DNA from: an uncultured Maribacter sp.
GTDB lineage: Bacteria; Bacteroidota; Bacteroidia; Flavobacteriales; Flavobacteriaceae
Direction of reading: 5' to 3'
Length of the DNA: 64,000 bases
Assembly (NCBI GenBank): GCA_947498505.1
Contig: CANMKG010000004.1
Coordinates: 62,001-126,000, forward strand
Made by a program: the position numbers and the translations under genes. Shown one piece after another: positions 1 through 64,000 of the stretch. Each line of letters begins with the position of its first letter. The stretch's first letter is position 1. The notes under the pieces were generated by a model that made no database searches, was not told the origin of the DNA, and saw nothing but the letters and a program-made list of their open reading frames with translations.

Positions 1-1178
1 CGGTTATGGGTGAATTTAGAGCCGACAATGCTTTAATGGATGAAGAACCTTATCCAGCATTTGATAGGTATAATAGTGATTTGACAGATATGGAAGATCA
101 ATTTTTTGGACCTTTTTATACAGCAATGTATAAGTCAATTTTGAGTTCAAATAATGTCATTGAAAATTCTACGGACGCTGGGGAAATTGGTGAGGCAAAA
201 TTTTTAAGAGCTTTGTCATACTTTAAGTTAGTTCAGGTGTTTGGCGATGTTACTATTAACTTATCTTCCGCACCCAGTTTAACAGATACATCTATTTTAG
301 TAAGGCAACCAGTGGCAGATGTTTATAGTCAAGTTATTATTCCAGATTTAACAGATGCTATTGCTGCTTTAGGTGTTGAAATAGTAGACGGAAGAGCATC
401 TAAATTGGCAGCCCAAGGTCTTTTAGGAAAAGTATATGCAACTCTAGGTAATTTTAGTAGTGCAGAAACGCAATTGGCAGCTGTTGTAAACGGAGCAGCA
501 GCATCTGGCGTTAGTTTGAAAGATAATTTTAATGAGATTTTTGGTGCCGCCAATGAGGATGGAAATTCTGAAATTATTTATGCAACCCAAATATCAAGCT
601 CTATAGTAGATGAGTACACTTTTGGTTCTGATTTCTGGAATTGGTATGTGGGAGATGATTCAAAATCGGATTTTCCCGTGGATCCAGATTTAGTTGCTGC
701 TTTTGATGCAGTGGTTAATGATACATTAGTCGGAGGAGATTTAAGAAGAGCGGTAACACTTACTCCTGAAGGTACAACAGCTATAAAGTTTCCTAAAGAC
801 GGAGGTCTAGGGGCTGAACATGATTGGATAGAGATAAGATTGGCCGATGTTATATTGTTATATGCAGAAGCTTTGAATGAGAATGGAGCATCGGCTACAG
901 AGGTGCTTGGACTGCTAGATCCTATACGAATGAGGGCAGGATTAAACCCTTTGGATCCGGTTGCACTGAATACGCAAGCTTTAGTAAGACAAGCTATTCT
1001 TGATGAAAGAAGACTAGAATTAGCATTTGAAGGACATAGATGGTTTGATCTTGTAAGAACAGGAACTGTTGATGCCGAAATGGGAGAAACTATCAATAGT
1101 AATTATCATGTGTTTCCTGTTCCTGTTTCTGAAATTCTTGCTAGCGACGCGGTAATTTCTCAAAATCCAGGATATTAA
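1..1178 (+). CDS. SusD/RagB-family glycan-binding outer-membrane lipoprotein, 5' truncated
   Basis: C-terminal 390 or so residues of a SusD/RagB protein, the surface lipoprotein that captures oligosaccharides for a SusC TonB-dependent channel. The reading frame is open to the window edge and the usual family length is about 450-550 residues, so the signal peptide, lipobox and first TPR helices lie outside; the Met at base 6 is internal. The SusD C-terminal signature is clear: a LADVILLYAEALNE helix followed by ILDERRLELAFEGHRWFDLV about 50 residues before the end. A hairpin follows about 50 bases downstream. The following GntR, hexuronate-type MFS and SDR genes suggest a uronate-containing glycan such as alginate as substrate; this is inference because no lyase is visible here. 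Confidence 0.9.
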   Translation, partial: VMGEFRADNALMDEEPYPAFDRYNSDLTDMEDQFFGPFYTAMYKSILSSNNVIENSTDAGEIGEAKFLRALSYFKLVQVFGDVTINLSSAPSLTDTSILVRQPVADVYSQVIIPDLTDAIAALGVEIVDGRASKLAAQGLLGKVYATLGNFSSAETQLAAVVNGAAASGVSLKDNFNEIFGAANEDGNSEIIYATQISSSIVDEYTFGSDFWNWYVGDDSKSDFPVDPDLVAAFDAVVNDTLVGGDLRRAVTLTPEGTTAIKFPKDGGLGAEHDWIEIRLADVILLYAEALNENGASATEVLGLLDPIRMRAGLNPLDPVALNTQALVRQAILDERRLELAFEGHRWFDLVRTGTVDAEMGETINSNYHVFPVPVSEILASDAVISQNPGY

Positions 1179-1227
1179 GAAGTTAGTTTTTCAATTGAAT
1201 TGTTTGAGTTATTTATTTTGGATAATT

Positions 1228-1256
1228 TACCGACCAGCCCTCAGGTCGGTAGGTTT
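1228..1256 (+). terminator. Intrinsic terminator after susD
   Basis: Arms TACCGACC (1228-1235) and GGTCGGTA (1244-1251) pair perfectly around an 8-base loop and are followed by GGTTTT. It lies about 50 bases after the susD stop and before the GntR promoter region, so it probably ends the SusCD transcript. Confidence 0.7.
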
Positions 1257-1346
1257 TCAAAATCGCTTAGAAACCCTGTATTCGTTATGTTTAAAATAAA
1301 ATAAATTACTTTTTTTAGTAAAGTATTTTGCTTAGTTTTAACAAAC

Positions 1347-1366
1347 CAATCTGGTTAACCAATTTG
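1347..1366. promoter_or_regulatory. Probable GntR/FadR-type operator upstream of the regulator gene
   Basis: The perfect 10-bp palindrome TGGTTAACCA occupies 1352-1361, 26 bases before the start of the GntR gene, within a longer AATCTGGTTAACCAATTT context. FadR-subfamily regulators, including UxuR/ExuR of hexuronate metabolism, bind sites of the general form TTGGTnnACCAA, so autoregulation by the adjacent protein is a reasonable inference. Confidence 0.6.
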
Positions 1367-1386
1367 AGTAAATGTTATAATCGCCT

Positions 1387-2088
1387 ATGAAAATCGAAAT
1401 TCTCACAAGAAATGAAAATCAGGAAATCCAAAACGAAATAATATCCAAAATTCGGGATTTAATGAATTATAAAAATCTTGAGCCAGGTGACAAGCTTCCT
1501 TCGGAACGCATGCTTTCTGAAAAGTTCGGGGTTAGTAGAAGTAATGTTCGTGAAGCCATTCAGAAACTAGAGTTTTATGGTTTGTTAAAATCCAAACCTC
1601 AAAGTGGCACTTTTGTCGCAGACATTGGTCAGGTTGCTATGAATGGTATGATGGAGGATATTCTGAGATTGGAAGAACCCGATTTTAGGTCCTTAGTTGA
1701 GACTAGAATTTTACTTGAATTAAAAACCGTAAGACTAGCAGCTCAAAGACGAACTGAGGAGGATTTGATTCAGATGAAGATGGCTTTAGAAGCTTATAGC
1801 GAAAAGGTAAAAGCTGGTAAAGACGCTGTTCAGGAAGATCTTCTTTTTCATTTGGCAATAGCAAAAGCAAGCGGAAATAGTACAATGAATACTTTCATGT
1901 TGATTATCACACCTGAGATTATTACCAAATTCGAGGAACATCATGTGTGCGACAAAGACCAAGCGTTTACAGGAATTCAAGAACACCGAGATATTTTTGA
2001 TGCCATTAAGGCTCAAGACCCTCAGCTGGCAAAACAAAAAATGAAGATACATTTTAAAGCACTATATCAGTATTGTTATAACATTTAA
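1387..2088 (+). CDS. GntR-family transcriptional regulator, FadR/FCD subfamily
   Basis: A 233-residue cytoplasmic regulator. The N-terminal winged helix (about residues 10-75) carries the GntR core PGDKLPSERMLSEKFGVSR followed by NVREAIQKLE and the wing SGTFV. The C-terminal FCD ligand domain (about 95-225) shows the expected metal/ligand residues: DLLFHLAIA, EHRDIF and a late KIHF histidine. Regulators of this type control uronate catabolism (UxuR, ExuR, KdgR-like) and sit in flavobacterial alginate loci. A FadR-type palindrome just upstream suggests autoregulation, and the downstream MFS and SDR genes are the likely regulon. The effector cannot be read from sequence; a sugar acid such as KDG is the best guess. 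Confidence 0.92.
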   Translation: MKIEILTRNENQEIQNEIISKIRDLMNYKNLEPGDKLPSERMLSEKFGVSRSNVREAIQKLEFYGLLKSKPQSGTFVADIGQVAMNGMMEDILRLEEPDFRSLVETRILLELKTVRLAAQRRTEEDLIQMKMALEAYSEKVKAGKDAVQEDLLFHLAIAKASGNSTMNTFMLIITPEIITKFEEHHVCDKDQAFTGIQEHRDIFDAIKAQDPQLAKQKMKIHFKALYQYCYNI

Positions 2089-2253
2089 ATGAGTACCTAA
2101 AAGATAAAAATGCACGGTTTTGTCTTTCAGGTTAAAAATATATGAAGGGGATTAATACTTAAAATTTGACCATACAAGTTCGGTAGTAATTAAATATCCA
2201 TTACGATTACTTCCAGAAATTTTTTAGCTAGAATTTAAGTATAAATGTATTGA

Positions 2254-2268
2254 CAAGCATATTGCTTG
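2254..2268. promoter_or_regulatory. Inverted repeat upstream of the MFS gene
   Basis: CAAGC-ATATT-GCTTG, a perfect 5+5 palindrome, lies about 60 bases before the MFS start, just after a TTG that could be a -33 element. It could be an operator of the uronate genes. It differs from the TGGTTAACCA site before the GntR gene, so the same regulator need not bind it. Confidence 0.35.
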
Positions 2269-2327
2269 CAGATTTACTATTGTCCGTTTGGGATAGATAA
2301 TATTTTGAATAATCAAACTAAAAAGTT

Positions 2328-3632
2328 ATGAAAGTCAAAAGGTTAAGATGGGGGGTTATAGGCCTAATAGCATTAGCAACGGTCATTAATTATATAGACC
2401 GTCAAGCGTTACCTGTTTTATGGCCAGATATGGCTGAGGAATTATATCCGGACAAGACGGCTGATGAACGAAAAGGAATTTATGCATTAATCTCTACGTT
2501 TTTTATATTTTCTTATGCCTTTGGTCAAGCTATTTTTGGAAAAATTTTCGATAAGGTTGGAACAAGATTGGGCTTTGCACTTTCAATTGGTTTTTGGTCA
2601 ATTGCTACCGCATTACATGCTTTTGCAAAGGGTGTAGTAAGCCTTTCTATTTTTCGTTCTTTGCTAGGTGTTGCCGAGGCTGGAAATTGGCCAGGTGCGG
2701 CAAAAGGAAATGCAGAATGGTTTCCAACTAAAGAGCGAGCGTTTGCTCAAGGTATTTTTAATTCGGGAGCAGCTATTGGCGGAATAATAGCCTTTCCCAC
2801 AATAGGAATATTATCCGTTTATTTAAGTTGGCAATATATATTTATTGTAGTTGGTATAGTGGGATTATTATGGCTTATTCCGTGGTGGATTATAGTAAAA
2901 TCTCCGCCTTCAAAGCACCCATGGATAACCGAAGAAGAACGCGATTATATTTTAACCGGACAGCAGAATCAAGATGTAGATAAGGATGGGGAATTTGACG
3001 AAGGGTATAATCCTGATACACGCAAATTACTAAGTCATAAAGAAAGTTGGGGAGTTATTATTGCCTCCGCTGCCATTGACCCAATTTGGTGGTTGTTTAT
3101 CTTTTGGATTCCTATTTATTTAAATGAGGTATACGGTATGGATGTAAAGGCAATAGGCTTTTATGCTTGGGTACCTTATGTTGGAGCCATGATTGGAGCT
3201 TGGTTTGGAGGTCTTTTGGCTCAGAACCGTATAAAAGCAGGTTGGACGGTGAACAAAACACGTAAGCTGGTAATTACACTAGGCTGTTTAATTATGCTGC
3301 CTACTTTATTGGCAATGGCAAATCCAGGAGGACCTGAAACTGCTGTAATATTAATGGCTGTTATATTATTTGGTTTTCAAATAGCCATAGGCAACGTGCA
3401 GACGTTACCGAGCGATTTGTTTGGCGGAAAATCAGTAGGGACACTTGCAGGATTTGCGGGCATGGCAGCTAAGTTAGGGGCTTTTGGATTAACTGCATTA
3501 GTGCCTTGGCTTACATCAGGAGGTAACTATACCCCAGCTTTTGTAATTGGTGCTGCTTTAGCAATAATTGCAATAGCAAGCATTTGGATATTATGTCCAA
3601 AAATTGAACCTCTTAAAAGTAAAATAAAATAG
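2328..3632 (+). CDS. MFS transporter, anion:cation symporter (hexuronate-type) family
   Basis: A 434-residue inner-membrane permease with about twelve hydrophobic segments and a hydrophilic central loop (roughly residues 195-235). The start NYIDRQALPVL in TM1, the GKIFDKVGTR loop after TM2 and LGVAEAGNWPGAAK in TM4 match the ACS branch of the major facilitator superfamily, which includes ExuT hexuronate and D-galactonate carriers. In flavobacterial alginate loci the homologue is thought to bring unsaturated uronate monomers (DEH) into the cytoplasm. The gene is followed after 17 bases by the SDR gene, so the two are probably co-transcribed. Substrate is inferred from family and neighbours. 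Confidence 0.92.
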   Translation: MKVKRLRWGVIGLIALATVINYIDRQALPVLWPDMAEELYPDKTADERKGIYALISTFFIFSYAFGQAIFGKIFDKVGTRLGFALSIGFWSIATALHAFAKGVVSLSIFRSLLGVAEAGNWPGAAKGNAEWFPTKERAFAQGIFNSGAAIGGIIAFPTIGILSVYLSWQYIFIVVGIVGLLWLIPWWIIVKSPPSKHPWITEEERDYILTGQQNQDVDKDGEFDEGYNPDTRKLLSHKESWGVIIASAAIDPIWWLFIFWIPIYLNEVYGMDVKAIGFYAWVPYVGAMIGAWFGGLLAQNRIKAGWTVNKTRKLVITLGCLIMLPTLLAMANPGGPETAVILMAVILFGFQIAIGNVQTLPSDLFGGKSVGTLAGFAGMAAKLGAFGLTALVPWLTSGGNYTPAFVIGAALAIIAIASIWILCPKIEPLKSKIK

Positions 3633-3649
3633 ATTAAAATTAGTATAAT

Positions 3650-4411
3650 ATGAGTTCTAAAGGAAAAGTAGCAGTAGTAACGGGAGCAACCGGAGGTATT
3701 GGTTTTGAAGTTTCCAGAAGATTAGGAAATGAAGGATATACAGTAGTTTTAAATGGCGTTGAAGAAGACAAAGGCGCTATGAGAGTAAAAGAGCTTACTG
3801 CAGAAGGAATTACAGCTGAATATCGTGGTTTTGATGTTACAAAAGAAGAAGCTGTAACTTCAAATATTAAAGCAATAGGAGAGAAGTACGGAAGAATTGA
3901 TGTTCTTGTAAATAATGCTGGTGGATTAGGTGGAAGGTCTAGATTTGAGGAAATGACCACCGAATTTTACAGATTTGTAATGGCATTAAACTTAGATTCC
4001 GTTTTTTTTGCTTCACGAGCGGCTATTCCTTTCCTTAAAAAGGGAGAGCATCCCTCAATAATTAATTATACCTCAAATGCTGGGTGGACCGCAGGCGGAC
4101 CTGGTGCTGGAGTTTACGGAACATCTAAAGCAGGTGTTCATGCAATAACCAGAGCATTGGCAAAAGATTTAGCGGAATATGGTATTAGGGTAAATGCCGT
4201 ATCTCCTGGTACAATTGATACGCCATTTCACGCACAAATTAAGGCCACTAAACCTGAGGTCTTTGCTTCTTGGGCAAATAACATAATGCTGGGGAGATTA
4301 GGTAAACCCGAAGATGTTGCTAGTGTAGTTTCTTTTTTAGCTAGTAAAGATGCCTCATTCATTACAGCCGAAACTATTCAAATAGGTGGAGGTCAAGCTT
4401 TAGGAATCTAA
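3650..4411 (+). CDS. SDR-family NAD(P)H-dependent oxidoreductase, candidate DEH/uronate reductase
   Basis: A 253-residue classical short-chain dehydrogenase with a Rossmann fold. TGATGGIG near residues 12-19 binds the cofactor, NNAGG follows beta-4, and the catalytic set is Ser142, Tyr156 and Lys160 (Y-G-T-S-K). The C-terminal ASFITAETIQIGGGQ is typical of FabG/KduD-like enzymes. In alginate catabolism an SDR reduces 4-deoxy-L-erythro-5-hexoseulose uronate to 2-keto-3-deoxygluconate, and the placement directly behind a hexuronate-type permease and a FadR-type regulator fits that role. A KduD-like or unrelated dehydrogenase activity cannot be excluded from sequence. Confidence 0.88.
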   Translation: MSSKGKVAVVTGATGGIGFEVSRRLGNEGYTVVLNGVEEDKGAMRVKELTAEGITAEYRGFDVTKEEAVTSNIKAIGEKYGRIDVLVNNAGGLGGRSRFEEMTTEFYRFVMALNLDSVFFASRAAIPFLKKGEHPSIINYTSNAGWTAGGPGAGVYGTSKAGVHAITRALAKDLAEYGIRVNAVSPGTIDTPFHAQIKATKPEVFASWANNIMLGRLGKPEDVASVVSFLASKDASFITAETIQIGGGQALGI

Positions 4412-4494
4412 ATTTATGCTGATAAAGGTTTAAGGAACTAGAAGAGAAAGTTCATTAAGATTATAATATTATTTCCAATTTAAAAGAGTAATTT

Positions 4495-5772
4495 ATGGAA
4501 AAAACAGTCACAAGTAAATCTTTGTTCAAAAAGTTACTTATGGCTGTTTTGGCTTTTGGTCCTGGTATTTTTGCTATTGGATATACTATTGGCACCGGTA
4601 GTGTTACTTCAATGATTGTTGCGGGTAGCACATATGGCATGCAATTATTATGGGTCTTGTTGCTAAGTTGTCTCTTTTCAGGATTACTTATGCATGCTTA
4701 TGGGAATTACGCGCTGGTAACCGGAGAGACTACTTTATACGCTTTTAAAAAGCATTTAAAATGGGGTAAGCTCATGGCTATCCTTATAATTATAGGAATT
4801 TCGTTTGGACAGTGGAATTCGCTTATGGGGATTCTAGGTATATCTTCTAATATCATCTTCGAAATATTTTCGATTTATTATCCTGATTTAGTTGGCTATC
4901 AATATGAGTCTGTTCTAGTTATTGCAATTCTAGTTATTGTTATTTTTTATGGATTCTTGATGGTTGGGAAATATGCTTTTTTCGAAAAGATATTAGTCAT
5001 CTTCGTAACCTTCATGGGCTTTTCGTTTTTAATTTCGTTATTTATGGTTTATCCAATGCCAATTGAGGTGGTTAAGGGATTACTTCCGTCAATTCCTCAA
5101 GTTGAAGGAGGTAAAATGTTAGTTGCAGCTTTTGTTGGTACAACTATGGCCGCTGCAACATTTTTATCACGACCACTTTTTGTAAAAGGCAAAGGGTGGA
5201 CAATTAAAAACCTAGGTCAGCAAAAAAAGGATTCAATCATCGCAGCATGTTTGGTTTTTATAATTAGTGCATCAATTATGGCAGTAGCTTGTGGTGCGCT
5301 ATATCATCAAGGTCAACCGGTTACCAAAGTTTTAGATATGGTAGATACTTTAGAACCAGTAGCAGGAAAGTTTGCCTTAACGATTTTCTTTTTTGGCACA
5401 CTGAGCGCTGGATTATCATCTATTTTTCCTTGTTTATTGATTGCTCCTATTCTTCTAGCGGATTATCAATCTGGTAAGTTAGATACTAGCTCTAAACAAT
5501 TTAAAATTATTACAGCTATAGCCTGTGTTTTTGCCTTAATTGTTCCAGTATTTGGGGCAAACCCAATTGAGATGCAGATTATGTCGCAAGTATTCAATGT
5601 ATTTGTTTTGCCTTTGGTAATACTAGGGATTATTTTTTTGGTTAACAATAAAAAATTGATGAAAAAATACAAAGCAGGCATTTGGTTCAATATTGGTTTG
5701 TTTGCTGCACTTTTCTTTTCTTTTGTGATTTCTTATAATGGGGTTTTAGCATTAATCACATATTTTTTTTAA
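4495..5772 (+). CDS. Nramp-fold membrane transporter lacking the canonical metal motifs
   Basis: A 425-residue, roughly 11-12 TM protein. The N-terminus aligns with Nramp TM1-TM2 (the pattern GPGIFAIGY ... AGSTYGMQLLWVLLL), so the fold is recognisable. The metal-binding DPGN of TM1 is replaced by GTGS (IGTGSVTS), and the MPH of TM6 is absent: the matching stretch reads GTTMAAATFLSR. Mn/Fe transport by the known mechanism is therefore doubtful. The gene starts about 80 bases after the SDR gene on the same strand and may belong to the uronate operon, which raises the possibility of an organic or other cation substrate. Automatic annotation would call it a divalent metal transporter; I am confident only of the fold. 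Confidence 0.75.
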   Translation: MEKTVTSKSLFKKLLMAVLAFGPGIFAIGYTIGTGSVTSMIVAGSTYGMQLLWVLLLSCLFSGLLMHAYGNYALVTGETTLYAFKKHLKWGKLMAILIIIGISFGQWNSLMGILGISSNIIFEIFSIYYPDLVGYQYESVLVIAILVIVIFYGFLMVGKYAFFEKILVIFVTFMGFSFLISLFMVYPMPIEVVKGLLPSIPQVEGGKMLVAAFVGTTMAAATFLSRPLFVKGKGWTIKNLGQQKKDSIIAACLVFIISASIMAVACGALYHQGQPVTKVLDMVDTLEPVAGKFALTIFFFGTLSAGLSSIFPCLLIAPILLADYQSGKLDTSSKQFKIITAIACVFALIVPVFGANPIEMQIMSQVFNVFVLPLVILGIIFLVNNKKLMKKYKAGIWFNIGLFAALFFSFVISYNGVLALITYFF

Positions 5773-5952
5773 AACAGAAAGTATAACGAAAAGTTGGAAA
5801 TTCTTAATTGTCCAAATAAATACGATTGAACACAATCCAATTATGTTAGGCGTTTTCTTCGGGAAGAAGTTTGAAACAATATTATTCTAAATTCAAGTGT
5901 TTGAAAACTAGTATTTTAGGTGTTGTAGGGTAAAAGAGGGCTGTAAAAACAA

Positions 5953-5985
5953 AAACCGCTTAACGATTAATATGTTAAGCGGTTT
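5953..5985 (-). terminator. Intrinsic terminator of the tRNA-Arg gene
   Basis: A 12-bp perfect stem (AAACCGCTTAAC at 5953-5964 with its complement at 5974-5985, 9-base loop). On the minus strand it is followed by TTTTTG and more T. It begins five bases downstream of the tRNA 3' end. Confidence 0.85.
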
Positions 5986-5990
5986 TATTG

Positions 5991-6064
5991 TGACCTCGAC
6001 AGGATTCAAACCTGTAACCTCTTGAGCCGTAATCAAGTGCGCTATTCAGTTGCGCCACGAGGCC
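5991..6064 (-). tRNA. tRNA-Arg(ACG)
   Basis: Reading the minus strand, a 7-bp acceptor stem (GGCCTCG with CGAGGTC, one G-T wobble) encloses a full cloverleaf. The anticodon stem CTTGA/TCAAG holds the 7-base loop TTACGGC, giving anticodon ACG, which is read as ICG after deamination. The T arm is ACAGG-TTTGAAT-CCTGT. The discriminator base is A and no CCA is encoded. Confidence 0.95.
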
Positions 6065-6135
6065 GTATATTTCCCTCGAAAGGGGCTGCAAATATATTTC
6101 TTTTTACTTTTACTACAAAATTAAGAATGGCTAAA

Positions 6136-6648
6136 ATGGAATTAAAAAAATATATTAGAGATGTGGTAGATTTTCCTAATAAGGGAATCATTTTTAAAGA
6201 TATTACGCCACTATTAAATAATTCGGAAGCAATGCAAACGGCCTCGGATGAATTATTTAATTTAATTCCAAATTTTAAGGTAGATAAGGTAGTAGGAATG
6301 GAAAGTAGAGGTTTTTTTTTCGGACCTCTTTTAGCTGCTAGATTAACTGCTGGATTTATTCCGGTTCGTAAACCAGGTAAATTACCTTGTGAGGTGGTAT
6401 CGGAAGCTTACGCCTTAGAATACGGCACAGATACCTTAGAAATACATGCAGATAGTATTAAAAAAGGAGATAAAGTGTTAATTCACGATGATGTTTTGGC
6501 AACTGGGGGTACAGCAAGTGCAGTATGTAAAATGGTGGAGAGGCTAGGTGGAGAAATTGTACAATGTAATTTTTTAATAGAGTTAGATTTTCTACAAGGA
6601 AAAAACCAACTTAAGGGGTACAACATTGCTTCGTTACTACATTTTTAA
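6136..6648 (+). CDS. apt: Adenine phosphoribosyltransferase
   Basis: Converts adenine and PRPP to AMP in purine salvage; a cytoplasmic dimer. The 170-residue product opens with KYIRDVVDFPNKGIIFKDIT, the standard Apt N-terminus, has the flexible-loop ESRGFFFGPLLA and VRKPGKLP segments, and the PRPP-binding loop HDDVLATGGTASA near residues 115-127. An upstream in-frame ATG at 6022 lies inside the tRNA gene and cannot be the start; ATG 6127 or 6136 both give normal-length proteins, and 6136 best fits the family. The 3' end overlaps the convergent 49-residue gene by four bases. Confidence 0.95.
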   Translation: MELKKYIRDVVDFPNKGIIFKDITPLLNNSEAMQTASDELFNLIPNFKVDKVVGMESRGFFFGPLLAARLTAGFIPVRKPGKLPCEVVSEAYALEYGTDTLEIHADSIKKGDKVLIHDDVLATGGTASAVCKMVERLGGEIVQCNFLIELDFLQGKNQLKGYNIASLLHF

Positions 6649-6794
6649 TCAAGTACTTTTTTTGTAATAAAATAACGCCATCCAATTATCGCCAATTGCA
6701 TTTTAGATGCTTTGGCAAGGTCTAGCTGTTTTTTAGTGTAAGAAGGTAGCAGTAATTTATTAAGCTTAGCAATAATTTTGAAAAACGCTTTCAT
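6645..6794 (-). CDS. Small basic conserved-looking protein, 49 residues
   Basis: A short ORF, ATG at 6792-6794 and TAA at 6645-6647, encoding MKAFFKIIAKLNKLLLPSY followed by TKKQLDLAKASKMQLAIIGW and a basic tail RYFITKKVLD. It is lysine-rich and amphipathic with no membrane segment. From memory, similar 45-50 residue proteins occur across Flavobacteriaceae, where some are labelled SsrA-binding protein without good reason; I could not check this. It is convergent with apt, overlapping its stop. Function unknown. Confidence 0.65.
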   Translation of the reverse strand: MKAFFKIIAKLNKLLLPSYTKKQLDLAKASKMQLAIIGWRYFITKKVLD

Positions 6795-6846
6795 AAAAGT
6801 CTTTTGACAAAAATAGCTAAAATGTTCTTTTCCTTTAAAAAAAGAG

Positions 6847-6868
6847 AAGACTGCCCGTAGGCAGTCTT
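6847..6868. terminator. Bidirectional hairpin terminator
   Basis: AAGACTGCC (6847-6855), loop CGTA, GGCAGTCTT (6860-6868): a perfect 9-bp stem with T-rich flanks on both strands. It lies between the 49-residue gene and a very short minus-strand ORF. On the minus strand it would end a transcript covering 6893-6955. Confidence 0.7.
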
Positions 6869-6892
6869 TTATATAGGCCTATATGATACAAC

Positions 6893-6955
6893 TTAAGCAA
6901 TAAGAGTAATGATGGATAAAACTAAAAACAACAAAATCTTTGCGAGTGTAATCAT
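6893..6955 (-). CDS. Possible hydrophobic micropeptide ORF, 20 residues
   Basis: ATG at 6953-6955 and TAA at 6893-6895 enclose 20 codons for an almost entirely hydrophobic peptide beginning MITLAKILLFL. A strong hairpin terminator follows 25 bases after the stop on the same strand, the layout expected for a short independent transcript. No clear promoter box was found, so this may be chance. Confidence 0.25.
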   Translation of the reverse strand: MITLAKILLFLVLSIITLIA

Positions 6956-7297
6956 GTGTACTGGTTTTTAAAGGTTAATAATTAGTTGATAATAATCGAT
7001 TATTCAATCAATATATATAAATTAAATAGTCACTTCCAAGCAATTTTGATTAAATCAATACAATTGAATACATTATTGTAAGTATAAAAATGGGATATGT
7101 TTTAACATTATGAATTATGTCTACAAATAAGTTTTAAATTGTAAGTTTATTTTATTCATTATATTTCGTTTTGTAATAAAACAAGGGGTGTTTTTGTTGT
7201 TTTTTTATAAACCAAGGGGCTTTCCATTTATAAAAAAGATGTTTTTGTCTTTTTCATTTTTTTTGGAGGAAAGTTTTAGTAGAAAAAATATTCAACA
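6956..7297. other. AT-rich intergenic stretch without a recognised gene
   Basis: About 340 bases with no credible ORF, repeat or RNA structure that I can support. It contains T-rich runs and two short AAGGGG-type clusters, and leads into the promoter of the antiporter gene. Confidence 0.5.
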
Positions 7298-7325
7298 TTG
7301 GTGTAAATTTCTTCGCTTATATTTG
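7298..7325 (+). promoter_or_regulatory. Flavobacterial sigma-A promoter of the antiporter gene
   Basis: TTG at 7298-7300, 17-base spacer, TATATTTG at 7318-7325. This is a full match to the Bacteroidota consensus TTG-N17-23-TAnnTTTG, ending 14 bases before the ATG at 7340. Confidence 0.75.
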
Positions 7326-7339
7326 CTCAAAAATTTAGC

Positions 7340-8278
7340 ATGCAAGATTTTCTTTTCATAGTTATTGGTCTGGTATTTTTAATAGCAGGAGGAAATTGGC
7401 TTCTAAAATCTGCTGTAGATTTATCTCTTCGTTTAAACATTCCAAAAATTGTTATTGGTATGACGGTGGTATCTTTTGCTACCTCGGCACCAGAACTAAT
7501 TGTAAGTATAAAATCAGCCCTTGATGGTTTTCCTGATTTAGCTGTGGGGAATGTTATAGGTTCTAATATCGCCAACCTAGGTTTAGTACTAGGAGTAACC
7601 GTTATTTTAGGAAGTATAGATGTTCGAAAAAGTTTTTATACTACCGATTGGCCGGTAATGATGTTGGCGTCTCTGATGTTCTTTTTCTTTGTGTTTTTTG
7701 ATTATGAACTTCAGCAATATGAAGGTATTATTATGGTTGTGCTTTTATTTGCGTTTTTAATATACCTGCTTAAATTTCAAAAAACTGCTGTTGTTGATGA
7801 ACTACCAGAAGATGATGAAATGCTTCCGTTATATAAAACAGTGCTTTATTTAGGTATTGGAGGAGTAGGTTTATGGGGAGGTTCAGAGTTGTTGATTGAT
7901 GGAGCTGTTGGCTTAGCAAAAGCTTATGGTGTTAGTGAGCGAATTATTGGGGTTACTATAGTTTCGGTTGGTACCAGTATTCCTGAATTGGCGGCATCTA
8001 TAATTGCAGTTATTAAAAAGGAAAAAGCCATATCGTTAGGAAATCTTTTGGGTTCTAATATTTTTAATCTGTTGGCAGTTTTGGGGATAACCTCAATAAT
8101 AACCCCAATAAAGGTTGTAGACACGGGGCTTATTACTAACGATATTTTTTGGATGTTAGGAATCTCATTTCTAGTATTGCCGCTTGTTTTTATCCCAAAA
8201 GGGTTGCGACTTGGATGGCGCGACGGGATAATTTTACTGACTTTATATATAATGTTTGTTTACTTGACACTAAGTTAG
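7340..8278 (+). CDS. Calcium/sodium antiporter, CaCA superfamily (YrbG-like)
   Basis: A 312-residue inner-membrane antiporter with about ten hydrophobic segments in two homologous halves. Both alpha-repeats are present: GMTVVSFATSAPELIVSI with GNVIGSNIANL (about residues 38-85), and GVTIVSVGTSIPELAASI with GNLLGSNIFNL (about 204-245). The acidic residue of each PEL motif binds the cation. Between them lies a short acidic loop (DELPEDDEM). Length and motifs match YrbG/NCX-like bacterial exchangers that expel Ca2+ in exchange for Na+ or H+. It is a single gene with its own consensus promoter. Confidence 0.93.
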   Translation: MQDFLFIVIGLVFLIAGGNWLLKSAVDLSLRLNIPKIVIGMTVVSFATSAPELIVSIKSALDGFPDLAVGNVIGSNIANLGLVLGVTVILGSIDVRKSFYTTDWPVMMLASLMFFFFVFFDYELQQYEGIIMVVLLFAFLIYLLKFQKTAVVDELPEDDEMLPLYKTVLYLGIGGVGLWGGSELLIDGAVGLAKAYGVSERIIGVTIVSVGTSIPELAASIIAVIKKEKAISLGNLLGSNIFNLLAVLGITSIITPIKVVDTGLITNDIFWMLGISFLVLPLVFIPKGLRLGWRDGIILLTLYIMFVYLTLS

Positions 8279-8424
8279 TGGTATAACATTATAAAATATA
8301 TGTTAACTTAAGGGTGTAGAAGCATACTTATAGAAACGTTATGGTAGTAAAACCGTAATGTTCTTTTCTAATTTCATTAATACTGGTTTTGTTGTTTTGG
8401 AGATAATCTAAATACAACAACACT

Positions 8425-9567
8425 ATGAAAAAAATTATGTTAACACCTGTAATCATTTTTACTATTATGATGAGTTTATCATCCTGTGAGAAACTGGACG
8501 ACTTTAGTGGTGGGGGAAATTCTCAAACCCCTCAAGAAAAGCCAATAGTTATTGCTCATAGAGGTGCGCAATCAATTTTTCCAGAGCACACCTTGGAAGC
8601 TTATGAAAAAGCAATTGAGTTAGGTGCAGATTTTATTGAGCCTGATTTAGTAATGACTAAGGATAGTGTCTTAATTGCGCGTCATGAACCATTTATTTCT
8701 GGCACCACCAATGTTGCTGATTTGCCTGAATTTGCAGATTTAAAAACGACAAAAAATCTAGATGGAAAAGAAATTACGGATTGGTTTGTTTCTGATTTTA
8801 CTTTAGAGCAAATAAAAACGTTAAAAGCAAAACAAGCAAGATCTGATAGATCGGATCAGTTTGACGGCTTGTATTCCATTCCGACCTTAAAAGAAATTAT
8901 TGCGTTGGCGAAGTCAAGAAAAACCACAAAAGGTAAAGATGTGGGGATTTATCCAGAAATGAAGCACCCATATTTTCATAGCCAGTTAGGTTTTGGTATT
9001 GAAGATGCTTTGTTAGAAGAGTTATCGGTAGCTGGATGGAATTCAAAAAATGCTCCTGTATTTGTACAATGTTTTGAAGTGGCCCCTTTGCAGTATTTAA
9101 ATTCTATTTCCGATGTAAAACTAGTACAGTTAATATCTACCTATAATGTTAATGCAAATGGAAGCTTGGATTATAATGTGCCAGATGGAGACTTTATTTC
9201 TTATGCTTCTCCTTACGACTTTTATGTAAATGGAGATTCACGAACGTATGAGTTTTTTACAACCGAAGAAGGTATGCGTTACACAGCTAATTATGCAGAC
9301 GGAATTGGACCTTGGAAGCCGTTTATTATTTCGTTTACTAAAGATGATGCTGGAACAATCACGGTTTTACCGGAAACTAACTTTGTTGAATTGGCTCATA
9401 AATATAATTTAAAAGTGCATCCGTACACCTTTAGAAATGAAGATGTAAAGTGGAGTTCGGGTAATCATGAAAAGGAATATCACTTATTTTTTGATGCTGG
9501 TGTAGATGGCATTTTCTCTGATTATACAGAAGAAGCTGTTAATGCAGTTGCCACGTGGAAAAAATAA
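8425..9567 (+). CDS. Glycerophosphodiester phosphodiesterase lipoprotein (GlpQ-like)
   Basis: A 380-residue lipoprotein whose signal peptide ends at LSSC (Cys21). The GDPD barrel begins with IAHRGAQSIFPEHTLEAY, giving the HRG motif and its glutamate, then ADFIEPDLVMTKD (metal-binding E and D) and IARHEPFIS with the second catalytic histidine. GlpQ-type enzymes hydrolyse deacylated phospholipids to glycerol-3-phosphate and an alcohol in the periplasm. Length and the long insertion between the early motifs and the C-terminus match GlpQ rather than the shorter cytoplasmic UgpQ. It ends at a bidirectional terminator shared with the convergent GSII gene. Confidence 0.92.
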   Translation: MKKIMLTPVIIFTIMMSLSSCEKLDDFSGGGNSQTPQEKPIVIAHRGAQSIFPEHTLEAYEKAIELGADFIEPDLVMTKDSVLIARHEPFISGTTNVADLPEFADLKTTKNLDGKEITDWFVSDFTLEQIKTLKAKQARSDRSDQFDGLYSIPTLKEIIALAKSRKTTKGKDVGIYPEMKHPYFHSQLGFGIEDALLEELSVAGWNSKNAPVFVQCFEVAPLQYLNSISDVKLVQLISTYNVNANGSLDYNVPDGDFISYASPYDFYVNGDSRTYEFFTTEEGMRYTANYADGIGPWKPFIISFTKDDAGTITVLPETNFVELAHKYNLKVHPYTFRNEDVKWSSGNHEKEYHLFFDAGVDGIFSDYTEEAVNAVATWKK

Positions 9568-9594
9568 TAGGCAATTAAGTAAAATTGATACTAA

Positions 9595-9625
9595 AAAAAG
9601 CGCCTTTACTAGTAAAGGCGCTTTT
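9595..9625. terminator. Bidirectional terminator between GDPD and GSII genes
   Basis: AAAAGCGCCTTTACT and its exact complement form a perfect 15-bp arm palindrome centred near 9610, with A runs on one side and T runs on the other. It serves both convergent genes. Confidence 0.9.
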
Positions 9626-9646
9626 TCAACAACTAATATAATTTGA

Positions 9647-10657
9647 TTATACGTCTGCAGACTTAACTGTTTTAACAATTCTAGCTGCAATTTTGTATGG
9701 GTCTCCGTTAGAAGCAGGTCTTCTGTCTTCTAACCAACCTTTCCATCCTTTTTCAACTGTAATAATAGGAATACGGATAGAAGCTCCTCTATCAGAAACT
9801 CCATAAGAGAAATCTTTAATAGAAGCAGTTTCGTGTAATCCAGTTAAACGTTGGTCATTAAACTCACCGTAAACAGCAATGTGCTCAGCAGTAACAGGTC
9901 TAAATGCTTCACATATTTTCTCATAAGTTTCTTGAGAACCACAAGTTCTTAAAGTTGTGTTTGAGAAGTTTGCGTGCATACCAGAACCATTCCAGTCACC
10001 TTTAATTGGTTTTGGGTGGTAATCAATATAGTATCCGTAGCTTTCAGTTAATCTGTCTAAAAGGTAACGAGCAACCCAGATTTCATCTCCAGCTTTTTTA
10101 GCTCCTTTAGCAAATAATTGAAATTCCCACTGTCCACTAGCAACCTCTTGGTTAATACCTTCAAAATTTAATCCAGCAGCAATACATAAATCTGCATGCT
10201 CTTCAACGAAATCTCTACCGTGAGTGTTTTTTCCACCTACTGAACAGTAGTACATTCCTTGAGGACCAGGGTATCCACCTACAGGGAAACCTAATGGTAA
10301 CTGAGTATCTTTATCCATGATGAAGTACTCTTGCTCAAAACCAAACCAAAAATCATCATCCGCATCATCAATAGTAGCTCTTGAGTTAGACTCATGAGGC
10401 GTTCCATCAGCATTTAATACCTCAGTCATTACTAGGTATCCATCTTTTCTAGCAGGATCAGGATAAATTGCTACAGGCTTTAATAAACAGTCTGAAGATC
10501 CACCTTCAGCTTGTTTTGTAGAACTTCCATCAAAAGACCACATTGCACAATCTTCTAATTTTCCACTAAAATTCTCTTCAACTTTTGTTTTACTTCTTAA
10601 GTTGGCAGTTGGCTTATAACCATCTAGCCATATGTACTCCAATTTTGACTTACTCAT
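9647..10657 (-). CDS. glnII: Glutamine synthetase, type II (beta-grasp domain GS)
   Basis: ATP-dependent synthesis of glutamine from glutamate and ammonia. At 336 residues it is much shorter than GSI (about 470) and matches the eukaryote-like GSII family. Visible motifs are MWSFDGSSTKQAEGGSSD in the beta-grasp/catalytic junction, FGFEQEYF with metal-binding glutamates, the NGSGMHANFS histidine motif, and GASIRIPIITVEKGWKGWLEDRRP near the C-terminus. It is divergent from the type III GS gene with 212 bases between the starts. Its promoter has TATTTTTG at 10699-10706 with no TTG box; in place of one is an ACCCCCC element also seen at glnK. Confidence 0.95.
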   Translation of the reverse strand: MSKSKLEYIWLDGYKPTANLRSKTKVEENFSGKLEDCAMWSFDGSSTKQAEGGSSDCLLKPVAIYPDPARKDGYLVMTEVLNADGTPHESNSRATIDDADDDFWFGFEQEYFIMDKDTQLPLGFPVGGYPGPQGMYYCSVGGKNTHGRDFVEEHADLCIAAGLNFEGINQEVASGQWEFQLFAKGAKKAGDEIWVARYLLDRLTESYGYYIDYHPKPIKGDWNGSGMHANFSNTTLRTCGSQETYEKICEAFRPVTAEHIAVYGEFNDQRLTGLHETASIKDFSYGVSDRGASIRIPIITVEKGWKGWLEDRRPASNGDPYKIAARIVKTVKSADV

Positions 10658-10698
10658 AATTCTTTACACTAGTTAATTATTCTGATTTAAAAGACAAA

Positions 10699-10742
10699 CA
10701 AAAATATAATATTTGTTGAAGTATACTAATTTTTTGGGGGGT
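10699..10742 (-). promoter_or_regulatory. GSII promoter: -7 box TATTTTTG plus upstream ACCCCCC-A6 element
   Basis: On the minus strand TATTTTTG runs 10706-10699, about 42 bases before the GSII ATG. No TTG occurs at the usual distance. ACCCCCC followed by six A begins at 10742, exactly 36 bases upstream of the first T of the -7 box, the same distance as the ACCCCC half-site of the glnK promoter. It looks like an activator half-site; the opposite G-rich half is not obvious here. Confidence 0.6.
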
Positions 10743-10774
10743 AAAATAGACGAAGAATATAATTTTTTGGATTA

Positions 10775-10829
10775 ACCCTTTTTTTTAGGGGGGATTTTGC
10801 CAAATATCTAATAATTGATAGTAATTTTG
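10775..10829 (+). promoter_or_regulatory. GSIII promoter with upstream ACCC-T8-A-GGGGGG palindrome
   Basis: TTG at 10797-10799, 22-base spacer, TAATTTTG at 10822-10829, about 40 bases before the GSIII ATG. Immediately upstream, ACCC (10775-10778), eight T, A, and GGGGGG (10788-10793) form an interrupted palindrome like the one before glnK. Its A is 47 bases from the -7 box, one helical turn further than at glnK and GSII. Confidence 0.6.
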
Positions 10830-10869
10830 TTATATTATTAATGGAGAATTTTTCAAAGAAGTCAATACT

Positions 10870-13056
10870 ATGTCCATATCAAGATTCGAAGCTATATCAG
10901 AAAGTTATAAAAGAAGTAATATTACTCATGAGGAAGATGGTCGTCGTTCAGAATTATTTGGTTTAAATGTCTTTAACGCAGAAAGAATGTTACAGCATCT
11001 AACAAAAGATGCTCTTGAAAGTGTTCAAGGAGCCATTTTTTCTGGAACAAAAATAGACCGAAAAGTAGCGGATCAGGTAGCCGAAGCTATGAAAGGTTGG
11101 GCAATTTCTATGGGGGCAACACATTACACACATTGGTTTCAGCCATTAACTGGGTCCACTGCGGAGAAACATGATGCTTTTTTTGACCTTTTACCAGATG
11201 GTAGAGCACTTGAGAAATTTGGAGGAAGGCAATTGGTACAACAGGAGCCAGACGCTTCTAGTTTTCCAAGTGGAGGAATTAGAAATACTTTTGAAGCCAG
11301 GGGGTACACTGCTTGGGATCCAACATCTCCTGCATTTATTTATGGAACAACACTTTGTATTCCAACCATTTTTGTTTCGTACACCGGAGAGGCTTTGGAT
11401 AATAAAGCACCTCTTTTAAGAGCATTACATGCAGTTGATGAAGCTGCAACAGCAGTCGCTAAATATTTTGATAAAACCGTAACCAAGGTTAGCGCAACGT
11501 TAGGTTGGGAACAAGAATATTTTTTAATAGATAAAGCGCTTGCACAGTCTAGACCAGACATTGTTTTAACAGGTAGAACCTTGTTGGGGCATGCCGCGGC
11601 TAAAGGTCAACAATTGGATGATCATTATTTTGGAGTAATACCAAGTAGAGCTTTAAAATTTATGGGTGATTTAGAGAAAGAATGTACAAAACTTGGAATA
11701 CCCGTAAAAACAAGACATAATGAAGTAGCTCCTAATCAATTTGAGCTTGCGCCGGTTTTTGAAGAAGCAAACTTAGCAGTGGATCATAATCTTCTGCTCA
11801 TGGATGTTATGGAAAAAATTGCTGATAAACATAATTTTAAAGTGCTTTTTCATGAGAAACCTTTTGCCGATGTAAATGGTTCAGGAAAACATAACAACTG
11901 GTCGTTGGCAACAGATACTGGAGTTAATTTATTAAGTCCAGGTTCTACACCAATGAAAAACTTACAATTTTTAACCTTTTTTGTAAATACCATAAAAGCG
12001 GTGGATACTTATGAAGAATTGTTGAGGTCTTCTATTGCGTCTGCCAGTAATGATCATAGATTGGGAGCCAATGAAGCTCCTCCGACAATTTTATCAATCT
12101 TTGTTGGTACTCAATTAAGTAGAGTTTTAGATGAGTTAGAAGGGGTGTCGCAAGGTAAATTATCTCCGCAAGAAAAAACAGAACTTAAACTAAATGTTGT
12201 TGGAAAAATTCCTGAGATACTTTTAGATAATACGGATCGCAATCGTACGTCTCCCTTTGCATTTACGGGAAACAAATTTGAAATGAGAGGAGTGGGCGCT
12301 AAAACAAATTGCGCCAAACCAATGACCATTTTAAATACAATTGTAGCCAAGCAGTTAAAAGATTTTAAAAAAGCTGTTGATGCTTTGGTAGATAAAAAAT
12401 CGCTTAAAAAAGATGAAGCAATTTTTAATGTACTTAGAGAGTATATTAAAACTTCAAAAAGAATTCGTTTTGACGGTGATGGGTATAGTGCTGATTGGGA
12501 AAAAGAAGCAAAACGAAGAAAATTAAGCAATAATAAGAATACCCCTCAGGCCTTAAAAGTGCTTACATCAAAAGATAGTTTAGCGCTTTTTAAGTCAATG
12601 AAAGTAATGAGTGAGATAGAGGTGAAAGCGCGTCATGAAGTAGAACTTGAAGCCTATATTTTGCATATTCAAATTGAAGGAAGAGTTTTAAATGAGTTGG
12701 TGTATAACACTATAATTCCTACTGCTATAGAGTATCAAAATAAATTAATAAAAAATGTAATGGGGCTTAAAGATATTTATGGTGCTGCTCATAAAGGATT
12801 ATCAGAAGGTCAGTTAACCATTATAGAAACTATAGCTGAACATTTAGTTGATCTAAAGAAAAAAACTGATATTATGGTTGATGCAAGAAAAAGCGCCAAC
12901 AAATTAACAGATACCAGTAAAAAGGCAGAAGCTTATTGTGACAATGTTTTGCCTTATTTTGACGAAATAAGATATCATTGTGATCGATTAGAACGATTAA
13001 TTGATGATCAATTATGGCCGTTAACAAAGTACCACGAATTATTGTTTATTAATTAG
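10870..13056 (+). CDS. glnN: Glutamine synthetase, type III
   Basis: A 728-residue GSIII, the large GS form typical of Bacteroidota and cyanobacteria, making glutamine from glutamate, ammonia and ATP. Family marks are the N-terminal FGLNVFNAERM segment, THYTHWFQPLTGSTAEKHD, LGWEQEYFLID with metal-binding acids, the histidine loop KTRHNEVAPNQFELAPVFEE, VNGSGKHNNWS in the ATP/glutamate site, and the extra C-terminal helical domain (about residues 560-728) absent from GSI. Length is normal for GSIII (about 690-730). It is divergent from GSII; both promoters carry the G/C-tract elements shared with glnK, which suggests joint nitrogen control. Confidence 0.96.
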   Translation: MSISRFEAISESYKRSNITHEEDGRRSELFGLNVFNAERMLQHLTKDALESVQGAIFSGTKIDRKVADQVAEAMKGWAISMGATHYTHWFQPLTGSTAEKHDAFFDLLPDGRALEKFGGRQLVQQEPDASSFPSGGIRNTFEARGYTAWDPTSPAFIYGTTLCIPTIFVSYTGEALDNKAPLLRALHAVDEAATAVAKYFDKTVTKVSATLGWEQEYFLIDKALAQSRPDIVLTGRTLLGHAAAKGQQLDDHYFGVIPSRALKFMGDLEKECTKLGIPVKTRHNEVAPNQFELAPVFEEANLAVDHNLLLMDVMEKIADKHNFKVLFHEKPFADVNGSGKHNNWSLATDTGVNLLSPGSTPMKNLQFLTFFVNTIKAVDTYEELLRSSIASASNDHRLGANEAPPTILSIFVGTQLSRVLDELEGVSQGKLSPQEKTELKLNVVGKIPEILLDNTDRNRTSPFAFTGNKFEMRGVGAKTNCAKPMTILNTIVAKQLKDFKKAVDALVDKKSLKKDEAIFNVLREYIKTSKRIRFDGDGYSADWEKEAKRRKLSNNKNTPQALKVLTSKDSLALFKSMKVMSEIEVKARHEVELEAYILHIQIEGRVLNELVYNTIIPTAIEYQNKLIKNVMGLKDIYGAAHKGLSEGQLTIIETIAEHLVDLKKKTDIMVDARKSANKLTDTSKKAEAYCDNVLPYFDEIRYHCDRLERLIDDQLWPLTKYHELLFIN

Positions 13057-13101
13057 TGAGTTTATTTTAGAAAAATCCAGAAAAAAGAGCAAACATTCTT
13101 C

Positions 13102-13109
13102 TATTTTTG
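13102..13109 (+). promoter_or_regulatory. -7 promoter box of purM
   Basis: TATTTTTG, a full match to TAnnTTTG, lies 16 bases before the purM ATG. I see no TTG at the ideal spacing. Confidence 0.55.
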
Positions 13110-13125
13110 CCACAAATTTCAACAT

Positions 13126-14304
13126 ATGAGCGCATCGAGTAATGAAAGGTACAGTCAAAGGGGAGTTTCTGCTTCAAAAGAGGATGTACATAATGCTATT
13201 AAAAATATAGATAAAGGCCTGTTCCCAAAGGCTTTTTGTAAAATAGTTCCAGATTATTTGACAAATGATGACGAGTATTGTTTGGTAATGCATGCCGATG
13301 GTGCAGGAACTAAATCTTCTTTGGCGTACATGTATTGGAAGGAAACAGGAGATGTGTCCGTTTGGAAAGGTATAGCTCAAGATGCCCTTATCATGAATGT
13401 TGATGATCTAATTTGTGTTGGAGCGGTTGATAATATTATGCTTTCTTCAACAATAGGTCGGAATAAAAATAAAATTCCAGGAGAAGTTATTTCTGCAATT
13501 ATAAACGGTACAGAAGAATTAATATCCGATCTAAAAGAACACGGAATGACAATTCACTCCACAGGAGGTGAAACTGCGGATGTAGGTGATTTGGTGAGAA
13601 CAATTATTGTGGATTCCACGGTAACTGCAAGAATGAAACGCAGTCAAGTTATCGACAACGCTAATATTTCAGCAGGAGATGTTATCGTTGGTTTTTCTTC
13701 ATCAGGAAAAGCCTCTTACGAAACTGAATATAATGGGGGAATGGGTAGTAATGGATTAACATCTGCTCGTCATGATGTATTTTCTAAATACTTAGCAGAA
13801 AAATATCCGGAAAGTTTTGATGCAGAAGTGCCAGAAGATTTGGTATACTCAGGAAATGTTAAGCTAACTGATAGTGTTGATGGCTCGCCAATTGATGCTG
13901 GTAAATTAGTACTTTCTCCAACAAGAACTTATGCTCCGATAGTTAAAAAAATATTAGAAAAATACGACGCTACGGATATTCATGGAATGATTCATTGTAG
14001 TGGAGGTGCTCAAACCAAAATTTTGCATTTTGTTGATAATCTACATATTATAAAAGATAATATGTTTTCTATTCCACCACTATTCAAATTAATTCAAGAA
14101 CAGTCCCATACCGATTGGAAAGAAATGTACCAAGTTTTTAACTGCGGACATAGGTTAGAGGCGTATGTGAATCCTAATGTGGTACAGGATTTGATTGATA
14201 TAGCACAGAGCTTTGGTATAGAAGCCAAAATCATTGGTCGAGTAGAAGATTCTTCTTCTAAAAAGCTTACAATTAAAAGTGAGTTCGGAACCTTTGTTTA
14301 TTAG
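13126..14304 (+). CDS. purM: Phosphoribosylformylglycinamidine cyclo-ligase (AIR synthetase)
   Basis: Fifth step of de novo purine synthesis, ATP-dependent closure of FGAM to AIR. The 392-residue protein has the PurM N-terminal start ERYSQRGVSASKEDVH, the active-site/ATP segment HADGAGTKSSLAY, MNVDDLICVGA, and HSTGGETADVGDLVRT in the first domain; GFSSSGKASYETEYNGGMGSNG and the second-domain HGMIHCSGGAQTKI follow. It is longer than E. coli PurM (345) and matches the Bacteroidota form with insertions. It stands alone, not with other pur genes, behind its own TATTTTTG box. Confidence 0.93.
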   Translation: MSASSNERYSQRGVSASKEDVHNAIKNIDKGLFPKAFCKIVPDYLTNDDEYCLVMHADGAGTKSSLAYMYWKETGDVSVWKGIAQDALIMNVDDLICVGAVDNIMLSSTIGRNKNKIPGEVISAIINGTEELISDLKEHGMTIHSTGGETADVGDLVRTIIVDSTVTARMKRSQVIDNANISAGDVIVGFSSSGKASYETEYNGGMGSNGLTSARHDVFSKYLAEKYPESFDAEVPEDLVYSGNVKLTDSVDGSPIDAGKLVLSPTRTYAPIVKKILEKYDATDIHGMIHCSGGAQTKILHFVDNLHIIKDNMFSIPPLFKLIQEQSHTDWKEMYQVFNCGHRLEAYVNPNVVQDLIDIAQSFGIEAKIIGRVEDSSSKKLTIKSEFGTFVY

Positions 14305-14353
14305 TATATACGAATAGCTTTAATACTACGTTGTTTATAGTAAATAACGAGCT

Positions 14354-14806
14354 ATGAAAAGGAAGGAATTTTTAAAGAGTCTTGGTGCTGGAGCCGCATT
14401 TGCACTTGTTTTTCCTTGTGTAAACGGGTGTTCAAACAATGAAGGGGATGATACCATTGGGGTAATTACTCCACAGCCTACTGGGGTTGATTTTACGATA
14501 GATTTAACATCATCGGAAGCCACCAAATTACAAACCAACGGAGGATTTATTTTAAAAGACTTGGTTGTAGTTGTTAAAAATTTACAAGGCGAATTTGTGG
14601 CTGCTACTCAAATTTGCAGTCATGAAGGTTATGATCAAGTGCGTTTTGAGAAAAGTGTTGATGATGGTATTTTTTATTGTGATGTACACGGCTCTCGTTT
14701 TGGGCAAGATGGTCAGCCATTGAACCAAATACCCGGAAGTGTTGCAAAGCCTATTAAAATTTACCAAACCTCATTAGAAGGTGATATTTTACGAGTTTTT
14801 GAATAG
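14354..14806 (+). CDS. Rieske [2Fe-2S] lipoprotein
   Basis: A 150-residue protein with an N-terminal KRKEFLKSLGAGAAF export signal (Tat-like in shape but lacking the twin arginine) and a possible lipobox ending VNGC. The Rieske cluster ligands are clear: C-S-H near residue 95 and C-D-V-H about 18 residues later, followed by GSRFGQDGQP and PGSVAKPI. The cluster would sit on the outer face of the inner membrane or in the periplasm. It is the first gene of a probable five-gene operon with thioredoxin, ApbE, DUF4266 and DUF3570 genes, and may pass electrons within that system. The partner is unknown. Confidence 0.85.
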   Translation: MKRKEFLKSLGAGAAFALVFPCVNGCSNNEGDDTIGVITPQPTGVDFTIDLTSSEATKLQTNGGFILKDLVVVVKNLQGEFVAATQICSHEGYDQVRFEKSVDDGIFYCDVHGSRFGQDGQPLNQIPGSVAKPIKIYQTSLEGDILRVFE

Positions 14807-14830
14807 AATAATAGTCCTAAAATTTTACAA

Positions 14831-15265
14831 TTGAAAAACTATATCTATATATTGTTTTTACTCTTTTCTGTATTAGCAACTTCACAAGAATGGGAAGAAA
14901 GTTATGCGGATGCTTTAGCATCAGCTAAGGAGCAAGATAAAAATATTTTGCTTGTTTTTTCTGGTTCAGATTGGTGCGCTCCTTGTATTAAGTTAGATAA
15001 AAATGTGTGGCAATCCGTCAACTTTACGTCCTACGCTAAGGAAAACCTTATTTTGTACAAAGCAGATTTCCCCAGAAAGAAAAAAAATGCTTTATCTGAG
15101 GAGAAAAGTATTGCAAATAATGTTCTGGCAGATAAGTTTAATTCAAAGGGGTACTTTCCTTTAGTGTTGTTATTAGATAAAAACGAAGCAATTGTTGGCA
15201 AAACAGGGTATAAAAATGCTTCTTCATCAGAATACGTATCACTTTTAAATTCCATGCAAAAGTGA
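14831..15265 (+). CDS. Secreted thioredoxin-fold protein, WCAPC active site
   Basis: A 144-residue protein starting with TTG; no ATG is available upstream. Signal peptide KNYIYILFLLFSVLATSQ is followed by a thioredoxin fold with FSGSDWCAPCIKLD (Cys-Ala-Pro-Cys near residues 51-54) and KGYFPLVLLLDK in place of the usual cis-Pro segment. It resembles the thioredoxin-like proteins that accompany ApbE/DUF4266/DUF3570 genes in Bacteroidota. The probable role is keeping the cysteines of the DUF4266 lipoprotein or another exported partner reduced. Its stop TGA overlaps the GTG start of apbE, so the two are translationally coupled. Confidence 0.85.
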   Translation: MKNYIYILFLLFSVLATSQEWEESYADALASAKEQDKNILLVFSGSDWCAPCIKLDKNVWQSVNFTSYAKENLILYKADFPRKKKNALSEEKSIANNVLADKFNSKGYFPLVLLLDKNEAIVGKTGYKNASSSEYVSLLNSMQK

Positions 15266-16257
15266 GAATAGTTCTAGCCTTAATTTTCAGTCTATTTACA
15301 CTTACTGGTTTTACTCAAGAAAAAAAATATGTTACTGTAAAAAAGACTCAAAAATTAATGGGGTCTAGATTCGAGATAACTGTAGTAGCAGTAAATGAAG
15401 AATTAGGTTACATTAATATAGATGAAGCTGTTGCTGAAATTAAACGCATAGAAAAATTAATATCCGCATGGGATAGTTCATCTGAAACGACATTAATAAA
15501 TAAAAATGCTGGAATTAAGCCTGTAAAAGTAAGTGTAGAGCTTTTTAGTTTAATAGAGCGTGCAAAGCAAATCTCTGAAATTACCGATGGTGCTTTTGAT
15601 ATTTCATATGCTTCTAAAGCCGAGATATGGAAATTTGATGGCTCAATGAAGCAAATGCCAACAGAAACAGAAATTGAAAATTCTGTCAAAAATGTTGGTT
15701 ATGATAAAATTGTTTTGGATTATAAAAACAAGACTGTTTATCTAAAGAAAAAAGGAATGAAAATTTCTTTTGGTTCTATTGGCAAAGGTTACGCCGCGGA
15801 CAAGGCTAAAGAATTGTTAGTGTCTAAAAATGTAATAGCTGGTATCATAAATGCTTCAGGAGATTTAACAACTTGGGGAACAAAAGCCTCTGGTGAAAAA
15901 TGGCTTATTGGCATAGCAAATCCGTTGAGTAAAGACAAAATATTTTCATGGTTGCCAATCGTGGAATCGTCAGTTGCTACTTCAGGTAATTATGAAAAAT
16001 TCGTAGTTTTTAAAGGGAAAAAATATTCGCACATTATAGATCCAAGAACAGGATATCCTGCTTATGGGATTAATAGTGTTTCTGTGTTTGCTAAAAGTGC
16101 AGAATTATGTGATGCTTTAGCAACTGCTGTTTTTACTATGGGTATAGAAGCAGGTTTGTCTTTAATAAATCAATTAGGTGGTACTGAGGTAATTATTGTT
16201 GATAGTAATAACAAATTGCATAAAAGCAATGGGATATTATTAGATAAGAATCCATAA
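15262..16257 (+). CDS. apbE: FAD:protein FMN transferase
   Basis: A 331-residue ApbE enzyme with a signal peptide (residues 1-19, ending GFTQ). ApbE links FMN by a phosphoester to a Thr or Ser of exported target proteins, using FAD and Mg2+. Motifs: MGSRFEITV at the start of the fold, FGSIGKGYAADKAKELL for FAD, ASGDLTTWG, HIIDPRTGYPA near residue 255, and CDALATAVFTMG near 285 with the metal-binding Asp. The start is GTG, overlapping the upstream stop. No NQR/RNF subunit or obvious flavinylation substrate lies in the window except possibly the adjacent DUF4266 protein, so the target is an open question. Confidence 0.95.
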   Translation: MRIVLALIFSLFTLTGFTQEKKYVTVKKTQKLMGSRFEITVVAVNEELGYINIDEAVAEIKRIEKLISAWDSSSETTLINKNAGIKPVKVSVELFSLIERAKQISEITDGAFDISYASKAEIWKFDGSMKQMPTETEIENSVKNVGYDKIVLDYKNKTVYLKKKGMKISFGSIGKGYAADKAKELLVSKNVIAGIINASGDLTTWGTKASGEKWLIGIANPLSKDKIFSWLPIVESSVATSGNYEKFVVFKGKKYSHIIDPRTGYPAYGINSVSVFAKSAELCDALATAVFTMGIEAGLSLINQLGGTEVIIVDSNNKLHKSNGILLDKNP

Positions 16258-16267
16258 ATTTATGATT

Positions 16268-16477
16268 ATGAAGAATAGTATACTTGTTATAATTCTAGCA
16301 GTTTTTTCTACTTCATGCGTAGCCGTTAAACAGTATGATAGGGTATATTTAAATGATGAAGAAATGGTTTTAACTGCAAAGGGTGTAGAGCGATTTGAAA
16401 CCAATTTTCAACTTTATCGTGAGGGAGCTTCTGGTGCCAATGGAGGAAAATCTGGTGGAGGTTGTGGTTGTAATTAA
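16268..16477 (+). CDS. DUF4266 small lipoprotein with Gly/Cys tail
   Basis: A 69-residue lipoprotein (71 if the ATG at 16262 is used). Signal peptide and lipobox VFSTSC, then VAVKQYDRVYLNDEEMVL and a short helix, ending in REGASGANGGKSGGGCGCN. The conserved C-terminal CGCN with a glycine hinge is the hallmark of DUF4266 and could bind a metal or a cofactor, or form a thioether or disulfide. The EGASGAN segment resembles the ApbE acceptor pattern D-G-x-S-G-A-T but has Asn instead of Thr. It always seems to travel with DUF3570, here 14 bases downstream. Function unknown. Confidence 0.85.
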   Translation: MKNSILVIILAVFSTSCVAVKQYDRVYLNDEEMVLTAKGVERFETNFQLYREGASGANGGKSGGGCGCN

Positions 16478-16491
16478 TTAGTTATAATTCG

Positions 16492-17769
16492 TTGAAAAAA
16501 ATAATAGCATTTCTGGGGATTCTTAGTTGTTTTTTTGGGTTTTCTCAAGAAGATACTAGTTACAAAAAAAGGGTTTTAGAGTCTGCTGAAATCGATTTGC
16601 TATTTAGTTATTATAATCAAGATGGAGATAATGCTGCTGTAACTGGAGGAGAAGGAACCGAAGAGTTAACAGACGCAGCATCGAGTATTGTATTGAAAAT
16701 TCCAATAAATGAAGACGATGTTCTTACCGTTGATACCGGAATATCATCATACACTTCGGCATCTTCCAGTAATGTTAACCCTTTCGACGGCGATATTAAT
16801 AATGCATCAAGCCCTTTTAGTGCATCTTCTGGAGCATCGAAACAAGATGCTTTAGTTCATTTTAGTCCAAGTTATTCGCATAGTTCTGATGATCGTAATA
16901 AGATATGGAATGCTAAAGCCTATGTTTCATCGGAATATGATTATTTTTCGTTAGGTTTTGGTGGCGGATACACGTATTTGTTTAATGAAAAAAACACCAC
17001 ATTATCTATTGATGGTCAGGTTTATTTAGATTCATGGAGACCGCAATATCCAATAGAATTACGATCAGGTTTTTTCGACTCCAGAATCACTGGTACTGGT
17101 GATTATACCCCTATTTTTGAGCCCTTTAGTGATAAAAAAAGAAATTCGTATTCTGTTTCTTTAGGATTAGCTCAAATTTTAGGCAAAAGGGCACAAGCTT
17201 CAGTTTTTGTTGATTTTGTTTCTCAAAACGGATTGTTGTCTAGTCCTATGCAGCGGGTTTATTTTGCTGATAGAGATAACTTTTTTATAGAAGAGTTTCA
17301 ACTTGCTGATGCGTTAGAAAAATTGCCTGATAGTAGATTTAAAATTCCGTTTGGAGCACGCTTCAATTATTATGTTAACGATTATGTGATTCTACGCAGT
17401 TATTATAGGTTTTATACCGATGATTGGGGGATTACCTCTCATACCGCAAATATTGAAGTGCCTGTAAAAATAAGTGAAACATTCACACTATATCCTACCT
17501 ATAGATTTTATACGCAAACAGCTGCGGATTATTTTTATGAAAAGGAACAAGCTGTATCTACTTTACCTTTTTACACTTCAGACTACGATTTGTCTAATTA
17601 CGATGCTAATCAATATGGTATGGGTGTTAGGTATAAAGACATTCTTACAAGAGCTAAAGTGTTACGATTCGGGTTAAAGACTGTGGATTTTCGTTTTAGT
17701 AAATACGATAGGAGTGACGGATTAAACGCCTATATTTTTACTCTAGGAGTTAGTTTTGTGAAAGATTAA
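16492..17769 (+). CDS. DUF3570 outer-membrane beta-barrel protein
   Basis: A 425-residue exported protein starting at TTG (signal KKIIAFLGILSCFFGFSQ). The body alternates polar and aromatic residues in many beta strands (for example DYFSLGFGGGYTYLF and RSYYRFYTDDWGI) and ends with a beta-barrel C-terminus, ILGVSF-like with final Phe near the end (LGVSFVKD). Matches the DUF3570 family, which accompanies DUF4266 and ApbE. Likely an outer-membrane channel or receptor for the redox lipoprotein system encoded just upstream. No enzyme motif seen. It is the last gene of the operon. Confidence 0.85.
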   Translation: MKKIIAFLGILSCFFGFSQEDTSYKKRVLESAEIDLLFSYYNQDGDNAAVTGGEGTEELTDAASSIVLKIPINEDDVLTVDTGISSYTSASSSNVNPFDGDINNASSPFSASSGASKQDALVHFSPSYSHSSDDRNKIWNAKAYVSSEYDYFSLGFGGGYTYLFNEKNTTLSIDGQVYLDSWRPQYPIELRSGFFDSRITGTGDYTPIFEPFSDKKRNSYSVSLGLAQILGKRAQASVFVDFVSQNGLLSSPMQRVYFADRDNFFIEEFQLADALEKLPDSRFKIPFGARFNYYVNDYVILRSYYRFYTDDWGITSHTANIEVPVKISETFTLYPTYRFYTQTAADYFYEKEQAVSTLPFYTSDYDLSNYDANQYGMGVRYKDILTRAKVLRFGLKTVDFRFSKYDRSDGLNAYIFTLGVSFVKD

Positions 17770-17867
17770 ATCTTTTATATTCCCCCTATGTGGTTATCTT
17801 GTATTAGCCGGTGAGGTTCAAATGCGCAAATTTGTTGTAAATTCGCAATCCAAGTGATGGTAAGATT

Positions 17868-18944
17868 ATGATTGATAAATTAAACATAGTAAAACAACGT
17901 TTTGATGAGGTTTCTGACCTTATAATTCAACCTGATGTTATTGCTGACCAAAAAAAATATGTTCAGTTAACAAAGGAGTATAAAGACCTTAAGGAACTTG
18001 TAGATAAACGTGCTGAGTATATTGAGTTTACGAATAACATTACTGAGGCTGAAGAGATAATTGCAGATGGGAGTGATGCCGAAATGGTTGAAATGGCTAA
18101 AATGCAATTGGATGAAGCCAAAGAAGGCTTGCCTAAACTTGAAGAAGAAATAAAATTCATGCTTATTCCAAAAGACCCTGAGGATGCTAAAGATGTGGTC
18201 GTTGAAATTAGAGCAGGAACTGGTGGAGATGAAGCTAGTATTTTTGCTGGCGATTTGTTTAGAATGTATACTAAGTATTGTGAGTCTAGAGGTTGGAAAA
18301 CTAACGTTATAGATTTAAGCGAAGGTACAAGTGGAGGTTATAAGGAAATTCAATTTGAAGTTACCGGAGCTGATGTTTATGGTACTTTGAAATTTGAAGC
18401 AGGTGTGCACCGTGTTCAGCGTGTACCTCAAACCGAAACGCAAGGAAGAGTTCATACGAGTGCCGCTACGGTTATGGTATTGCCAGAGGCAGAAGATTTT
18501 GATGTACAAATAGATCCTAAAGACGTTAGAATTGATTATTTCTGTTCATCTGGACCAGGAGGTCAGTCTGTAAACACTACTTATTCGGCGGTTCGTTTAA
18601 CACACGTTCCTACAGGATTAGTAGCGCAATGTCAAGATCAAAAATCGCAGCACAAAAATAAAGACAAGGCTTTTAGAGTATTACGTTCTAGATTATATGA
18701 TTTGGAACTAGCTAAAAAGCAAGAAGAAGATGCAGCTAAGCGTAATTCTCAAGTAAGTAGTGGTGATAGATCAGCTAAAATTAGAACATATAATTACCCG
18801 CAAGGTAGAGTTACAGACCATAGAATTGGTTTAACTCTTTACGATTTACAAAATATTATTGATGGAGATATTCAGAAGATTGTGGATGAACTTAGTTTAG
18901 TTGAGAATACCGAAAAGTTAAAAGAAGCCTCTGAAATATTTTAA
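17868..18944 (+). CDS. prfA: Peptide chain release factor 1
   Basis: Terminates translation at UAA and UAG. The 358-residue protein has the catalytic [12 protein letters not shown] motif (Gly-Gly-Gln near residues 230-232) that enters the peptidyl-transferase centre, and the RF1 codon-recognition tripeptide in [17 protein letters not shown] (Pro-Gln-Thr, in place of the commoner Pro-Ala-Thr). The coiled-coil N-terminal domain and the RTYNFPQGR-like [16 protein letters not shown] segment fit RF1. pyrF follows after 11 bases and is probably co-transcribed. Confidence 0.97.
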
Positions 18945-18955
18945 GAATACCCTTT

Positions 18956-19777
18956 ATGACTACCCAACAACTTGTTGAACAAATACATAAAAAAAAGTCT
19001 TTTTTATGTATAGGCTTAGATACTGATTTAGATAAAATTCCGCCACATTTATTAAAAGAGGAAGATCCTATTTTTACCTTTAATAAAGCAATTATTGATG
19101 CTACTCACCATTTATGTGTTGCCTATAAGCCAAATACAGCTTTTTATGAGGCTTATGGGATTAAAGGTTGGATGTCATTGGAAAAGACTATAAAATATCT
19201 AAACACAAATTACCCAGAAATTTTTACAATTGCCGATGCAAAACGTGGAGATATAGGAAATACCTCCACAAGATATGCTAAAGCTTTTTTTGAAGATTTA
19301 AATTTTGATTCGGTTACAGTTGCTCCGTATATGGGAAAAGATTCTGTAGAGCCTTTTTTGACCTTTGAAAATAAGCATACCATATTATTGGCGTTAACTT
19401 CAAATAAAGGAGCTTTTGATTTTCAAACTCAAAAAATTAATGAGATTGAATTGTATAAACAGGTTCTTAAGACATCAAAGTCATATGAAAATGCTAAGAA
19501 TTTAATGTATGTGGTTGGAGCTACCAAGGCTGAATTTTTACAGGAAATAAGACAAATTATACCTGAAAGCTTTTTGTTAGTGCCTGGTGTTGGTGCTCAA
19601 GGCGGAAGCTTGGAAGAAGTTAGTAAATACGGAATGAGTAAAAATGTAGGATTACTTGTAAACTCTTCTCGAGGTATTATTTATGCTTCAACAGGCATAG
19701 ATTTTGCAGATAAATCTGCGGAAAAGGCTTTGGAACTTCAAAAGCAAATGGAACAAGAACTAGACCGTTTAGCCTAA
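18956..19777 (+). CDS. pyrF: Orotidine 5'-phosphate decarboxylase, type 2
   Basis: Last step of UMP synthesis, decarboxylating OMP. At 273 residues it is the longer type 2 enzyme rather than the 230-residue E. coli type. Visible motifs: [33 protein letters not shown] with the first Lys, [15 protein letters not shown] with the catalytic Asp-x-Lys-x-x-Asp triad near residues 90-97, and [12 protein letters not shown] at the phosphate-binding end. It follows prfA with an 11-base gap. The last codons overlap the convergent small gene by nine bases. Confidence 0.96.
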
Positions 19778-19954
19778 TTCTTCTAGTGCTTTCTTTATTT
19801 TTTGAGCTTTTTGCTCAAAAAAGTCAACAAGATTAGTGTCTCTATACTTAATGTTGTTGGCTCTTTCAACAAAAAGTTGGTATTGATATTCAAGTAAAGC
19901 AACCCCTTTTTCAATCGGCGTAGTGTTTCCCACTTTACAATATTGTTCGTTCAT
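19769..19954 (-). CDS. Small hypothetical protein, 61 residues
   Basis: An acidic/basic mixed 61-residue protein starting [20 protein letters not shown], then a predicted helical body ([16 protein letters not shown]) and a lysine-rich helix ending KKALEELG. No signal peptide or membrane segment. Codon use is like the neighbours and the ORF fills the space between pyrF and the hydrolase, so I take it as real. I do not recognise a family and assign no function. Confidence 0.6.
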
Positions 19955-20183
19955 GGTGTTTAATGTGTTAATGTATATACAAATATACGGTGTGTATTAT
20001 AGGTTTAGATGTTTTATATAAGACGTTCAACTAATAAATAGGTTGCTTGTCTTTTTTTTAATTCACAAAACTGTTTTCAAAATGTTAAAACATTTTGTGT
20101 TAAAAAAAACTGTAATTCGTCGAAAGTTGAAAAAGTTTTAATACATTGCTCGACACTTTTATAAGTACTTAGTTTAGAACACT

Positions 20184-20969
20184 ATGCTTAATCATACACA
20201 GTATCTACATAAAGATTCCGATGCTTGGGTGACTTTTGTTCACGGAGCAGGCGGAAGTTCATCTGTTTGGTATAAACAGGTAAGAGAATTTAAAAAGCAC
20301 TTTAACGTGTTGCTTTTAGATTTAAGAGGGCATGGAGATTCAAAAGCGAGTATTAAAAATGCGTTTAATGACATTTATACTTTTGATGCTATCACTGATG
20401 ATATATTGGAAGTAATTGACTACCTAAAAATTGAAAAGTCTCATTTTATTGGGATTTCTTTGGGAACTATATTAATTCGGAATTTAGCCGAAAAGCATCC
20501 TCATAGAGTGGAAAGTATGGTTTTGGGTGGTGCAATTATGAAATTAGGATTCCAGTCTCAAGTTTTAATGCGTTTAGGGACTATATTTAAGTCCATCGTT
20601 CCCTATCTATGGTTGTATAAATTTTTTGCTTTTGTGATTATGCCTCATAGTAATCACAGAGAATCCAGATTATTGTTTGTAAGAGAAGCTAAAAAATTAT
20701 ACCAAAACGAATTTGTTCGTTGGTTTAGACTTACTTCAGAAATAAATCCGCTCCTTAGGTTGTTTCGTACTGCTGATATAAAAATTCCAACGCTTTATGT
20801 TATGGGAGGAGAGGATTATCTTTTTTTACCATCCGTAAAAAAAATAGTTCAAAAACATTCTTTATGTAGTTTGGTAACGGTTGAGCATTGTGGACATGTG
20901 GTAAACGTAGAACAACCTCAAATATTCAACCAACTAGTTATTGGTTATGTATCTGATTTCAATTCTTAG
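20184..20969 (+). CDS. Alpha/beta hydrolase
   Basis: A 261-residue cytoplasmic alpha/beta-hydrolase. The oxyanion segment HGAGGSSSVWYKQ follows beta-3, then LLDLRGHGDSK, the nucleophile elbow GISLGT (Ser near residue 93), the acid in MGGEDYLFLP, and the catalytic His in EHCGHVVNVEQP. The fold and length resemble MhpC/RsbQ/BioH-type esterases and C-C hydrolases; substrate unknown. It is isolated, with its own non-consensus promoter region and about 290 bases before the convergent lipoprotein gene. Confidence 0.88.
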   Translation: MLNHTQYLHKDSDAWVTFVHGAGGSSSVWYKQVREFKKHFNVLLLDLRGHGDSKASIKNAFNDIYTFDAITDDILEVIDYLKIEKSHFIGISLGTILIRNLAEKHPHRVESMVLGGAIMKLGFQSQVLMRLGTIFKSIVPYLWLYKFFAFVIMPHSNHRESRLLFVREAKKLYQNEFVRWFRLTSEINPLLRLFRTADIKIPTLYVMGGEDYLFLPSVKKIVQKHSLCSLVTVEHCGHVVNVEQPQIFNQLVIGYVSDFNS

Positions 20970-21155
20970 TTGCTAAGTAATTTTTATATCGAAAGAAAGT
21001 TAAAAAAAGCAGCCCCGATTTATTCTTGATAGCTAATTCAAATAAACCCATACTAAAATAAAAACATTAATTTTTTCTTTAGAAGTTGGTTGTCAGAGCT
21101 GCGTAATTTTAAGTTTTGATTGGGTTGTAAAGAAACAATACCGATTTAAAAAATC

Positions 21156-21209
21156 AGGTAAGTCTTATAAACCTTTACTAACCCGAAGAAACATTACTAC
21201 TTTTTTACA
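21156..21209 (+). repeat. 54-bp imperfect repeat, copy A (downstream of the SusCD operon)
   Basis: Aligns without gaps to 27218-27271, with 44 of 54 bases identical by my count. It runs from AGGTAAGTCTTATAAAC through CCGAAGAAACATTACT to CTTTTTTACA. Both copies have the same orientation and bracket the SusC-SusD-lipoprotein operon. Confidence 0.65.
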
Positions 21210-21261
21210 TAGTAACGAAAAAATGATAATATTGTTTTAATGCAACCTTTTTTATGTGTTT

Positions 21262-22134
21262 TTAATTGATACAAAGAGCAGGATTAGGACCAAATGGACC
21301 TAAAACAGTTCCGTCTGGTTTGGTAACTGTATAGGTGTGTTCTTCTTCAAAACTCCCTCTCGTATATGATATTACTAGACGTTGTGTTCCGCTAGGAATT
21401 GTTACAGTATGCATTTGTCCAAACCCACCGTCAACAGTATAGTCTGTTGTAACACCATCGATATCCACTGTTACAAAGGCACCATCCCATCCATCTCCAA
21501 ACGAATCTGCCATATCAAAAACCCAGTCACCTACAAAATCCCCAGTTTCTTGTGGGCACGGAATTGCAAAACCAAACTCAAAAGCATTACGATATCCAAC
21601 TTCATCTAAAAGGTCGTCAGTATTGTTACCTCCGGATGCGGTGTTAGTATCAGTGTCAAAATCTAACCTTTCCGAAGTGTATACAATGCCTTTATCGTTG
21701 GTCGCGGTCCCAGAAAAACTAAATGTATCTCCAAAACCAATATCCGTAACCTCAATGTTTAATGCACTTGCAATATCAGTTAAGGAAAGAGTTAATGTCG
21801 CTGGAAAAGAGGTGATTTCAGAGCCAATATCCATTGGTTCTATTGTTGTTCCGGCAATAGATGCTGATACTTTAAGTGTATAGCTAACGACATTGTTTTC
21901 AGGCGTTTCAATTGTTGCTGTAATTACAGAACTTTGAATTTCATCTAAGGTGCTAACTCCCAAAACGGTTGGGAAGGCTTTTTCAAACCTTACAAATGCA
22001 CCATCTTTAGAAAAATCGTTAAAGCGATTTTTTTCATCATCTTCGCAAGAAGCCGTTATGGTTATTACGAAAACGGAAACCAGTGCAAGCATAACTACAT
22101 TGCTTTTGTGATAAAATAGATTTATATATTTCAT
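21262..22134 (-). CDS. SusCD-associated surface lipoprotein
   Basis: A 290-residue lipoprotein, third gene of the SusC-SusD operon. The signal peptide ends at TASC before EDDEKNRF, an acidic stretch right after the lipid cysteine that fits the flavobacterial lipoprotein export signal to the cell surface. The middle (residues 45-165) has Ig-like beta-strand composition (VVSYTLKVSASIAG), and the C-terminal 90 residues contain DSFGDGWDGAFVTVDIDG, a pattern common in secreted flavobacterial beta-sandwich domains. It is probably an accessory ligand-binding protein. No catalytic motif is seen. It begins 11 bases after susD. Confidence 0.75.
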   Translation of the reverse strand: MKYINLFYHKSNVVMLALVSVFVITITASCEDDEKNRFNDFSKDGAFVRFEKAFPTVLGVSTLDEIQSSVITATIETPENNVVSYTLKVSASIAGTTIEPMDIGSEITSFPATLTLSLTDIASALNIEVTDIGFGDTFSFSGTATNDKGIVYTSERLDFDTDTNTASGGNNTDDLLDEVGYRNAFEFGFAIPCPQETGDFVGDWVFDMADSFGDGWDGAFVTVDIDGVTTDYTVDGGFGQMHTVTIPSGTQRLVISYTRGSFEEEHTYTVTKPDGTVLGPFGPNPALCIN

Positions 22135-22145
22135 AATCGTTTATA

Positions 22146-23762
22146 TTATTGAAGGTTATCTGGATTAGTATCCCAGAAAACTTTTGTTGTTACTGGATGT
22201 TGTGAGATGTTAGAGTTTGTATTAACCACAGTTGCTGGGTATAAAAATGCTCTTGGGAATTCGCCCGGAGTATTTACATGTGGTGTTAAATCGTTTGGAA
22301 GACTTGTTCTTCTGTAATTGTTATATGCTTCAATACCATTACCCCATAAAGCAATATAATATTCTTTCATTATGATGGCTAACTTTTCGTCATCGTTTGC
22401 TGTATTATCATATTCGTTTAAAACAAAGTCTACGTAGTTGTCTACATCAGCATTGGTAGCAGCAAAAGCGGCGTCTACTTGCCCCGGATTAAAGTTTAAA
22501 ACCTTATCCATAGATTCGCGAATACCACTTTCTAGTAGGCTTCTTGGATTACCTGTGGTGCCAATAGTAATTGCAGATTCTGCCTGCAAAAATTTAACAT
22601 ATGATGATAACATAAAAGGAAATATGCCTGCCCCTTGAGCACCTTGATTTATAGAGCCAGTAATAAAAGTATCTGCATCAAAAGCACCTCCAATAGGGTA
22701 TAATCCGTATGTACTTCTTTTAGTTCCGTCCGGTGGAACACCGTCATCACTTCCATGGTCACGTGTCCAATAAAAATCACCTAAATAACAGAAGTTAAAT
22801 CCAGCCTCTCCTTCACATGGTAAGTCATCTCCTGTTGGAGCTGAGGGTTCTTGTCTATAAAAGTAATATCTTAACCTTGGATCTTCAAAGCCTTTGTCTG
22901 CCTTTAAAAGGTTAACGTAATAGCTTGTTAGGTAGTCATCAGAACCATCTGCATCATAGCATAGTGCGTAGTAAGGGTGTCTACTTTCCCCAGTTGAACT
23001 GGCAACTGTGGAATATTGAAATTGAAAATCTTCAGCCTGTGAGTTAATAAGGCCAGCATTTATTAAGGCATTAATTTCACTAGAAAAATCACCAACAAGT
23101 CTCATTTGAGCGTACATTTTAAACTTTAACGTTCGCGCGACCTTTATCCATTTTTGCTTATCGCCTCCATAAAATAAGTCGTTGGGCATAACAGCGTTGG
23201 GAGTGTTTATGGCGGCAATGGCTTCATCAATTATGGTTAGCATTGCATTGTATATAGATTCTCCACTATCTAATGATGGATTTGGATTGTCATTTCCCTG
23301 TAGAGCTTCAGTATATGGCACGTCTCCAAAAGTATCTACAAGCGTAACATAAGTGTATGCTTGAATTATTTTAGCAATACCAATGTATCCCATTAATTCT
23401 CTTTCCTGAGCTATTGGAATTAAGAAGTTAATATCTTGTAGAGCCTCTCTATATAGATTAGTCCAAGTATCGTCCATAGATCCAGAGGTCAAAGAAAATG
23501 GGCCAGCATATGCTCCAAACAGATGTTGCATTCGTACAAACTCTGAAGCTCTAACATTAATTCCGTCTTCATTGTCTTCATTATATGCAATTGCGTTAAC
23601 AAATTGCAATTGAATGTTGTTTAAAAGTAGTTCTGGGTCAACACTAGACGGACTTAAATTACTAGGGTCGTTTAACTGATTTAAATCTCCAGTTTCACAA
23701 CTTGCGATGATGGCTAATAACAATAAGCCGATTAATTTATTTATATATTTTGTTGTCTTCAT
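22146..23762 (-). CDS. SusD/RagB-family nutrient-binding outer-membrane lipoprotein
   Basis: A 538-residue SusD-like protein of the SusD-like_2 type. Lipobox IIASC near residue 22 is followed by ETGDLNQLND. TPR-type helices (YIGIAKIIQAYTYVTLVDTFGDVPYTEAL) and the ligand-binding loops are recognisable, with the C-terminal KEYYIALWGNGIEAYNNYRRT in place of the classic RWFDLVRTG signature. It forms the lid of the SusC channel encoded 23 bases upstream. No carbohydrate-active enzyme gene is next to it, so the substrate could be a glycan, peptide or other oligomer. Confidence 0.93.
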   Translation of the reverse strand: MKTTKYINKLIGLLLLAIIASCETGDLNQLNDPSNLSPSSVDPELLLNNIQLQFVNAIAYNEDNEDGINVRASEFVRMQHLFGAYAGPFSLTSGSMDDTWTNLYREALQDINFLIPIAQERELMGYIGIAKIIQAYTYVTLVDTFGDVPYTEALQGNDNPNPSLDSGESIYNAMLTIIDEAIAAINTPNAVMPNDLFYGGDKQKWIKVARTLKFKMYAQMRLVGDFSSEINALINAGLINSQAEDFQFQYSTVASSTGESRHPYYALCYDADGSDDYLTSYYVNLLKADKGFEDPRLRYYFYRQEPSAPTGDDLPCEGEAGFNFCYLGDFYWTRDHGSDDGVPPDGTKRSTYGLYPIGGAFDADTFITGSINQGAQGAGIFPFMLSSYVKFLQAESAITIGTTGNPRSLLESGIRESMDKVLNFNPGQVDAAFAATNADVDNYVDFVLNEYDNTANDDEKLAIIMKEYYIALWGNGIEAYNNYRRTSLPNDLTPHVNTPGEFPRAFLYPATVVNTNSNISQHPVTTKVFWDTNPDNLQ

Positions 23763-23785
23763 CTTTATTTTTTTTCTCCGTTAAC

Positions 23786-26700
23786 TTAAAATGTTGCTTT
23801 TATACTAAAACCATACTTTTTGGAAGACGGTGTTGTTTGAAAGTCTAAACCAGAGCCATTTCCAACTCCTGTACTTATAGTTTCTGGGTCGAAATTGGTA
23901 TACTTTGGAACATTAGGGGCATGAAACCATAGGTTTTGCCCATTTATAGCAAAAGAAAGAGAACCTAATGGGGTTTTTTCTAAAAACCTTCTGGGAACTG
24001 CATAGCCCAATGAAATTTCTCTTAGTCTAATTAAAGAGCCATCAAAAACTCCTTGGTCAGCAGGATCAATAAAATTTAAAAAGTATATTTCGTTTGCACC
24101 TTGCTGAATAACGTTTGGAATCTTATTGCCATTAGCATCTAATAAAGGAGTTCCAGTATTTGGATTGGCATAAAACCCAGGTATAATAGATGAGCTTTCT
24201 CTGTCATCTGTATCTTTAGTTACCCCTCTTCTTATAAGGTTTGCAATGGTGTTTGAAGAAAAATCGCCTCCATGGGTGTATTCTACTTGAAATGATAAAT
24301 TAATCCCTTTATATGAAAAGTTGTTTACACTTGTCATTTTCCAATCTGGATTAGGGTCACCAATAATTTTATCGTCTAAACCAATAGCCTGACTGTCTAT
24401 GATATTACCATTTGTAGGGTCTATCATATAATTACCTTCTTCATCTCTAACGGCGTAACTACCTTTTATAACTCCTAGTGGTTGTCCTTCAACGGCATAG
24501 TTTCCAAGGTTTGAAAACCCTGCAATAAATACGTCGTCACCACCTGGTAAATCAATCACTTCGTTTTGCGCTGCTGTGTATATTAAGTTGGATGTCCATT
24601 GAAAGTCTCCGCCACCTTTAAAAGGAGAAAAACCTAGATCAACTTCCACACCCTGACTAAGAATTTTACCAGCATTAATCGTAGTTCGGTCAAAACCAGT
24701 TGATGGGTCTAATATTTTACCAAGTATTTGGTCTTTTGAGTCTCTTTTGTATAAACTAACCTCTAGGTTAATTCTATTTTTCCATAGATTAGCCTCAATA
24801 CCTGCTTCAAATTCGCGATGTAATTCTGCCGTTAAATCAAGATTTGGAGAAACATCATTTCCTGTGTTTAATCCACCACTTGAATTTACGTTAATAACTC
24901 TTCCTCCGGCATCAGTAAATTGTGCAGTACCTAAGGCAAGAATAGGTCTTGTGTTGTATGGTGAAGGAAATCCTGCAGATGTACCGTATCCAAATCTAAA
25001 TTTTAGAAAATTTAAAAATTCTGATTTTAAACTTGGAATCGCTGAGGTTGGAATTATGGATACCGCGGCACTCGGGTAAAACAATGATCTATTTTCTCTT
25101 TCAATAGTTGAAGACCAATCGTTTCTCCCTGCAAGAGTTAGGTATAAATATCTGTTATAATCTAACTCCAGTTGACCATATAAACCAACGGTGTTTTCCT
25201 TCTGAATAAAATCAAGAGAACTTCCGAGTGGATCCGCGTTACTTTGAGCAGTAAAGTTATTGTGGTCAATAAAACCAAAAACAACTTGACCTGTACTTGC
25301 AACACCAAATTTGTCATATTTTTCAGAGTTAGAGTTTACCCCAAAAGTTCCATTTAATCCGAGTTTTTCGGAAAGTTTAATATTGTTTATTCCAAGAATT
25401 AAACTATGGTCCCAAATTGTATTTGTAGCCGAAGTGGTTTTTAGAAAACCTTGTTGCGCAATTAAGGCACTTACGCCTCCTTTGTTTATAAAGAACTGTT
25501 GCTTTTCGGTATAATTGTCATAACCAACTCTATAGGTTAGCGAAACGTTTTCACTTAAATCATATATTGAACTAATAGAGTTGTAAAACCTTTGATTATC
25601 GATTGACTCTTGTGCGTTATCCACTAACCACCTTGGATTTTCTTGATCGGTTCTGTAATAGACATTAGCTCCAGTAATAGGATCTTGATATGGAAGTCCA
25701 TTTAAATCAAAATTTCGAGGGATGAATAATGTTCTTGTAAATATTGAAAAGTTACCTGTTCCGTTATCTGCTGATACTGGGGGTGTGGTAAAATCACTTG
25801 TAGTGTAATTAAACGAACCTACAATTCTGAATTTATTACTTAGCTTAATGGTTCCGCCAAGTCCAAAATTTGTTCTCCTAATATTGTTGCCAGGAACAAA
25901 ACCATCTTCGTTAGTATGACCAAAGTTTATGTTATAGGTTACATCTTCAGATGATTTAGAAGCATTAATTGATGTAGATGTTCCAAAGCCTTGTCTAAAA
26001 AAGTCTTTTATGTTGTTTTCAAAATTTTGATACCTAACATTTTGACCTTGAAATTCAGGAAAAGGGACAGCAAATTGCGGTTGATTATAGTGATGCCTTA
26101 CCGTAAGGTTTTCATCAAATCTAGAGCCCCAATTTCCAACAAAACCAACATTTTGATTGTTGTCTCCACCTTGCCCGTAAGTACTGGTGTAGTCTGGTAA
26201 TTTGGATATTTCATTGACAAAAACGTTTTGGTTTACACTAATTTCAAATCCTTTATTTACTTCAGCCGTAGATCCGGTTTTAGTTGTTATTAATACAACA
26301 CCATTTCTACCTGCATCACCATATAGTACCGTAGCACTTAATCCTTTTAAAATACTAATATCAGTTATGTTGTTTGGGTCAAGATCTAAAAATCTACTAG
26401 AAGCAGAAACCGAACCATTTCCGGTGGTTACATTACTTTCGGCATTGGTGCTAGTGTTAAAGGGAACTCCGTTTACCACAAATAAAGGTTGGTTGTTACC
26501 TGTGATGGATACATTTCCACGTATTGTAATATTTGTTCCACTACCTGCTAGACCACCAGTACCAACAATATTTACTCCCGCTACTTTACCAGATAGTACT
26601 CTTGCGATATCTGGTTCAGGTCTGTTCTCTACCGCATCTGCTTTTAAAGATGTAACGGCATAGCCTAAAGCTTTTTTCTCACGTTTTATACCCTGAGCAG

Positions 26701-27019
26701 TTACAACGACCTCTTCTAAAGCTTGAGCGTCTTCATCTAATTGTACATTAATATTACTAGAAGAACCAACTTGTATTTGGGTTGTTTTTTGCCCTATGTA
26801 TGAAAATACTAGAGTTTGTCCTTCGGTAGCTTTAATAATGTAATTGCCATCAAAATCGGATTGGGTACCTGTCGTTGTTCCTTTGACCAAAATGTTAACT
26901 CCTGGTAGAGGAAGACCGTCTTGATTAGTAACATTTCCGGTAATCGTTTTTTCTTGTGAGAAAGTCCATGTCATGCAAAAAAACGTAAGCATAATCATGA
27001 AAATGCACTTTTTTTTCAT
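23786..27019 (-). CDS. SusC/RagA-family TonB-linked outer-membrane transporter
   Basis: A 1077-residue TonB-dependent channel that imports the ligand captured by the SusD protein. After the signal peptide comes a carboxypeptidase-regulatory-like domain (TGNVTNQDGLPLPGVNILVKG, about residues 27-100), a TonB-box region ALEEVVVTAQG, the plug (NGVPFNTST, then GLSATVLYGDAGRNGVVLIT) and a 22-strand barrel ending in FSIKATF with terminal Phe. It is the first gene of a three-gene operon, with the AraC-type membrane regulator 530 bases upstream on the same strand. Confidence 0.96.
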   Translation of the reverse strand: MKKKCIFMIMLTFFCMTWTFSQEKTITGNVTNQDGLPLPGVNILVKGTTTGTQSDFDGNYIIKATEGQTLVFSYIGQKTTQIQVGSSSNINVQLDEDAQALEEVVVTAQGIKREKKALGYAVTSLKADAVENRPEPDIARVLSGKVAGVNIVGTGGLAGSGTNITIRGNVSITGNNQPLFVVNGVPFNTSTNAESNVTTGNGSVSASSRFLDLDPNNITDISILKGLSATVLYGDAGRNGVVLITTKTGSTAEVNKGFEISVNQNVFVNEISKLPDYTSTYGQGGDNNQNVGFVGNWGSRFDENLTVRHHYNQPQFAVPFPEFQGQNVRYQNFENNIKDFFRQGFGTSTSINASKSSEDVTYNINFGHTNEDGFVPGNNIRRTNFGLGGTIKLSNKFRIVGSFNYTTSDFTTPPVSADNGTGNFSIFTRTLFIPRNFDLNGLPYQDPITGANVYYRTDQENPRWLVDNAQESIDNQRFYNSISSIYDLSENVSLTYRVGYDNYTEKQQFFINKGGVSALIAQQGFLKTTSATNTIWDHSLILGINNIKLSEKLGLNGTFGVNSNSEKYDKFGVASTGQVVFGFIDHNNFTAQSNADPLGSSLDFIQKENTVGLYGQLELDYNRYLYLTLAGRNDWSSTIERENRSLFYPSAAVSIIPTSAIPSLKSEFLNFLKFRFGYGTSAGFPSPYNTRPILALGTAQFTDAGGRVINVNSSGGLNTGNDVSPNLDLTAELHREFEAGIEANLWKNRINLEVSLYKRDSKDQILGKILDPSTGFDRTTINAGKILSQGVEVDLGFSPFKGGGDFQWTSNLIYTAAQNEVIDLPGGDDVFIAGFSNLGNYAVEGQPLGVIKGSYAVRDEEGNYMIDPTNGNIIDSQAIGLDDKIIGDPNPDWKMTSVNNFSYKGINLSFQVEYTHGGDFSSNTIANLIRRGVTKDTDDRESSSIIPGFYANPNTGTPLLDANGNKIPNVIQQGANEIYFLNFIDPADQGVFDGSLIRLREISLGYAVPRRFLEKTPLGSLSFAINGQNLWFHAPNVPKYTNFDPETISTGVGNGSGLDFQTTPSSKKYGFSIKATF

Positions 27020-27551
27020 ACTTATTATTTATGAGTTAGATATGAATTTTACAAGTACTAGGTGATTCTGTTACCCCATGTTTGAAGTGATTCAAATAGG
27101 TATACTCAAAAAAGAAAGAATGTAAAAATTGGCCCTTGTTTTAAGTGCAATGGTATCAGAGTCATTATTTCGTTGTAATTAGTCAATAACAAAATAACAG
27201 GCTTTTAACATTTTTTTAGGTAAACCTGATAAACGTTTACCTTTCCGAAGAAAAATTACTTCTTTTTTACAATGCTGATAATCAGTTTTTATCGATGCAT
27301 TGTTTCTTTGTTTTTTCGTCTTTGCCACATGTGTTATAGCCAGCTTTTTTTATGGAAACAACTTGATATACTTTTTGTAACGGGTTTAAGTAAAAATTGT
27401 GGATATGGTAGAATTGAATTGATTAAGGGTGCAAAAGGGATGAATAGGAATGTAAAATGAAATGAAATTTTCTTCGGGTAACTTATCAAGATTAATTTCA
27501 ATAATAAGATTAAACTTACAAACTGATGCTAGGGTAGAAAGTTTTAAAAAA
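27020..27551. other. 532-base regulatory intergenic region before susC
   Basis: Contains repeat copy B with its inverted repeat (27218-27271) and long T-rich runs. The short ORFs on the plus strand here have no family features and I take them as chance. No tRNA or recognised riboswitch was seen. The spacing suggests that susC has a long leader or a distant activator site. Confidence 0.5.
27218..27271 (+). repeat. 54-bp imperfect repeat, copy B, with GGTAAAC/GTTTACC palindrome
   Basis: Second copy of the element at 21156-21209, about 200 bases upstream of the susC start. Here the first part forms an inverted repeat, GGTAAAC (27219-27225) and GTTTACC (27235-27241) with nine bases between, a likely operator. 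In copy A the same positions read GGTAAG and CTTTACT, so the palindrome is degenerate there. Confidence 0.6.
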
Positions 27552-29075
27552 TTAAGAATTCGTATATATTTTTTGATACTGACTAGGAGTAAGGTGGGTA
27601 TCTTTTTTAAAGGCTTTATTAAATGTTACTTTGTTATTGTAACCTACTTCATAAGCAACATCAATAATGTTTAGATTTTTTTGCTTGTCATCGTTTAAAA
27701 TTTCTTTTGCTTCCTGAATTCTATAGGAGTTTATAAGCTCGTGGAAGCTCATGTTAAAATGTTCATTTATGACTTGGGATGCGTTATGCCTTGTTGTGTG
27801 TAATCGTTTAGATATCATTTCGAGGTTAATATCACTTTCTTTATATATTTTATCTATGGTAAATAATCTAACGAGATTTTCCTTTAACTCATTGGATAAA
27901 CTTTCTGTAAGACCTGATTTTTCATATTTAAAAGGGATGTTTTTATGGTAGCTTAATAGACCGCTAAAAACCATTGGTTGGGCATTTGCGGAATATCCTA
28001 TATATAAAATCATTGAAGCCATTAAGAAGACTTGAATTTTAAAAATGGGGCTTATCATTTGGTTGTTAAGAATTAATAGCCCATATATGCTGTAAGATAT
28101 TATATAGAGGAAATGGATTCTATATATATTTTTTTGCCATATTTTATTTTCAGTATTGAGTAATTTATTTTTTTGGCTTTTTTGATATAATATTCTAATA
28201 AATATACCATATACAATTAGTGAGGTTATTTTTAATGCTACCACAGTAACGAAAACTGTTGAATTTTCGGAATTATAACCTGCAGCTTCATTAATTAACC
28301 GCTTAAGTTTTTCTTCAGCACTTAACATGTAAATTGGAAGAAGGTATCCAAGTATTAATACTGTAGGAATTAAATGTAAAAGATCCTTAATTTGAAAATT
28401 ATATTGTTGAGTTATTCTTTTAAAGTAAAAATAGAGTAATGGACCATATAGAAATGAAAATCCTGAAGTCATTAAATACGAATGCGGAAATTTGAATTGT
28501 GTATTCGTAGAGTATAAAAAAATATGTAAAATAAAAAAGGAATGTATAAAAATAAAGGCGCTTATAATAATTTTGGCAATCTTGTCAATATTTTTATTGA
28601 AATGTATTACTACAGCTATATAAAACCCAATGAAGGAAACATATAAATAAATCAACGACCAAATATCAAAAGTTGGAGTATATTTTTCGGAGGTTGCACT
28701 AAATTTTTCAGTTTCCCTAATAGGGTCGAAACCGGAATCTAGTAATATTTCAGGTTGAAATTTAGAATGTAAATACTGCTCAACGTAAAGTAAACTTTCT
28801 TCGGGTTTTTTAAGAGCTGAATAGCTTAACGCTACTTTTTTAAGTAACTGTCTTTTTTCGGAAACTTTAGTCTCAATCTCAATAGCGGATTGGTAGTTTT
28901 TAATTGCTTCAGAATAATTCCGATTTAAAAATTCCTCATCAGCTTTTTCCGAGAAATTAGGAGAGGGGATGTTTTTTTTTACGCCTTGATCCCTCCTAAT
29001 ATCTACTGACGTTGCAGAAGAATACATGCCTGTAGATAGGAGTAAGAATGTGATTAAGATCCCTGCGTTCCTCAT
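27552..29075 (-). CDS. Membrane-embedded AraC-family regulator with TPR-like and 7-TM domains
   Basis: A 507-residue one-protein sensor. Signal peptide (residues 1-21), an exported segment of about 120 residues with TPR character (ADEEFLNRNYSEAIKNYQSAIEIE), then about seven hydrophobic segments (roughly 140-375), and a C-terminal AraC-type HTH (about 400-505) with NLEMISKRLHTTRHNASQVINE and the second-helix signature IIDVAYEVGYNNKVTFNKAFKK followed by LTPSQYQK. The design implies sensing outside the cytoplasm and binding DNA from the membrane. It lies upstream of, and on the same strand as, the SusCD operon, its probable target. Confidence 0.88.
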   Translation of the reverse strand: MRNAGILITFLLLSTGMYSSATSVDIRRDQGVKKNIPSPNFSEKADEEFLNRNYSEAIKNYQSAIEIETKVSEKRQLLKKVALSYSALKKPEESLLYVEQYLHSKFQPEILLDSGFDPIRETEKFSATSEKYTPTFDIWSLIYLYVSFIGFYIAVVIHFNKNIDKIAKIIISAFIFIHSFFILHIFLYSTNTQFKFPHSYLMTSGFSFLYGPLLYFYFKRITQQYNFQIKDLLHLIPTVLILGYLLPIYMLSAEEKLKRLINEAAGYNSENSTVFVTVVALKITSLIVYGIFIRILYQKSQKNKLLNTENKIWQKNIYRIHFLYIISYSIYGLLILNNQMISPIFKIQVFLMASMILYIGYSANAQPMVFSGLLSYHKNIPFKYEKSGLTESLSNELKENLVRLFTIDKIYKESDINLEMISKRLHTTRHNASQVINEHFNMSFHELINSYRIQEAKEILNDDKQKNLNIIDVAYEVGYNNKVTFNKAFKKDTHLTPSQYQKIYTNS

Positions 29076-29135
29076 TAGTATTTTTGATTGATTAAAAGAA
29101 GTGTCCTTTTAAAGGTATTAAATAGTAGTTTCCAA

Positions 29136-29156
29136 AGTCTTAAAAAAGTCTTAAAA
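29136..29156. promoter_or_regulatory. Tandem direct repeats AGTCTTAA, 11-bp period
   Basis: AGTCTTAA begins at 29136 and again at 29147, one helical turn apart, about 60-80 bases upstream of the AraC-type gene. Same-face half-sites are typical for AraC-family activators, so autoregulation is possible. Confidence 0.35.
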
Positions 29157-29276
29157 GTAGTAACTCCCGATAATAATTTACCTACAGCAAAGTCTAAATC
29201 CGTTTTGGTTTTTGTAAACGTATGAAAACTATGTTTAAATTAAAACGGATTAAATAAATGTAGGAAATAGATGTAA

Positions 29277-29302
29277 AAAAAACCGGTGCTCCCACCGGTT
29301 TT
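29277..29302 (-). terminator. Intrinsic terminator downstream of the DUF4197 gene
   Basis: AACCGGTG and CACCGGTT pair around loop CTCC, extended by A-T pairs. On the minus strand it is followed by a run of T. It lies about 170 bases after the DUF4197 stop. The stretch between (29303-29470) has three tandem TAAC/AACT units but no gene that I recognise. Confidence 0.75.
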
Positions 29303-29470
29303 AACTAACTAACTCAAAAAATTACTATTACAAATAATTCGTTACAAATTTCCTCTTTTATTCCTTTTTACGGGTTAATTTAAGGTTAGTAATTTGTTAT
29401 TATTAATAGCCTCTATAATTTGTAACGTAATAAAATATATTTTATTGTTAAAGTTTTAAAAAAGAGATAA

Positions 29471-30187
29471 TTAATCTTGTAAAGCAAAAACTTTTTTCAA
29501 TAAATCAGTGGTTCTTGAAGCCGTTTTGGTTCGTATGTTTTTTTCTTCCACCGCTATCATAGTGTAAACCCCATCTAGTGCTTCTTTTGTAACGTAGTCC
29601 GTTAAATCGGGATTCACATTGGAGGTTAATGGCAAATTATTATACCTATTAATTAGGTTACTCCATATTTTATCTGCTCCAACTTTTTCGAATGACTGTT
29701 TAATAACAGGATTAAATTTTGCATACAACTGGGTTTCGGTGGTGTTCATTAAATATTGTGTTGCAGCATTATCTGACCCTAACAAAATTGATTTTACATC
29801 GTTAAATGAAATGCCTTTTACAGCATCTACAAAAATTGGAGTGGCCTCACTGACAGCATTTTCCGCAGCTCTATTGAGAACCTTTAATCCTTCATCAGCT
29901 AAATTTCCCAAGCCTATTTTTCTAAGTGTATTATCAACTTTTTGCAATTCTTCTGGTAAAATAATTTTTACAAGCTCATTTTTGAAAAAACCATTTTCTT
30001 GAGTAAGTTTTTTTACTTGTTTGTCAATCCCGTTGTTAAGGGCCTCTCTAAGTCCACTGGCAATTTGCGTATTTCCAATAGTAGAGGTTTCTTGAGGGAG
30101 CTGATTAATAACTTGTTGCAGCTCACCACAGCTTACAAAATGAAAAATGAATATTGCTAAAATAATTTTCGTTGCTGTCTTTTTCAT
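29471..30187 (-). CDS. DUF4197 lipoprotein
   Basis: A 238-residue exported lipoprotein with signal peptide ending FVSC (Cys20). The rest is a helical DUF4197 domain: ASGLREALNNGIDKQVKKLT, NGFFKNELVKIILPEEL, then a long helix to IGLGNLADEGLKVLNRAAE and the C-terminal TDYVTKEALDGVYTMIAVEE KNIR. The family is widespread in Gram-negative bacteria with no assigned function. It starts 10 bases after purU on the same strand and probably shares its transcript; the link to folate metabolism is likely accidental. Confidence 0.85.
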   Translation of the reverse strand: MKKTATKIILAIFIFHFVSCGELQQVINQLPQETSTIGNTQIASGLREALNNGIDKQVKKLTQENGFFKNELVKIILPEELQKVDNTLRKIGLGNLADEGLKVLNRAAENAVSEATPIFVDAVKGISFNDVKSILLGSDNAATQYLMNTTETQLYAKFNPVIKQSFEKVGADKIWSNLINRYNNLPLTSNVNPDLTDYVTKEALDGVYTMIAVEEKNIRTKTASRTTDLLKKVFALQD

Positions 30188-30197
30188 TCACTTAATT

Positions 30198-31049
30198 TTA
30201 AGAAAAAATTACTGTTTTGTTATTATATACCATTGTTTTACCCTGTACATGTAATTTAACGGCTCTTGAAAGTACTATTTTTTCCAAATCTCTTCCCTTG
30301 GCAATAAAATCTTTAATGGTATGTGAGTGTGAAACTGTAGTAACGTCTTGCTCAATGATTGGTCCTGCATCCAGTTCCTCCGTCACATAATGACTAGTCG
30401 CTCCAATAATTTTCACACCCCTAGCAAAAGCTGCATGATAAGGTTTTGCTCCTGCAAACGCAGGCAAAAAGGAATGATGAATATTAATAATGTTGTTTGG
30501 GAATTTACTGATTACCTTGCCGCTAACTATTTGCATATACCTTGCTAAAACAATAAAGTCAACGTTATGCGTTTTTAGTAATTCTAATTGCTTATTTTCT
30601 GCTTCGTCCTTATTGTTTTTATTAAAAGGAATATGGTAGTAAGGAATTTTAAATTGTTCAGCAATGGGTTGTAAATCAGCGTGATTGCTTATTATAAATG
30701 GAATTTCAACCGCTAGTTCCCCCGAGTTAAACCTGCTTAACAAATCATATAAACAATGATTATACTTAGATACAAAAATTGCCATTTTAGGCTTTTTAGT
30801 ATCAGTTTGTAAACTCCACTTCATTTTATATGGTACGGCAAGTTTAGTTTCAAACTCTTTTTTAAACGTTTCAACCGAGAAGGATTCAGGGTTGAAATTA
30901 CTTTCCACCCGCATAAAAAAAACATTTACTTCTTGGTCTACATGTTGATCTAAATAAGTAATGTTTCCACCTTGGTCATGAATAAATCCGGTTACATTTC
31001 TAATTATTCCGGACCGATCATGACAATGAATTAATATTGTTGTTTTCAA
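30198..31049 (-). CDS. purU: Formyltetrahydrofolate deformylase
   Basis: Hydrolyses 10-formyl-THF to formate and THF, supplying formate for PurT and balancing the one-carbon pool. A 283-residue protein with an N-terminal ACT domain (HCHDRSGIIRNVTGFIHDQGGN, residues 8-30), a linker, and a formyltransferase-type catalytic domain: FIISNHADL, ARYMQIVSGK, INIHHSFLPAFAGAKPYHAAFARGVK with the catalytic Asn/His, and ITATSHYVTE-type GATSHYVTEELDAGPIIEQD with the catalytic Asp. All expected motifs are intact. Confidence 0.95.
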   Translation of the reverse strand: MKTTILIHCHDRSGIIRNVTGFIHDQGGNITYLDQHVDQEVNVFFMRVESNFNPESFSVETFKKEFETKLAVPYKMKWSLQTDTKKPKMAIFVSKYNHCLYDLLSRFNSGELAVEIPFIISNHADLQPIAEQFKIPYYHIPFNKNNKDEAENKQLELLKTHNVDFIVLARYMQIVSGKVISKFPNNIINIHHSFLPAFAGAKPYHAAFARGVKIIGATSHYVTEELDAGPIIEQDVTTVSHSHTIKDFIAKGRDLEKIVLSRAVKLHVQGKTMVYNNKTVIFS

Positions 31050-31159
31050 GATAAAAGCTTTATGCTGTCAAAATTATGACAAATAAATATAGGGCTATAT
31101 AAAAAAAGTAGTTTTTATAGCGGTAAAATGTGTAATAAATATAGCAGAGGTATAAAATT

Positions 31160-31549
31160 TTAGCTCAACGAGCTTTTCCAGTTTTTGAATGACTCTTTAA
31201 AACTTGAAATTTCGCTTCGTAAAAGATTGATATATTCTTTTTCTTTTACACCATCCTTTTCAAGACCCGTACAATATGAGTTTATATTACGAAGCATAAT
31301 ATGTATAAAAGAAGCATTTTTTATACGTTCCGAACGACATTCCGAAAACTCCGCTTGAGCAATTTTTTGAGGAATAAGAATGGCATCTGTTAAAAGGGAC
31401 TCAGCTATAATATCTCTTAACTTTTGAGATTTGTATAATTTAAGCAAATCTTTGTTGAATGAAACATAAGAAGCTATTTCCCTGCTCATTATGCAAAGTT
31501 TCATTGCCTTACGGTACACAGGAATAGTTTTTAGATTCTTTTGAGACAT
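31160..31549 (-). CDS. Four-helix-bundle protein, S23/IVS-like (hypothetical)
   Basis: A helical protein of 129 residues from the ATG at 31549. An upstream ATG at 31576 would give 138, but it overlaps a TAACTTTA -7-like box, so the later start is preferred. The pattern of four amphipathic helices, with KLRDIIAESLLTDAILIPQKIAQAE in the second and third, resembles small four-helix-bundle proteins related to the 23S rRNA intervening-sequence protein, but I am not certain of the family. It is divergent from the Lrp gene. Function unknown. Confidence 0.6.
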   Translation of the reverse strand: MSQKNLKTIPVYRKAMKLCIMSREIASYVSFNKDLLKLYKSQKLRDIIAESLLTDAILIPQKIAQAEFSECRSERIKNASFIHIMLRNINSYCTGLEKDGVKEKEYINLLRSEISSFKESFKNWKSSLS

Positions 31550-31606
31550 TTTAGCAATTCTTGATATCAATACCATAAAGTTACGCTGTAATTCAATAGG
31601 TCTTCT

Positions 31607-31635
31607 TTGTAATGAAAATAGATTTTGTAATTTTG
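31607..31635 (+). promoter_or_regulatory. Consensus promoter of the Lrp/AsnC gene
   Basis: TTG at 31607-31609, 18-base spacer, TAATTTTG at 31628-31635. An in-frame ATG at 31612 lies inside this promoter, so the protein must start later, at TTG 31669. Confidence 0.75.
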
Positions 31636-31668
31636 CTTTCGAAAATAATTTTTAAAACCTTTTTTGCT

Positions 31669-32124
31669 TTGGAATCAAAAATTGATGAATTAAATTGGAA
31701 AATACTTGAATGTTTGCAGGAAAATGCCAGAGCATCCTTTGCCAATATTGGGCGAAAAGTTGGACTTACAGCTCCAGCTGTTGCTGAGCGTGTAAAAAAA
31801 ATGGAAGAGAGTGAAATTATTCACGGTTATAAAACTATAGTATCTCATTCTCAAACGGGGCACCAACTTAAAGCAATTATTACATTACGTGCTTTTATGG
31901 GTAAGTTGAAACCTTTTTTAGAGTTTGTTGTTAATTTAAATGAAGTAATTAATTGTTACCGAATTACAGGAAATGAAAACATTGTTATGGAAGTTGTGTT
32001 GAAAGACCAATTTCATTTGGAAAAATTTATCGATAAACTAATACAGTATGGTGAAACACGTACACATATTGTATTATCAAATGTGGTTTCTAATGCAGCT
32101 ATTAACCCTAGAAAAACTTTATAG
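31669..32124 (+). CDS. Lrp/AsnC-family transcriptional regulator
   Basis: A 151-residue regulator from TTG 31669 (residues ESKIDELNWKILECLQ). The HTH reads NARASFANIGRKVGLTAPAVAERVKKME (about 15-45) and the RAM effector domain follows, with YRITGNENIVMEVVLKD near residues 95-110. Lrp-type proteins sense amino acids and act as dimers to octamers. The longer frame from ATG 31612 would add 19 residues that are unlike any Lrp N-terminus and lie on top of a consensus promoter, hence the TTG start. Target genes are not evident; the neighbours are a four-helix protein and MscS. Confidence 0.9.
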   Translation: MESKIDELNWKILECLQENARASFANIGRKVGLTAPAVAERVKKMEESEIIHGYKTIVSHSQTGHQLKAIITLRAFMGKLKPFLEFVVNLNEVINCYRITGNENIVMEVVLKDQFHLEKFIDKLIQYGETRTHIVLSNVVSNAAINPRKTL

Positions 32125-32172
32125 ATAATATGTTTACTTGTAAAAAAGCGATTTAATTCATTTATTTATACA

Positions 32173-32997
32173 ATGAACATGGAGCAATTAACCAGTTATT
32201 ATAATATGGCCATAGAAAAGGTCGTGTTTTTTTTACCAAGAGTTTTCATCGCGGGCTTAATCTTATGGATTGGATTTAAAGTCGTTAAAAAAGTAGTTAA
32301 ATGGGTATCCGTTATTTTGGAAAAAACTGGATTTTCGGAAACATTAAGACCTTTTTTGTCATCTACTGTTGGTATTTTGTTAAAAGGTGCTGTTTTATTT
32401 ATAATAGCCTCAGTTATTGGAGCGGATTTAACAGGACTTGTTGCGATTTTGGCAGCAGCCGGCTTTGCTGTAGGTATGGCTTTACAAGGGAGTTTAGGTA
32501 ATTTTGCTTCTGGAATCTTAATCTTGACTTTAAAACCATATAAAGTTGGAGATTGGATTCAGCTTGAAGATAAATTTGGAAGAGTAGAAGAAATTGGAAT
32601 TTTTAGTACAGATGTGCTCACACCTGGGAACAAAATATTAATTATCCCTAATTCTAAGGTGACTGATAATGTTGTAACAAATTATTCCGAAAAGGGAATG
32701 ATTCGCTTGGAATTGTCTGTTTCTATTCCATACATGGAGAGTTTTCCTAAGGTAGAAAAAATAATAAAAAATGCTTTAGAAGAAATTCCTGAAGTTTTAA
32801 ATACCCCTGTTCCAGAGGTCGGTATTAATACTTTTGATTCACATAATATTGAGTTGCTTGTTAGGCCATATGTAGTGCCAGATAATTTTTGGAAAGCTAC
32901 TTTCAATACAAATAGAGCAATTAAAAAAGCTTTTAATAACAATGATATTAAAGTGGCTTATTCTGAAGGAGTTGAAATGGGTCTCATTGGAGAATAA
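32173..32997 (+). CDS. Small-conductance mechanosensitive channel, MscS family
   Basis: A 274-residue inner-membrane channel that opens under membrane tension after osmotic downshift. Three N-terminal hydrophobic segments are followed by the pore helix TM3, AAAGFAVGMALQGSLGNFASGILIL, with the Ala/Gly packing pattern of E. coli MscS. The beta domain follows: KVGDWIQLEDKFGRVEEIGIFSTDVLTPGNKILIIPNSKV, then the alpha/beta vestibule. Length is close to E. coli MscS (286). Confidence 0.95.
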   Translation: MNMEQLTSYYNMAIEKVVFFLPRVFIAGLILWIGFKVVKKVVKWVSVILEKTGFSETLRPFLSSTVGILLKGAVLFIIASVIGADLTGLVAILAAAGFAVGMALQGSLGNFASGILILTLKPYKVGDWIQLEDKFGRVEEIGIFSTDVLTPGNKILIIPNSKVTDNVVTNYSEKGMIRLELSVSIPYMESFPKVEKIIKNALEEIPEVLNTPVPEVGINTFDSHNIELLVRPYVVPDNFWKATFNTNRAIKKAFNNNDIKVAYSEGVEMGLIGE

Positions 32998-33052
32998 GAT
33001 TGTTTTTAAAGGAGTTAATTTTTTTGGCTAGATTTTTGATGCGAGATATACT

Positions 33053-34471
33053 ATGAAAAAAATTACGTTTCTTCTTCTGTTTTGTGTAGTATATGTTACA
33101 AATGCGCAACAGCAATTAAGGATAAAGAAAGGTGTTATTGTAGATAGCCTTGCTATAAATGATTCTATTTCCGAAAGTTTTGCGCTTTACCTTCCTAAGT
33201 CATTTACCACTGAGAAAAAATGGCCCATTATTTACGTTTTTGATATGCAGGGTAGAGGAAAAGATGCGCTGTCTATGCTTGTGGAATCTGCGGAAAGTCA
33301 AGGATATGTTTTAGCTGCTTCTAATGATATAAGGGATAGTCTTTCTCTTTCTGAAAATGTGTTAAAATCAGGAAGGTTGTTTTCTACGATTTCTTCTATT
33401 TTCCCTATTAATGAGCGAAGAAAGTATACCGCTGGATTTGGAAGTGGGGCTCGATTTGCTTCCATAAACGCAATTTTATATAAGGAAATTAAAGGGGTGA
33501 TTTCATGTGGAGCCTCAATTGCAAATATTGAGCTGTTAGATGTCAAAAAACCTATGCATTTTGTTGGTATTGTAGGTCGTGAGGATTACAACTATCCAGA
33601 AATGGTTCGAGGTAAAAAAATATTAAACCTAAAAAAATTTCCCAATCAGTTAATTGTATTTGATGGTGGGCACAAGTGGCCAAATAAATATCATATAGAA
33701 AAAGCCATGAAATACTTAACTTTTTCTGCTATGATAAATAAAGCAATGGAAAAGGATTCTGTTTTTGTAAATAAATTTTATGAAGAAGAACTTAATGAGG
33801 TAGATATATTAAATAAGCAAGCAAAACCATTACTAGCTGGACATTTACTAGCTGAAAGTATTAAAGTTTTTAGTTTTGATAATTCTGTAGATTCCTTAAA
33901 AAATTATAGAAAGTATTTGAGAAGATCTAAATTGTTTAGAACTTATAATGCCAGTCAAAACAAGTTTTTACTTAAAGAATCTTTTTTAATAGATGAGTAT
34001 AATTATTATCTAGAAGAGGATTTGCAAACTTATAATTATAATAATTTAGGTTGGTGGAACTACCAAATGGAAGAACTCAATAAGTTTGAGAAAAGTACTG
34101 AGTTTTTTCAAAAACAAATGGCGGTTCGCTTAAAAGGTTATTTGGGGGCGTTGTTAGAAGATAATATTGAGTCTGTAAAGTATGGCAGAGAGATTGTGGA
34201 TGAAGAAGCATTACGACTTTTAAATATGCTAAAAACTATAATAAACCCAAAAGTTTTTTCAAGTTATTTAGAGGTGATTTCTCTAAGCTCAAAAGTTGAA
34301 GATTTTGGAACAGCTTTGTTTTATTTAGAAGAATTATTAAAACAAGGATATACTAATAAAACAGAACTCTATAGTGTTAAAAATACTGCGCTATTACGAA
34401 TTTCTCCTGAGTTTAATGAGTTGGTTACTAAGTATCTTAGCCAAGCTCGGTATGACGTTATTCAGCAATAA
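33053..34471 (+). CDS. Secreted alpha/beta-hydrolase-fold protein with helical C-terminal region
   Basis: A 472-residue exported protein (signal peptide KKITFLLLFCVVYVTNAQ). Residues 30-230 look like an esterase-D/Fes-type alpha/beta hydrolase: FALYLPKSF, WPIIYVFDMQGRG, and a GFGSGAR nucleophile elbow with the catalytic Ser near residue 138, VGREDYNYPEM as the acid region and GGHKWPNKYHIEKAM with the His. The remaining 240 residues are helical with repeat-like composition. The expected hydrolase partners are present, so activity is plausible; substrate unknown. The gene ends in a 14-base overlap with the convergent DJ-1 lipoprotein gene. Confidence 0.75.
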   Translation: MKKITFLLLFCVVYVTNAQQQLRIKKGVIVDSLAINDSISESFALYLPKSFTTEKKWPIIYVFDMQGRGKDALSMLVESAESQGYVLAASNDIRDSLSLSENVLKSGRLFSTISSIFPINERRKYTAGFGSGARFASINAILYKEIKGVISCGASIANIELLDVKKPMHFVGIVGREDYNYPEMVRGKKILNLKKFPNQLIVFDGGHKWPNKYHIEKAMKYLTFSAMINKAMEKDSVFVNKFYEEELNEVDILNKQAKPLLAGHLLAESIKVFSFDNSVDSLKNYRKYLRRSKLFRTYNASQNKFLLKESFLIDEYNYYLEEDLQTYNYNNLGWWNYQMEELNKFEKSTEFFQKQMAVRLKGYLGALLEDNIESVKYGREIVDEEALRLLNMLKTIINPKVFSSYLEVISLSSKVEDFGTALFYLEELLKQGYTNKTELYSVKNTALLRISPEFNELVTKYLSQARYDVIQQ

Positions 34472-35195
34472 AATGAGGTGTTTTTTCAATATCCCAATCT
34501 ATTACAAGACCTCCGGCTAGAGATTTTGCGATTTCTTTTCCGTATAACGTTTCGCATAAATATAATGCTGCCTCAAAACTTTTAGCGCCACCAGCAGATG
34601 TTATATATTTTTTATCATGAACAAAAAGTACGCTATCTTTTACTTTTAAATGAGGAAACATTTTTTTATACTTAGGAATATCACTTGGGAAAGTTGTTGA
34701 GGATACATTGTCAAGAATTCCGGTTTTGGCCAAAACAAAAGCTCCATCGCAATGGCTTGTAACGTAAAGAGCAGTCCTGTCAACCTTTTTTATAAAATTT
34801 AGCATAACAGTATCTTTTAAATCAGTGTCTAAATGGTGTTCCGCACTGGGGACCACAAGAATATCTATATTCGGAATTGAATCTTGCGTATAGTCAAAAT
34901 CTGGCAATATTCTTACACCTTCAAAGGTTGTAATGGGTTCTAGAGTATTTGCAACCGTAAAGGTATTCATAGCCTTAATATTTTTACGGAACTTAGTATG
35001 TTGAAAAATATCAAAAGGTGCTGTAAACTCAGTATTAAAGGTTCCATCCATAATTAAAAATGCAACATTATATCGCTCAGAAATTATTTCAGGCAACTGT
35101 CTTTTTTTAGTCATGATTTTATCTGTTTCATGCATAACATCTTTACAACTAAATACCATCAATACTAAAAACGCACTATAAAGTATTTTCACCAT
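34458..35195 (-). CDS. DJ-1/PfpI (GATase1-like) lipoprotein
   Basis: A 245-residue protein with a lipoprotein signal (AFLVLMVFSC, Cys17) followed by a DJ-1/PfpI domain: YNVAFLIMDGTFNTEFTAPFD, IDILVVPSAEHH, and VTSHCDGAFVLAKTGIL, where the Cys of the nucleophile elbow is followed by Asp-Gly-Ala. The type resembles the sensor domain of GATase1-AraC regulators but has no HTH and is exported, which is unusual. It overlaps the upstream MFS gene by seven bases, so the two form an operon under the same attenuator. Ligand unknown. Confidence 0.82.
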   Translation of the reverse strand: MVKILYSAFLVLMVFSCKDVMHETDKIMTKKRQLPEIISERYNVAFLIMDGTFNTEFTAPFDIFQHTKFRKNIKAMNTFTVANTLEPITTFEGVRILPDFDYTQDSIPNIDILVVPSAEHHLDTDLKDTVMLNFIKKVDRTALYVTSHCDGAFVLAKTGILDNVSSTTFPSDIPKYKKMFPHLKVKDSVLFVHDKKYITSAGGAKSFEAALYLCETLYGKEIAKSLAGGLVIDWDIEKTPHFIAE

Positions 35196-36388
35196 TTCTC
35201 TTTATTTTTATGAAGGAATAAAAGTAGTAAAATACTTAATAAGCAAATAAAAGAAGTTATATACCAAGTATTTGTAAAACCCAAAATTGCAATGGCGTTC
35301 ATTCCAGAATTATGACCAAATACATGTGCAACGGAAAATGCCATGCTGTAAAGAGCCATATATTCACCTTGTTTTCCTTTTTTTGCGCTCTCCATGGCAA
35401 TGGCATTCGAAAAAGGAAAAGCAATCATTTCGCCCAAAGTCATTAAGGCCATGCCAATAACTAATATGCCAACCCATGAGACGATATTTAGAACCAAAAA
35501 ACTTGAACCTATTAATGTTATCCCTATGGAGACATTTGTGAATTTTGACCAATTTTTGCTCTCTAGATATTTAATTAAGGGCATTTCTAAGCTAAAAATC
35601 ACAAAACCATTAAATGCTAGGAGCATGCCTATCTGAGATTCTTTTAAATTATGAATGTTACTATAAAATATTGGCATAGTAGAAAAATATTGTACAAAAG
35701 CAAATGCCAATAGTACTAGGGCTCCAATAAAAGTAAGATACCTATAATCTCTATAAGCTGAAATGGGAGAGTTGTTGTATATGTTACTTTGCGTTTTCGC
35801 CTTTTTAGGGTTGAGCATCATTACTAAAAGTATTCCAGCTAAAAAACACGTTATACCATCTACCCAAAACAATTTGGAGTAGTCAAAAGTTGCTATTATA
35901 AGACCTCCAATTGCTGGGCCAGCAGAAAAGCCAAGATTTATTGCCAATCGAATTAAAGTTACGGATCTGGTTTTGTTTTCTGGTTTACTATAGGCGCTGA
36001 GCGCTACAAATGTGGCAGGTCTAAATGCATCGGCTATTATCATAAGTAGAAATACGCCCGCACATATTGACCAAAATTCAGTTAAGTATTGAATACAAAT
36101 AAAAGCTATACCGGTAAATAATAAACTAAAGTACATAACTCTGTAATATCCGAAGGTGTCTGTAAGCTTTCCGCCAATCCAATTACCTATTAATGAACCT
36201 AAACCAAAACAGGTCATTATGCTACCAACGTTTTTTAAAGTAAAACCAAGATTTTGAGTCAAATACAAAGATAAAAAGGGAATGACCATAGTGCCGGCTC
36301 TATTGATTAAAGTTATCAGAGCTAGCCACCAAACTTCAATAGATAAACCTTTGAATGATGATAGGTAGTTGGTAAATAATTTTTTCAT
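35189..36388 (-). CDS. MFS transporter, drug-efflux-like
   Basis: A 399-residue, 12-TM major facilitator. The loop after TM2 reads GNWIGGKLTDTFGYYRVM, the usual G-x-x-x-D-R/TFG motif A, and the TM4-5 region has RLAINLGFSAGPAIGGLI, a good fit to motif C (GxxxGPxxGG) of drug:H+ antiporters. Substrate not predictable. In its 5' leader are a -7 box, a 25-codon ORF and an intrinsic terminator, which suggests transcription attenuation as for antibiotic-inducible efflux genes. The following gene, a DJ-1 lipoprotein, overlaps it by seven bases. Confidence 0.85.
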   Translation of the reverse strand: MKKLFTNYLSSFKGLSIEVWWLALITLINRAGTMVIPFLSLYLTQNLGFTLKNVGSIMTCFGLGSLIGNWIGGKLTDTFGYYRVMYFSLLFTGIAFICIQYLTEFWSICAGVFLLMIIADAFRPATFVALSAYSKPENKTRSVTLIRLAINLGFSAGPAIGGLIIATFDYSKLFWVDGITCFLAGILLVMMLNPKKAKTQSNIYNNSPISAYRDYRYLTFIGALVLLAFAFVQYFSTMPIFYSNIHNLKESQIGMLLAFNGFVIFSLEMPLIKYLESKNWSKFTNVSIGITLIGSSFLVLNIVSWVGILVIGMALMTLGEMIAFPFSNAIAMESAKKGKQGEYMALYSMAFSVAHVFGHNSGMNAIAILGFTNTWYITSFICLLSILLLLFLHKNKEKW

Positions 36389-36407
36389 TATAGTTAATTT
36401 TAAGCAT

Positions 36408-36440
36408 AAAAAAAGCCTGACGTTTAGGCCAGGCTTTTTT
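36408..36440 (-). terminator. Intrinsic terminator inside the MFS leader (candidate attenuator)
   Basis: On the minus strand AAAAAAGCCTG (36440-36430), loop of ten, CAGGCTTTTTTT (36419-36408): an 11-bp stem ending in T. It lies after the leader ORF and 20 bases before the MFS ATG at 36388, and no other minus-strand gene is upstream that it could end. Its left arm AGCCTGG can pair with CTGGGCT in the leader ORF (36475-36481). Confidence 0.75.
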
Positions 36441-36460
36441 GTATATATGTTTGATTTTTA

Positions 36461-36538
36461 TCAATTTTTACCACAGCCCAGCATATCCAGTTTTACTGAA
36501 TACCACAGGGTTGTATTAATTGATAAAAAAGTTGTCAT
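36461..36538 (-). CDS. Candidate leader peptide of the MFS gene, 25 residues
   Basis: ATG at 36536-36538 and TGA at 36461-36463. The peptide starts MTTFLSINTTLW and ends LGCGKN. It sits between a TAGTTTTG promoter box and an intrinsic terminator that precedes the MFS gene. This order is typical of ribosome-mediated attenuation. Codons LG near its end (CTGGGC) lie in the segment that could form an antiterminator with the terminator's left arm. No homology was recognised. Confidence 0.5.
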   Translation of the reverse strand: MTTFLSINTTLWYSVKLDMLGCGKN

Positions 36539-36553
36539 TAGTAATATTTTAAT

Positions 36554-36561
36554 CAAAACTA
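36554..36561 (-). promoter_or_regulatory. -7 promoter box of the leader-MFS-DJ-1 transcript
   Basis: TAGTTTTG on the minus strand, 15 bases before the leader ATG, leaving a leader of roughly ten bases. No TTG at the standard distance. Confidence 0.5.
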
Positions 36562-36607
36562 ATTAAAATACTGATATGTTGTATTTTTAATTTTTAAATA
36601 TCTATAA

Positions 36608-37255
36608 ATGAGAATTGTTGTTTTGTGTTTATTATTTGTGATACTTTCTTGTAAGCAAGGAAAGAGGTATCATGATGAGGTTGAATATGCCAATAAGGAG
36701 ATTGAAGTAAAAGATGCTTTAAGTGAGATTTTAAAATTCCAAAAAGATTTAAATGATGAATTTAGAAACCCAAAAACATCCCCTTTACCAGATAGATACC
36801 GTAAAGATTTTGTTACGCTAGATTTTTTTGAGCCCGACACCAATTATATAGTTACTGCAAAGTTAGTTAGAACCCCAGAAGCTTTACCTTTTTTAATGCC
36901 CACAACAACGGATAGAAAATCGGAAGAAGTGGTTTATGGCATAGCACACTTTGTATTAAACGGTAAAAAGCAGCAGTTAGAAATTTATCAAAGTTCTGAA
37001 GTATCTCAAAAAGATGGTTATGCAGATTATTTGTTTTTGCCTTTTACAGATAAAACAAATGGAGATGAGACGTATACAGGTGGAAGATATCTTGAGCTTT
37101 CAATACCTAAAGGGGATAGTATTGTTATAAATTTTAATAAGGCATATAACCCTTATTGTGCCTATAATAAAAAGTATTCATGTCCAATAGTTCCCGATGT
37201 AAATAATATTAACTTATATGTTAGGGCAGGAGTTAAGGCTTTTAAAAAGAAATAA
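36608..37255 (+). CDS. DUF1684 lipoprotein
   Basis: A 215-residue lipoprotein (lipobox VILSC near Cys15). The DUF1684 C-terminal signature is clear: DYLFLPFTDKTNGDETYTGG, RYLELSIPKGD and NFNKAYNPYCAYNKKYSCPI, with the two late cysteines and NLYVRAGVKAF at the end. The family is common in Bacteroidota and actinobacteria and is of unknown function. The ATG at 36608 gives a clean signal peptide. It is divergent from the MFS leader. Confidence 0.88.
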   Translation: MRIVVLCLLFVILSCKQGKRYHDEVEYANKEIEVKDALSEILKFQKDLNDEFRNPKTSPLPDRYRKDFVTLDFFEPDTNYIVTAKLVRTPEALPFLMPTTTDRKSEEVVYGIAHFVLNGKKQQLEIYQSSEVSQKDGYADYLFLPFTDKTNGDETYTGGRYLELSIPKGDSIVINFNKAYNPYCAYNKKYSCPIVPDVNNINLYVRAGVKAFKKK

Positions 37256-37256
37256 A

Positions 37257-37284
37257 AAAAGCTCAACTTCTCAGTTGAGCTTTT
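37257..37284. terminator. Bidirectional terminator between DUF1684 and porin genes
   Basis: AAAAGCTCAAC, loop TTCTCA, GTTGAGCTTTT: a perfect 11-bp stem flanked by A and T runs. It begins two bases after the DUF1684 stop and serves both convergent genes. Confidence 0.9.
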
Positions 37285-37307
37285 AAATATGTTGTTAAAA
37301 TTCTTTA

Positions 37308-38330
37308 CTAGAAAGAGTAGATAGCAGCAATCAAGAAAGATGATAAATTTTTAGATGCAACACCATCGTTATCAATAAAGGCATCATCAGAAGCGTTATC
37401 TAATCTAAGTTCAGGCTTGATAATTAAATTCTCAATAGTATAACTCGCAGTTAAAGTAGCGGCAAAAACACTAGAATCTTCAACTCCTGTTCCAATAGCA
37501 CCATAGTCACCCATTTCGGCAAAATATTCACCTCTTATTCCTAAAGTAAAACTGTCAGAAGTTGATAATTGAGGGTATATAGCTGCTCCATAAAAGCCTG
37601 TGCCATCATTATCCTGATAAGCAGCATTAAGACCTAAAAAGAAGTTGTCCGATAAATCAAAACCACCAGTATAATCAATTTCGAAACCTAACTTAGCTTC
37701 ACCGTCATAATAAAAGTTTAAATATTGACCAGCATAACCTAACTGAGCTCCTAATGAATATTCTCCTGTAAGGTTAGAGTTTTCATCTGTAACGTTCATT
37801 ACTGCCAACATTAAGCTAAAATCATCAGATAAAGCAAAATCAGCTTTTACACCAACATGTGAAAAAGGACCATAAGAAAATAGGTACGAAGTACTATAGT
37901 TAAAATTAGCGGCAGGAGAAATAACTTCATACCCCAAGTAAGTATTAAACCTACCAGCAGATAATGTCGTTTTTTCAGAAACATTCCAGTAAGCATACAG
38001 TTGGTTAAGGTTAAATCCTCCAGTGGCATCATCTCCTCTTGGTCCAAATGTTACATCAGCAATAGCACCAGTTTTTTCTCCTTCGTATGTAGCAATTAAG
38101 TTTGCCATACCTAAAGCAAAACCAGTTTCGTTAGCAAAAGAAGTACCTGGAGAAACAAACGTTCCATCTGTTGCTCTATCAGTTGCGCTAAGATTTGTCT
38201 TGTAGTAAGCATCCACTGTACCACTAATTGATACTGCTTTTTTTTCTTCCTCTTCCTGAGCAAACGCTACTGAAGTGGTTAATACTAATGCTGCCATTGC
38301 AGCGAAATTTTTGATTGAAAATAATTTCAT
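37308..38330 (-). CDS. Outer-membrane beta-barrel porin (OmpL/BBP2-like), ammonium-operon associated
   Basis: A 340-residue exported barrel: signal peptide ending SVAFAQ, then EEEEKKAVSISGTVDAYYKTNLS, which is the typical start of BBP2/OmpL-like putative porins. Alternating strands with many Tyr and Phe fill the rest and the chain ends SFLIAAIYSF with the terminal Phe of barrel proteins. It is downstream of glnK and amtB on the same strand (139 bases after amtB). Probably a porin for small nitrogen compounds. A near-perfect ACCCT...AGGGT palindrome sits just before its ATG. Confidence 0.82.
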   Translation of the reverse strand: MKLFSIKNFAAMAALVLTTSVAFAQEEEEKKAVSISGTVDAYYKTNLSATDRATDGTFVSPGTSFANETGFALGMANLIATYEGEKTGAIADVTFGPRGDDATGGFNLNQLYAYWNVSEKTTLSAGRFNTYLGYEVISPAANFNYSTSYLFSYGPFSHVGVKADFALSDDFSLMLAVMNVTDENSNLTGEYSLGAQLGYAGQYLNFYYDGEAKLGFEIDYTGGFDLSDNFFLGLNAAYQDNDGTGFYGAAIYPQLSTSDSFTLGIRGEYFAEMGDYGAIGTGVEDSSVFAATLTASYTIENLIIKPELRLDNASDDAFIDNDGVASKNLSSFLIAAIYSF

Positions 38331-38347
38331 GATTCTAAGTTTTGATT

Positions 38348-38368
38348 TACCCTAAATTATTAAGGGTA
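38348..38368. promoter_or_regulatory. ACCCTAAATTATTAAGGGT palindrome before the porin gene
   Basis: A 19-bp near-palindrome (38349-38367), extended by T and A on the outside, 18 bases before the porin ATG. It resembles the distal site at glnK (ACCC-N12-GGGT). No TAnnTTTG box follows it. It could be an operator of the same regulator or a 5' mRNA hairpin. Confidence 0.5.
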
Positions 38369-38468
38369 TGTAGTTGAGATTAGCATGTTTTCTAACTGGG
38401 CACTGCTTTTGCGGCACCCAATTAAAAACCATATTTTTAATTTAATATATTGTTATAGGTAAAGTAAA

Positions 38469-39707
38469 TTAGTGCTGATTCATTCTAAAGTCAGCATAAG
38501 CATCCATTCCATGTTCGTGGATGTCTAAACCTTCAAGTTCTTCTTCTTTAGATACTCTTAAGCCTAAAGTTGCTTTTAGTGTTCCTAAAATTATAAGTGA
38601 AGTAACTATACAGAAACCTCCGATTATTGCAACACCAGATAATTGTGTCATAAACTGACTTACACCAGCTTTGTCTCCAAATAATCCTACTGCTAAAGTT
38701 CCCCATATTCCGCAGATAAGGTGTACCGCAATAGCACCAACTGGGTCATCTAGTTTTAACTTGTCAATAAGAGCAACAGCTAAAACAATTAATAAACCAG
38801 CAAGGAAACCGATAACAACAGCTTCGTTAGGAGACATTAAATCTGCACCAGCAGTAATACCTACTAAACCACCTAAGATTCCGTTTAAGAACATTGTTAA
38901 ATCTAAGTTTTTGTATAGAATAGTAGAAAGGATAAACGCTCCAAAACCACCAGCAGCTGCAGCTAAACTTGTAGTAACTAATACTAGTGAAGTTAATTCT
39001 GGGTCAGCAGAAAGTACAGAACCTCCGTTGAAACCAAACCAACCTAACCAAAGTATTAAAACACCAGCAGTTGCTAAAGGTATGTTGTGTCCAGGAATCG
39101 CTTTTGGTTTTCCGTCGCTACCAAATTTACCAATTCTAGCACCTAATAGCGCTACCGCAACTAACGCTGCCCATCCACCAACAGAGTGAACTAATGTTGA
39201 ACCAGCAAAGTCATAGAATCCCCATGAGTCTAAGAATCCTCCACCCCATTTCCAAGCACCTACTATTGGGTATACTAAACCAACATAGATTACTGTGAAA
39301 ATCATGAAAGAACCAATTTTAATACGCTCTGCTACTGCCCCAGAAACAATTGTTGCAGCTGTAGCGGCGAACATTCCTTGAAAAAGAAAATCTGTCCACC
39401 ATGTATATCCGCCATCAGCATAATCTGGTGTCATTCCTCCTTCAGGAGCTCCAATACCAAATCCAGCGAATTTTAAAATCCCAGCATCTCCATCTTCAAA
39501 GCCAGGGTACATTAAGTTAAAACCAAATGCATAATAAAGTAATAATCCACCAGTAATGATGAAAATGTTTTTAAATAATATGTTTATTGTATTTTTTTGT
39601 CTTGTAAGACCTATTTCTAAAAAAGCAAATCCTGTGTGCATGAAGAATACTAAGGCAGTCGCCACCATCATCCATACATTGTTAGCTGTAAATAATCCTG
39701 CGTCCAT
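38469..39707 (-). CDS. amtB: Ammonium transporter, Amt/Rh family
   Basis: A 412-residue, 11-TM ammonium channel. Motifs: VFFMHTGFAFLEIGLTRQKN in TM1, GFNLMYPG, FQGMFAATAATIVSGAVAERIK, DFAGSTLVHSVGGWAALV (the first pore His), and LGWFGFNGGS; the second conserved His is near AVHLICGIWG. There is no signal peptide, so the N-terminus resembles the Amt form lacking the extra leader. glnK precedes it by 28 bases, the standard regulator-channel pair. The C-terminal tail keeps GLDIHEHGMDAYADF, typical for PII binding. Confidence 0.96.
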   Translation of the reverse strand: MDAGLFTANNVWMMVATALVFFMHTGFAFLEIGLTRQKNTINILFKNIFIITGGLLLYYAFGFNLMYPGFEDGDAGILKFAGFGIGAPEGGMTPDYADGGYTWWTDFLFQGMFAATAATIVSGAVAERIKIGSFMIFTVIYVGLVYPIVGAWKWGGGFLDSWGFYDFAGSTLVHSVGGWAALVAVALLGARIGKFGSDGKPKAIPGHNIPLATAGVLILWLGWFGFNGGSVLSADPELTSLVLVTTSLAAAAGGFGAFILSTILYKNLDLTMFLNGILGGLVGITAGADLMSPNEAVVIGFLAGLLIVLAVALIDKLKLDDPVGAIAVHLICGIWGTLAVGLFGDKAGVSQFMTQLSGVAIIGGFCIVTSLIILGTLKATLGLRVSKEEELEGLDIHEHGMDAYADFRMNQH

Positions 39708-39735
39708 TTGTATTTAAGTTTAGTTGATTAGTAAT

Positions 39736-40074
39736 TTAGTTGATACCGGCTTGACCGTTTTCTTTGGTTCTTATTCTATAAGCTTCTGAAACTTCGCTTA
39801 CGAAAATTTTACCGTCTCCAACATTTCCTGTATATGCAGAATCTAACAGGGCATTAACTGTGCGATCTAAAAATTCGTCAGATACTACAATAGATAAGTA
39901 TCTTCTTTGAATGTCAGTGGTACTATATGTTATACCTCTGTAAACATGTCCTTGTTTTTCATTTCCAACTCCAGTCACATCCCAGTAACTAAAGAAGTTT
40001 ACCTCGATTTGATGCAATGCCTCTTTGACTTCATCAAACTTTGATTTTCTGATAATTGCCTCGATTTTTTTCAT
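39736..40074 (-). CDS. glnK: PII nitrogen regulatory protein (GlnK)
   Basis: A 112-residue PII trimer subunit that senses 2-oxoglutarate and ADP/ATP and blocks AmtB. The core matches PII: KKIEAIIRKSKFDEVKEALH, VTGVGNEKQGHVYRGITY T-loop with the uridylylation-equivalent Tyr at position 50, and VGDGKIFVSEVSEAYRIRTKE. The strand after helix 1 reads NFFSYWDVTG in place of the usual GITVTEVKG, and T-loop DIQRRYLSIVV differs from DFLPKVKIE-type. This is a divergent branch common in Bacteroidota. It is the first gene of glnK-amtB, perhaps with the porin. Confidence 0.93.
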   Translation of the reverse strand: MKKIEAIIRKSKFDEVKEALHQIEVNFFSYWDVTGVGNEKQGHVYRGITYSTTDIQRRYLSIVVSDEFLDRTVNALLDSAYTGNVGDGKIFVSEVSEAYRIRTKENGQAGIN

Positions 40075-40096
40075 GTGTTATTTGTTTAGATGATGC

Positions 40097-40140
40097 CAAA
40101 TATATGTTAAAAAGATTATACCCCTAAAAAAATAGGGGGT
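40097..40140 (-). promoter_or_regulatory. glnK promoter: TATATTTG with ACCCCC-TATTTTTTTA-GGGGT palindrome
   Basis: On the minus strand TATATTTG runs 40104-40097, about 23 bases before the glnK ATG, with no TTG in the -33 region. Instead a palindrome occupies 40120-40140 (ACCCC on the plus side, GGGGG on the other, ten A/T bases between), centred about 41 bases upstream of the expected start of transcription. That is where a class II activator binds. The A of ACCCCC is 36 bases from the first T of the -7 box, as at GSII. Confidence 0.65.
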
Positions 40141-40172
40141 ATCGATGCTATTTTTATTTTAAATTCAAATTG

Positions 40173-40192
40173 ACCCTAAATTTATTGTGGGT
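40173..40192. promoter_or_regulatory. Distal ACCC-N12-GGGT site upstream of glnK
   Basis: ACCCTAAATTTATTGTGGGT, 20 bases, about 52 bp (five helical turns) further from the promoter than the proximal palindrome, so on the same DNA face. Probably a second operator for the same regulator. Confidence 0.5.
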
Positions 40193-40348
40193 ATGATAAA
40201 TTATAATAAATATTTTGAAGTATCCGCAATGAAAAAGATAGGGGTGTGTAGATTATTTGCAATTATTTTAGATGAATAACACAATATTTTGAGGATAATG
40301 CAATTGAAAAGGACAAACCTTGCGAATATTTACTTTATAAAACGGACG

Positions 40349-40720
40349 TTATATTATTTTGGATAGCCAGATTCCAAAGACTACGGCCAGTACGCCAATA
40401 GCAATGCTAATAGTTGTATATAAGGCAAAGGAAGTAATATCTCCATTTTTTAATAATGATTGGCCTTCAAATGCAAACGTGGAAAAAGTAGTGAAGCCAC
40501 CGCAAAAGCCTGTTGTAAGTAATAGCGTTTGGTTAGTAGAAAGTATATTTTGTTTTAAAGATATGCCTAGTATAAGACCAATTAGTAGGCATCCAATGAT
40601 GTTTGCTAAAAAAGTTCCTAAAAAGAAGTTTTGAAAAAAAGAGTTACAGCTTTTAGATATACTATACCTAAGTATACTACCTAAACCGCCCCCAATAAAA
40701 ACAAGAAATGCCTGTTTCAT
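40349..40720 (-). CDS. crcB: Fluoride ion exporter CrcB/Fluc
   Basis: A 123-residue, four-TM protein that forms a dual-topology dimeric fluoride channel. Motifs: FIGGGLGSILRYSISK at the start, GTFLANIIGCLLIGLI with the conserved Asn of TM2, and LTTGFCGGFTTFSTFAFE in TM3, the GGxTTFSTF signature with the phenylalanine box and Na+ site. It stands alone. I see no fluoride riboswitch just upstream; the 55-residue gene follows it on the 5' side by 18 bases and is on the same strand. Confidence 0.95.
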   Translation of the reverse strand: MKQAFLVFIGGGLGSILRYSISKSCNSFFQNFFLGTFLANIIGCLLIGLILGISLKQNILSTNQTLLLTTGFCGGFTTFSTFAFEGQSLLKNGDITSFALYTTISIAIGVLAVVFGIWLSKII

Positions 40721-40737
40721 ACCGTAAAGGTATAAAA

Positions 40738-40905
40738 CTAAACTGCTTTTTTATACTTTGGAGCAATCAAATCTGCAGGGTAAATTTTATAGGTATTGGT
40801 ACTTTTAGTTTTCTTAGTTCTTTGGTTAACATCGTTTAAACTAAAAATAATCATTAAAGCATTTACACCTGCTAAAACAAAAAGAATCGCGAAGAAAGTC
40901 ATCAT
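40738..40905 (-). CDS. Small single-pass membrane protein, 55 residues
   Basis: ATG at 40903-40905 (or Met2 three bases later), stop at 40738-40740. The N-terminus MMTFFAILFVLAGVNALMII is one membrane helix, followed by FSLNDVNQRTKKTKSTN and a cytoplasmic tail YKIYPADLIAPKYKKAV. TAATTTTG on the minus strand (40932-40939) is a good -7 box 26 bases upstream. The helix resembles the 29-residue protein at 54783-54872 (both TFFxIL, then N-x-x-M). It may be co-transcribed with crcB. Function unknown. Confidence 0.6.
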   Translation of the reverse strand: MMTFFAILFVLAGVNALMIIFSLNDVNQRTKKTKSTNTYKIYPADLIAPKYKKAV

Positions 40906-41019
40906 TATGTTTGCCTTTTATTTTACTAACGCAAAATTAATTAGTTTCTTATACTTGAAGCTATAAATTGAAAATTTGTTGTAAAAACCGATATTTTTGT
41001 GGTATATGTGATAATTGTG

Positions 41020-41208
41020 TTAATTATTAAGAAAATTCTTAATTACAAAGAGGAATATAATAAAAATTATGAAAATAATCGCAATTTTATTTGTGCCTGA
41101 GTAATTTTTCTTGTGTAGTTTCTTGTCTTTTCTGTAGGAATTAATCATTATTATGGCAAAAACCACAATAAATAAACATGCAAAAACAATTTGACCCTGA
41201 CTAAACAT
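41020..41208 (-). CDS. Small two-pass membrane protein, 62 residues
   Basis: MFSQGQIVFACLFIVVFAII is a first membrane helix, MINSYRKDKKLHKKNYSG a basic loop, and a second helix IAIIFIIFIIFLFVI precedes KNFLNN. TAGCTTTG on the minus strand at 41225-41232 is a matching -7 box. The pattern FxxGQ-helix-SYRKDxKLHKKxY is, from memory, common in Flavobacteriaceae. Divergent from the MazG-like gene. Function unknown. Confidence 0.7.
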   Translation of the reverse strand: MFSQGQIVFACLFIVVFAIIMINSYRKDKKLHKKNYSGTNKIAIIFIIFIIFLFVIKNFLNN

Positions 41209-41256
41209 ATTTTTTATATTTACGCAAAGCTAATGTAAAACAGATAATTGATTACT

Positions 41257-41643
41257 ATGAAAAATAAAATTGCGGCTGTAGAATTGTTTCATAATTCTTT
41301 TGGATTGGGGGTAGCAAAGGAAATGAAAGCGGATTTAGGTGAAAGAAAAAATTTATTGAGGTTTAACCTCATGGATGAAGAGAATAAAGAATATTTAGAA
41401 GCAGCTTCTAATAATGACATGGTTGAAGTGGCTGATGCACTTGGAGATATGCTATACATATTGTGTGGTACCATCTTAGAGCATGGAATGCAATATAAGA
41501 TAGAAGAAGTATTCAATGAAATACAGCGTAGTAATATGAGTAAGTTGGGTGAAGACGGAAAGCCTATTTATAGGGAAGATGGCAAGGTGCTTAAGGGTCC
41601 AAATTATTTTAAACCTAATATTGAAGCGATTCTAAAAAACTAA
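41257..41643 (+). CDS. MazG-like nucleoside triphosphate pyrophosphohydrolase family protein
   Basis: A 128-residue all-alpha NTP pyrophosphatase (MazG/PRA-PH-like). The metal-binding pattern is LLRFNLMDEENKEYLEAASN (E-E-x-x-E) then VEVADALGDMLYILCGTILE (E-x-x-D-x-x-x-D), giving the four acids of the family near residues 43-75. The C-terminal GEDGKPIYREDGKVLKGPNYFKPN is typical for the phage/bacterial PRA-PH-like proteins. A TTG at 41248 is in frame, but the ATG at 41257 is preferred. Probably a house-cleaning enzyme; exact nucleotide unknown. Confidence 0.82.
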   Translation: MKNKIAAVELFHNSFGLGVAKEMKADLGERKNLLRFNLMDEENKEYLEAASNNDMVEVADALGDMLYILCGTILEHGMQYKIEEVFNEIQRSNMSKLGEDGKPIYREDGKVLKGPNYFKPNIEAILKN

Positions 41644-41668
41644 AAAGAGGCCAATTGGCCTCTTTTTT
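41642..41668. terminator. Bidirectional terminator between the MazG-like gene and ilvE
   Basis: AAAAAGAGGCCAA and its exact complement make a perfect 13-bp arm palindrome with no loop excess, followed by T. It begins inside the stop codon of the MazG-like gene and serves both convergent genes. Confidence 0.9.
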
Positions 41669-41686
41669 ATTTAATAACATTTACGT

Positions 41687-42742
41687 TTACACTTTTACTG
41701 TCCAGCCAAATTTATCTTCAGCTTTGTTGTATTGTATATCCGTGATTTTCTTTTTTAATGAAAGCGCGTAACTCTCAGAAAGTTCTGGTAAGTCGTAATC
41801 AATGCCTTTATAACCAAAAGTTGCAATTGGCGATATCACTGCTGCTGTGCCGGCTCCAAACATTTCTTTTAAAGAACCATTTTTAGCTGCCTCAATTACT
41901 TCTGATACTGTTATTTTTCGTACTTCCACTTTAATACCAGCATCTTCAGCTAGCTGAATAATACTTTTTCGAGTAATACCATCAAGAATTCTATCACTCG
42001 TTGGTCCAGTAATTAAGGTGTCATTAATACGGATAAAAATATTCATGGCACCTGCTTCTTCAATGTATTCGTGGGTATTGTCATCTGTCCAAATAACCTG
42101 ATTGTACCCTTTTTTAACAGCGAGTTGCGTTGGATAAAATTGCCCAGCATAATTTCCTCCTGTCTTAGCAAAACCAACTCCACCATTGGCAGAACGGGAA
42201 TATTTCTCTTCAATTAATACTTTTACCTTTCCAGAAAAGTAAGCTCCAGACGGTGCACATGAAATTATAAATTTATACTCATCCGCAGGAGAAGCATGAA
42301 AGCCCTGACCAGATGCAAAAATAAAAGGTCTAATATACAGTGAGCTGCCATCATTTTCAGGAATCCACTTTTCGTCTAACCTTAAAAGCGTCTTTAATCC
42401 TTCCATAAAATATGCTTCCGGAAGTTCAGGAATAGACATTCTTTTTGCAGATACATTTAATCTTTTTTGATTGTCTAAAGGTCTAAAAAGCCAAATATCT
42501 TTGTTAGCATCTTTATATGCTTTCATTCCTTCAAAAATAGACTGGCCATAATGAAAAATTTTTGCAGATGGATCTAAAGTAATTGGTTGATAAGGAACAA
42601 TTTTTGGAGTTTCCCAAGCACCATTTTTATAATCGCAGACCAGCATGTGGTCGGCAAAAACGCTACCGAACGATAAATTGTTAAAATCTACTTGATCAAT
42701 CTTTGAATTTTGAATCTTCTCTACAAGGATTTTTTGTTCCAT
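41687..42742 (-). CDS. ilvE: Branched-chain amino acid aminotransferase
   Basis: Last step of Leu, Ile and Val synthesis, PLP-dependent. 351 residues from ATG 42742 (ATG 42748 adds two). Motifs: IFHYGQSIFEGMKAYKD, LYIRPFIFASGQGFHASPADEYKFII, the PLP lysine region GVGFAKTGGNYAGQFYPTQLA with Lys near residue 196, EEAGAMNIF and GTAAVISPIATF. Length and KxGGNYA pattern match the type II BCAT (BAT) seen in Bacteroidota rather than E. coli IlvE (309). Confidence 0.94.
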   Translation of the reverse strand: MEQKILVEKIQNSKIDQVDFNNLSFGSVFADHMLVCDYKNGAWETPKIVPYQPITLDPSAKIFHYGQSIFEGMKAYKDANKDIWLFRPLDNQKRLNVSAKRMSIPELPEAYFMEGLKTLLRLDEKWIPENDGSSLYIRPFIFASGQGFHASPADEYKFIISCAPSGAYFSGKVKVLIEEKYSRSANGGVGFAKTGGNYAGQFYPTQLAVKKGYNQVIWTDDNTHEYIEEAGAMNIFIRINDTLITGPTSDRILDGITRKSIIQLAEDAGIKVEVRKITVSEVIEAAKNGSLKEMFGAGTAAVISPIATFGYKGIDYDLPELSESYALSLKKKITDIQYNKAEDKFGWTVKV

Positions 42743-42854
42743 TATCATTAGTTAAAATTGAATTAATCAATAAAATTAGTAAAATATACGGTTTCAATCT
42801 TCTTTTTTTCTTTAAAAATAACAAGCTTTGTTTATCTTAATAAAAATGTCCGGT

Positions 42855-43361
42855 ATGAAAGTGATTAATTTTATAGTTTTTACGATTCTATTTAGTGTTT
42901 TTAGTAGTGGGCAAAATAATATTAACAATAGCGATTCGGTCTTGGTTCAAGATAGCCTTTCTTATATGGTTTATGGTGATAAAATAAATTTGAAAAACAC
43001 ATATACCGCTGTTGAAATAAATAAGAAATATAAAGTTTTAAAGGAAGGGGATAGTCTAGCAACTAAGTTTAGGGCAACAGTTAGGAGTGTATGTAAAGCA
43101 AAAGGCTGTTGGATGAAGTTAGAATTAGACAAAGGAGAAGAAGTAATGGTGCGTTTTAAAGATTATGCTTTTTTTGTTCCTAAAAATATAGAAGGTAAAG
43201 AGGTCATTGTTGCTGGTAAAGCTTTTGTGAAAACTACTAGTATAGAAGAACAAAAACATTATGCGTTAGATGCAGGTAAGTCAAAAATTGAAATAGCAAA
43301 AATTACCAAGCCAAAAAAAGAACTTGCTTTTGTAGCAGAAGGCGTATTGTTAAAAAAATAA
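42855..43361 (+). CDS. DUF4920 exported protein
   Basis: A 168-residue secreted protein with signal peptide MKVINFIVFTILFSVFSSGQ; in-frame starts further up (TTG 42828, ATG 42846) overlap a possible -7 box or add a non-signal prefix. The DUF4920 core contains YGDKINLKNTYTAVEINKKYK, RATVRSVCKAKGCWMKLEL with a conserved CxxxGCWM and MVRFKDYAFFVPKN. The Cys pair next to Trp suggests a metal-binding or redox site. It is followed after one base by mnmD and probably shares its transcript. Confidence 0.82.
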   Translation: MKVINFIVFTILFSVFSSGQNNINNSDSVLVQDSLSYMVYGDKINLKNTYTAVEINKKYKVLKEGDSLATKFRATVRSVCKAKGCWMKLELDKGEEVMVRFKDYAFFVPKNIEGKEVIVAGKAFVKTTSIEEQKHYALDAGKSKIEIAKITKPKKELAFVAEGVLLKK

Positions 43362-43362
43362 G

Positions 43363-44025
43363 TTGAAAAGAAAAATTATTACCACCGCTGATGGTTCTAA
43401 AACCATCCATATTGAAGATTGGAATGAACAATACCATTCTAAACATGGAGCAATTCAAGAGGCGTATCACGTTTTTATTAAAAATGGGTTGCATCTTTTC
43501 GAAAATCAAAATGTTAGTATACTTGAAATAGGTTTTGGAACAGGCTTAAATGCTATTATAACATACTTAGAGGCAGCAAAAAAAAAGCTAAATGTTGATT
43601 ATGTAGGAGTAGAGGGGTATCCTGTATCCATAGAGGAGCTAAGTCATTTGAATTACGTTGACCAATTGGATGAAAAAGAGCTAAAGGGAGTATTTGAAAA
43701 AATGCATGCTTCCAATTGGGGTGATATGATATCCATTTCAGAAATTTTTAGTTTACAAAAACAACAAAAGGATTTCCAAGAAATAAGCGATGAAGAAGTT
43801 TTTGATTTAATTTATTTTGATGCTTTTGGAGCTCGGGTACAACCTGAATTATGGACGGTGTGCGTTTTTGAAAAAATGTACAATGCTCTTAAAAAGGATA
43901 GTTACTTGGTTACGTATTCGGCAAAAGGAAGTGTTAGGAGAGCAATGCAAGAAGTTGGGTTTAGTGTTGAGCGTCTTCCTGGGCCTCCTGGTAAGCGCGA
44001 AATGTTAAGAGCAAAGAAAACATAA
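43363..44025 (+). CDS. mnmD: tRNA (5-methylaminomethyl-2-thiouridine)(34)-methyltransferase MnmD
   Basis: A 220-residue stand-alone MnmC methyltransferase domain; it methylates the wobble uridine of tRNA(Lys, Glu, Gln). SAM site: ILEIGFGTGLNAII near residues 51-64, VGVEGYPVSIEEL with the ribose-binding Glu, LIYFDAFGARVQPELWT as the DAF catalytic segment near residue 150, and the C-terminal RLPGPPGKREML. Start is TTG, with ATG unavailable in frame. No FAD domain, as expected for MnmD. Confidence 0.9.
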   Translation: MKRKIITTADGSKTIHIEDWNEQYHSKHGAIQEAYHVFIKNGLHLFENQNVSILEIGFGTGLNAIITYLEAAKKKLNVDYVGVEGYPVSIEELSHLNYVDQLDEKELKGVFEKMHASNWGDMISISEIFSLQKQQKDFQEISDEEVFDLIYFDAFGARVQPELWTVCVFEKMYNALKKDSYLVTYSAKGSVRRAMQEVGFSVERLPGPPGKREMLRAKKT

Positions 44026-44048
44026 TATTAGCCTTAAATTTTAAGTGT

Positions 44049-44957
44049 ATGAAAATATTAATTACAGGAGCTACTGGTTTGGTTGGGAAAGAAATTGTGA
44101 AGCTTTGTCATCAGCAAAATATTTCTGTAAACTATTTAACAACACAAAAAAGCAAGATTGTAAATCACGAGAATTATAAAGGATTTTACTGGAATCCAGA
44201 AAAAACCGAAATAGATTTTGAGTGTTTTACCAATATAACCGCAATTATTAATTTGGCAGGAGCGTCCATTTCTAAACGCTGGACTGCATCTTATAAACGA
44301 CAAATAATTTCAAGTAGAATAAATAGTCTTAAAACTTTAAATATTGGTCTTAGTAAAATTAACGCTTCCAATATAAAATCTATCATATCAGCTTCGGCAA
44401 TAGGTGTTTATCCCAATTCTATTGAAAATGTATATTATGAGAATGAAAGGTTAATTGATGATAGCTTTTTAGGAGAGGTAGTACAGGCTTGGGAACAGGA
44501 AATTAATATGCTGTTTAGATATAATATTCCAATAGGGATAATTAGAATAGGTCTAGTGTTATCTGATAAAGGAGGGGCTCTGCCCGAAATGATTAAACCA
44601 ATTAAAAATTATATTGGGGCATCATTTGGAAGTGGAAAACAATGGCAATCTTGGATTCATATTTCTGATCTAGCTAAAATATTTTTGTTTGCTGTGGAAA
44701 ATCAACTAGATGACATTTATAATGGTGTAGCTCCAAATCCAGTTTCCAATGCAGTTCTGACTTCAAAAATCGCTAAAGTTTTGGGTAGGCCATTACTACT
44801 ACCAAATATTCCAAAATTTGCTATGAAAACTGTTCTAGGTGAAATGGCATATTTACTTTTTGCAAGTCAAAATGTAAGTAGTAAAAAAATAGAAGAGGAA
44901 AATTTTGCTTTTGATTATCCTACCGTAGATTCAGCTTTAGCTGATATTTTATCATAA
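44049..44957 (+). CDS. TIGR01777-family nucleotide-sugar-epimerase-like protein (YfcH)
   Basis: A 302-residue extended-SDR-like protein. ITGATGLVGKEIVKLC is the NAD(P)-binding loop, ITAIINLAGASISKRWTASYKRQIISSR is diagnostic for TIGR01777/YfcH (the NLAGxxxxxxRW and K-x-x-I-x-x-SR pattern), and VLSDKGGALPEMIKP with FGSGKQWQSWIHISDLAKI follows, ending in the DUF1731 C-terminal helix region. Homologous to E. coli YfcH and plant SulA-type proteins. Physiological substrate unknown. Confidence 0.92.
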   Translation: MKILITGATGLVGKEIVKLCHQQNISVNYLTTQKSKIVNHENYKGFYWNPEKTEIDFECFTNITAIINLAGASISKRWTASYKRQIISSRINSLKTLNIGLSKINASNIKSIISASAIGVYPNSIENVYYENERLIDDSFLGEVVQAWEQEINMLFRYNIPIGIIRIGLVLSDKGGALPEMIKPIKNYIGASFGSGKQWQSWIHISDLAKIFLFAVENQLDDIYNGVAPNPVSNAVLTSKIAKVLGRPLLLPNIPKFAMKTVLGEMAYLLFASQNVSSKKIEEENFAFDYPTVDSALADILS

Positions 44958-44980
44958 TTGTAGTAAAGTTTGATGACATT

Positions 44981-45012
44981 TTGACATTTTTAAAGAAATG
45001 GCAGTACTTTTG
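44981..45012 (+). promoter_or_regulatory. Consensus promoter of grpE-dnaJ
   Basis: TTGACA at 44981-44986, then TACTTTTG at 45005-45012, with 21 bases between the TTG and the -7 box. Full match to the flavobacterial promoter. The grpE ATG follows after 36 bases. I see no CIRCE-like inverted repeat between. Confidence 0.75.
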
Positions 45013-45048
45013 CCACTTCAAAAAAGGAAATAAAATTGTTTAATTACG

Positions 45049-45603
45049 ATGAGTAAAAAAAATAAAGCTGAAGAAGTAGAGGAAATAATTTCTGATACTC
45101 TAGAAAATACTGCAGCTGAAACACAAGAAGAGACTTCAGAACAAGAAGAATTAAGTGTAGAGGACAGTCTTAAAGAAGATTTAGCCAAAGAAAAAGATAA
45201 ATTTTTACGTCTTTTTGCAGAATTTGAAAACTATAAAAAACGTACTTCTAAGGAGCGTATGGATCTTTTTAAAACTGCGGGGCAAGAGGTAATCGTTTCC
45301 TTATTACCTGTTTTGGATGATTTTGATAGAGCTTTAAAAGAGCTTTCTAAATCTGAAGATAAAGAAATGTTTAAAGGAGTTGAGCTTATTAGTGGAAAAT
45401 TCAAAGAAACATTAAAGTCTAAGGGGTTAGAAGAAGTTGAAGCCAAACAAGGCGATGTTTTTGATGCAGAAGTACATGATGCAATTACCCAAATTCCTGC
45501 TCTAGAGAAAAAGCTAAAGGGCAAAATTATTGACGTAATAGAAAAAGGTTTTAAGCTAGGAGATAAAATTATACGCCATCCAAAAGTGGTAGTAGGAAAC
45601 TAA
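45049..45603 (+). CDS. grpE: Nucleotide exchange factor GrpE
   Basis: Cochaperone that releases ADP from DnaK. 184 residues: an acidic N-terminal arm (EEVEEIISDTLENTAAETQ), the long coiled-coil helix KEKDKFLRLFAEFENYKKRTSKE (about 47-75), LLPVLDDFDRAL for the four-helix bundle, and the beta domain ending FDAEVHDAIT... KGFKLGDKIIRHPKVVVGN, the GrpE signature. dnaJ follows after nine bases. dnaK is not in the window. Confidence 0.97.
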   Translation: MSKKNKAEEVEEIISDTLENTAAETQEETSEQEELSVEDSLKEDLAKEKDKFLRLFAEFENYKKRTSKERMDLFKTAGQEVIVSLLPVLDDFDRALKELSKSEDKEMFKGVELISGKFKETLKSKGLEEVEAKQGDVFDAEVHDAITQIPALEKKLKGKIIDVIEKGFKLGDKIIRHPKVVVGN

Positions 45604-45612
45604 TATAAGATT

Positions 45613-46734
45613 ATGAAAGAGGATTTTTATGACATTCTAGGGCTTTCTAAAGGTGCTACTGCTGCTGAAATAAAAAAGGCATATCGCAAAAAAGCAATTC
45701 AATATCATCCAGACAAAAACCCTGGAGATGCTGAGGCAGAAGCTAACTTTAAAAAAGCAGCTGAGGCGTATGAAGTGTTAAGCGATGCAGATAAAAAAGC
45801 TAGATACGATCAATATGGTCATGCAGCCTTTGAAGGCGGTGGCGGTTTTGGCGGCGGCGGAATGAATATGGATGATATCTTCAGTCAGTTTGGAGATATT
45901 TTCGGTGGAGCATTTGGTGGCGGTGGCTTTAGCGGTTTTGGTGGTTTTGGTGGTGGAGGTCAACGACGCGTAAAAGGAAGTAACCTTAGAATTCGTGTTA
46001 AACTTACACTTGAAGAAGTTGCTAATGGTGTAGAGAAAAAAGTAAAAGTTCGTAGAAAAAAACAGGCCTCAGGAGTTTCTTATAAAACATGTACAACATG
46101 TGGAGGAAGTGGACAGGTTACTAAAATACAAAATACGATTCTTGGTCGTATGCAAACGGCTGCGGCGTGTAGTGCATGTAGTGGAAGTGGTCAAATTATC
46201 GATAAAAGGCCAAGTGATGCGGATGCACAAGGGTTAAAAGTTGAAGAAGAAACAGTTTCAATAAATATTCCTGCAGGTGTTGAAGAAGGTATGCAACTAA
46301 AAGTCCCAGGAAAAGGAAATGAAGCTCCGGGTAATGGTATTTCAGGAGATTTATTGGTTGCCATAGAAACTGTTGATCATGATACCTTAAAGCGCGAAGG
46401 AGACAACCTTCATTACGATTTGTATATTAGTTTTTCTGATGCAGTTTTAGGGACTTCAAAAGAGATTGATGCCGTTGGAGGCAAAGTGCGTATTAAGTTA
46501 GAACCAGGAATTCAGTCAGGAAAAATATTACGTCTTAGAGGGAAAGGAATTTCTAGTATCAACGGTTATGGTAGTGGTGATTTATTGGTTCATGTAAATG
46601 TTTGGACTCCCAAAGAATTGAATAAAGAACAAAGAGTCTTTTTTGAGAGTATGAAGGATAATGACAACTTTGAGCCTAAACCAGAAAAGTCAGATAAGTC
46701 CTTTTTCGAGAAGGTAAAAGACATGTTCTCTTAA
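45613..46734 (+). CDS. dnaJ: Chaperone protein DnaJ with a two-motif zinc region
   Basis: DnaK cochaperone of 373 residues. J domain (4-70) with KKAYRKKAIQYHPDKNPGD including HPD, a Gly/Phe-rich linker (75-115), then a cysteine-rich region carrying only two CxxCxGxG motifs: CTTCGGSG near residue 159 and CSACSGSG near 190. Canonical DnaJ has four motifs and two zinc sites, so here at most one zinc can be bound. The C-terminal substrate-binding domains (INIPAGVEEGMQLKVPGKG and LRLRGKGISSINGYGSGD) are intact. In my experience many flavobacterial DnaJ proteins look like this. Confidence 0.96.
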   Translation: MKEDFYDILGLSKGATAAEIKKAYRKKAIQYHPDKNPGDAEAEANFKKAAEAYEVLSDADKKARYDQYGHAAFEGGGGFGGGGMNMDDIFSQFGDIFGGAFGGGGFSGFGGFGGGGQRRVKGSNLRIRVKLTLEEVANGVEKKVKVRRKKQASGVSYKTCTTCGGSGQVTKIQNTILGRMQTAAACSACSGSGQIIDKRPSDADAQGLKVEEETVSINIPAGVEEGMQLKVPGKGNEAPGNGISGDLLVAIETVDHDTLKREGDNLHYDLYISFSDAVLGTSKEIDAVGGKVRIKLEPGIQSGKILRLRGKGISSINGYGSGDLLVHVNVWTPKELNKEQRVFFESMKDNDNFEPKPEKSDKSFFEKVKDMFS

Positions 46735-46775
46735 CGATTACGTAATAGAATAAAATAAAAAATGTATATTTGAGT

Positions 46776-46805
46776 AGATGTTGATTAAACAACATCTATT
46801 TTCTT
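46776..46805 (+). terminator. Intrinsic terminator after dnaJ
   Basis: AGATGTTG (46776-46783), loop of six, CAACATCT (46790-46797), then ATTTTCTTTTT. An 8-bp perfect stem ending the grpE-dnaJ transcript, about 40 bases after the stop. Confidence 0.75.
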
Positions 46806-46823
46806 TTTCATAGCAATTTTTTT

Positions 46824-46858
46824 CCCATCCTTAATTTATTGAGGGTGGGTTTTGTTTT
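46824..46858 (+). terminator. Second hairpin, tandem terminator
   Basis: CCCATCCT (46824-46831) pairs with AGGGTGGG (46842-46849, one G-T wobble), then TTTTGTTTTT. It follows the first terminator by about 20 bases. Alternatively it is the terminator of a short RNA starting at the TATATTTG box at 46765-46772. Confidence 0.6.
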
Positions 46859-46937
46859 TAAAACGGTACTTCCTAATATTTCTGTAAATAGATAAAGGGT
46901 TTTAATCCATTTACATATCTTTGAAAAAATCGTCTAC

Positions 46938-47879
46938 ATGAATAGTATTTTGGTCACTAAAGAGGTTACCAAACAATATGGAAACTATACAGCATTAAAC
47001 AAAGTTTCGTTAGAAATTCCCAAGAATAGCATTTATGGTCTTTTAGGACCAAATGGAGCAGGAAAAACTACTTTAATACGTATTATAAACCAAATCACAC
47101 ATCCAGATCAAGGAGAAGTCTTTTTTGATGGAGAAAAATTAAAACCACATCATGTTAGTAATATTGGTTATTTACCTGAAGAAAGAGGCTTGTATAAAAG
47201 TATGAAAGTAGGCGAGCAGGCACTTTATCTAGCACAATTAAAAGGAATGGAAGGCTCAGAGGCTAAAAAACGACTAAAAATGTGGTTTGATAGGTTTGAA
47301 ATAGGTGATTGGTGGAATAAAAAGGTGCAGGAACTTTCAAAGGGAATGGCGCAAAAAGTGCAGTTTATTGTAACTGTATTACACCAGCCTAAGTTGTTGA
47401 TTTTTGATGAGCCTTTTAGTGGTTTTGATCCTATAAATGCAAATATCATAAAAGACGAAATTTTAAGACTAAAGGAAAATGGAACTTCAATAATTTTTTC
47501 TACGCATAGAATGGAATCTGTTGAAGAGTTGTGCGAGCATATTGCTTTAATACATAAGTCAGAAAAAATATTGGATGGTAAACTTTCTGATATTAAAAAA
47601 GCGTATAAAAATAATGTTTTTGAAGCATCACTATTAGTAAACAATGCTGATTCTAAAGATGTGCTTTCAGGTTTGAAAAACAAGTATAATATTACAACAT
47701 CAAATTTCGATACTTCTGAAAATCAGCTGAATTTCACGGTGCAATTACAATCCAATAGTTCAAATGAAATAGTATCGCATCTTAATGCTATTGGTAACAT
47801 TATTAATTTCCAAGAAACTATTCCATCGGCAAACGAGATATTTATTAAAACCGTACAAAGTAAGGGTGTGCATGAATAA
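46938..47879 (+). CDS. ABC transporter ATP-binding protein, NatA-like
   Basis: A 313-residue ABC ATPase: Walker A GPNGAGKTTLIR (about 38-49), Q-loop GYLPEERGLY, signature LSKGMAQKVQF (Ser-Lys-Gly in place of Ser-Gly-Gly), Walker B LLIFDEPFSGFDP and switch STHRM. C-terminal DUF4162 extension. With the next gene it forms a NatAB-type sodium-extruding or drug-exporting system. It has TATCTTTG at 46916-46923 as -7 box, 14 bases before the ATG. Its stop overlaps the start of the permease gene by eight bases. Confidence 0.92.
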   Translation: MNSILVTKEVTKQYGNYTALNKVSLEIPKNSIYGLLGPNGAGKTTLIRIINQITHPDQGEVFFDGEKLKPHHVSNIGYLPEERGLYKSMKVGEQALYLAQLKGMEGSEAKKRLKMWFDRFEIGDWWNKKVQELSKGMAQKVQFIVTVLHQPKLLIFDEPFSGFDPINANIIKDEILRLKENGTSIIFSTHRMESVEELCEHIALIHKSEKILDGKLSDIKKAYKNNVFEASLLVNNADSKDVLSGLKNKYNITTSNFDTSENQLNFTVQLQSNSSNEIVSHLNAIGNIINFQETIPSANEIFIKTVQSKGVHE

Positions 47880-49200
47880 ATTAAAGCTTATAATTAAAAG
47901 AGAGTATTTAGCAAAAGTCCGTAATAAGTCGTTTGTGGTGATGACCTTTTTAAGCCCAATATTAATGGTTGGGATGGTAGTTTTAATTGCGTACTTAACT
48001 CAAATAAATAATACGGAAAAAAGGGTGATTGCTGTTTTAAATGAAAGCGACTTTTTTTCAAACGAATTTTTATCAACCGAGACAACTTCCTATGTTAATT
48101 TTAAGGATATTTCGTTAGAAGTTGCTAAAGACTCTACGGTTAATCTGCAGTACTACGGTTTACTTTATGTTCCGCATAAGAGTAATCTAAAAAAAGTGGC
48201 TCAGGGTACCGTTTTTTATACTAAAGAAAGTTCAAGTTCCGAAATATTAAGTGCATTAGAAGGTGTTTTTCAAGACCGCTTGCGTGAAGAAAATTTAAGA
48301 GAAATAGGGGTTTCGCCTAAAGAATATGCGTCTATAAACTCAGCATTTGCTCTTAATACGGAAACTTTTAAAGGAGAAAAGAGTATTAAGGGTGTTAATG
48401 AAATAAAGGCTATAATTGGGGGAGCCTTTGGTTATTTAATAATGATGTTTATTATTATATATGGAGGTTTTGTGATGCGCAGTGTTATTGAAGAAAAAAC
48501 AAGTAGAATAATAGAGGTGATAATTTCTTCGGTTAAACCTTTTCAATTAATGCTTGGTAAAATCATAGGAACCTCCTTAGCAGGAATTACACAATTTGTT
48601 ATCTGGGTAGTTTCGGGGCTAATATTAATGCTTGTGGCTTTTGCCATTTTTGGAATAGATCCTAATATTTTGGTAGAAGGTCAAAATGTTGTTCCTGGAG
48701 TAGATACTTCAATTTCAACAGAAGGGGAAATGTTTGAAGTGTATTTTAAAGAGGTTCTTAAATTACCATGGTTATTGCTAATATTCTTTTTTATTATTTA
48801 TTTCTTATTGGGATATTTAATTTATAGCTCCATATATGCAGCGATTGGTGCTGCAGTAGATAATGAAACGGATACGCAACAGTTTATTTTCCCGGTAATA
48901 ATTCCGCTGATGTTGGCGATTTATGTAGGTTTCTTTTCAGTTTTTAGTAATCCGCATGGTCCTATTGCGGTTGGGTTTTCGTTATTTCCGTTAACATCTC
49001 CTATAGTTATGTTAATGCGTTTACCAAGTGGAATAGGAGAAGGGGGAGTTGCTTTATGGCAATTAATTTTATCTATTTTAATATTGGTTATAACCTTTGT
49101 AGCAATCGTATGGTTTGCGGCTAAAATATATAGGATAGGAATTTTAATGTATGGTAAAAAACCTAGCTATAAAGAAATTTTTAAATGGTTAAAATATTAA
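47872..49200 (+). CDS. ABC transporter permease, NatB/ABC-2 type
   Basis: A 442-residue ABC-2 permease. The ATG at 47872 (MNKLKLIIKREYLAKVRNKS) is chosen because that start is typical of NatB-like proteins and overlaps the ATPase stop by eight bases; the frame extends further 5' but those residues lie inside the ATPase gene. TM1 (TFLSPILMVGMVVLIAYL), a large periplasmic domain (about 50-180), and then five or six C-terminal TM segments with MRSVIEEKTSRIIEVIISSVKPFQLMLGKIIG, the ABC-2 signature. Probably a sodium or toxic-compound exporter with the preceding ATPase. Confidence 0.9.
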   Translation: MNKLKLIIKREYLAKVRNKSFVVMTFLSPILMVGMVVLIAYLTQINNTEKRVIAVLNESDFFSNEFLSTETTSYVNFKDISLEVAKDSTVNLQYYGLLYVPHKSNLKKVAQGTVFYTKESSSSEILSALEGVFQDRLREENLREIGVSPKEYASINSAFALNTETFKGEKSIKGVNEIKAIIGGAFGYLIMMFIIIYGGFVMRSVIEEKTSRIIEVIISSVKPFQLMLGKIIGTSLAGITQFVIWVVSGLILMLVAFAIFGIDPNILVEGQNVVPGVDTSISTEGEMFEVYFKEVLKLPWLLLIFFFIIYFLLGYLIYSSIYAAIGAAVDNETDTQQFIFPVIIPLMLAIYVGFFSVFSNPHGPIAVGFSLFPLTSPIVMLMRLPSGIGEGGVALWQLILSILILVITFVAIVWFAAKIYRIGILMYGKKPSYKEIFKWLKY

Positions 49201-49300
49201 TTAACATCGCAGAACTATGATTTAATTGGTAAGGTTTTTGTTTTATGACTGGTAAGTGAGAAAAGAGTAGGTTGTAAAGTTTCAATTTAAAAAAATAAAT

Positions 49301-50464
49301 ATGTCAAAAATATTAGTGATAGAAGATGAATCTTCCATTAGAAGAGTTTTGGTTAAAATTTTGTCAGAAGAAAATGATGCTTACAAAGTATCGGAAGCTG
49401 AGGATGGGTTGAAGGGAATTGAGGCAATAAAGGATAATGATTATGATTTGGTGTTATGTGATATTAAAATGCCGAAAATGGATGGAGTTGATGTTTTAGA
49501 AGCAGCTACTAAAATAAAACCTGAAATTCCTTTTATAATGATTTCTGGTCACGGAGATTTAGACACAGCAGTAAATACAATGCGAATGGGTGCTTTTGAT
49601 TATATTTCAAAGCCACCAGATTTAAATAGATTACTTACGGCAGTTCGTAATGCTTTGGATCGTAAAGAACTTGTAGTTGAAAACAAAAAACTTAAGAAAA
49701 AAGTAAGCAAGAATTACGAGATGATTGGCGATAGTAAAGAAATCTCGGTTATTAAAGAAATGATTGAAAAAGTTGCTCCAACAGATGCTCGTGTTTTAAT
49801 AACCGGTTCTAACGGAACAGGAAAAGAGCTTGTAGCGCACTGGATTCATGAGAAAAGTGAAAGAAGTTCTGCACCTTTTATTGAAGTTAATTGTGCAGCA
49901 ATTCCGTCTGAGTTGATAGAGAGTGAGTTGTTTGGTCACGTTAAAGGGGCTTTTACTTCTGCAGTAAAAGATAGAGCTGGTAAATTTGAAGCTGCAAATA
50001 AAGGAACTATTTTCTTGGATGAAATTGGAGATATGAGCCTTTCCGCGCAAGCTAAAGTACTAAGAGCTTTACAAGAAAATAAAATTTCGAGAGTTGGTAC
50101 TGATAAAGATATAAAGGTGGATGTCAGAGTTGTTGCAGCTACCAACAAAAATTTAAAACAAGAAATAGCGGACGGTAAATTTCGAGAAGATTTGTATCAC
50201 AGATTGGCCGTAATTTTAATCAAAGTTCCGGCTTTAAATGATAGACGAGAAGATATTCCATTACTGATTATTCACTTTTCCAAAAAAATTGCTTCCGAAC
50301 AAGGTGTTGGAGTTAAAACGTTTTCGGAAAAGGCAGTTAACCTGTTGAAAAATTATGATTGGACGGGTAATATTCGAGAGCTTCGAAATGTGGTAGAAAG
50401 ACTAATAATTTTAGGAGGGAAAGAAGTTACCGAAGAAGATGTTAAACTATTTGCGAGCAAGTAA
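49301..50464 (+). CDS. Sigma-54-type response regulator (NtrC-like) without a DNA-binding domain
   Basis: A 387-residue response regulator. REC domain (1-120) with phospho-acceptor Asp54 in LVLCDIKMPKMDG and SKPPD lysine near 106; AAA+ domain (about 140-380) with Walker A GSNGTGKE, the sigma-54 loop GHVKGAFTSAVKDRAGKF (GAFTSA near residue 217), Walker B FLDEIGDMS and arginine fingers in FREDLYHRLAV. The protein ends at NVVERLIILGGKEVTEEDVKLFASK, so the C-terminal Fis-type HTH found in NtrC (about 450-470 residues) is missing. It must act without its own DNA site or with a partner. The cognate kinase is not in the window. Confidence 0.92.
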   Translation: MSKILVIEDESSIRRVLVKILSEENDAYKVSEAEDGLKGIEAIKDNDYDLVLCDIKMPKMDGVDVLEAATKIKPEIPFIMISGHGDLDTAVNTMRMGAFDYISKPPDLNRLLTAVRNALDRKELVVENKKLKKKVSKNYEMIGDSKEISVIKEMIEKVAPTDARVLITGSNGTGKELVAHWIHEKSERSSAPFIEVNCAAIPSELIESELFGHVKGAFTSAVKDRAGKFEAANKGTIFLDEIGDMSLSAQAKVLRALQENKISRVGTDKDIKVDVRVVAATNKNLKQEIADGKFREDLYHRLAVILIKVPALNDRREDIPLLIIHFSKKIASEQGVGVKTFSEKAVNLLKNYDWTGNIRELRNVVERLIILGGKEVTEEDVKLFASK

Positions 50465-50484
50465 ATCTGGCAAATAAAAATAAG

Positions 50485-50511
50485 TAGAAGGATGCTATTG
50501 GCATCCTTCTA
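50485..50511. terminator. Hairpin overlapping the 3' end of the 229-residue gene
   Basis: TAGAAGGATGC (50485-50495), loop TATTG, GCATCCTTCTA (50501-50511): a perfect 11-bp stem; T follows on both strands. Part of the stem is inside the last codons of the minus-strand gene. It probably serves both convergent genes. Confidence 0.8.
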
Positions 50512-51184
50512 ACTTTTTAAGCGCCTGAGCAGTTATGTCTTTGGTTTTTAGATTGTAATATTTTTTTCCTTCGGATAAATTAGATTTAAGTAATTCTTGT
50601 TCACAGTGTTGATAAATTCTTAATGCAAACGCTTTGGCTTCTTTACAACTTACGGTGTTAACGATATTGTCAAGAGACTCTTTGTAGCTAATTAACGAAT
50701 CATCAATTTTTTTCTCAAGCGATTTACCTTCTATTATTTTTGCTTTTTTAGGAGCATTTTTTGTCTCTGCAGTATTCATTGCCAATACATCGTTACCATA
50801 AGGACTCTCACTATCGTAATTTCTAAGTGCCTCAAGACTTAAATCTGCGTTTTCCAAAGCTCTTGTTAGTAATAGTTTTGATCCATTTAATGAAGACGCT
50901 CTTGTGGCAGCAATTAAATTTTTAAGCCCTTCCTCTATATTTGCAACAGCATAATCACAACCGCAGTCCTTCATTTGATTTTTGGACTTTTCAATGGCGT
51001 TTAAAGCTTTATAGGTGAAAAAACGAGCTTTATTAAGATCGTTTTCCGCAAGTGCTTTTTTAGTTTGTGATTTTACATAGCCAATATTAGAACCTACGTA
51101 TTCGCACGCCTTGCTAAGTTTTATCTTAAAAGACGAGAATACTAAAAGTATCATTAGCAACCATACGACATTATACTTCTTCAT
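50495..51184 (-). CDS. Exported helical protein of unknown function, 229 residues
   Basis: Signal-peptide-like N-terminus (KKYNVVWLLMILLVFSSF), then a mainly alpha-helical body: CEYVGSNIGYVKSQTKKALAENDLNKARFFTYKALNAIEK, MKDCGCDYAVANIEEGLKNLIAA and a lysine-rich spacer, ending EQELLKSNLSEGKKYYNLKTKDITAQALKKLEGCQ. Cysteines are few but in the CGCD pair and near the ends. The pattern suggests a periplasmic coiled or TPR-like protein. I do not recognise the family. It is convergent with the sigma-54 regulator gene. Confidence 0.65.
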   Translation of the reverse strand: MKKYNVVWLLMILLVFSSFKIKLSKACEYVGSNIGYVKSQTKKALAENDLNKARFFTYKALNAIEKSKNQMKDCGCDYAVANIEEGLKNLIAATRASSLNGSKLLLTRALENADLSLEALRNYDSESPYGNDVLAMNTAETKNAPKKAKIIEGKSLEKKIDDSLISYKESLDNIVNTVSCKEAKAFALRIYQHCEQELLKSNLSEGKKYYNLKTKDITAQALKKLEGCQ

Positions 51185-51370
51185 AATTATTGTAAAATTT
51201 GGGACTATTTACAAGTACAAAGTTAAAGCGCAACGAGTATTTTCGCGTATTTTTTCGATATATAACGGATAAAACTCTTTATTTTGATAAACCTTTGTTT
51301 TTAATAGATGAACTACTGTTTTTTTTAACAGTAAATGGTATTTCATCGATAAAAAATTTTATATTTCACT

Positions 51371-52255
51371 ATGAATCAGATGGAAATAAATAAATATAAA
51401 GTGAATCAAGACTTTAGGTTGGAAGCACATAAAACCTATGAAGATTTTGATAAAACAGATAAAGAGTTAAAAAAGGTACTCAAAGATGTTCGAAGAGAGC
51501 TAGGAGAATTTCAAGATACATTATATGCTCATGGTAAATATGGAGTTTTAGTGTGTTTGCAGGGTATGGATACTTCCGGAAAGGATAGTTTAATTCGCGA
51601 GGTGTTTAAAGATTTTAATGTTAGTGGAGTTGAAGTCCATAGTTTTAAAGTGCCAACAGAATTGGAGTTAAAGCATGATTATCTATGGAGACATTACATA
51701 GCATTACCTGCAAAAGGTAAATTTGGAGTTTTTAATAGAACCCACTATGAGAATGTTTTGGTGACTAAAGTACACCCAGAATATATTTTAGGAGAACAAT
51801 TGCCTGGTATTCATGGTGTAGAAGATATCAATAAACAATTTTGGGAAAAAAGATATGAGAGTATCAACAATTTTGAACAAAATCTGTTTGAAAATGGAAC
51901 AATTGTATTTAAGTTTTTCTTGAATCTATCTAAAGAGGAGCAACGAAAAAGGTTATTGAGAAGATTAGAAATCAAAGAAAAACATTGGAAGTTTTCTCCT
52001 GGAGATTTAAAAGAACGTAAACTTTGGGATGCATATCAAAATTGTTATGAAGAAGCAATTCAAAAAACTTCAAAACCTAATACTCCATGGCATGTAATTC
52101 CAGCTGATAATAAAAAGGCGGCTAGAATAATTGTGGCAAATATTTTACTACAAACGCTTAAAAAGTATAACGATATTAAGGAACCGGAGCTTGATGAAAA
52201 GGTAAAGGTTAATTTAGAAACATATAAAAATCAGTTACAAAATGAAGGTAATTAA
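51371..52255 (+). CDS. ppk2: Polyphosphate kinase 2 family protein
   Basis: A 294-residue PPK2 that transfers phosphate between polyphosphate and nucleoside di- or monophosphates. Walker A LQGMDTSGKDSLIREVF (about 60-75), lid segment YLWRHYIALPAKGKFGVFNRTHYENVLV with the FNRTHYE Walker B-like motif, and FLNLSKEEQRKRLLRRLEIKEKHWKFSPGDLKER with the lid arginines. Length and the FGVFNR pattern fit the class III/I PPK2 used for AMP or ADP phosphorylation; the class is not certain. The 3' end overlaps the M28 gene by 14 bases. Confidence 0.93.
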   Translation: MNQMEINKYKVNQDFRLEAHKTYEDFDKTDKELKKVLKDVRRELGEFQDTLYAHGKYGVLVCLQGMDTSGKDSLIREVFKDFNVSGVEVHSFKVPTELELKHDYLWRHYIALPAKGKFGVFNRTHYENVLVTKVHPEYILGEQLPGIHGVEDINKQFWEKRYESINNFEQNLFENGTIVFKFFLNLSKEEQRKRLLRRLEIKEKHWKFSPGDLKERKLWDAYQNCYEEAIQKTSKPNTPWHVIPADNKKAARIIVANILLQTLKKYNDIKEPELDEKVKVNLETYKNQLQNEGN

Positions 52256-53645
52256 TAGTGTTATAATAGCTCTTTTTTTTATTAGTACAATCTCGTTTGG
52301 GCAAAAAACAGATGAAGAGCAATTAAAAGCAATATATGATTTGTCATTAACAAAAGGTCAGGGGTATGAATGGTTGAATCATTTGTCAAATCAAATAGGT
52401 GGGCGTTTATCTGGCTCCTATCAGGCTCAACAAGCGGTAGACTATACAAAAGAACAATTAGAATTACTTGGAGTGGACAAGGTTTGGCTTCAACCTGTAA
52501 TGGTTCCTAAATGGGTTAGAGGGACTCCTGAGTTTGCGTACTTTGAAACCTCACCAGGACATACAACAAATGTTCCGATATGTGCTCTAGGTGGCTCAAT
52601 AGCAACGCCAGCAACAGGTTTAAAAGCTAATATTGTTGAGGTTAATGGTATAGAAGAATTAAAAGCTCTTGGAAAGGATAAGGTTGAAGGGAAAATAGTT
52701 TTTTATAACAGACCCATGGAACCAACTTTAATTAGCACTTTTGCGTCGTATTCTGGTTGTGTAGATCAACGCTATTCTGGTGCTGCCGAAGCTGGGAAAT
52801 TAGGTGCTGTTGGTGTAATAGTTAGATCGGTTAACCTTCGTTTAGATGATTACCCGCATACGGGTTCAATGGTATATGGAGACATTCCTGCGGAAAAAAG
52901 AATTCCTGCTGCGGCAATAAGTACTAATGGAGCAGAATTATTGAGTACAACCTTGAAATTAAATCCAGAAATTAAATTTTATTTCAAACAAAATTGTAAA
53001 CAATTTAAGGATGTGGAATCGTATAATGTCATTGGGGAAATTACCGGTAGTACACACCCAAAAGAAGTTATGATTGTTGGTGGGCATTTAGACTCTTGGG
53101 ATTTAGGAGATGGTTCTCATGATGATGGGGCAGGAGTGGTACAAAGCATGGATGTATTGAGATTGTTAAAGGAAACAGGCTACAAGCCTAAAAGAACAAT
53201 TAGAGTTGTGCTTTTTATGAACGAAGAAAATGGACTTAGAGGAGGAAACAAGTATGCTGAGGTTGCTAAGAATAAAAAAGAGAATCATGTATTTGCACTA
53301 GAAAGTGATTCGGGTGGATTTACACCAAGAGGTTTTTCCTTTGATTGTTCTGAGGAAAATTTGGAACAGGTTAAAAGTTGGACTAGTTTATTTGAACCTT
53401 ACTTAATTCACATGTTTGTAAAAGGATACGCTGGAGCTGATATTGGCCCGCTTAAGGATAATAAAATGGTCTTGGCTGGACTTATGCCAGATTCGCAGCG
53501 ATATTTTGATCATCACCACGCGGCAAATGACACTTTTGAACATGTAAACAAACGAGAATTACAATTGGGGGCAGCAAGTATGGCAAGTTTGGTTTATTTA
53601 TTTGATAAGTACGGAATTGTTTTACCCTCTAAAATTAAAGGATAA
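52242..53645 (+). CDS. M28-family aminopeptidase (carboxypeptidase Q-like)
   Basis: A 467-residue secreted zinc peptidase (signal peptide ending ISFGQ). An N-terminal PA-like region (up to about 260) precedes the M28 domain: GGHLDSWDLGDGSHDDGAG with the first zinc His/Asp near residue 282, LFMNEENGLRGG with the catalytic Glu pair, LESDSGGFTPRG as the third metal acid, and the late HHHAANDTFEHV His. The fold resembles plasma glutamate carboxypeptidase (PGCP). It begins inside the end of ppk2 and probably shares its transcript. Confidence 0.92.
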   Translation: MKVINSVIIALFFISTISFGQKTDEEQLKAIYDLSLTKGQGYEWLNHLSNQIGGRLSGSYQAQQAVDYTKEQLELLGVDKVWLQPVMVPKWVRGTPEFAYFETSPGHTTNVPICALGGSIATPATGLKANIVEVNGIEELKALGKDKVEGKIVFYNRPMEPTLISTFASYSGCVDQRYSGAAEAGKLGAVGVIVRSVNLRLDDYPHTGSMVYGDIPAEKRIPAAAISTNGAELLSTTLKLNPEIKFYFKQNCKQFKDVESYNVIGEITGSTHPKEVMIVGGHLDSWDLGDGSHDDGAGVVQSMDVLRLLKETGYKPKRTIRVVLFMNEENGLRGGNKYAEVAKNKKENHVFALESDSGGFTPRGFSFDCSEENLEQVKSWTSLFEPYLIHMFVKGYAGADIGPLKDNKMVLAGLMPDSQRYFDHHHAANDTFEHVNKRELQLGAASMASLVYLFDKYGIVLPSKIKG

Positions 53646-53714
53646 AAGCTTAAAAATAGATCATTAACAGGAATCGTGAAAAGAACATAGTTACAAACTG
53701 AGAACTTATTTTAG

Positions 53715-53722
53715 TATCTTTG
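53715..53722 (+). promoter_or_regulatory. -7 promoter box of the immunophilin gene
   Basis: TATCTTTG, a full match to TAnnTTTG, ends 22 bases before the ATG at 53745. The TTG partner is not clear. Confidence 0.55.
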
Positions 53723-53744
53723 CCGCTCATTTAAAAATAGCATT

Positions 53745-54677
53745 ATGCAAGACGGCATTTACGCAAAATTCAATACTACAAAAGGTGAGGTTTTAGTAAA
53801 ACTTACTCATGATTTAACTCCAGGAACTGTTGGCAATTTTGTTGCATTGGCAGAGGGTAAAATGGAAAATACGGCCAAAAAACAAGGTGAGCCATATTAC
53901 AACGGATTAAAATTTCATAGAGTTATTCCTGATTTTATGATTCAAGGTGGTTGTCCGCTAGGAACGGGAACAGGCGATGCTGGTTATAAGTTTGATGATG
54001 AATTTCATCCAGAATTAAACCATAGCGAGCCAGGTGTTTTGTCTATGGCAAATGCAGGACCGGGAACTAATGGTAGTCAGTTTTTTATAACCCATGTGCC
54101 TACACCTTGGTTAGATAATAAACATACCGTGTTTGGACATGTATCGGCAGGTCAAGAAGTTGTAGATACTGTAGCGCAAGGTGATACTATAGAATCTTTG
54201 GAAATTGTAAGAGTAGGAGCTGATGCTGAAAAATGGGATGCATTAGAAGCGTTTAAAGATTTTGCAAGTTCTGGTGAAAAGCGTAAAGAAGAAGAAAAGG
54301 CAAAACAAGCTGCTGAATTGGAAAAGGTTGCAGCTGGTTTTGACGAAACAGCTTCTGGGCTTCGTTATAAAATTATACAAAAAGGAGACGGAGCTAAGGC
54401 GGAAAGTGGAAAGGGAGTTTCTGTACATTACGAAGGTTCTTTGTTAGATGGTCAAGTATTTGATTCTTCATACAAACGTAATGACCCAATTAGTTTTCAA
54501 TTAGGAGTTGGTCAAGTAATTCCTGGTTGGGATGAAGGTATTGGTCTTTTACAAGTTGGAGACAAGGCTAGATTTGTAATACCGTCTGAGCTTGCATATG
54601 GTAGTGCTGGAGCAGGTGGAGTTATTCCTCCTAATGCCACGTTGATTTTTGACGTTGAACTAATGAAAGTCGGATAA
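53745..54677 (+). CDS. Cyclophilin-FKBP dual-domain peptidylprolyl isomerase
   Basis: A 310-residue cytoplasmic protein. Residues 1-160 form a cyclophilin domain (GLKFHRVIPDFMIQGGCPLGTGTG with the catalytic Arg, SMANAGPGTNGSQFFI and the WLDNKHTVFGHV motif). A charged linker (about 165-200, KRKEEEKAKQAAELEKV) leads to an FKBP domain (about 200-310) with VHYEGSLLDGQVFDSSYKR, VIPGWDEGIGLLQVGDKARFVIPSELAYG and PNATLIFDVEL. Such cyclophilin-first fusions are known in Flavobacterium. Probably a folding helper in translation or stress. Confidence 0.95.
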   Translation: MQDGIYAKFNTTKGEVLVKLTHDLTPGTVGNFVALAEGKMENTAKKQGEPYYNGLKFHRVIPDFMIQGGCPLGTGTGDAGYKFDDEFHPELNHSEPGVLSMANAGPGTNGSQFFITHVPTPWLDNKHTVFGHVSAGQEVVDTVAQGDTIESLEIVRVGADAEKWDALEAFKDFASSGEKRKEEEKAKQAAELEKVAAGFDETASGLRYKIIQKGDGAKAESGKGVSVHYEGSLLDGQVFDSSYKRNDPISFQLGVGQVIPGWDEGIGLLQVGDKARFVIPSELAYGSAGAGGVIPPNATLIFDVELMKVG

Positions 54678-54707
54678 TAGACGACTTCAGTTACATACGA
54701 ATAATAG

Positions 54708-54741
54708 AAAACCCTTGCCATTTATTTGGCAAGGGTTTTTC
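54708..54741 (+). terminator. Intrinsic terminator after the immunophilin gene
   Basis: AAAACCCTTGCCA (54708-54720), six-base loop, TGGCAAGGGTTTT (54727-54739), then T. A perfect 13-bp stem 31 bases after the stop. Confidence 0.9.
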
Positions 54742-54782
54742 ATTTTATCTTAGTATATACTTGTTTTTAGATAACAGTATAA

Positions 54783-54872
54783 CTATTGTTTAGCACTACT
54801 AATAATACTAAGAGCGAGCATTGCTATGTTTATAACAACCAAGGCTAATAAAATTTCAAAGAAAGTATTCAT
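54783..54872 (-). CDS. Small hydrophobic membrane peptide, 29 residues
   Basis: ATG at 54870-54872 and TAG at 54783-54785. The sequence begins MNTFFEILLALVVINIAML and ends with SIISSAKQ: one membrane helix and a short polar tail. The helix resembles that of the 55-residue protein at 40738-40905 (TFFxIL, hydrophobic spacer, N, M). Terminators lie on both sides (54708-54741 and 55009-55032), which leaves it as a separate unit. Function unknown. Confidence 0.5.
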   Translation of the reverse strand: MNTFFEILLALVVINIAMLALSIISSAKQ

Positions 54873-55008
54873 GTTTTAGTTTTAAGTGGGGAATGTTAAT
54901 AGTGTTTTCTTAGTAGATATTAATTTGTAGGAAAGGTTGCGTGGGATTAAAAAAAAACTGAAAATACTTTTAAGATTAGCATATTTGCCAAAAAGAATAC
55001 AAAGAAAA

Positions 55009-55032
55009 AGCCCAAGCAATTGCTTGGGCTTA
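55009..55032 (-). terminator. Terminator of the cold-shock gene
   Basis: AAGCCCAAGCAA and its exact complement form a 12-bp arm perfect palindrome, followed on the minus strand by TTTTTCTTTG. It lies 28 bases after the csp stop. Confidence 0.85.
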
Positions 55033-55059
55033 TATTATAAAAAAGTTTTATTTGCTTAC

Positions 55060-55254
55060 CTAGTCAACAACCTTCACATTAACGGCGTTTAATCCTTTTT
55101 TACCTTGTTGTAGTTCAAATTCTACAACATCACCTTCACGAACCTCGTCGATTAAGCCAGAAATGTGTACAAAATGATCTTCGTTTGAACCATCTTCAGT
55201 GATAAAACCATAACCTTTGGAATCATTGAAGAATTTTACTGTTCCTTTACTCAT
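55060..55254 (-). CDS. Cold-shock domain protein
   Basis: A 64-residue single CSD protein that binds single-stranded RNA/DNA. MSKGTVKFFNDSKGYGFIT carries RNP1 (KGYGFIT), then DHFVHISGL is RNP2, and LQQGKKGLNAVNV closes the barrel. An in-frame ATG at 55287 is rejected because it lies at the edge of the -7 box (55285-55292); the ATG at 55254 gives the standard N-terminus. Single gene with its own terminator. Confidence 0.95.
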   Translation of the reverse strand: MSKGTVKFFNDSKGYGFITEDGSNEDHFVHISGLIDEVREGDVVEFELQQGKKGLNAVNVKVVD

Positions 55255-55284
55255 AATAGAAAAATTAAATATTAAATTAAAGCG

Positions 55285-55292
55285 CAAATATA
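55285..55292 (-). promoter_or_regulatory. -7 promoter box of the cold-shock gene
   Basis: TATATTTG on the minus strand (55292-55285), about 30 bases before the start. It fixes the start codon at 55254. The leader is very AT-rich, as in many cold-shock genes. Confidence 0.65.
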
Positions 55293-55605
55293 GGCTTTAA
55301 TATTTAGGAATGTAAGAATTTTGCTATTTTATCCTCCTTTTTTATAAAATAAGTTGGTTTTTATTAATATTTTAAGTATCAGAAATAATCATTTGTTAAT
55401 ATTATATATTTTTAAATTGTTGATTATTAGTTGTTTATGTGGTTGTGATTTGCGCTTTTTTTCTATTGTTATTTCTAGCTTAATTATTGTTTTTTCTTTG
55501 AAATAAAGGTTGCAAATAGTATATAAGAAGGATTTTTTATATGATTTGTACTACAAAATATGTAATACTGTGGTTTTTTGAAATCAATATTAATACCTTT
55601 TTATT
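55293..55605. other. AT-rich intergenic region, no clear gene
   Basis: About 310 bases, strongly T-rich. A 22-codon plus-strand ORF (ATG 55540) with AAGAAGG about ten bases before it lies just upstream of a terminator, but its sequence (ICTTKYVILWFF) shows no family. I make no gene call. Confidence 0.4.
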
Positions 55606-55607
55606 AT

Positions 55608-55649
55608 AAAAACCGCATTGTTTTATTTCAAAAAAACAATGCGGTTTTT
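55608..55649. terminator. Terminator at the 3' end of the peroxiredoxin gene
   Basis: Arms AAAAACCGCATTGTTTT and AAAACAATGCGGTTTTT pair over 16-17 bases with a short loop. On the minus strand a T run follows. It begins about 25 bases after the peroxiredoxin stop. Confidence 0.85.
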
Positions 55650-55673
55650 GTGTTAAATAACATAAATTAAATG

Positions 55674-56312
55674 TTAAACGGTTGGGTCGGGTGTCATTCT
55701 TAAATAAGGTTTAATTTCCTCAACGCCTTTGGTAAATATTTCTTTAGCTTCTTTTGTTGGTATTGCGGGACTCACAACAACCTTTTCTCCATTATTCCAA
55801 TTCGCTGGTGTTGCTACTTTGTGATAAGCGGTTAGTTGTAGCGAATCAATTACACGTATAAGCTCGTAAAAATTACGTCCTGTTGATGCTGGGTAAGTTA
55901 GTATGAGTTTTACGGTTTTGTCTGGTGCAATGATAAATACTGATCGAACTGTTAAAGTACTATCAGCATTAGGGTGAATCATATCATATAGGTCGGATAC
56001 TTGTCTATCTTCATCGGCTATTATTGGAAAATTAACTTCAGTATTTTGTACTTCATTTATATCTTTTATCCATTCTAAATGCGACTCTGCACTATCTACA
56101 CTTAATGCAATCATTTTTACATTGCGTTTATCAAATTCTGTTTTAAATTTTGCAGCTGTACCTAATTCTGTTGTGCATACAGGAGTAAAATCTGCTGGGT
56201 GAGAGAATAGAATACCCCATCCATCTTCCAGATATTCGTAAAAATCAATTGTTCCAAATGAACTATTTGCAGTAAAATTGGGAGCTTTATCTCCTAAACG
56301 TATTGTTGCCAT
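55674..56312 (-). CDS. 1-Cys peroxiredoxin, Prx6 type
   Basis: Reduces hydrogen peroxide and organic peroxides. 212 residues: GDKAPNFTANSSFG, the peroxidatic cysteine in SHPADFTPVCTTELG (Cys near residue 46), and the C-terminal extension (about 165-210, including AIPTKEAKEIFTKGVEEIKPYLRM) that fits the Prx6 long form. There is no conserved resolving Cys, so it is a 1-Cys enzyme. TAATTTTG at 56339-56346 on the minus strand is a good -7 box. Confidence 0.93.
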   Translation of the reverse strand: MATIRLGDKAPNFTANSSFGTIDFYEYLEDGWGILFSHPADFTPVCTTELGTAAKFKTEFDKRNVKMIALSVDSAESHLEWIKDINEVQNTEVNFPIIADEDRQVSDLYDMIHPNADSTLTVRSVFIIAPDKTVKLILTYPASTGRNFYELIRVIDSLQLTAYHKVATPANWNNGEKVVVSPAIPTKEAKEIFTKGVEEIKPYLRMTPDPTV

Positions 56313-56433
56313 TTTATTAGTATTTATATTTTACTCTACAAAATTAGTAGATTAATATTTCTAAGTCGTTTTTTTAGGTTAAAGTTGTATTAAAGTTTAC
56401 TTTTAAATCAATAAAAGAGATGAACTTTTTCAG

Positions 56434-56979
56434 ATGGAAAACAATATTGAAACTTTAAAATATCCTATAGGTCATTTTAATTGTCCGGAGGTAATTACCG
56501 ATAATCATATTAAAGAATGGATACGCGTTTTAGAAGAGTTTCCAACTAAATTGAAAGTATTGGTTAGTAATCTTGATGATGAACAATTTAATACTCCGTA
56601 TAGAGAAGGCGGGTGGACAGTTAGACAACTAATTCATCATATTGCAGATAGTCACCATCATAGTTACACTCGTTTTAAATGGACTCTTACAGAGGATTCA
56701 CCAATAATTAAGGCTTATGACCAAGATGAATGGTCAGGTTTGTTTGATGCCAAATCGGCACCAATAGAGTTATCTTTAACTTATATAAGTGCACTACATG
56801 CTAAATTGGTTTTTTTGTTAAAAGGTTTAACTAAAGAACAGTGGGAAATGGATTATATACATCCAGAAGGGAATGTCACCGTTAGCTTAGCTGAAAACGC
56901 AGGAAAATACGCTTGGCACAGTAATCATCATTTTGAACATATAAAGGGATTGCTAGTTCGTAAAGGTTGGTTGCAGTAA
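56434..56979 (+). CDS. DinB/YfiT-family putative metal-dependent (bacillithiol-transferase-like) protein
   Basis: A 181-residue four-helix DinB-fold protein. The family start LKYPIGHFNCPE matches B. subtilis YfiT; metal-binding histidines are in GGWTVRQLIHHIADSHHHSY (residues 65-80) and YAWHSNHHFEHIKGL near 160. YfiT-type proteins are S-transferases for bacillithiol in Firmicutes and are also found in Bacteroidota, some of which make bacillithiol. Activity here is not proven by the sequence. It is convergent with the thioredoxin-like gene, with one base between. Confidence 0.87.
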   Translation: MENNIETLKYPIGHFNCPEVITDNHIKEWIRVLEEFPTKLKVLVSNLDDEQFNTPYREGGWTVRQLIHHIADSHHHSYTRFKWTLTEDSPIIKAYDQDEWSGLFDAKSAPIELSLTYISALHAKLVFLLKGLTKEQWEMDYIHPEGNVTVSLAENAGKYAWHSNHHFEHIKGLLVRKGWLQ

Positions 56980-57534
56980 TTATTTCCATTTAATATTACA
57001 ACCAATACTAGGTTTTTGAATATTGCTTACCTCTTTACCGCTTATAACCGCTGAAATAGCCTCATGAATGTCACTACCTGTTACAGGAATGTTGTTTCCT
57101 GGCCTTGAATCGTCCAGTTGCCCGCGATATACAAGTTTTAAATTACCATCAAATAGAAAAAAGTCAGGAGTACAGGCAGCATCGTATGCTTTTGCAATTT
57201 CTTGTGTTTCATCATATAAATAAGGGAATGGGTATCTCTCCTTTTTTGCAACTTCTTTCATTAGGTGAGGTGCATCTTGAGGATAGTTTTCCACATCGTT
57301 ACTAGATATGGCAACAAAACTAACCCCCATGTCCTTAAAGGTGTTTGCTAATGATACTATACCATTATTTACGTGAATTACAAAAGGACAATGATTGCAT
57401 ATAAACATTATTAGTGTAGCATTATTTCCTTTAATTGCGTTCAGGTTTATGTTATCTCCACTAACCGTGTCTGGTAACTCAAACTCTGGAGCTATTGTGC
57501 CTAAAGGCATCATATTACTTGGGGTTCTCGCCAT
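56980..57534 (-). CDS. Thioredoxin-fold protein with CNHC active site
   Basis: A 184-residue AhpC/TSA-related thioredoxin-fold protein. It keeps LGTIAPEFELPDTVSGDNINL, then FICNHCPFVIH with a Cys-Asn-His-Cys pair near residue 48, and PDFFLFDGNLKLVYRGQLDDSRP. This type is common in Bacteroidota and related to the resolving part of TlpA-like redox proteins. The start is the ATG at 57534; the ATG at 57546 lies directly at the expected transcription start after TACTTTTA. No signal peptide. Confidence 0.85.
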   Translation of the reverse strand: MARTPSNMMPLGTIAPEFELPDTVSGDNINLNAIKGNNATLIMFICNHCPFVIHVNNGIVSLANTFKDMGVSFVAISSNDVENYPQDAPHLMKEVAKKERYPFPYLYDETQEIAKAYDAACTPDFFLFDGNLKLVYRGQLDDSRPGNNIPVTGSDIHEAISAVISGKEVSNIQKPSIGCNIKWK

Positions 57535-57668
57535 ATGAAAATACATTTTGCTGTTGTAAAAGTATTGAATTCTTTTAATCTATTCATCCGATTTAAGAAG
57601 TTGAAAACATAAAAGTATTAAGTGAAAACATTATCTTGGGAGTTTACTAATTCCAAACCAACCAATTT

Positions 57669-58577
57669 TTGACAGAATCTCTTATTGATAATGTGCAAAT
57701 AAATTTTGATGCGAAGGCACTATGGACAATGAATATTGCTCTTGGACTAGTAATGTTTGGTGTTGCCTTAGAAATTACTGTAAGTGATTTTAAGCGATTG
57801 TTTGAAAAACCAAAATCTGTTCTGGTTGGAGTTACTAGTCAGTTTGTATTACTTCCTATACTTACTTTTTTATTTGTTTTAATAGTACAGCCTGAGCCTA
57901 GTATAGCTCTAGGTATGTTTATGGTCGCAGCATGTCCTGGAGGTAATATTTCAAATTTTATAACACACATTTCCAAAGGTAACTCAGCATTATCTGTTAG
58001 TCTAACAGCACTAGCAACATTGCTAGCTATAGGAATGACGCCTTTAAATTTACAATTATGGGGGTCCTTGTATGCTCCTACTTCAGAACTACTTAAAAAA
58101 GTGGCCATTTCACCAATAGAGATGATTAAATTGGTGTCACTACTTCTTGGTGTTCCCTTACTATTGGGTATGTGGGTAAATTATGAGTTTCCGGTTTTTG
58201 CAAATAAAATTGCTAAAGTATTAAAGGTGATTTCTTTGTTGTTTTTTATTGCATTGGTATTTTTGGCAATATATAATAACAAAGCTGTTTTTGCAGAATA
58301 TGTTATGTATGTTTTCTGGATTGTTTTAGCGCATAATTTGTTGGCTTTTTTAACTGGTTTTTCGTTCTCTAGTTTAATGAGATTGAATAAACCGGATACT
58401 AGGTCGATAACAATTGAAACAGGAATTCAAAATTCAGGATTAGGACTTTTATTAATATTTACTTTTTTCGAAGGTTTAGGAGGAATGGCATTACTTGCGG
58501 CTTTTTGGGGAATATGGCACATAGTATCTGGACTATTGTTGGCAAGCTTTTGGGGGAGAAAAAGGATAGATAAATAA
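57669..58577 (+). CDS. Bile acid:sodium symporter family (BASS) transporter
   Basis: A 302-residue, nine- or ten-TM inner-membrane protein. Family marks: LVMFGVALEITVSDFKRLFEKPKSVLVG, the discontinuous helix CPGGNISNFITHISKGNSALSVSLTALATL (the Na+ binding region) and TIETGIQNSGLGLLL in the second crossover. BASS proteins carry organic anions such as pyruvate, pantothenate or bile acids with Na+. Substrate not predictable. Start is TTG at 57669. The acyltransferase gene follows by seven bases, also with TTG. Confidence 0.9.
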   Translation: MTESLIDNVQINFDAKALWTMNIALGLVMFGVALEITVSDFKRLFEKPKSVLVGVTSQFVLLPILTFLFVLIVQPEPSIALGMFMVAACPGGNISNFITHISKGNSALSVSLTALATLLAIGMTPLNLQLWGSLYAPTSELLKKVAISPIEMIKLVSLLLGVPLLLGMWVNYEFPVFANKIAKVLKVISLLFFIALVFLAIYNNKAVFAEYVMYVFWIVLAHNLLAFLTGFSFSSLMRLNKPDTRSITIETGIQNSGLGLLLIFTFFEGLGGMALLAAFWGIWHIVSGLLLASFWGRKRIDK

Positions 58578-58584
58578 CATTACA

Positions 58585-59643
58585 TTGAAACAAACATTAT
58601 ATTCATTACTAAAGTTTTGGGTAAAAACAAGTTTATACTTATACCATAAAAAAATAACAGTAAATGGTCTGGAGAATGTTCCTAAAAATAAACCTGTTCT
58701 ATTTTTACCAAATCATCAAAACGCTTTAATAGATATTTTACTATTAGTTGTGGACTGCAATAGGAAACCCTATTTTTTGGCCAGATCGGACATTTTTGGG
58801 AATAAAAGACTTAATTCTTTTTTTAAGTTTCTTCAAATGATGCCCATCTACAGAATACGAGATGGACGGTCGTCTTTGAAGAAAAACGAAAAGGTATTTA
58901 ACACTTGTGCTAAATTGTTTAAAAATAATGAAGCTATATTTATTTTTCCTGAAGGAAATCATGGACTAAAAAGAAAAGTACGCCCATTGAGTCGTGGATT
59001 TGGGAGAGTTTTACTAGGAGCCTGGGAGAAAGACCCTAGTTTAGATATTCATATTGTTCCAGTAGGTTTAAATTATAAAAAGGCAACAGATTTTCCAGAT
59101 AGTGCAGCGGTTTACTTTGGAAAATCGTTTAGAGCGCTGGACTTTTACAATAATGAAGAACCTTCGGCGTCAATAAATAATATTAAGCATGAGGTTGCTT
59201 TTCGTTTACAGCATTTAACAACGCATATTGGTGATGAGTTAAATTATAGTAGTGTTTTAGCTGTTTTGGAAGAGATGCAGACGAATTTTTTGGATCCCGT
59301 AGAAACAAACAAAATTGTTAAGTCATTAAATAGGGAAGCTTTAACAGAAAAAGAAGGCAAAAGTGTTGAGCGTAAAACTAGCTTTTTTGAAATGCTGTTT
59401 ATGATTTTAAATTTTCCAATGGTTTTGTTGTGGAAAAAAGTTTTGAAACCAAAAGTGCCCGAGCCAGAGTTTAAAAGTACATTTAGGTTTGGTATATGTT
59501 TAGTAGGATATCCAATTTTTTACACTATTCTATTTGTAATATGTACTTTAATATGGAATTGGGTAGTAGGAGCGTATGTAGTTTTGGGTATAACACTTTT
59601 TAACTTGTTTTATGTTCGTATATCAAATAAACGGGATAAATGA
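58585..59643 (+). CDS. Lysophospholipid/acyl-glycerol-phosphate acyltransferase, PlsC domain
   Basis: A 352-residue membrane acyltransferase. The PlsC motifs are LPNHQNALIDILL (NHxxxxD, residues 42-54), FLARSDIF, YRIRDGRSSLKKN, and FIFPEGNHGLKRKVRPLSRGFGRVLLGAW (motif III, FPEGN). The C-terminal 150 residues hold an insertion and two hydrophobic segments (about 280-350), which resemble the larger Bacteroidota type used in glycerophospholipid or aminolipid synthesis. TTG start. It ends in a perfect palindrome that includes the stop codon. Confidence 0.87.
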   Translation: MKQTLYSLLKFWVKTSLYLYHKKITVNGLENVPKNKPVLFLPNHQNALIDILLLVVDCNRKPYFLARSDIFGNKRLNSFFKFLQMMPIYRIRDGRSSLKKNEKVFNTCAKLFKNNEAIFIFPEGNHGLKRKVRPLSRGFGRVLLGAWEKDPSLDIHIVPVGLNYKKATDFPDSAAVYFGKSFRALDFYNNEEPSASINNIKHEVAFRLQHLTTHIGDELNYSSVLAVLEEMQTNFLDPVETNKIVKSLNREALTEKEGKSVERKTSFFEMLFMILNFPMVLLWKKVLKPKVPEPEFKSTFRFGICLVGYPIFYTILFVICTLIWNWVVGAYVVLGITLFNLFYVRISNKRDK

Positions 59644-59659
59644 AATTTCATTTATCCCG
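59632..59659. terminator. Perfect 28-bp palindrome across the acyltransferase stop codon
   Basis: CGGGATAAATGAAA and its exact complement, with no loop, contain the TGA of the acyltransferase gene. No T run follows either side, so it may be a Rho-independent terminator of low quality, a 3' stability hairpin or a protein site. It lies between two convergent genes. Confidence 0.65.
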
Positions 59660-59682
59660 ATATCATAAAATACAAATATTAA

Positions 59683-62208
59683 TTACATGATTTGGCCAAA
59701 GAAAATGGCATTCATAAGTAATTTATTAGTTCCATACCAAAAGGCTCTAAAATTAGTATTGTCAGTAAATATCATTACTCTGCCTTTTCCTAATTTTTTA
59801 ACTTGAAAAGGGACAGACCCTTTAATAAGTTCTAAATTCTCTTCTGAAATATATCCACTTTGCAATGGATTTTGAGTATAGATTATAGGGTTATTAAAAC
59901 TTTCTTTATGCGGTTTAATATAGATGTTAGTGTTTCTAAACAAAGATAATGTAGTGTTTTTATATCCATAGTTAATGGGGTGAGAGCGATCTATTTTTGT
60001 TTGAAATATGGCTCCACCGGTTACTTGAGCACCTAGAAAATCCTGTCGCTGGTCAAAAGCAATGTTTTTTGCGACAATGGTGTCTTTTTTGTATTTAAGA
60101 TCTAAAAACTCATTTGAAGAAAACCAGTTTGCGATATTTCGATATCCTATAAGAGAACCTCCGTTTTTAACCCATGACTTTAACTTGTTCGCGTGTTTTT
60201 TTGTTAACGAACTTTTGCCAAAAGAGCTTGGAATAATAATATCAGTATAACCACTCAAGTCTACGGAGTTGAAATAGTTTAAATCCAACTTAGTAAGTTT
60301 AATATTATAACGAACATCAAAAAGGTGCCAAATTTCGCCTGCATCATAGGGTCTGATATTGTCACCTACTAGTATAGCTACTTTTTGTTTTTTTATGGGG
60401 TCAAAATCGTTACTGCCTAAATCAATTCCATTTGCTAACCCTGAGCCCACAGCCGTAATCTGAATTTGGGCATCATTAGCAACCTTATTAAGAAAAGAAT
60501 ACAATTCTTCAGAATTCAATTTTTGATTTTGTACGGGAATCATAATAGTTCCATAGTCATATCGTTTTCCTTCTAAACTGAACGGAGATTTGGCGACTTT
60601 AGCCCTTAATCCTTTATTAACTATTTTATTGAGAGCTTTAGGGGTGTAATATTCATTCCACTCAAATAGGTATGCGTAATTTGTTTTTGAAGAAACACTC
60701 CCTGATAATGGTTCTAATTTGTTGATTTCTTCTCCAATTTCATTTAATGATGATACCTCGCTATAGTCTACGTTAAAAGCCAAGGGAAAGGTCCATGCAG
60801 ATACATCGTAAAACAAACTGTCTTTAAATGTAGTGCGCTTTTCAAACATTGCCTTAACCAGTCTATGGTTTTTTTGATTCATTGGCACAACATAACTGGC
60901 TCCTTTTTTAAACGATTTTCCTTTTATTATTACGTCCTTTTCAAGCTCATGGAATTTAATTTTTTGACGTTCTAAAATTTCAGCCAAATGCCATGTTTTA
61001 GCAGCATCTTTACTGTCTCCGAAAACTATAGCTTTAGTTTTGTTTTTTACGGATTCTGTTCTAGCGCTATCATAAAAATCTTTTTGATAAGATAAAATTT
61101 TGATGCGCATACTTTTGGCAGCTTCAATTGTGGAAAGTGCGGTTGTGAATTGGTTTCGAATTGTGAAAGGAAAAGTTAACAATCCGTTTTCAGTATTTTG
61201 TGCATGACCCCTGGAACTTGCTTGTTCAAATAAAATACCTATTCCACCATTAATATCAGGAAAAGTAGATCCTTTACCGTAATAATAATCATCAAAATTT
61301 TCTTCTGAATAGTAGAGAGAACCTATTTTATCTAGAGCTTTTGCATGATATGTTCCAATTTCAGCAGTTAACTCCTGATTTACAGTTGGAGTAAGTGGAT
61401 GAAATCGAGATGGTTCTCCAGGTTGAAAAAAGAAAGTAGAATTTGTTCCCATTTCATGATGGTCAGTCAATATATTTGGTAGCCACTTATGAAAGCTTTC
61501 AATTCTCGACTTACTTTCTGGGAGTTGTACAGGTAGCCAATCTCTGTTCATATCAAACCAATAGTGATTGGTTCTTCCTCCTGGCCATACTTCATGGTAT
61601 TCTCTTTCATTATTGTCTGCTACAATGTTTTTACTCTTATTGGTATTCGCCCAATACGAAAATCGTTGCAAACCGTCAGGGTTAAAAGAAGGGTCTAAAA
61701 GAATAACTGTCTTGTCTAATAGTTTATCAATTTGAGGTCCTTCTGCTGCAGCTAGGTAATATGCATATAGTAAACTTGCGTTTGACCCACTGGGTTCGTT
61801 ACCATGTATTGAAAAACCTTGGTAAACCACAATGGGCATATTATCCAAGCTGAGGTTATTGGATTCTTTTTCGGTTAGAGAAAGATGTTCTTGTCTAATT
61901 TGCTCTAAGTTATTTTGATTTTTTGGAGAGGTAATAGTAAGTAAAAGTAAATTTCTGCCTTCAAAAGTTTTTCCTCTTTCTTCAAGCGTAATTCTATCGC
62001 TTACCTTTGCCAACGTTTGCATATAAAACATGAGTTTGTCATGTGTTATATGCCATTCACCAACTTCATGCCCAATAATTTCCTTTGGTGTGGGAATGTT
62101 TTTGTTATAGGTTACATCTTGAGGAAGGTAATAGTTTAAATCTGGTTGATTTTGAGAGAAACTACTTTGCAAAACGCAAAGCACTCCCAAAAAGAGTAGT
62201 TTTTTCAT
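59683..62208 (-). CDS. M14-family zinc carboxypeptidase, secreted, large
   Basis: An 841-residue exported peptidase (signal KKLLFLGVLCVLQSSFSQ). The M14 domain (about 40-380) has the zinc motif FSIHGNEPSGS (His-x-x-Glu near residue 134), NPDGLQRFSYWANTN, NRDWLPVQLPE and TDHHEMG with the third ligand His, and the later LFEQASSRGH with the catalytic Glu. The C-terminal 450 residues include a ThuA/GATase-like segment (about 620-730, LVGDNIRPYDAGEIWHLFDVRYNI). Typical of Bacteroidota M14 proteins of this size. Peptide or cell-wall substrate unknown. Confidence 0.9.
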   Translation of the reverse strand: MKKLLFLGVLCVLQSSFSQNQPDLNYYLPQDVTYNKNIPTPKEIIGHEVGEWHITHDKLMFYMQTLAKVSDRITLEERGKTFEGRNLLLLTITSPKNQNNLEQIRQEHLSLTEKESNNLSLDNMPIVVYQGFSIHGNEPSGSNASLLYAYYLAAAEGPQIDKLLDKTVILLDPSFNPDGLQRFSYWANTNKSKNIVADNNEREYHEVWPGGRTNHYWFDMNRDWLPVQLPESKSRIESFHKWLPNILTDHHEMGTNSTFFFQPGEPSRFHPLTPTVNQELTAEIGTYHAKALDKIGSLYYSEENFDDYYYGKGSTFPDINGGIGILFEQASSRGHAQNTENGLLTFPFTIRNQFTTALSTIEAAKSMRIKILSYQKDFYDSARTESVKNKTKAIVFGDSKDAAKTWHLAEILERQKIKFHELEKDVIIKGKSFKKGASYVVPMNQKNHRLVKAMFEKRTTFKDSLFYDVSAWTFPLAFNVDYSEVSSLNEIGEEINKLEPLSGSVSSKTNYAYLFEWNEYYTPKALNKIVNKGLRAKVAKSPFSLEGKRYDYGTIMIPVQNQKLNSEELYSFLNKVANDAQIQITAVGSGLANGIDLGSNDFDPIKKQKVAILVGDNIRPYDAGEIWHLFDVRYNIKLTKLDLNYFNSVDLSGYTDIIIPSSFGKSSLTKKHANKLKSWVKNGGSLIGYRNIANWFSSNEFLDLKYKKDTIVAKNIAFDQRQDFLGAQVTGGAIFQTKIDRSHPINYGYKNTTLSLFRNTNIYIKPHKESFNNPIIYTQNPLQSGYISEENLELIKGSVPFQVKKLGKGRVMIFTDNTNFRAFWYGTNKLLMNAIFFGQIM

Positions 62209-62241
62209 ATAATGAATTTTAATTAGTCCAGTTATAAAAAT

Positions 62242-62274
62242 AAAAAACGATCCTGAATAACAGGACCGTTTTTT
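62242..62274 (-). terminator. Intrinsic terminator after the PUR-family gene
   Basis: On the minus strand AAAAAACGGTCCTG, loop, CAGGATCGTTTTTT: a 14-bp stem with one G-T wobble, followed by T. It lies between the PUR gene and the M14 gene. Confidence 0.85.
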
Positions 62275-62297
62275 ATTTTTCCTAAGAAAAAAACTAA

Positions 62298-62669
62298 TTA
62301 AATATCATCGAACTCTACATTTGTAAAGTTTTCTGTCTCTGTAGTATTGTTTTCGTTGTGCGAGTCTTCTTTTTTAAAGTCTTTTTGATGTCTTTCAGAG
62401 ATAACTTCTTCTCCTTTTTCATCAATAATGAAATTCATCATTTCATCAACATTTTCTTTAAACGCAGCAAAGTCTTCTTTATATAAATATATTTTGTGTT
62501 TTTTATAGTGGAAAGAACCATCATCATGTGTGAATTTTTTACTTTCAGTAATTGTAAGATAATAGTCTCCCGCCTTTGTGCTGCGAACATCAAAAAAATA
62601 TGTTCTTCTGCCAGCCCTAAGCACTTTCGAGTGGATTTCTTCTTGATCCATTAATTCTCTGTCATTCAT
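62298..62669 (-). CDS. PUR-family DNA/RNA-binding protein (DUF3276)
   Basis: A 123-residue nucleic-acid-binding protein. The single PUR repeat is SKVLRAGRRTYFFDVRSTKAGDYYLTITESKK (about 14-46), then FHYKKHKIYLYKEDFAAFKENVDEMMNFII helix, and a charged disordered tail from residue 90 on. Homologous to Bacteroidota DUF3276 and Borrelia BpuR, which bind single-stranded nucleic acid. RNA targets unknown. It lies between the ABC exporter and the M14 gene on the same strand. Confidence 0.9.
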   Translation of the reverse strand: MNDRELMDQEEIHSKVLRAGRRTYFFDVRSTKAGDYYLTITESKKFTHDDGSFHYKKHKIYLYKEDFAAFKENVDEMMNFIIDEKGEEVISERHQKDFKKEDSHNENNTTETENFTNVEFDDI

Positions 62670-62744
62670 TTGGTGTTGTGTCTAGTTATTGTAAGGTTAA
62701 TATCATTCAAAAATGAAAAAAAAAGTGTACATAGCAAAGTTTTT

Positions 62745-64000
62745 TTAGATTTCTTTCTCTAAAAGTTGATCTTCGTACAAATCTTTATAATAGCCATCTA
62801 CGCTATTAAGTTCTTCATGCGTACCTTGTTGTAATAATTGTCCTTGATCGAGAACCAAAATTTTGTCTGCATTTTTAGCGGACGATACTCTATGGCTAAC
62901 TATTACCGTTGTTTTATGCTGCGATGCTTTTTTAAGATTATTTAAAATTTCTTCTTCCGTTTCCGTATCTACAGCGGATAAACAATCGTCAAATAGGTAT
63001 ATTTCAGGGTCTTTCAATAAAGCTCTTGCGATTGATACCCTTTGCTTTTGTCCACCGCTTAGTGTTATTCCCCGTTCTCCTAAAATAGTATCGTACTTTT
63101 TAGAAAAACTCTCAATGTTTTCATGTACTACAGCTTTTTTGGCAACGTCAGTAACCTCTTGATCTGTAGCGCCATATTTACCAAATTTAATATTATTTTT
63201 AATGGTATCAGAAAATAAAAATGCATCTTGTGGAACAGCACCTATAGATTCTCTAAGTTGTGTAAGGTTAATCTTGTGTATAGGTACACCATCTACTTCT
63301 ACTGTCCCAGAGTCCACATCGTATAATCTGGAAATTAAATCTAGAATGGTGGACTTTCCTGAACCAATTTTACCTAAGATAGCGACAGTCTCCCCATCAT
63401 TAATGGTAAACGATATATTTTTGAGCGCCGTAATATCAGTATCACCATAAGTAAACGTTACGTTTTTAAATTCAATTTTACCTTGAATAGGGTTTGTATT
63501 GTTAGTCGGAACTTCGTTTTTAAGTTCTGGCTCTGTTTTTAAAAACTCGTTTATTCTTTTTTGTGAGGCTTCAGCTCGTTGAATGATTGACGTTAGCCAA
63601 CCTACAATGGCTACAGGCCAAGTTAGCATGTTTACATAAAGTATAAATTCAGCAATTAAACCAGCGCCAATTTTTCCATCAATATACTGCTGTCCTCCAA
63701 CATAAATAACCGTAATGTTACTAATTCCGATAAGTAGCACCATTAAAGGAAAAAACCAAGCATTTACCTTTGCGAGGCTCATACTTTTTTCCTTACCATC
63801 AATAGCTAAGACAGTTAATTCCTTATGAATTTGAGGTTCCATAGTATACGCTTTAATCACAGAAACCCCAGAGAAAACTTCTTGTGTAAAGGTAGAAAGA
63901 CTCGATAAATACTCTTGAACAACAGTACTACGTTTATGAATAACCTTACTTATTTGATATATTAAAATTGATAATATTGGTAAAGGTAATAGGGTATAAG
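62745..64000 (-). CDS. ABC exporter (fused permease-ATPase), 5' truncated by the window
   Basis: C-terminal part of a type IV (MsbA/MdlB-like) exporter; the frame is open to the window end, so the first TM helices are missing. Visible are the end of the TMD (KAYTMEPQIHKELTVLAIDGKEKS, two TM segments, then AEASQKRINEFLKTEPE) and an intact NBD: Walker A ILGKIGSGKSTILDLI, Q-loop VPQDAFLFSDTI, signature ITLSGGQKQRVSIARALL, Walker B IYLFDDCLSAVD (Asp in place of the catalytic Glu) and H-loop VIVSHR. The Walker B end with Asp suggests a degenerate site, as in heterodimeric exporters. Confidence 0.92.
   Translation of the reverse strand, partial: YTLLPLPILSILIYQISKVIHKRSTVVQEYLSSLSTFTQEVFSGVSVIKAYTMEPQIHKELTVLAIDGKEKSMSLAKVNAWFFPLMVLLIGISNITVIYVGGQQYIDGKIGAGLIAEFILYVNMLTWPVAIVGWLTSIIQRAEASQKRINEFLKTEPELKNEVPTNNTNPIQGKIEFKNVTFTYGDTDITALKNISFTINDGETVAILGKIGSGKSTILDLISRLYDVDSGTVEVDGVPIHKINLTQLRESIGAVPQDAFLFSDTIKNNIKFGKYGATDQEVTDVAKKAVVHENIESFSKKYDTILGERGITLSGGQKQRVSIARALLKDPEIYLFDDCLSAVDTETEEEILNNLKKASQHKTTVIVSHRVSSAKNADKILVLDQGQLLQQGTHEELNSVDGYYKDLYEDQLLEKEI

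Follow-up and report, generated by a model that had tools for sequence, protein, structure and literature searches.

Two glutamine synthetase genes, of type II (GSII) and type III (GSIII), are transcribed away from each other in the window, by which we mean the whole stretch of 64,000 nucleotides analysed here from an uncultured Maribacter sp. An earlier note, made from the letters alone, had singled out two G/C tracts between these genes and a palindrome of the same kind ahead of glnK-amtB, and had proposed that they mark the site of a nitrogen regulator not yet described in Bacteroidota. Do these tracts belong to one regulatory element, which genes does it accompany, and what kind of regulator would use it? 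The host genome has 4.08 Mb, and its closest relatives by GSII are uncultured Flavobacteriaceae and Aquimarina. Comparison with relatives indicates that the element is probably the predicted binding site of a new nitrogen regulator.

Paired palindromic sites in two promoter regions of the window

Direct reading of the window places TTTTTTGGGGGGT at 10730-10742 and ACCCTTTTTTTTAGGGGGG at 10775-10793, exactly where the earlier note had located its G/C tracts. The features of both regions are as follows:

9647 to 10657, minus strand: glutamine synthetase type II gene (Pfam PF00120 and PF03951; NCBIfam GlnII, E 6.4e-117, below the curated cut-off)
10699 to 10706, minus strand: putative GSII -7 box TATTTTTG, which fits the TAnnTTTG consensus of F. 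psychrophilum as given in the accessible part of PMC9723704
10722 to 10742, minus strand: proximal GSII site, matrix score only 8.9
10775 to 10795, no strand assigned: palindromic site ACCCTTTTTTTTAGGGGGGAT, matrix score 17.5, common to the divergent GSII and GSIII promoters
10822 to 10829, plus strand: putative GSIII -7 box TAATTTTG
10870 to 13056, plus strand: glutamine synthetase type III gene (Pfam PF12437 GSIII_N, E 3e-75)
37308 to 38330, minus strand: BBP2-type outer-membrane porin gene (PF07642, E 7.5e-62)
38469 to 39707, minus strand: amtB ammonium transporter gene (PF00909, E 1.7e-113), next in the likely glnK operon
39736 to 40074, minus strand: glnK, P-II protein gene (Pfam PF00543)
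40097 to 40104, minus strand: putative glnK -7 box TATATTTG, a TAnnTTTG match
40120 to 40140, minus strand: proximal glnK palindrome ACCCCCTATTTTTTTAGGGGT, matrix score 25.7
40173 to 40192, minus strand: distal glnK site ACCCACAATAAATTTAGGGT, matrix score 16.8

The distances to the -7 boxes are those that had been claimed. On the GSII strand 36 bp lie between the A of ACCCCCC (10742) and the first T (10706) of TATTTTTG, and on the GSIII strand 47 bp lie between the A at 10775 and the T at 10822 of TAATTTTG. The glnK palindrome, ACCCC-N11-GGGGT, is again 36 bp from its box (40104-40097). Two features are additions to the earlier note. One is the second glnK site, 52 bp further upstream than the proximal one and 88 bp from the -7 box. 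The other is a pair like that of glnK made up of 10722-10742 and 10775-10795, with 53 bp from A to A, or 51 bp by the palindrome matrix. The site at 10775-10795 is thereby the distal site of GSII, 89 bp from the GSII box. In the proximal GSII site ACCCCCC (10742-10736) is the strong half, and the second half is degenerate.

Judging from gene order and strand, the porin gene may close the glnK-amtB operon. At loci of relatives (L156, L180, L214) genes of porin-like secreted proteins, assigned by eye, separate the element from amtB or glnK. Together with the porin that follows glnK-amtB in the window, they hint at an outer-membrane ammonium channel.

As a bare palindrome the motif is no more frequent in the host than expected by chance. 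The pattern ACCC-N6..14-GGGG occurs three times in the window, with one palindrome counted on both its strands, where shuffles predict 2.86, and ACCC-N13-GGGT has 19 occurrences genome-wide as compared to 26 of the reversed control pattern. The case therefore rests on comparison between genomes. Counting of bare palindromes was dropped, models that combine two sites with a -7 box being far more specific. A perfect palindrome, ACCCGAACAAATTGTTCGGGT, was seen in three copies near contig ends of the host genome (L011, L012 and G000:C8:172-192), where it is perhaps a repeat or a mobile element.

The element is conserved in relatives and accompanies GSIII

We took the 80 closest GSII loci of 585 relatives and refined a palindrome matrix on GSII and glnK promoters with no spacing imposed. 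By this matrix a site is present at 73 of the 80 loci. All 74 carriers (these loci and the window) score at least 12.6, and the seven non-carriers at most 7.5; a score of 12.5 is reached by 2.5% of 243 shuffled promoters, and a score of 8, close to the 8.9 of the window's proximal GSII site, by 21%. GSII and glnK promoters often have two units of the form ACCCC-N10-GGGGT, and the length of a site is 17-22 bp (mode 20). Two sites were detected in 57 of 111 promoters (81 GSII and 30 glnK, window included), and every one of these 57 pairs is spaced 51-54 bp, about five helical turns. The G/C tracts of orthologous glutamine synthetase and glnK regions, on whose conservation the earlier note had staked its proposal, are thus conserved, and with them the phased element that it had described as shared by the glutamine synthetase and glnK-amtB promoters.

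Presence of the site at GSII follows the neighbouring gene. A divergent GSIII was found at 71 of the 79 GSII loci for which an upstream gene was called, and the site is present at every one of these 71. The other two site-bearing loci are L075 and one for which no gene was called upstream. The seven GSII loci that lack the site (L058, L064, L069, L087, L091, L093, L094) have no GSIII within the fetched locus, and Winogradskyella wandonensis is among the GSII loci with neither site nor adjacent GSIII. The association between site and GSIII neighbour is strong (Fisher p 4e-10). Since the site is missing where GSIII is absent beside GSII, the element seems to belong chiefly to GSIII.

Upstream of GSIII in the GSII-derived loci a site score of at least 13 was obtained in 71 of 72 cases. 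GSIII genes with no GSII neighbour may bear the site as well (L160, L179, L181 and L183, loci picked by a match to the motif model). The complete GSIII set comprises 116 upstream regions, of which 41 come from loci matched by R1, a 102-position two-site promoter model for whose training 30 of the 57 pairs were used, and three (window, L127, L131) represent the promoter of the window itself. The figure of 111 site-bearing regions among these 116 is therefore inflated, by the loci picked with R1 and by the threefold presence of the window's own promoter. Ahead of glnK the site was found in only 16 of 30 upstream regions at a score of 8 and in 14 of 30 at a score of 16, and the site-less ones often have another gene immediately upstream.

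Sites keep a helical register with the -7 box

Distances from ACCC to TAnnTTTG were counted in non-redundant promoters (less than 70% identity over 140 bp), which left 59 of 81 for GSII, 29 of 30 for glnK and 86 of 116 for GSIII. The 59 GSII promoters yield 32 promoter-distance counts at 33-37 bp (200 dinucleotide shuffles: mean 0.14, maximum 2) and 33 at 86-91 bp (shuffle mean 0.15, maximum 3). For glnK nine counts fall into each of these ranges (shuffles 0.11 and 0.04, respectively). GSIII promoters have three preferred distances, with 10 counts at 33-37 bp, 14 at 46-49 bp and eight at 55-58 bp, and the 47 bp of the window belong to the most frequent of them. The 73 GSIII loci that were not chosen by motif (50 non-redundant) give five, seven and six counts at these distances and none at either 38-45 or 50-54 bp. 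Those chosen by the model give five, seven and two, with one count at 38-45 bp and none at 50-54 bp. In 64 of the 111 site-bearing GSIII promoters there is no exact TAnnTTTG within 25-70 bp.

Given these distance classes, the 36 and 47 bp of the window correspond to two positions on a single ladder whose rungs are about 11 bp apart, and the remark that the GSIII site is set one helical turn further away is borne out by the GSIII promoters of relatives. Such a ladder would be hard to obtain without a protein that sits on a fixed face of the helix.

According to the accessible part of PMC9723704 the -7 box of F. psychrophilum spans -12 to -5, which puts the centre of the proximal unit at about -38.5 and that of the distal unit at about -90.5. 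The earlier note had also observed that GSII and glnK lack the -33 TTG, and had taken this as the mark of activator-dependent promoters. The observation itself is correct. As a sign of activator dependence it does not hold, the TTG being likewise missing from 79% of the 199 control promoters drawn from the same loci. A TTG 20-23 bp above the box was found in 10 of 48 GSII, one of nine glnK and four of 30 GSIII promoters, compared to 21% of the controls, and this argument for activation was dropped.

Genes associated with the element in the family

In the host genome the top R1 matches are glnK (8e-14) and GSII (2e-9), followed by ald (3.5e-6) and gltB (0.003). Matches at pairs used for training R1 are by construction. 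The best single sites at host ald and gltB are hairpins followed by T-rich stretches, that is, they are terminator-like; the regulon in the window's genome may therefore consist of just two promoters. Upstream of host ald (L129, G000:C3, around position 340,340) there is a strong terminator-like ACCCCTAAATTTTTAGGGGT palindrome, and a further ACCCC was seen by eye about 52 bp from it. This palindrome may be terminator and operator simultaneously.

Among the matches listed, an R1 match with E of at most 0.001 occurs in 49 of 60 family genomes. Sixty R1 loci, a part of all places matched by R1, were fetched. In 56 of them at least one gene within the fetched stretch is related to GSII, GSIII, AmtB, GlnK, GltB or Ald, and the four remaining matches lie at unrelated genes. 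A pair of sites precedes ald in G014 and G010 (53 and 51 bp apart; L176 and L177). Matches to the element are also present in G009, G010 and G013, genomes with no P-II detected, so that P-II is not required for the element to occur.

GSII or GSIII often have as neighbours, near a calcium/sodium antiporter gene, two genes that by eye resemble a BlaI/MecI repressor and a BlaR1/MecR1 peptidase (L161, L174, L178, L184, L185, L186, L188). In Prevotella ruminicola amtB, glnK, asnB, gdhA, glnN and gltBD undergo a strong ammonium-dependent change, the direction of which is contradictory in the accessible part of the source (PMC5552732).

Half-sites ahead of GSIII across the class Bacteroidia

Of 80 genomes sampled from the class, 75 have GSIII. 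We used 70 of the 78 GSIII matches, leaving out the own genome, G076, G126 and G100 as well as partial matches, one each in G083 and G089 and two in G113; 40 of the 70 upstream regions were positioned by the start of the Pfam domain rather than by a checked start codon. GGGGT and ACCC stand 33-34 bp apart, which is the inner half-site distance of the Flavobacteriaceae pair, in 14 of the 70 (shuffle mean 0.06, maximum 2 in 300). These 14 regions come from 11 families besides Flavobacteriaceae. Aligned with eight other class upstream regions they yield TAGGGGGTGTTAATAAAA, located some 48 bp upstream of a TAnnTTTG box, the GGGG..GTT in this alignment being partly by construction because eight of the 22 sequences were picked for it. 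In the non-redundant class set GGGT lies 48-50 bp above TAnnTTTG in 17 of 44 scored distances, and several upstream regions have an ACCCC half 13-18 bp above the box. Most of the 70 regions have neither the pair nor the extended half-site; the element is thus either widespread and patchy, or its site drifts.

In two genomes (G068 and G110; L429 and L430) the element stands ahead of a GSII gene that is followed by GSIII. The strongest matches of R2, a model for the class, are GSIII promoters. Twenty further places matched by R2 include three GSII-GSIII gene pairs (L429, L430 and L431), and the other 17 have no gene that matches any of the six reference proteins. A single ancestral activator may have served much of Bacteroidia through GGGGTGTTAATAA/ACCCC half-sites in register with the -7 box, mainly at GSIII, independently of P-II and outside NtrC, NtcA, GlnR/TnrA and AmtR; we regard this extension as tentative, and somewhat more open to doubt than not.

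Comparison with known nitrogen-control systems

NtrC and sigma-54 control glnA and glnK-amtB from paired upstream palindromes, and in this respect the arrangement described here is similar. However, the TGGCAC-N5-TTGCW element of that system is missing. With up to three mismatches allowed it has no match in 10658-10869 or in 40075-40348 (223 matches across the searched DNA). A sigma-54/NtrC promoter was ruled out, as neither region has a -24/-12 element and a sigma-A type -7 box is found instead.

Tandem activator sites are known from promoters that combine a class II with an upstream CRP position, and NtcA governs glnA, amt and glnB. The sites described here resemble such an arrangement in lying near -40 and -91, 52 bp apart and on the same face of the helix. 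The NtcA site is GTA-N8-TAC and the CRP/FNR site TGTGA-N6-TCACA, whereas the half-sites here are ACCCC and GGGGT with about 10 bp between them. Half-sites of CRP/FNR are spaced about 11 bp from centre to centre; those of the present element have centres 12-17 bp apart (mode 15) and do not match that spacing. In a search with HTH_Crp_2, G052, which has the element and is 90% complete, gave no match, and five other element-bearing genomes gave one to four.

GlnR and TnrA of Bacillus are MerR-family regulators of glutamine synthetase and ammonium transport. They share with the present element an inverted repeat with an AT-rich centre and the same kinds of target, but their box is TGTNAN7TNACA, and the small MerR protein found here is encoded both in genomes with the element and in genomes without it and has a promoter of its own with no site. 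Sensing by P-II and AmtB is similar insofar as glnK-amtB is one target of the element, and differs in that the element also occurs in genomes with no P-II detected.

A literature search, which covered mostly partial abstracts and few subscription papers, brought up no nitrogen regulator or operator of this kind in Bacteroidota, and no such element is described in the accessible parts of PMC5552732, PMC9723704, PMC7366714 and PMC12316311. With the sigma-54 pattern absent and no comparable Bacteroidota regulator in the literature thus searched, the proposal of a new nitrogen regulator is plausible.

Activator, repressor or RNA hairpin

The reading that we favour, and consider fairly likely, is that the element is a cis-acting operator for nitrogen assimilation, used by a nitrogen-responsive activator of which two dimers would occupy one face of the DNA. 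Each unit would be an inverted repeat of about 20 bp, T-ACCC(C/T)-N~10-(A/G)GGGT-A, and two units five helical turns (51-54 bp) apart would stand upstream of a sigma-A type -7 box. A candidate dimeric transcription factor would bind each unit, both dimers facing the same side, and at nitrogen shortage the dimers would recruit RNA polymerase; the proximal dimer may replace the -33 contact and the distal one may assist. One factor would in this way serve GSII, GSIII, glnK-amtB and gltB, with ald added in some genomes. That nitrogen is the signal is suggested by the target genes. The phasing, the five-turn pair and the positions of sites at about -38, -50, -60 and -90 on one face fit an activator that touches polymerase.

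The main rival is a repressor with paired operators that would be released at nitrogen shortage, its proximal operator covering the -33 region and its distal one aiding by a loop of 52 bp. Paired operators at whole helical turns are typical of looping repressors, which the paired sites match. Protein bound at the proximal site, which extends from about -48 to -29, would block polymerase, and the frequency of the -33 element is close to that in control promoters. Against this, GSIII sites shift by single helical turns, and the strong half-site of other families lies near -60, some 48 bp upstream of the -7 box. An activator accounts for both observations better than steric block does, and we consider repression unlikely. 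That the palindromes act in RNA, as intrinsic terminators or other hairpins, we hold to be very improbable. The terminator-like sites at host ald and gltB are of this form; the sites between the divergent GSII and GSIII, in contrast, are upstream of both putative -7 boxes, so that neither transcript should include them, and their distance to the -7 box is fixed. A search of both regions against Rfam gave nothing above the gathering score, the single row being mir-44 (E 0.22), inside the GSII gene.

Candidate regulators

If an activator of the kind favoured above uses these sites, which protein might it be? Among the candidates searched, no regulator gene can be linked to the element through its place in the genome, through a site in the promoter ahead of it or through clean co-occurrence. 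By eye there is no transcription-factor gene within about 1.5 kb of GSIII at 30 class-level loci, and none of the scored promoters of Lrp, CRP and MerR genes has the site, several loci being without a scorable gene. CRP, a small MerR and an ald-linked Lrp were each tested as the regulator, and none fits well.

Operators of the MerR family, ACC(T/C)...(A/G)GGT, are 18-21 bp long, a length that fits the usual 19-21 bp of the present sites. MerR_1 matches were found in 60 of 60 family genomes, and the 30 small MerR proteins that were read have 109-111 amino acids and are highly conserved. Nevertheless, it is improbable that the regulator is a small GlnR/TnrA-like MerR protein with an unusual site. 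The small protein is present in 11 of 11 genomes with no model match, whereas G048, which has a match and is 82% complete, shows only a MerR of about 300 amino acids. At fully listed loci its gene lies, by eye, between M23-peptidase-like and LemA-like genes, an envelope-type setting, and the site was found in none of the 24 operon promoters scored.

An Lrp/AsnC protein encoded near ald (group A) is a still less probable regulator. Its gene lies near ald or, by eye, a metallopeptidase-like gene in L173, L176, L360, L372 and L373, and an orthologue (at least 60% identity) is encoded by 41 of the 49 genomes that have a match, as compared to four of the 11 that have none (Fisher p 0.003). However, the protein is absent from eight of the 49 matched genomes, including G007, G012, G042 and G054 with matches at GSIII, and W. 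wandonensis, with a GSII locus devoid of both GSIII and the site, encodes it. The eight also comprise G041 (93% complete), G051 (88% complete) and G027, whose listed matches lie away from nitrogen genes. Another Lrp group is found both with and without the element.

Meaning for nitrogen control in Bacteroidota

Promoter-level nitrogen switching in Bacteroidota, a group dominant in the gut and the sea, is absent from the partly accessible literature that we searched. The operator described here comes with exact bases, spacing and targets and is therefore directly testable, as a bait for the regulator, in the design of reporters and as a marker for genome searches. GSII loci with neither GSIII nor site, including that of Winogradskyella wandonensis, are useful contrasts for finding the regulator, and the absence of the site where GSIII is absent beside GSII suggests that the switch mainly serves GSIII.
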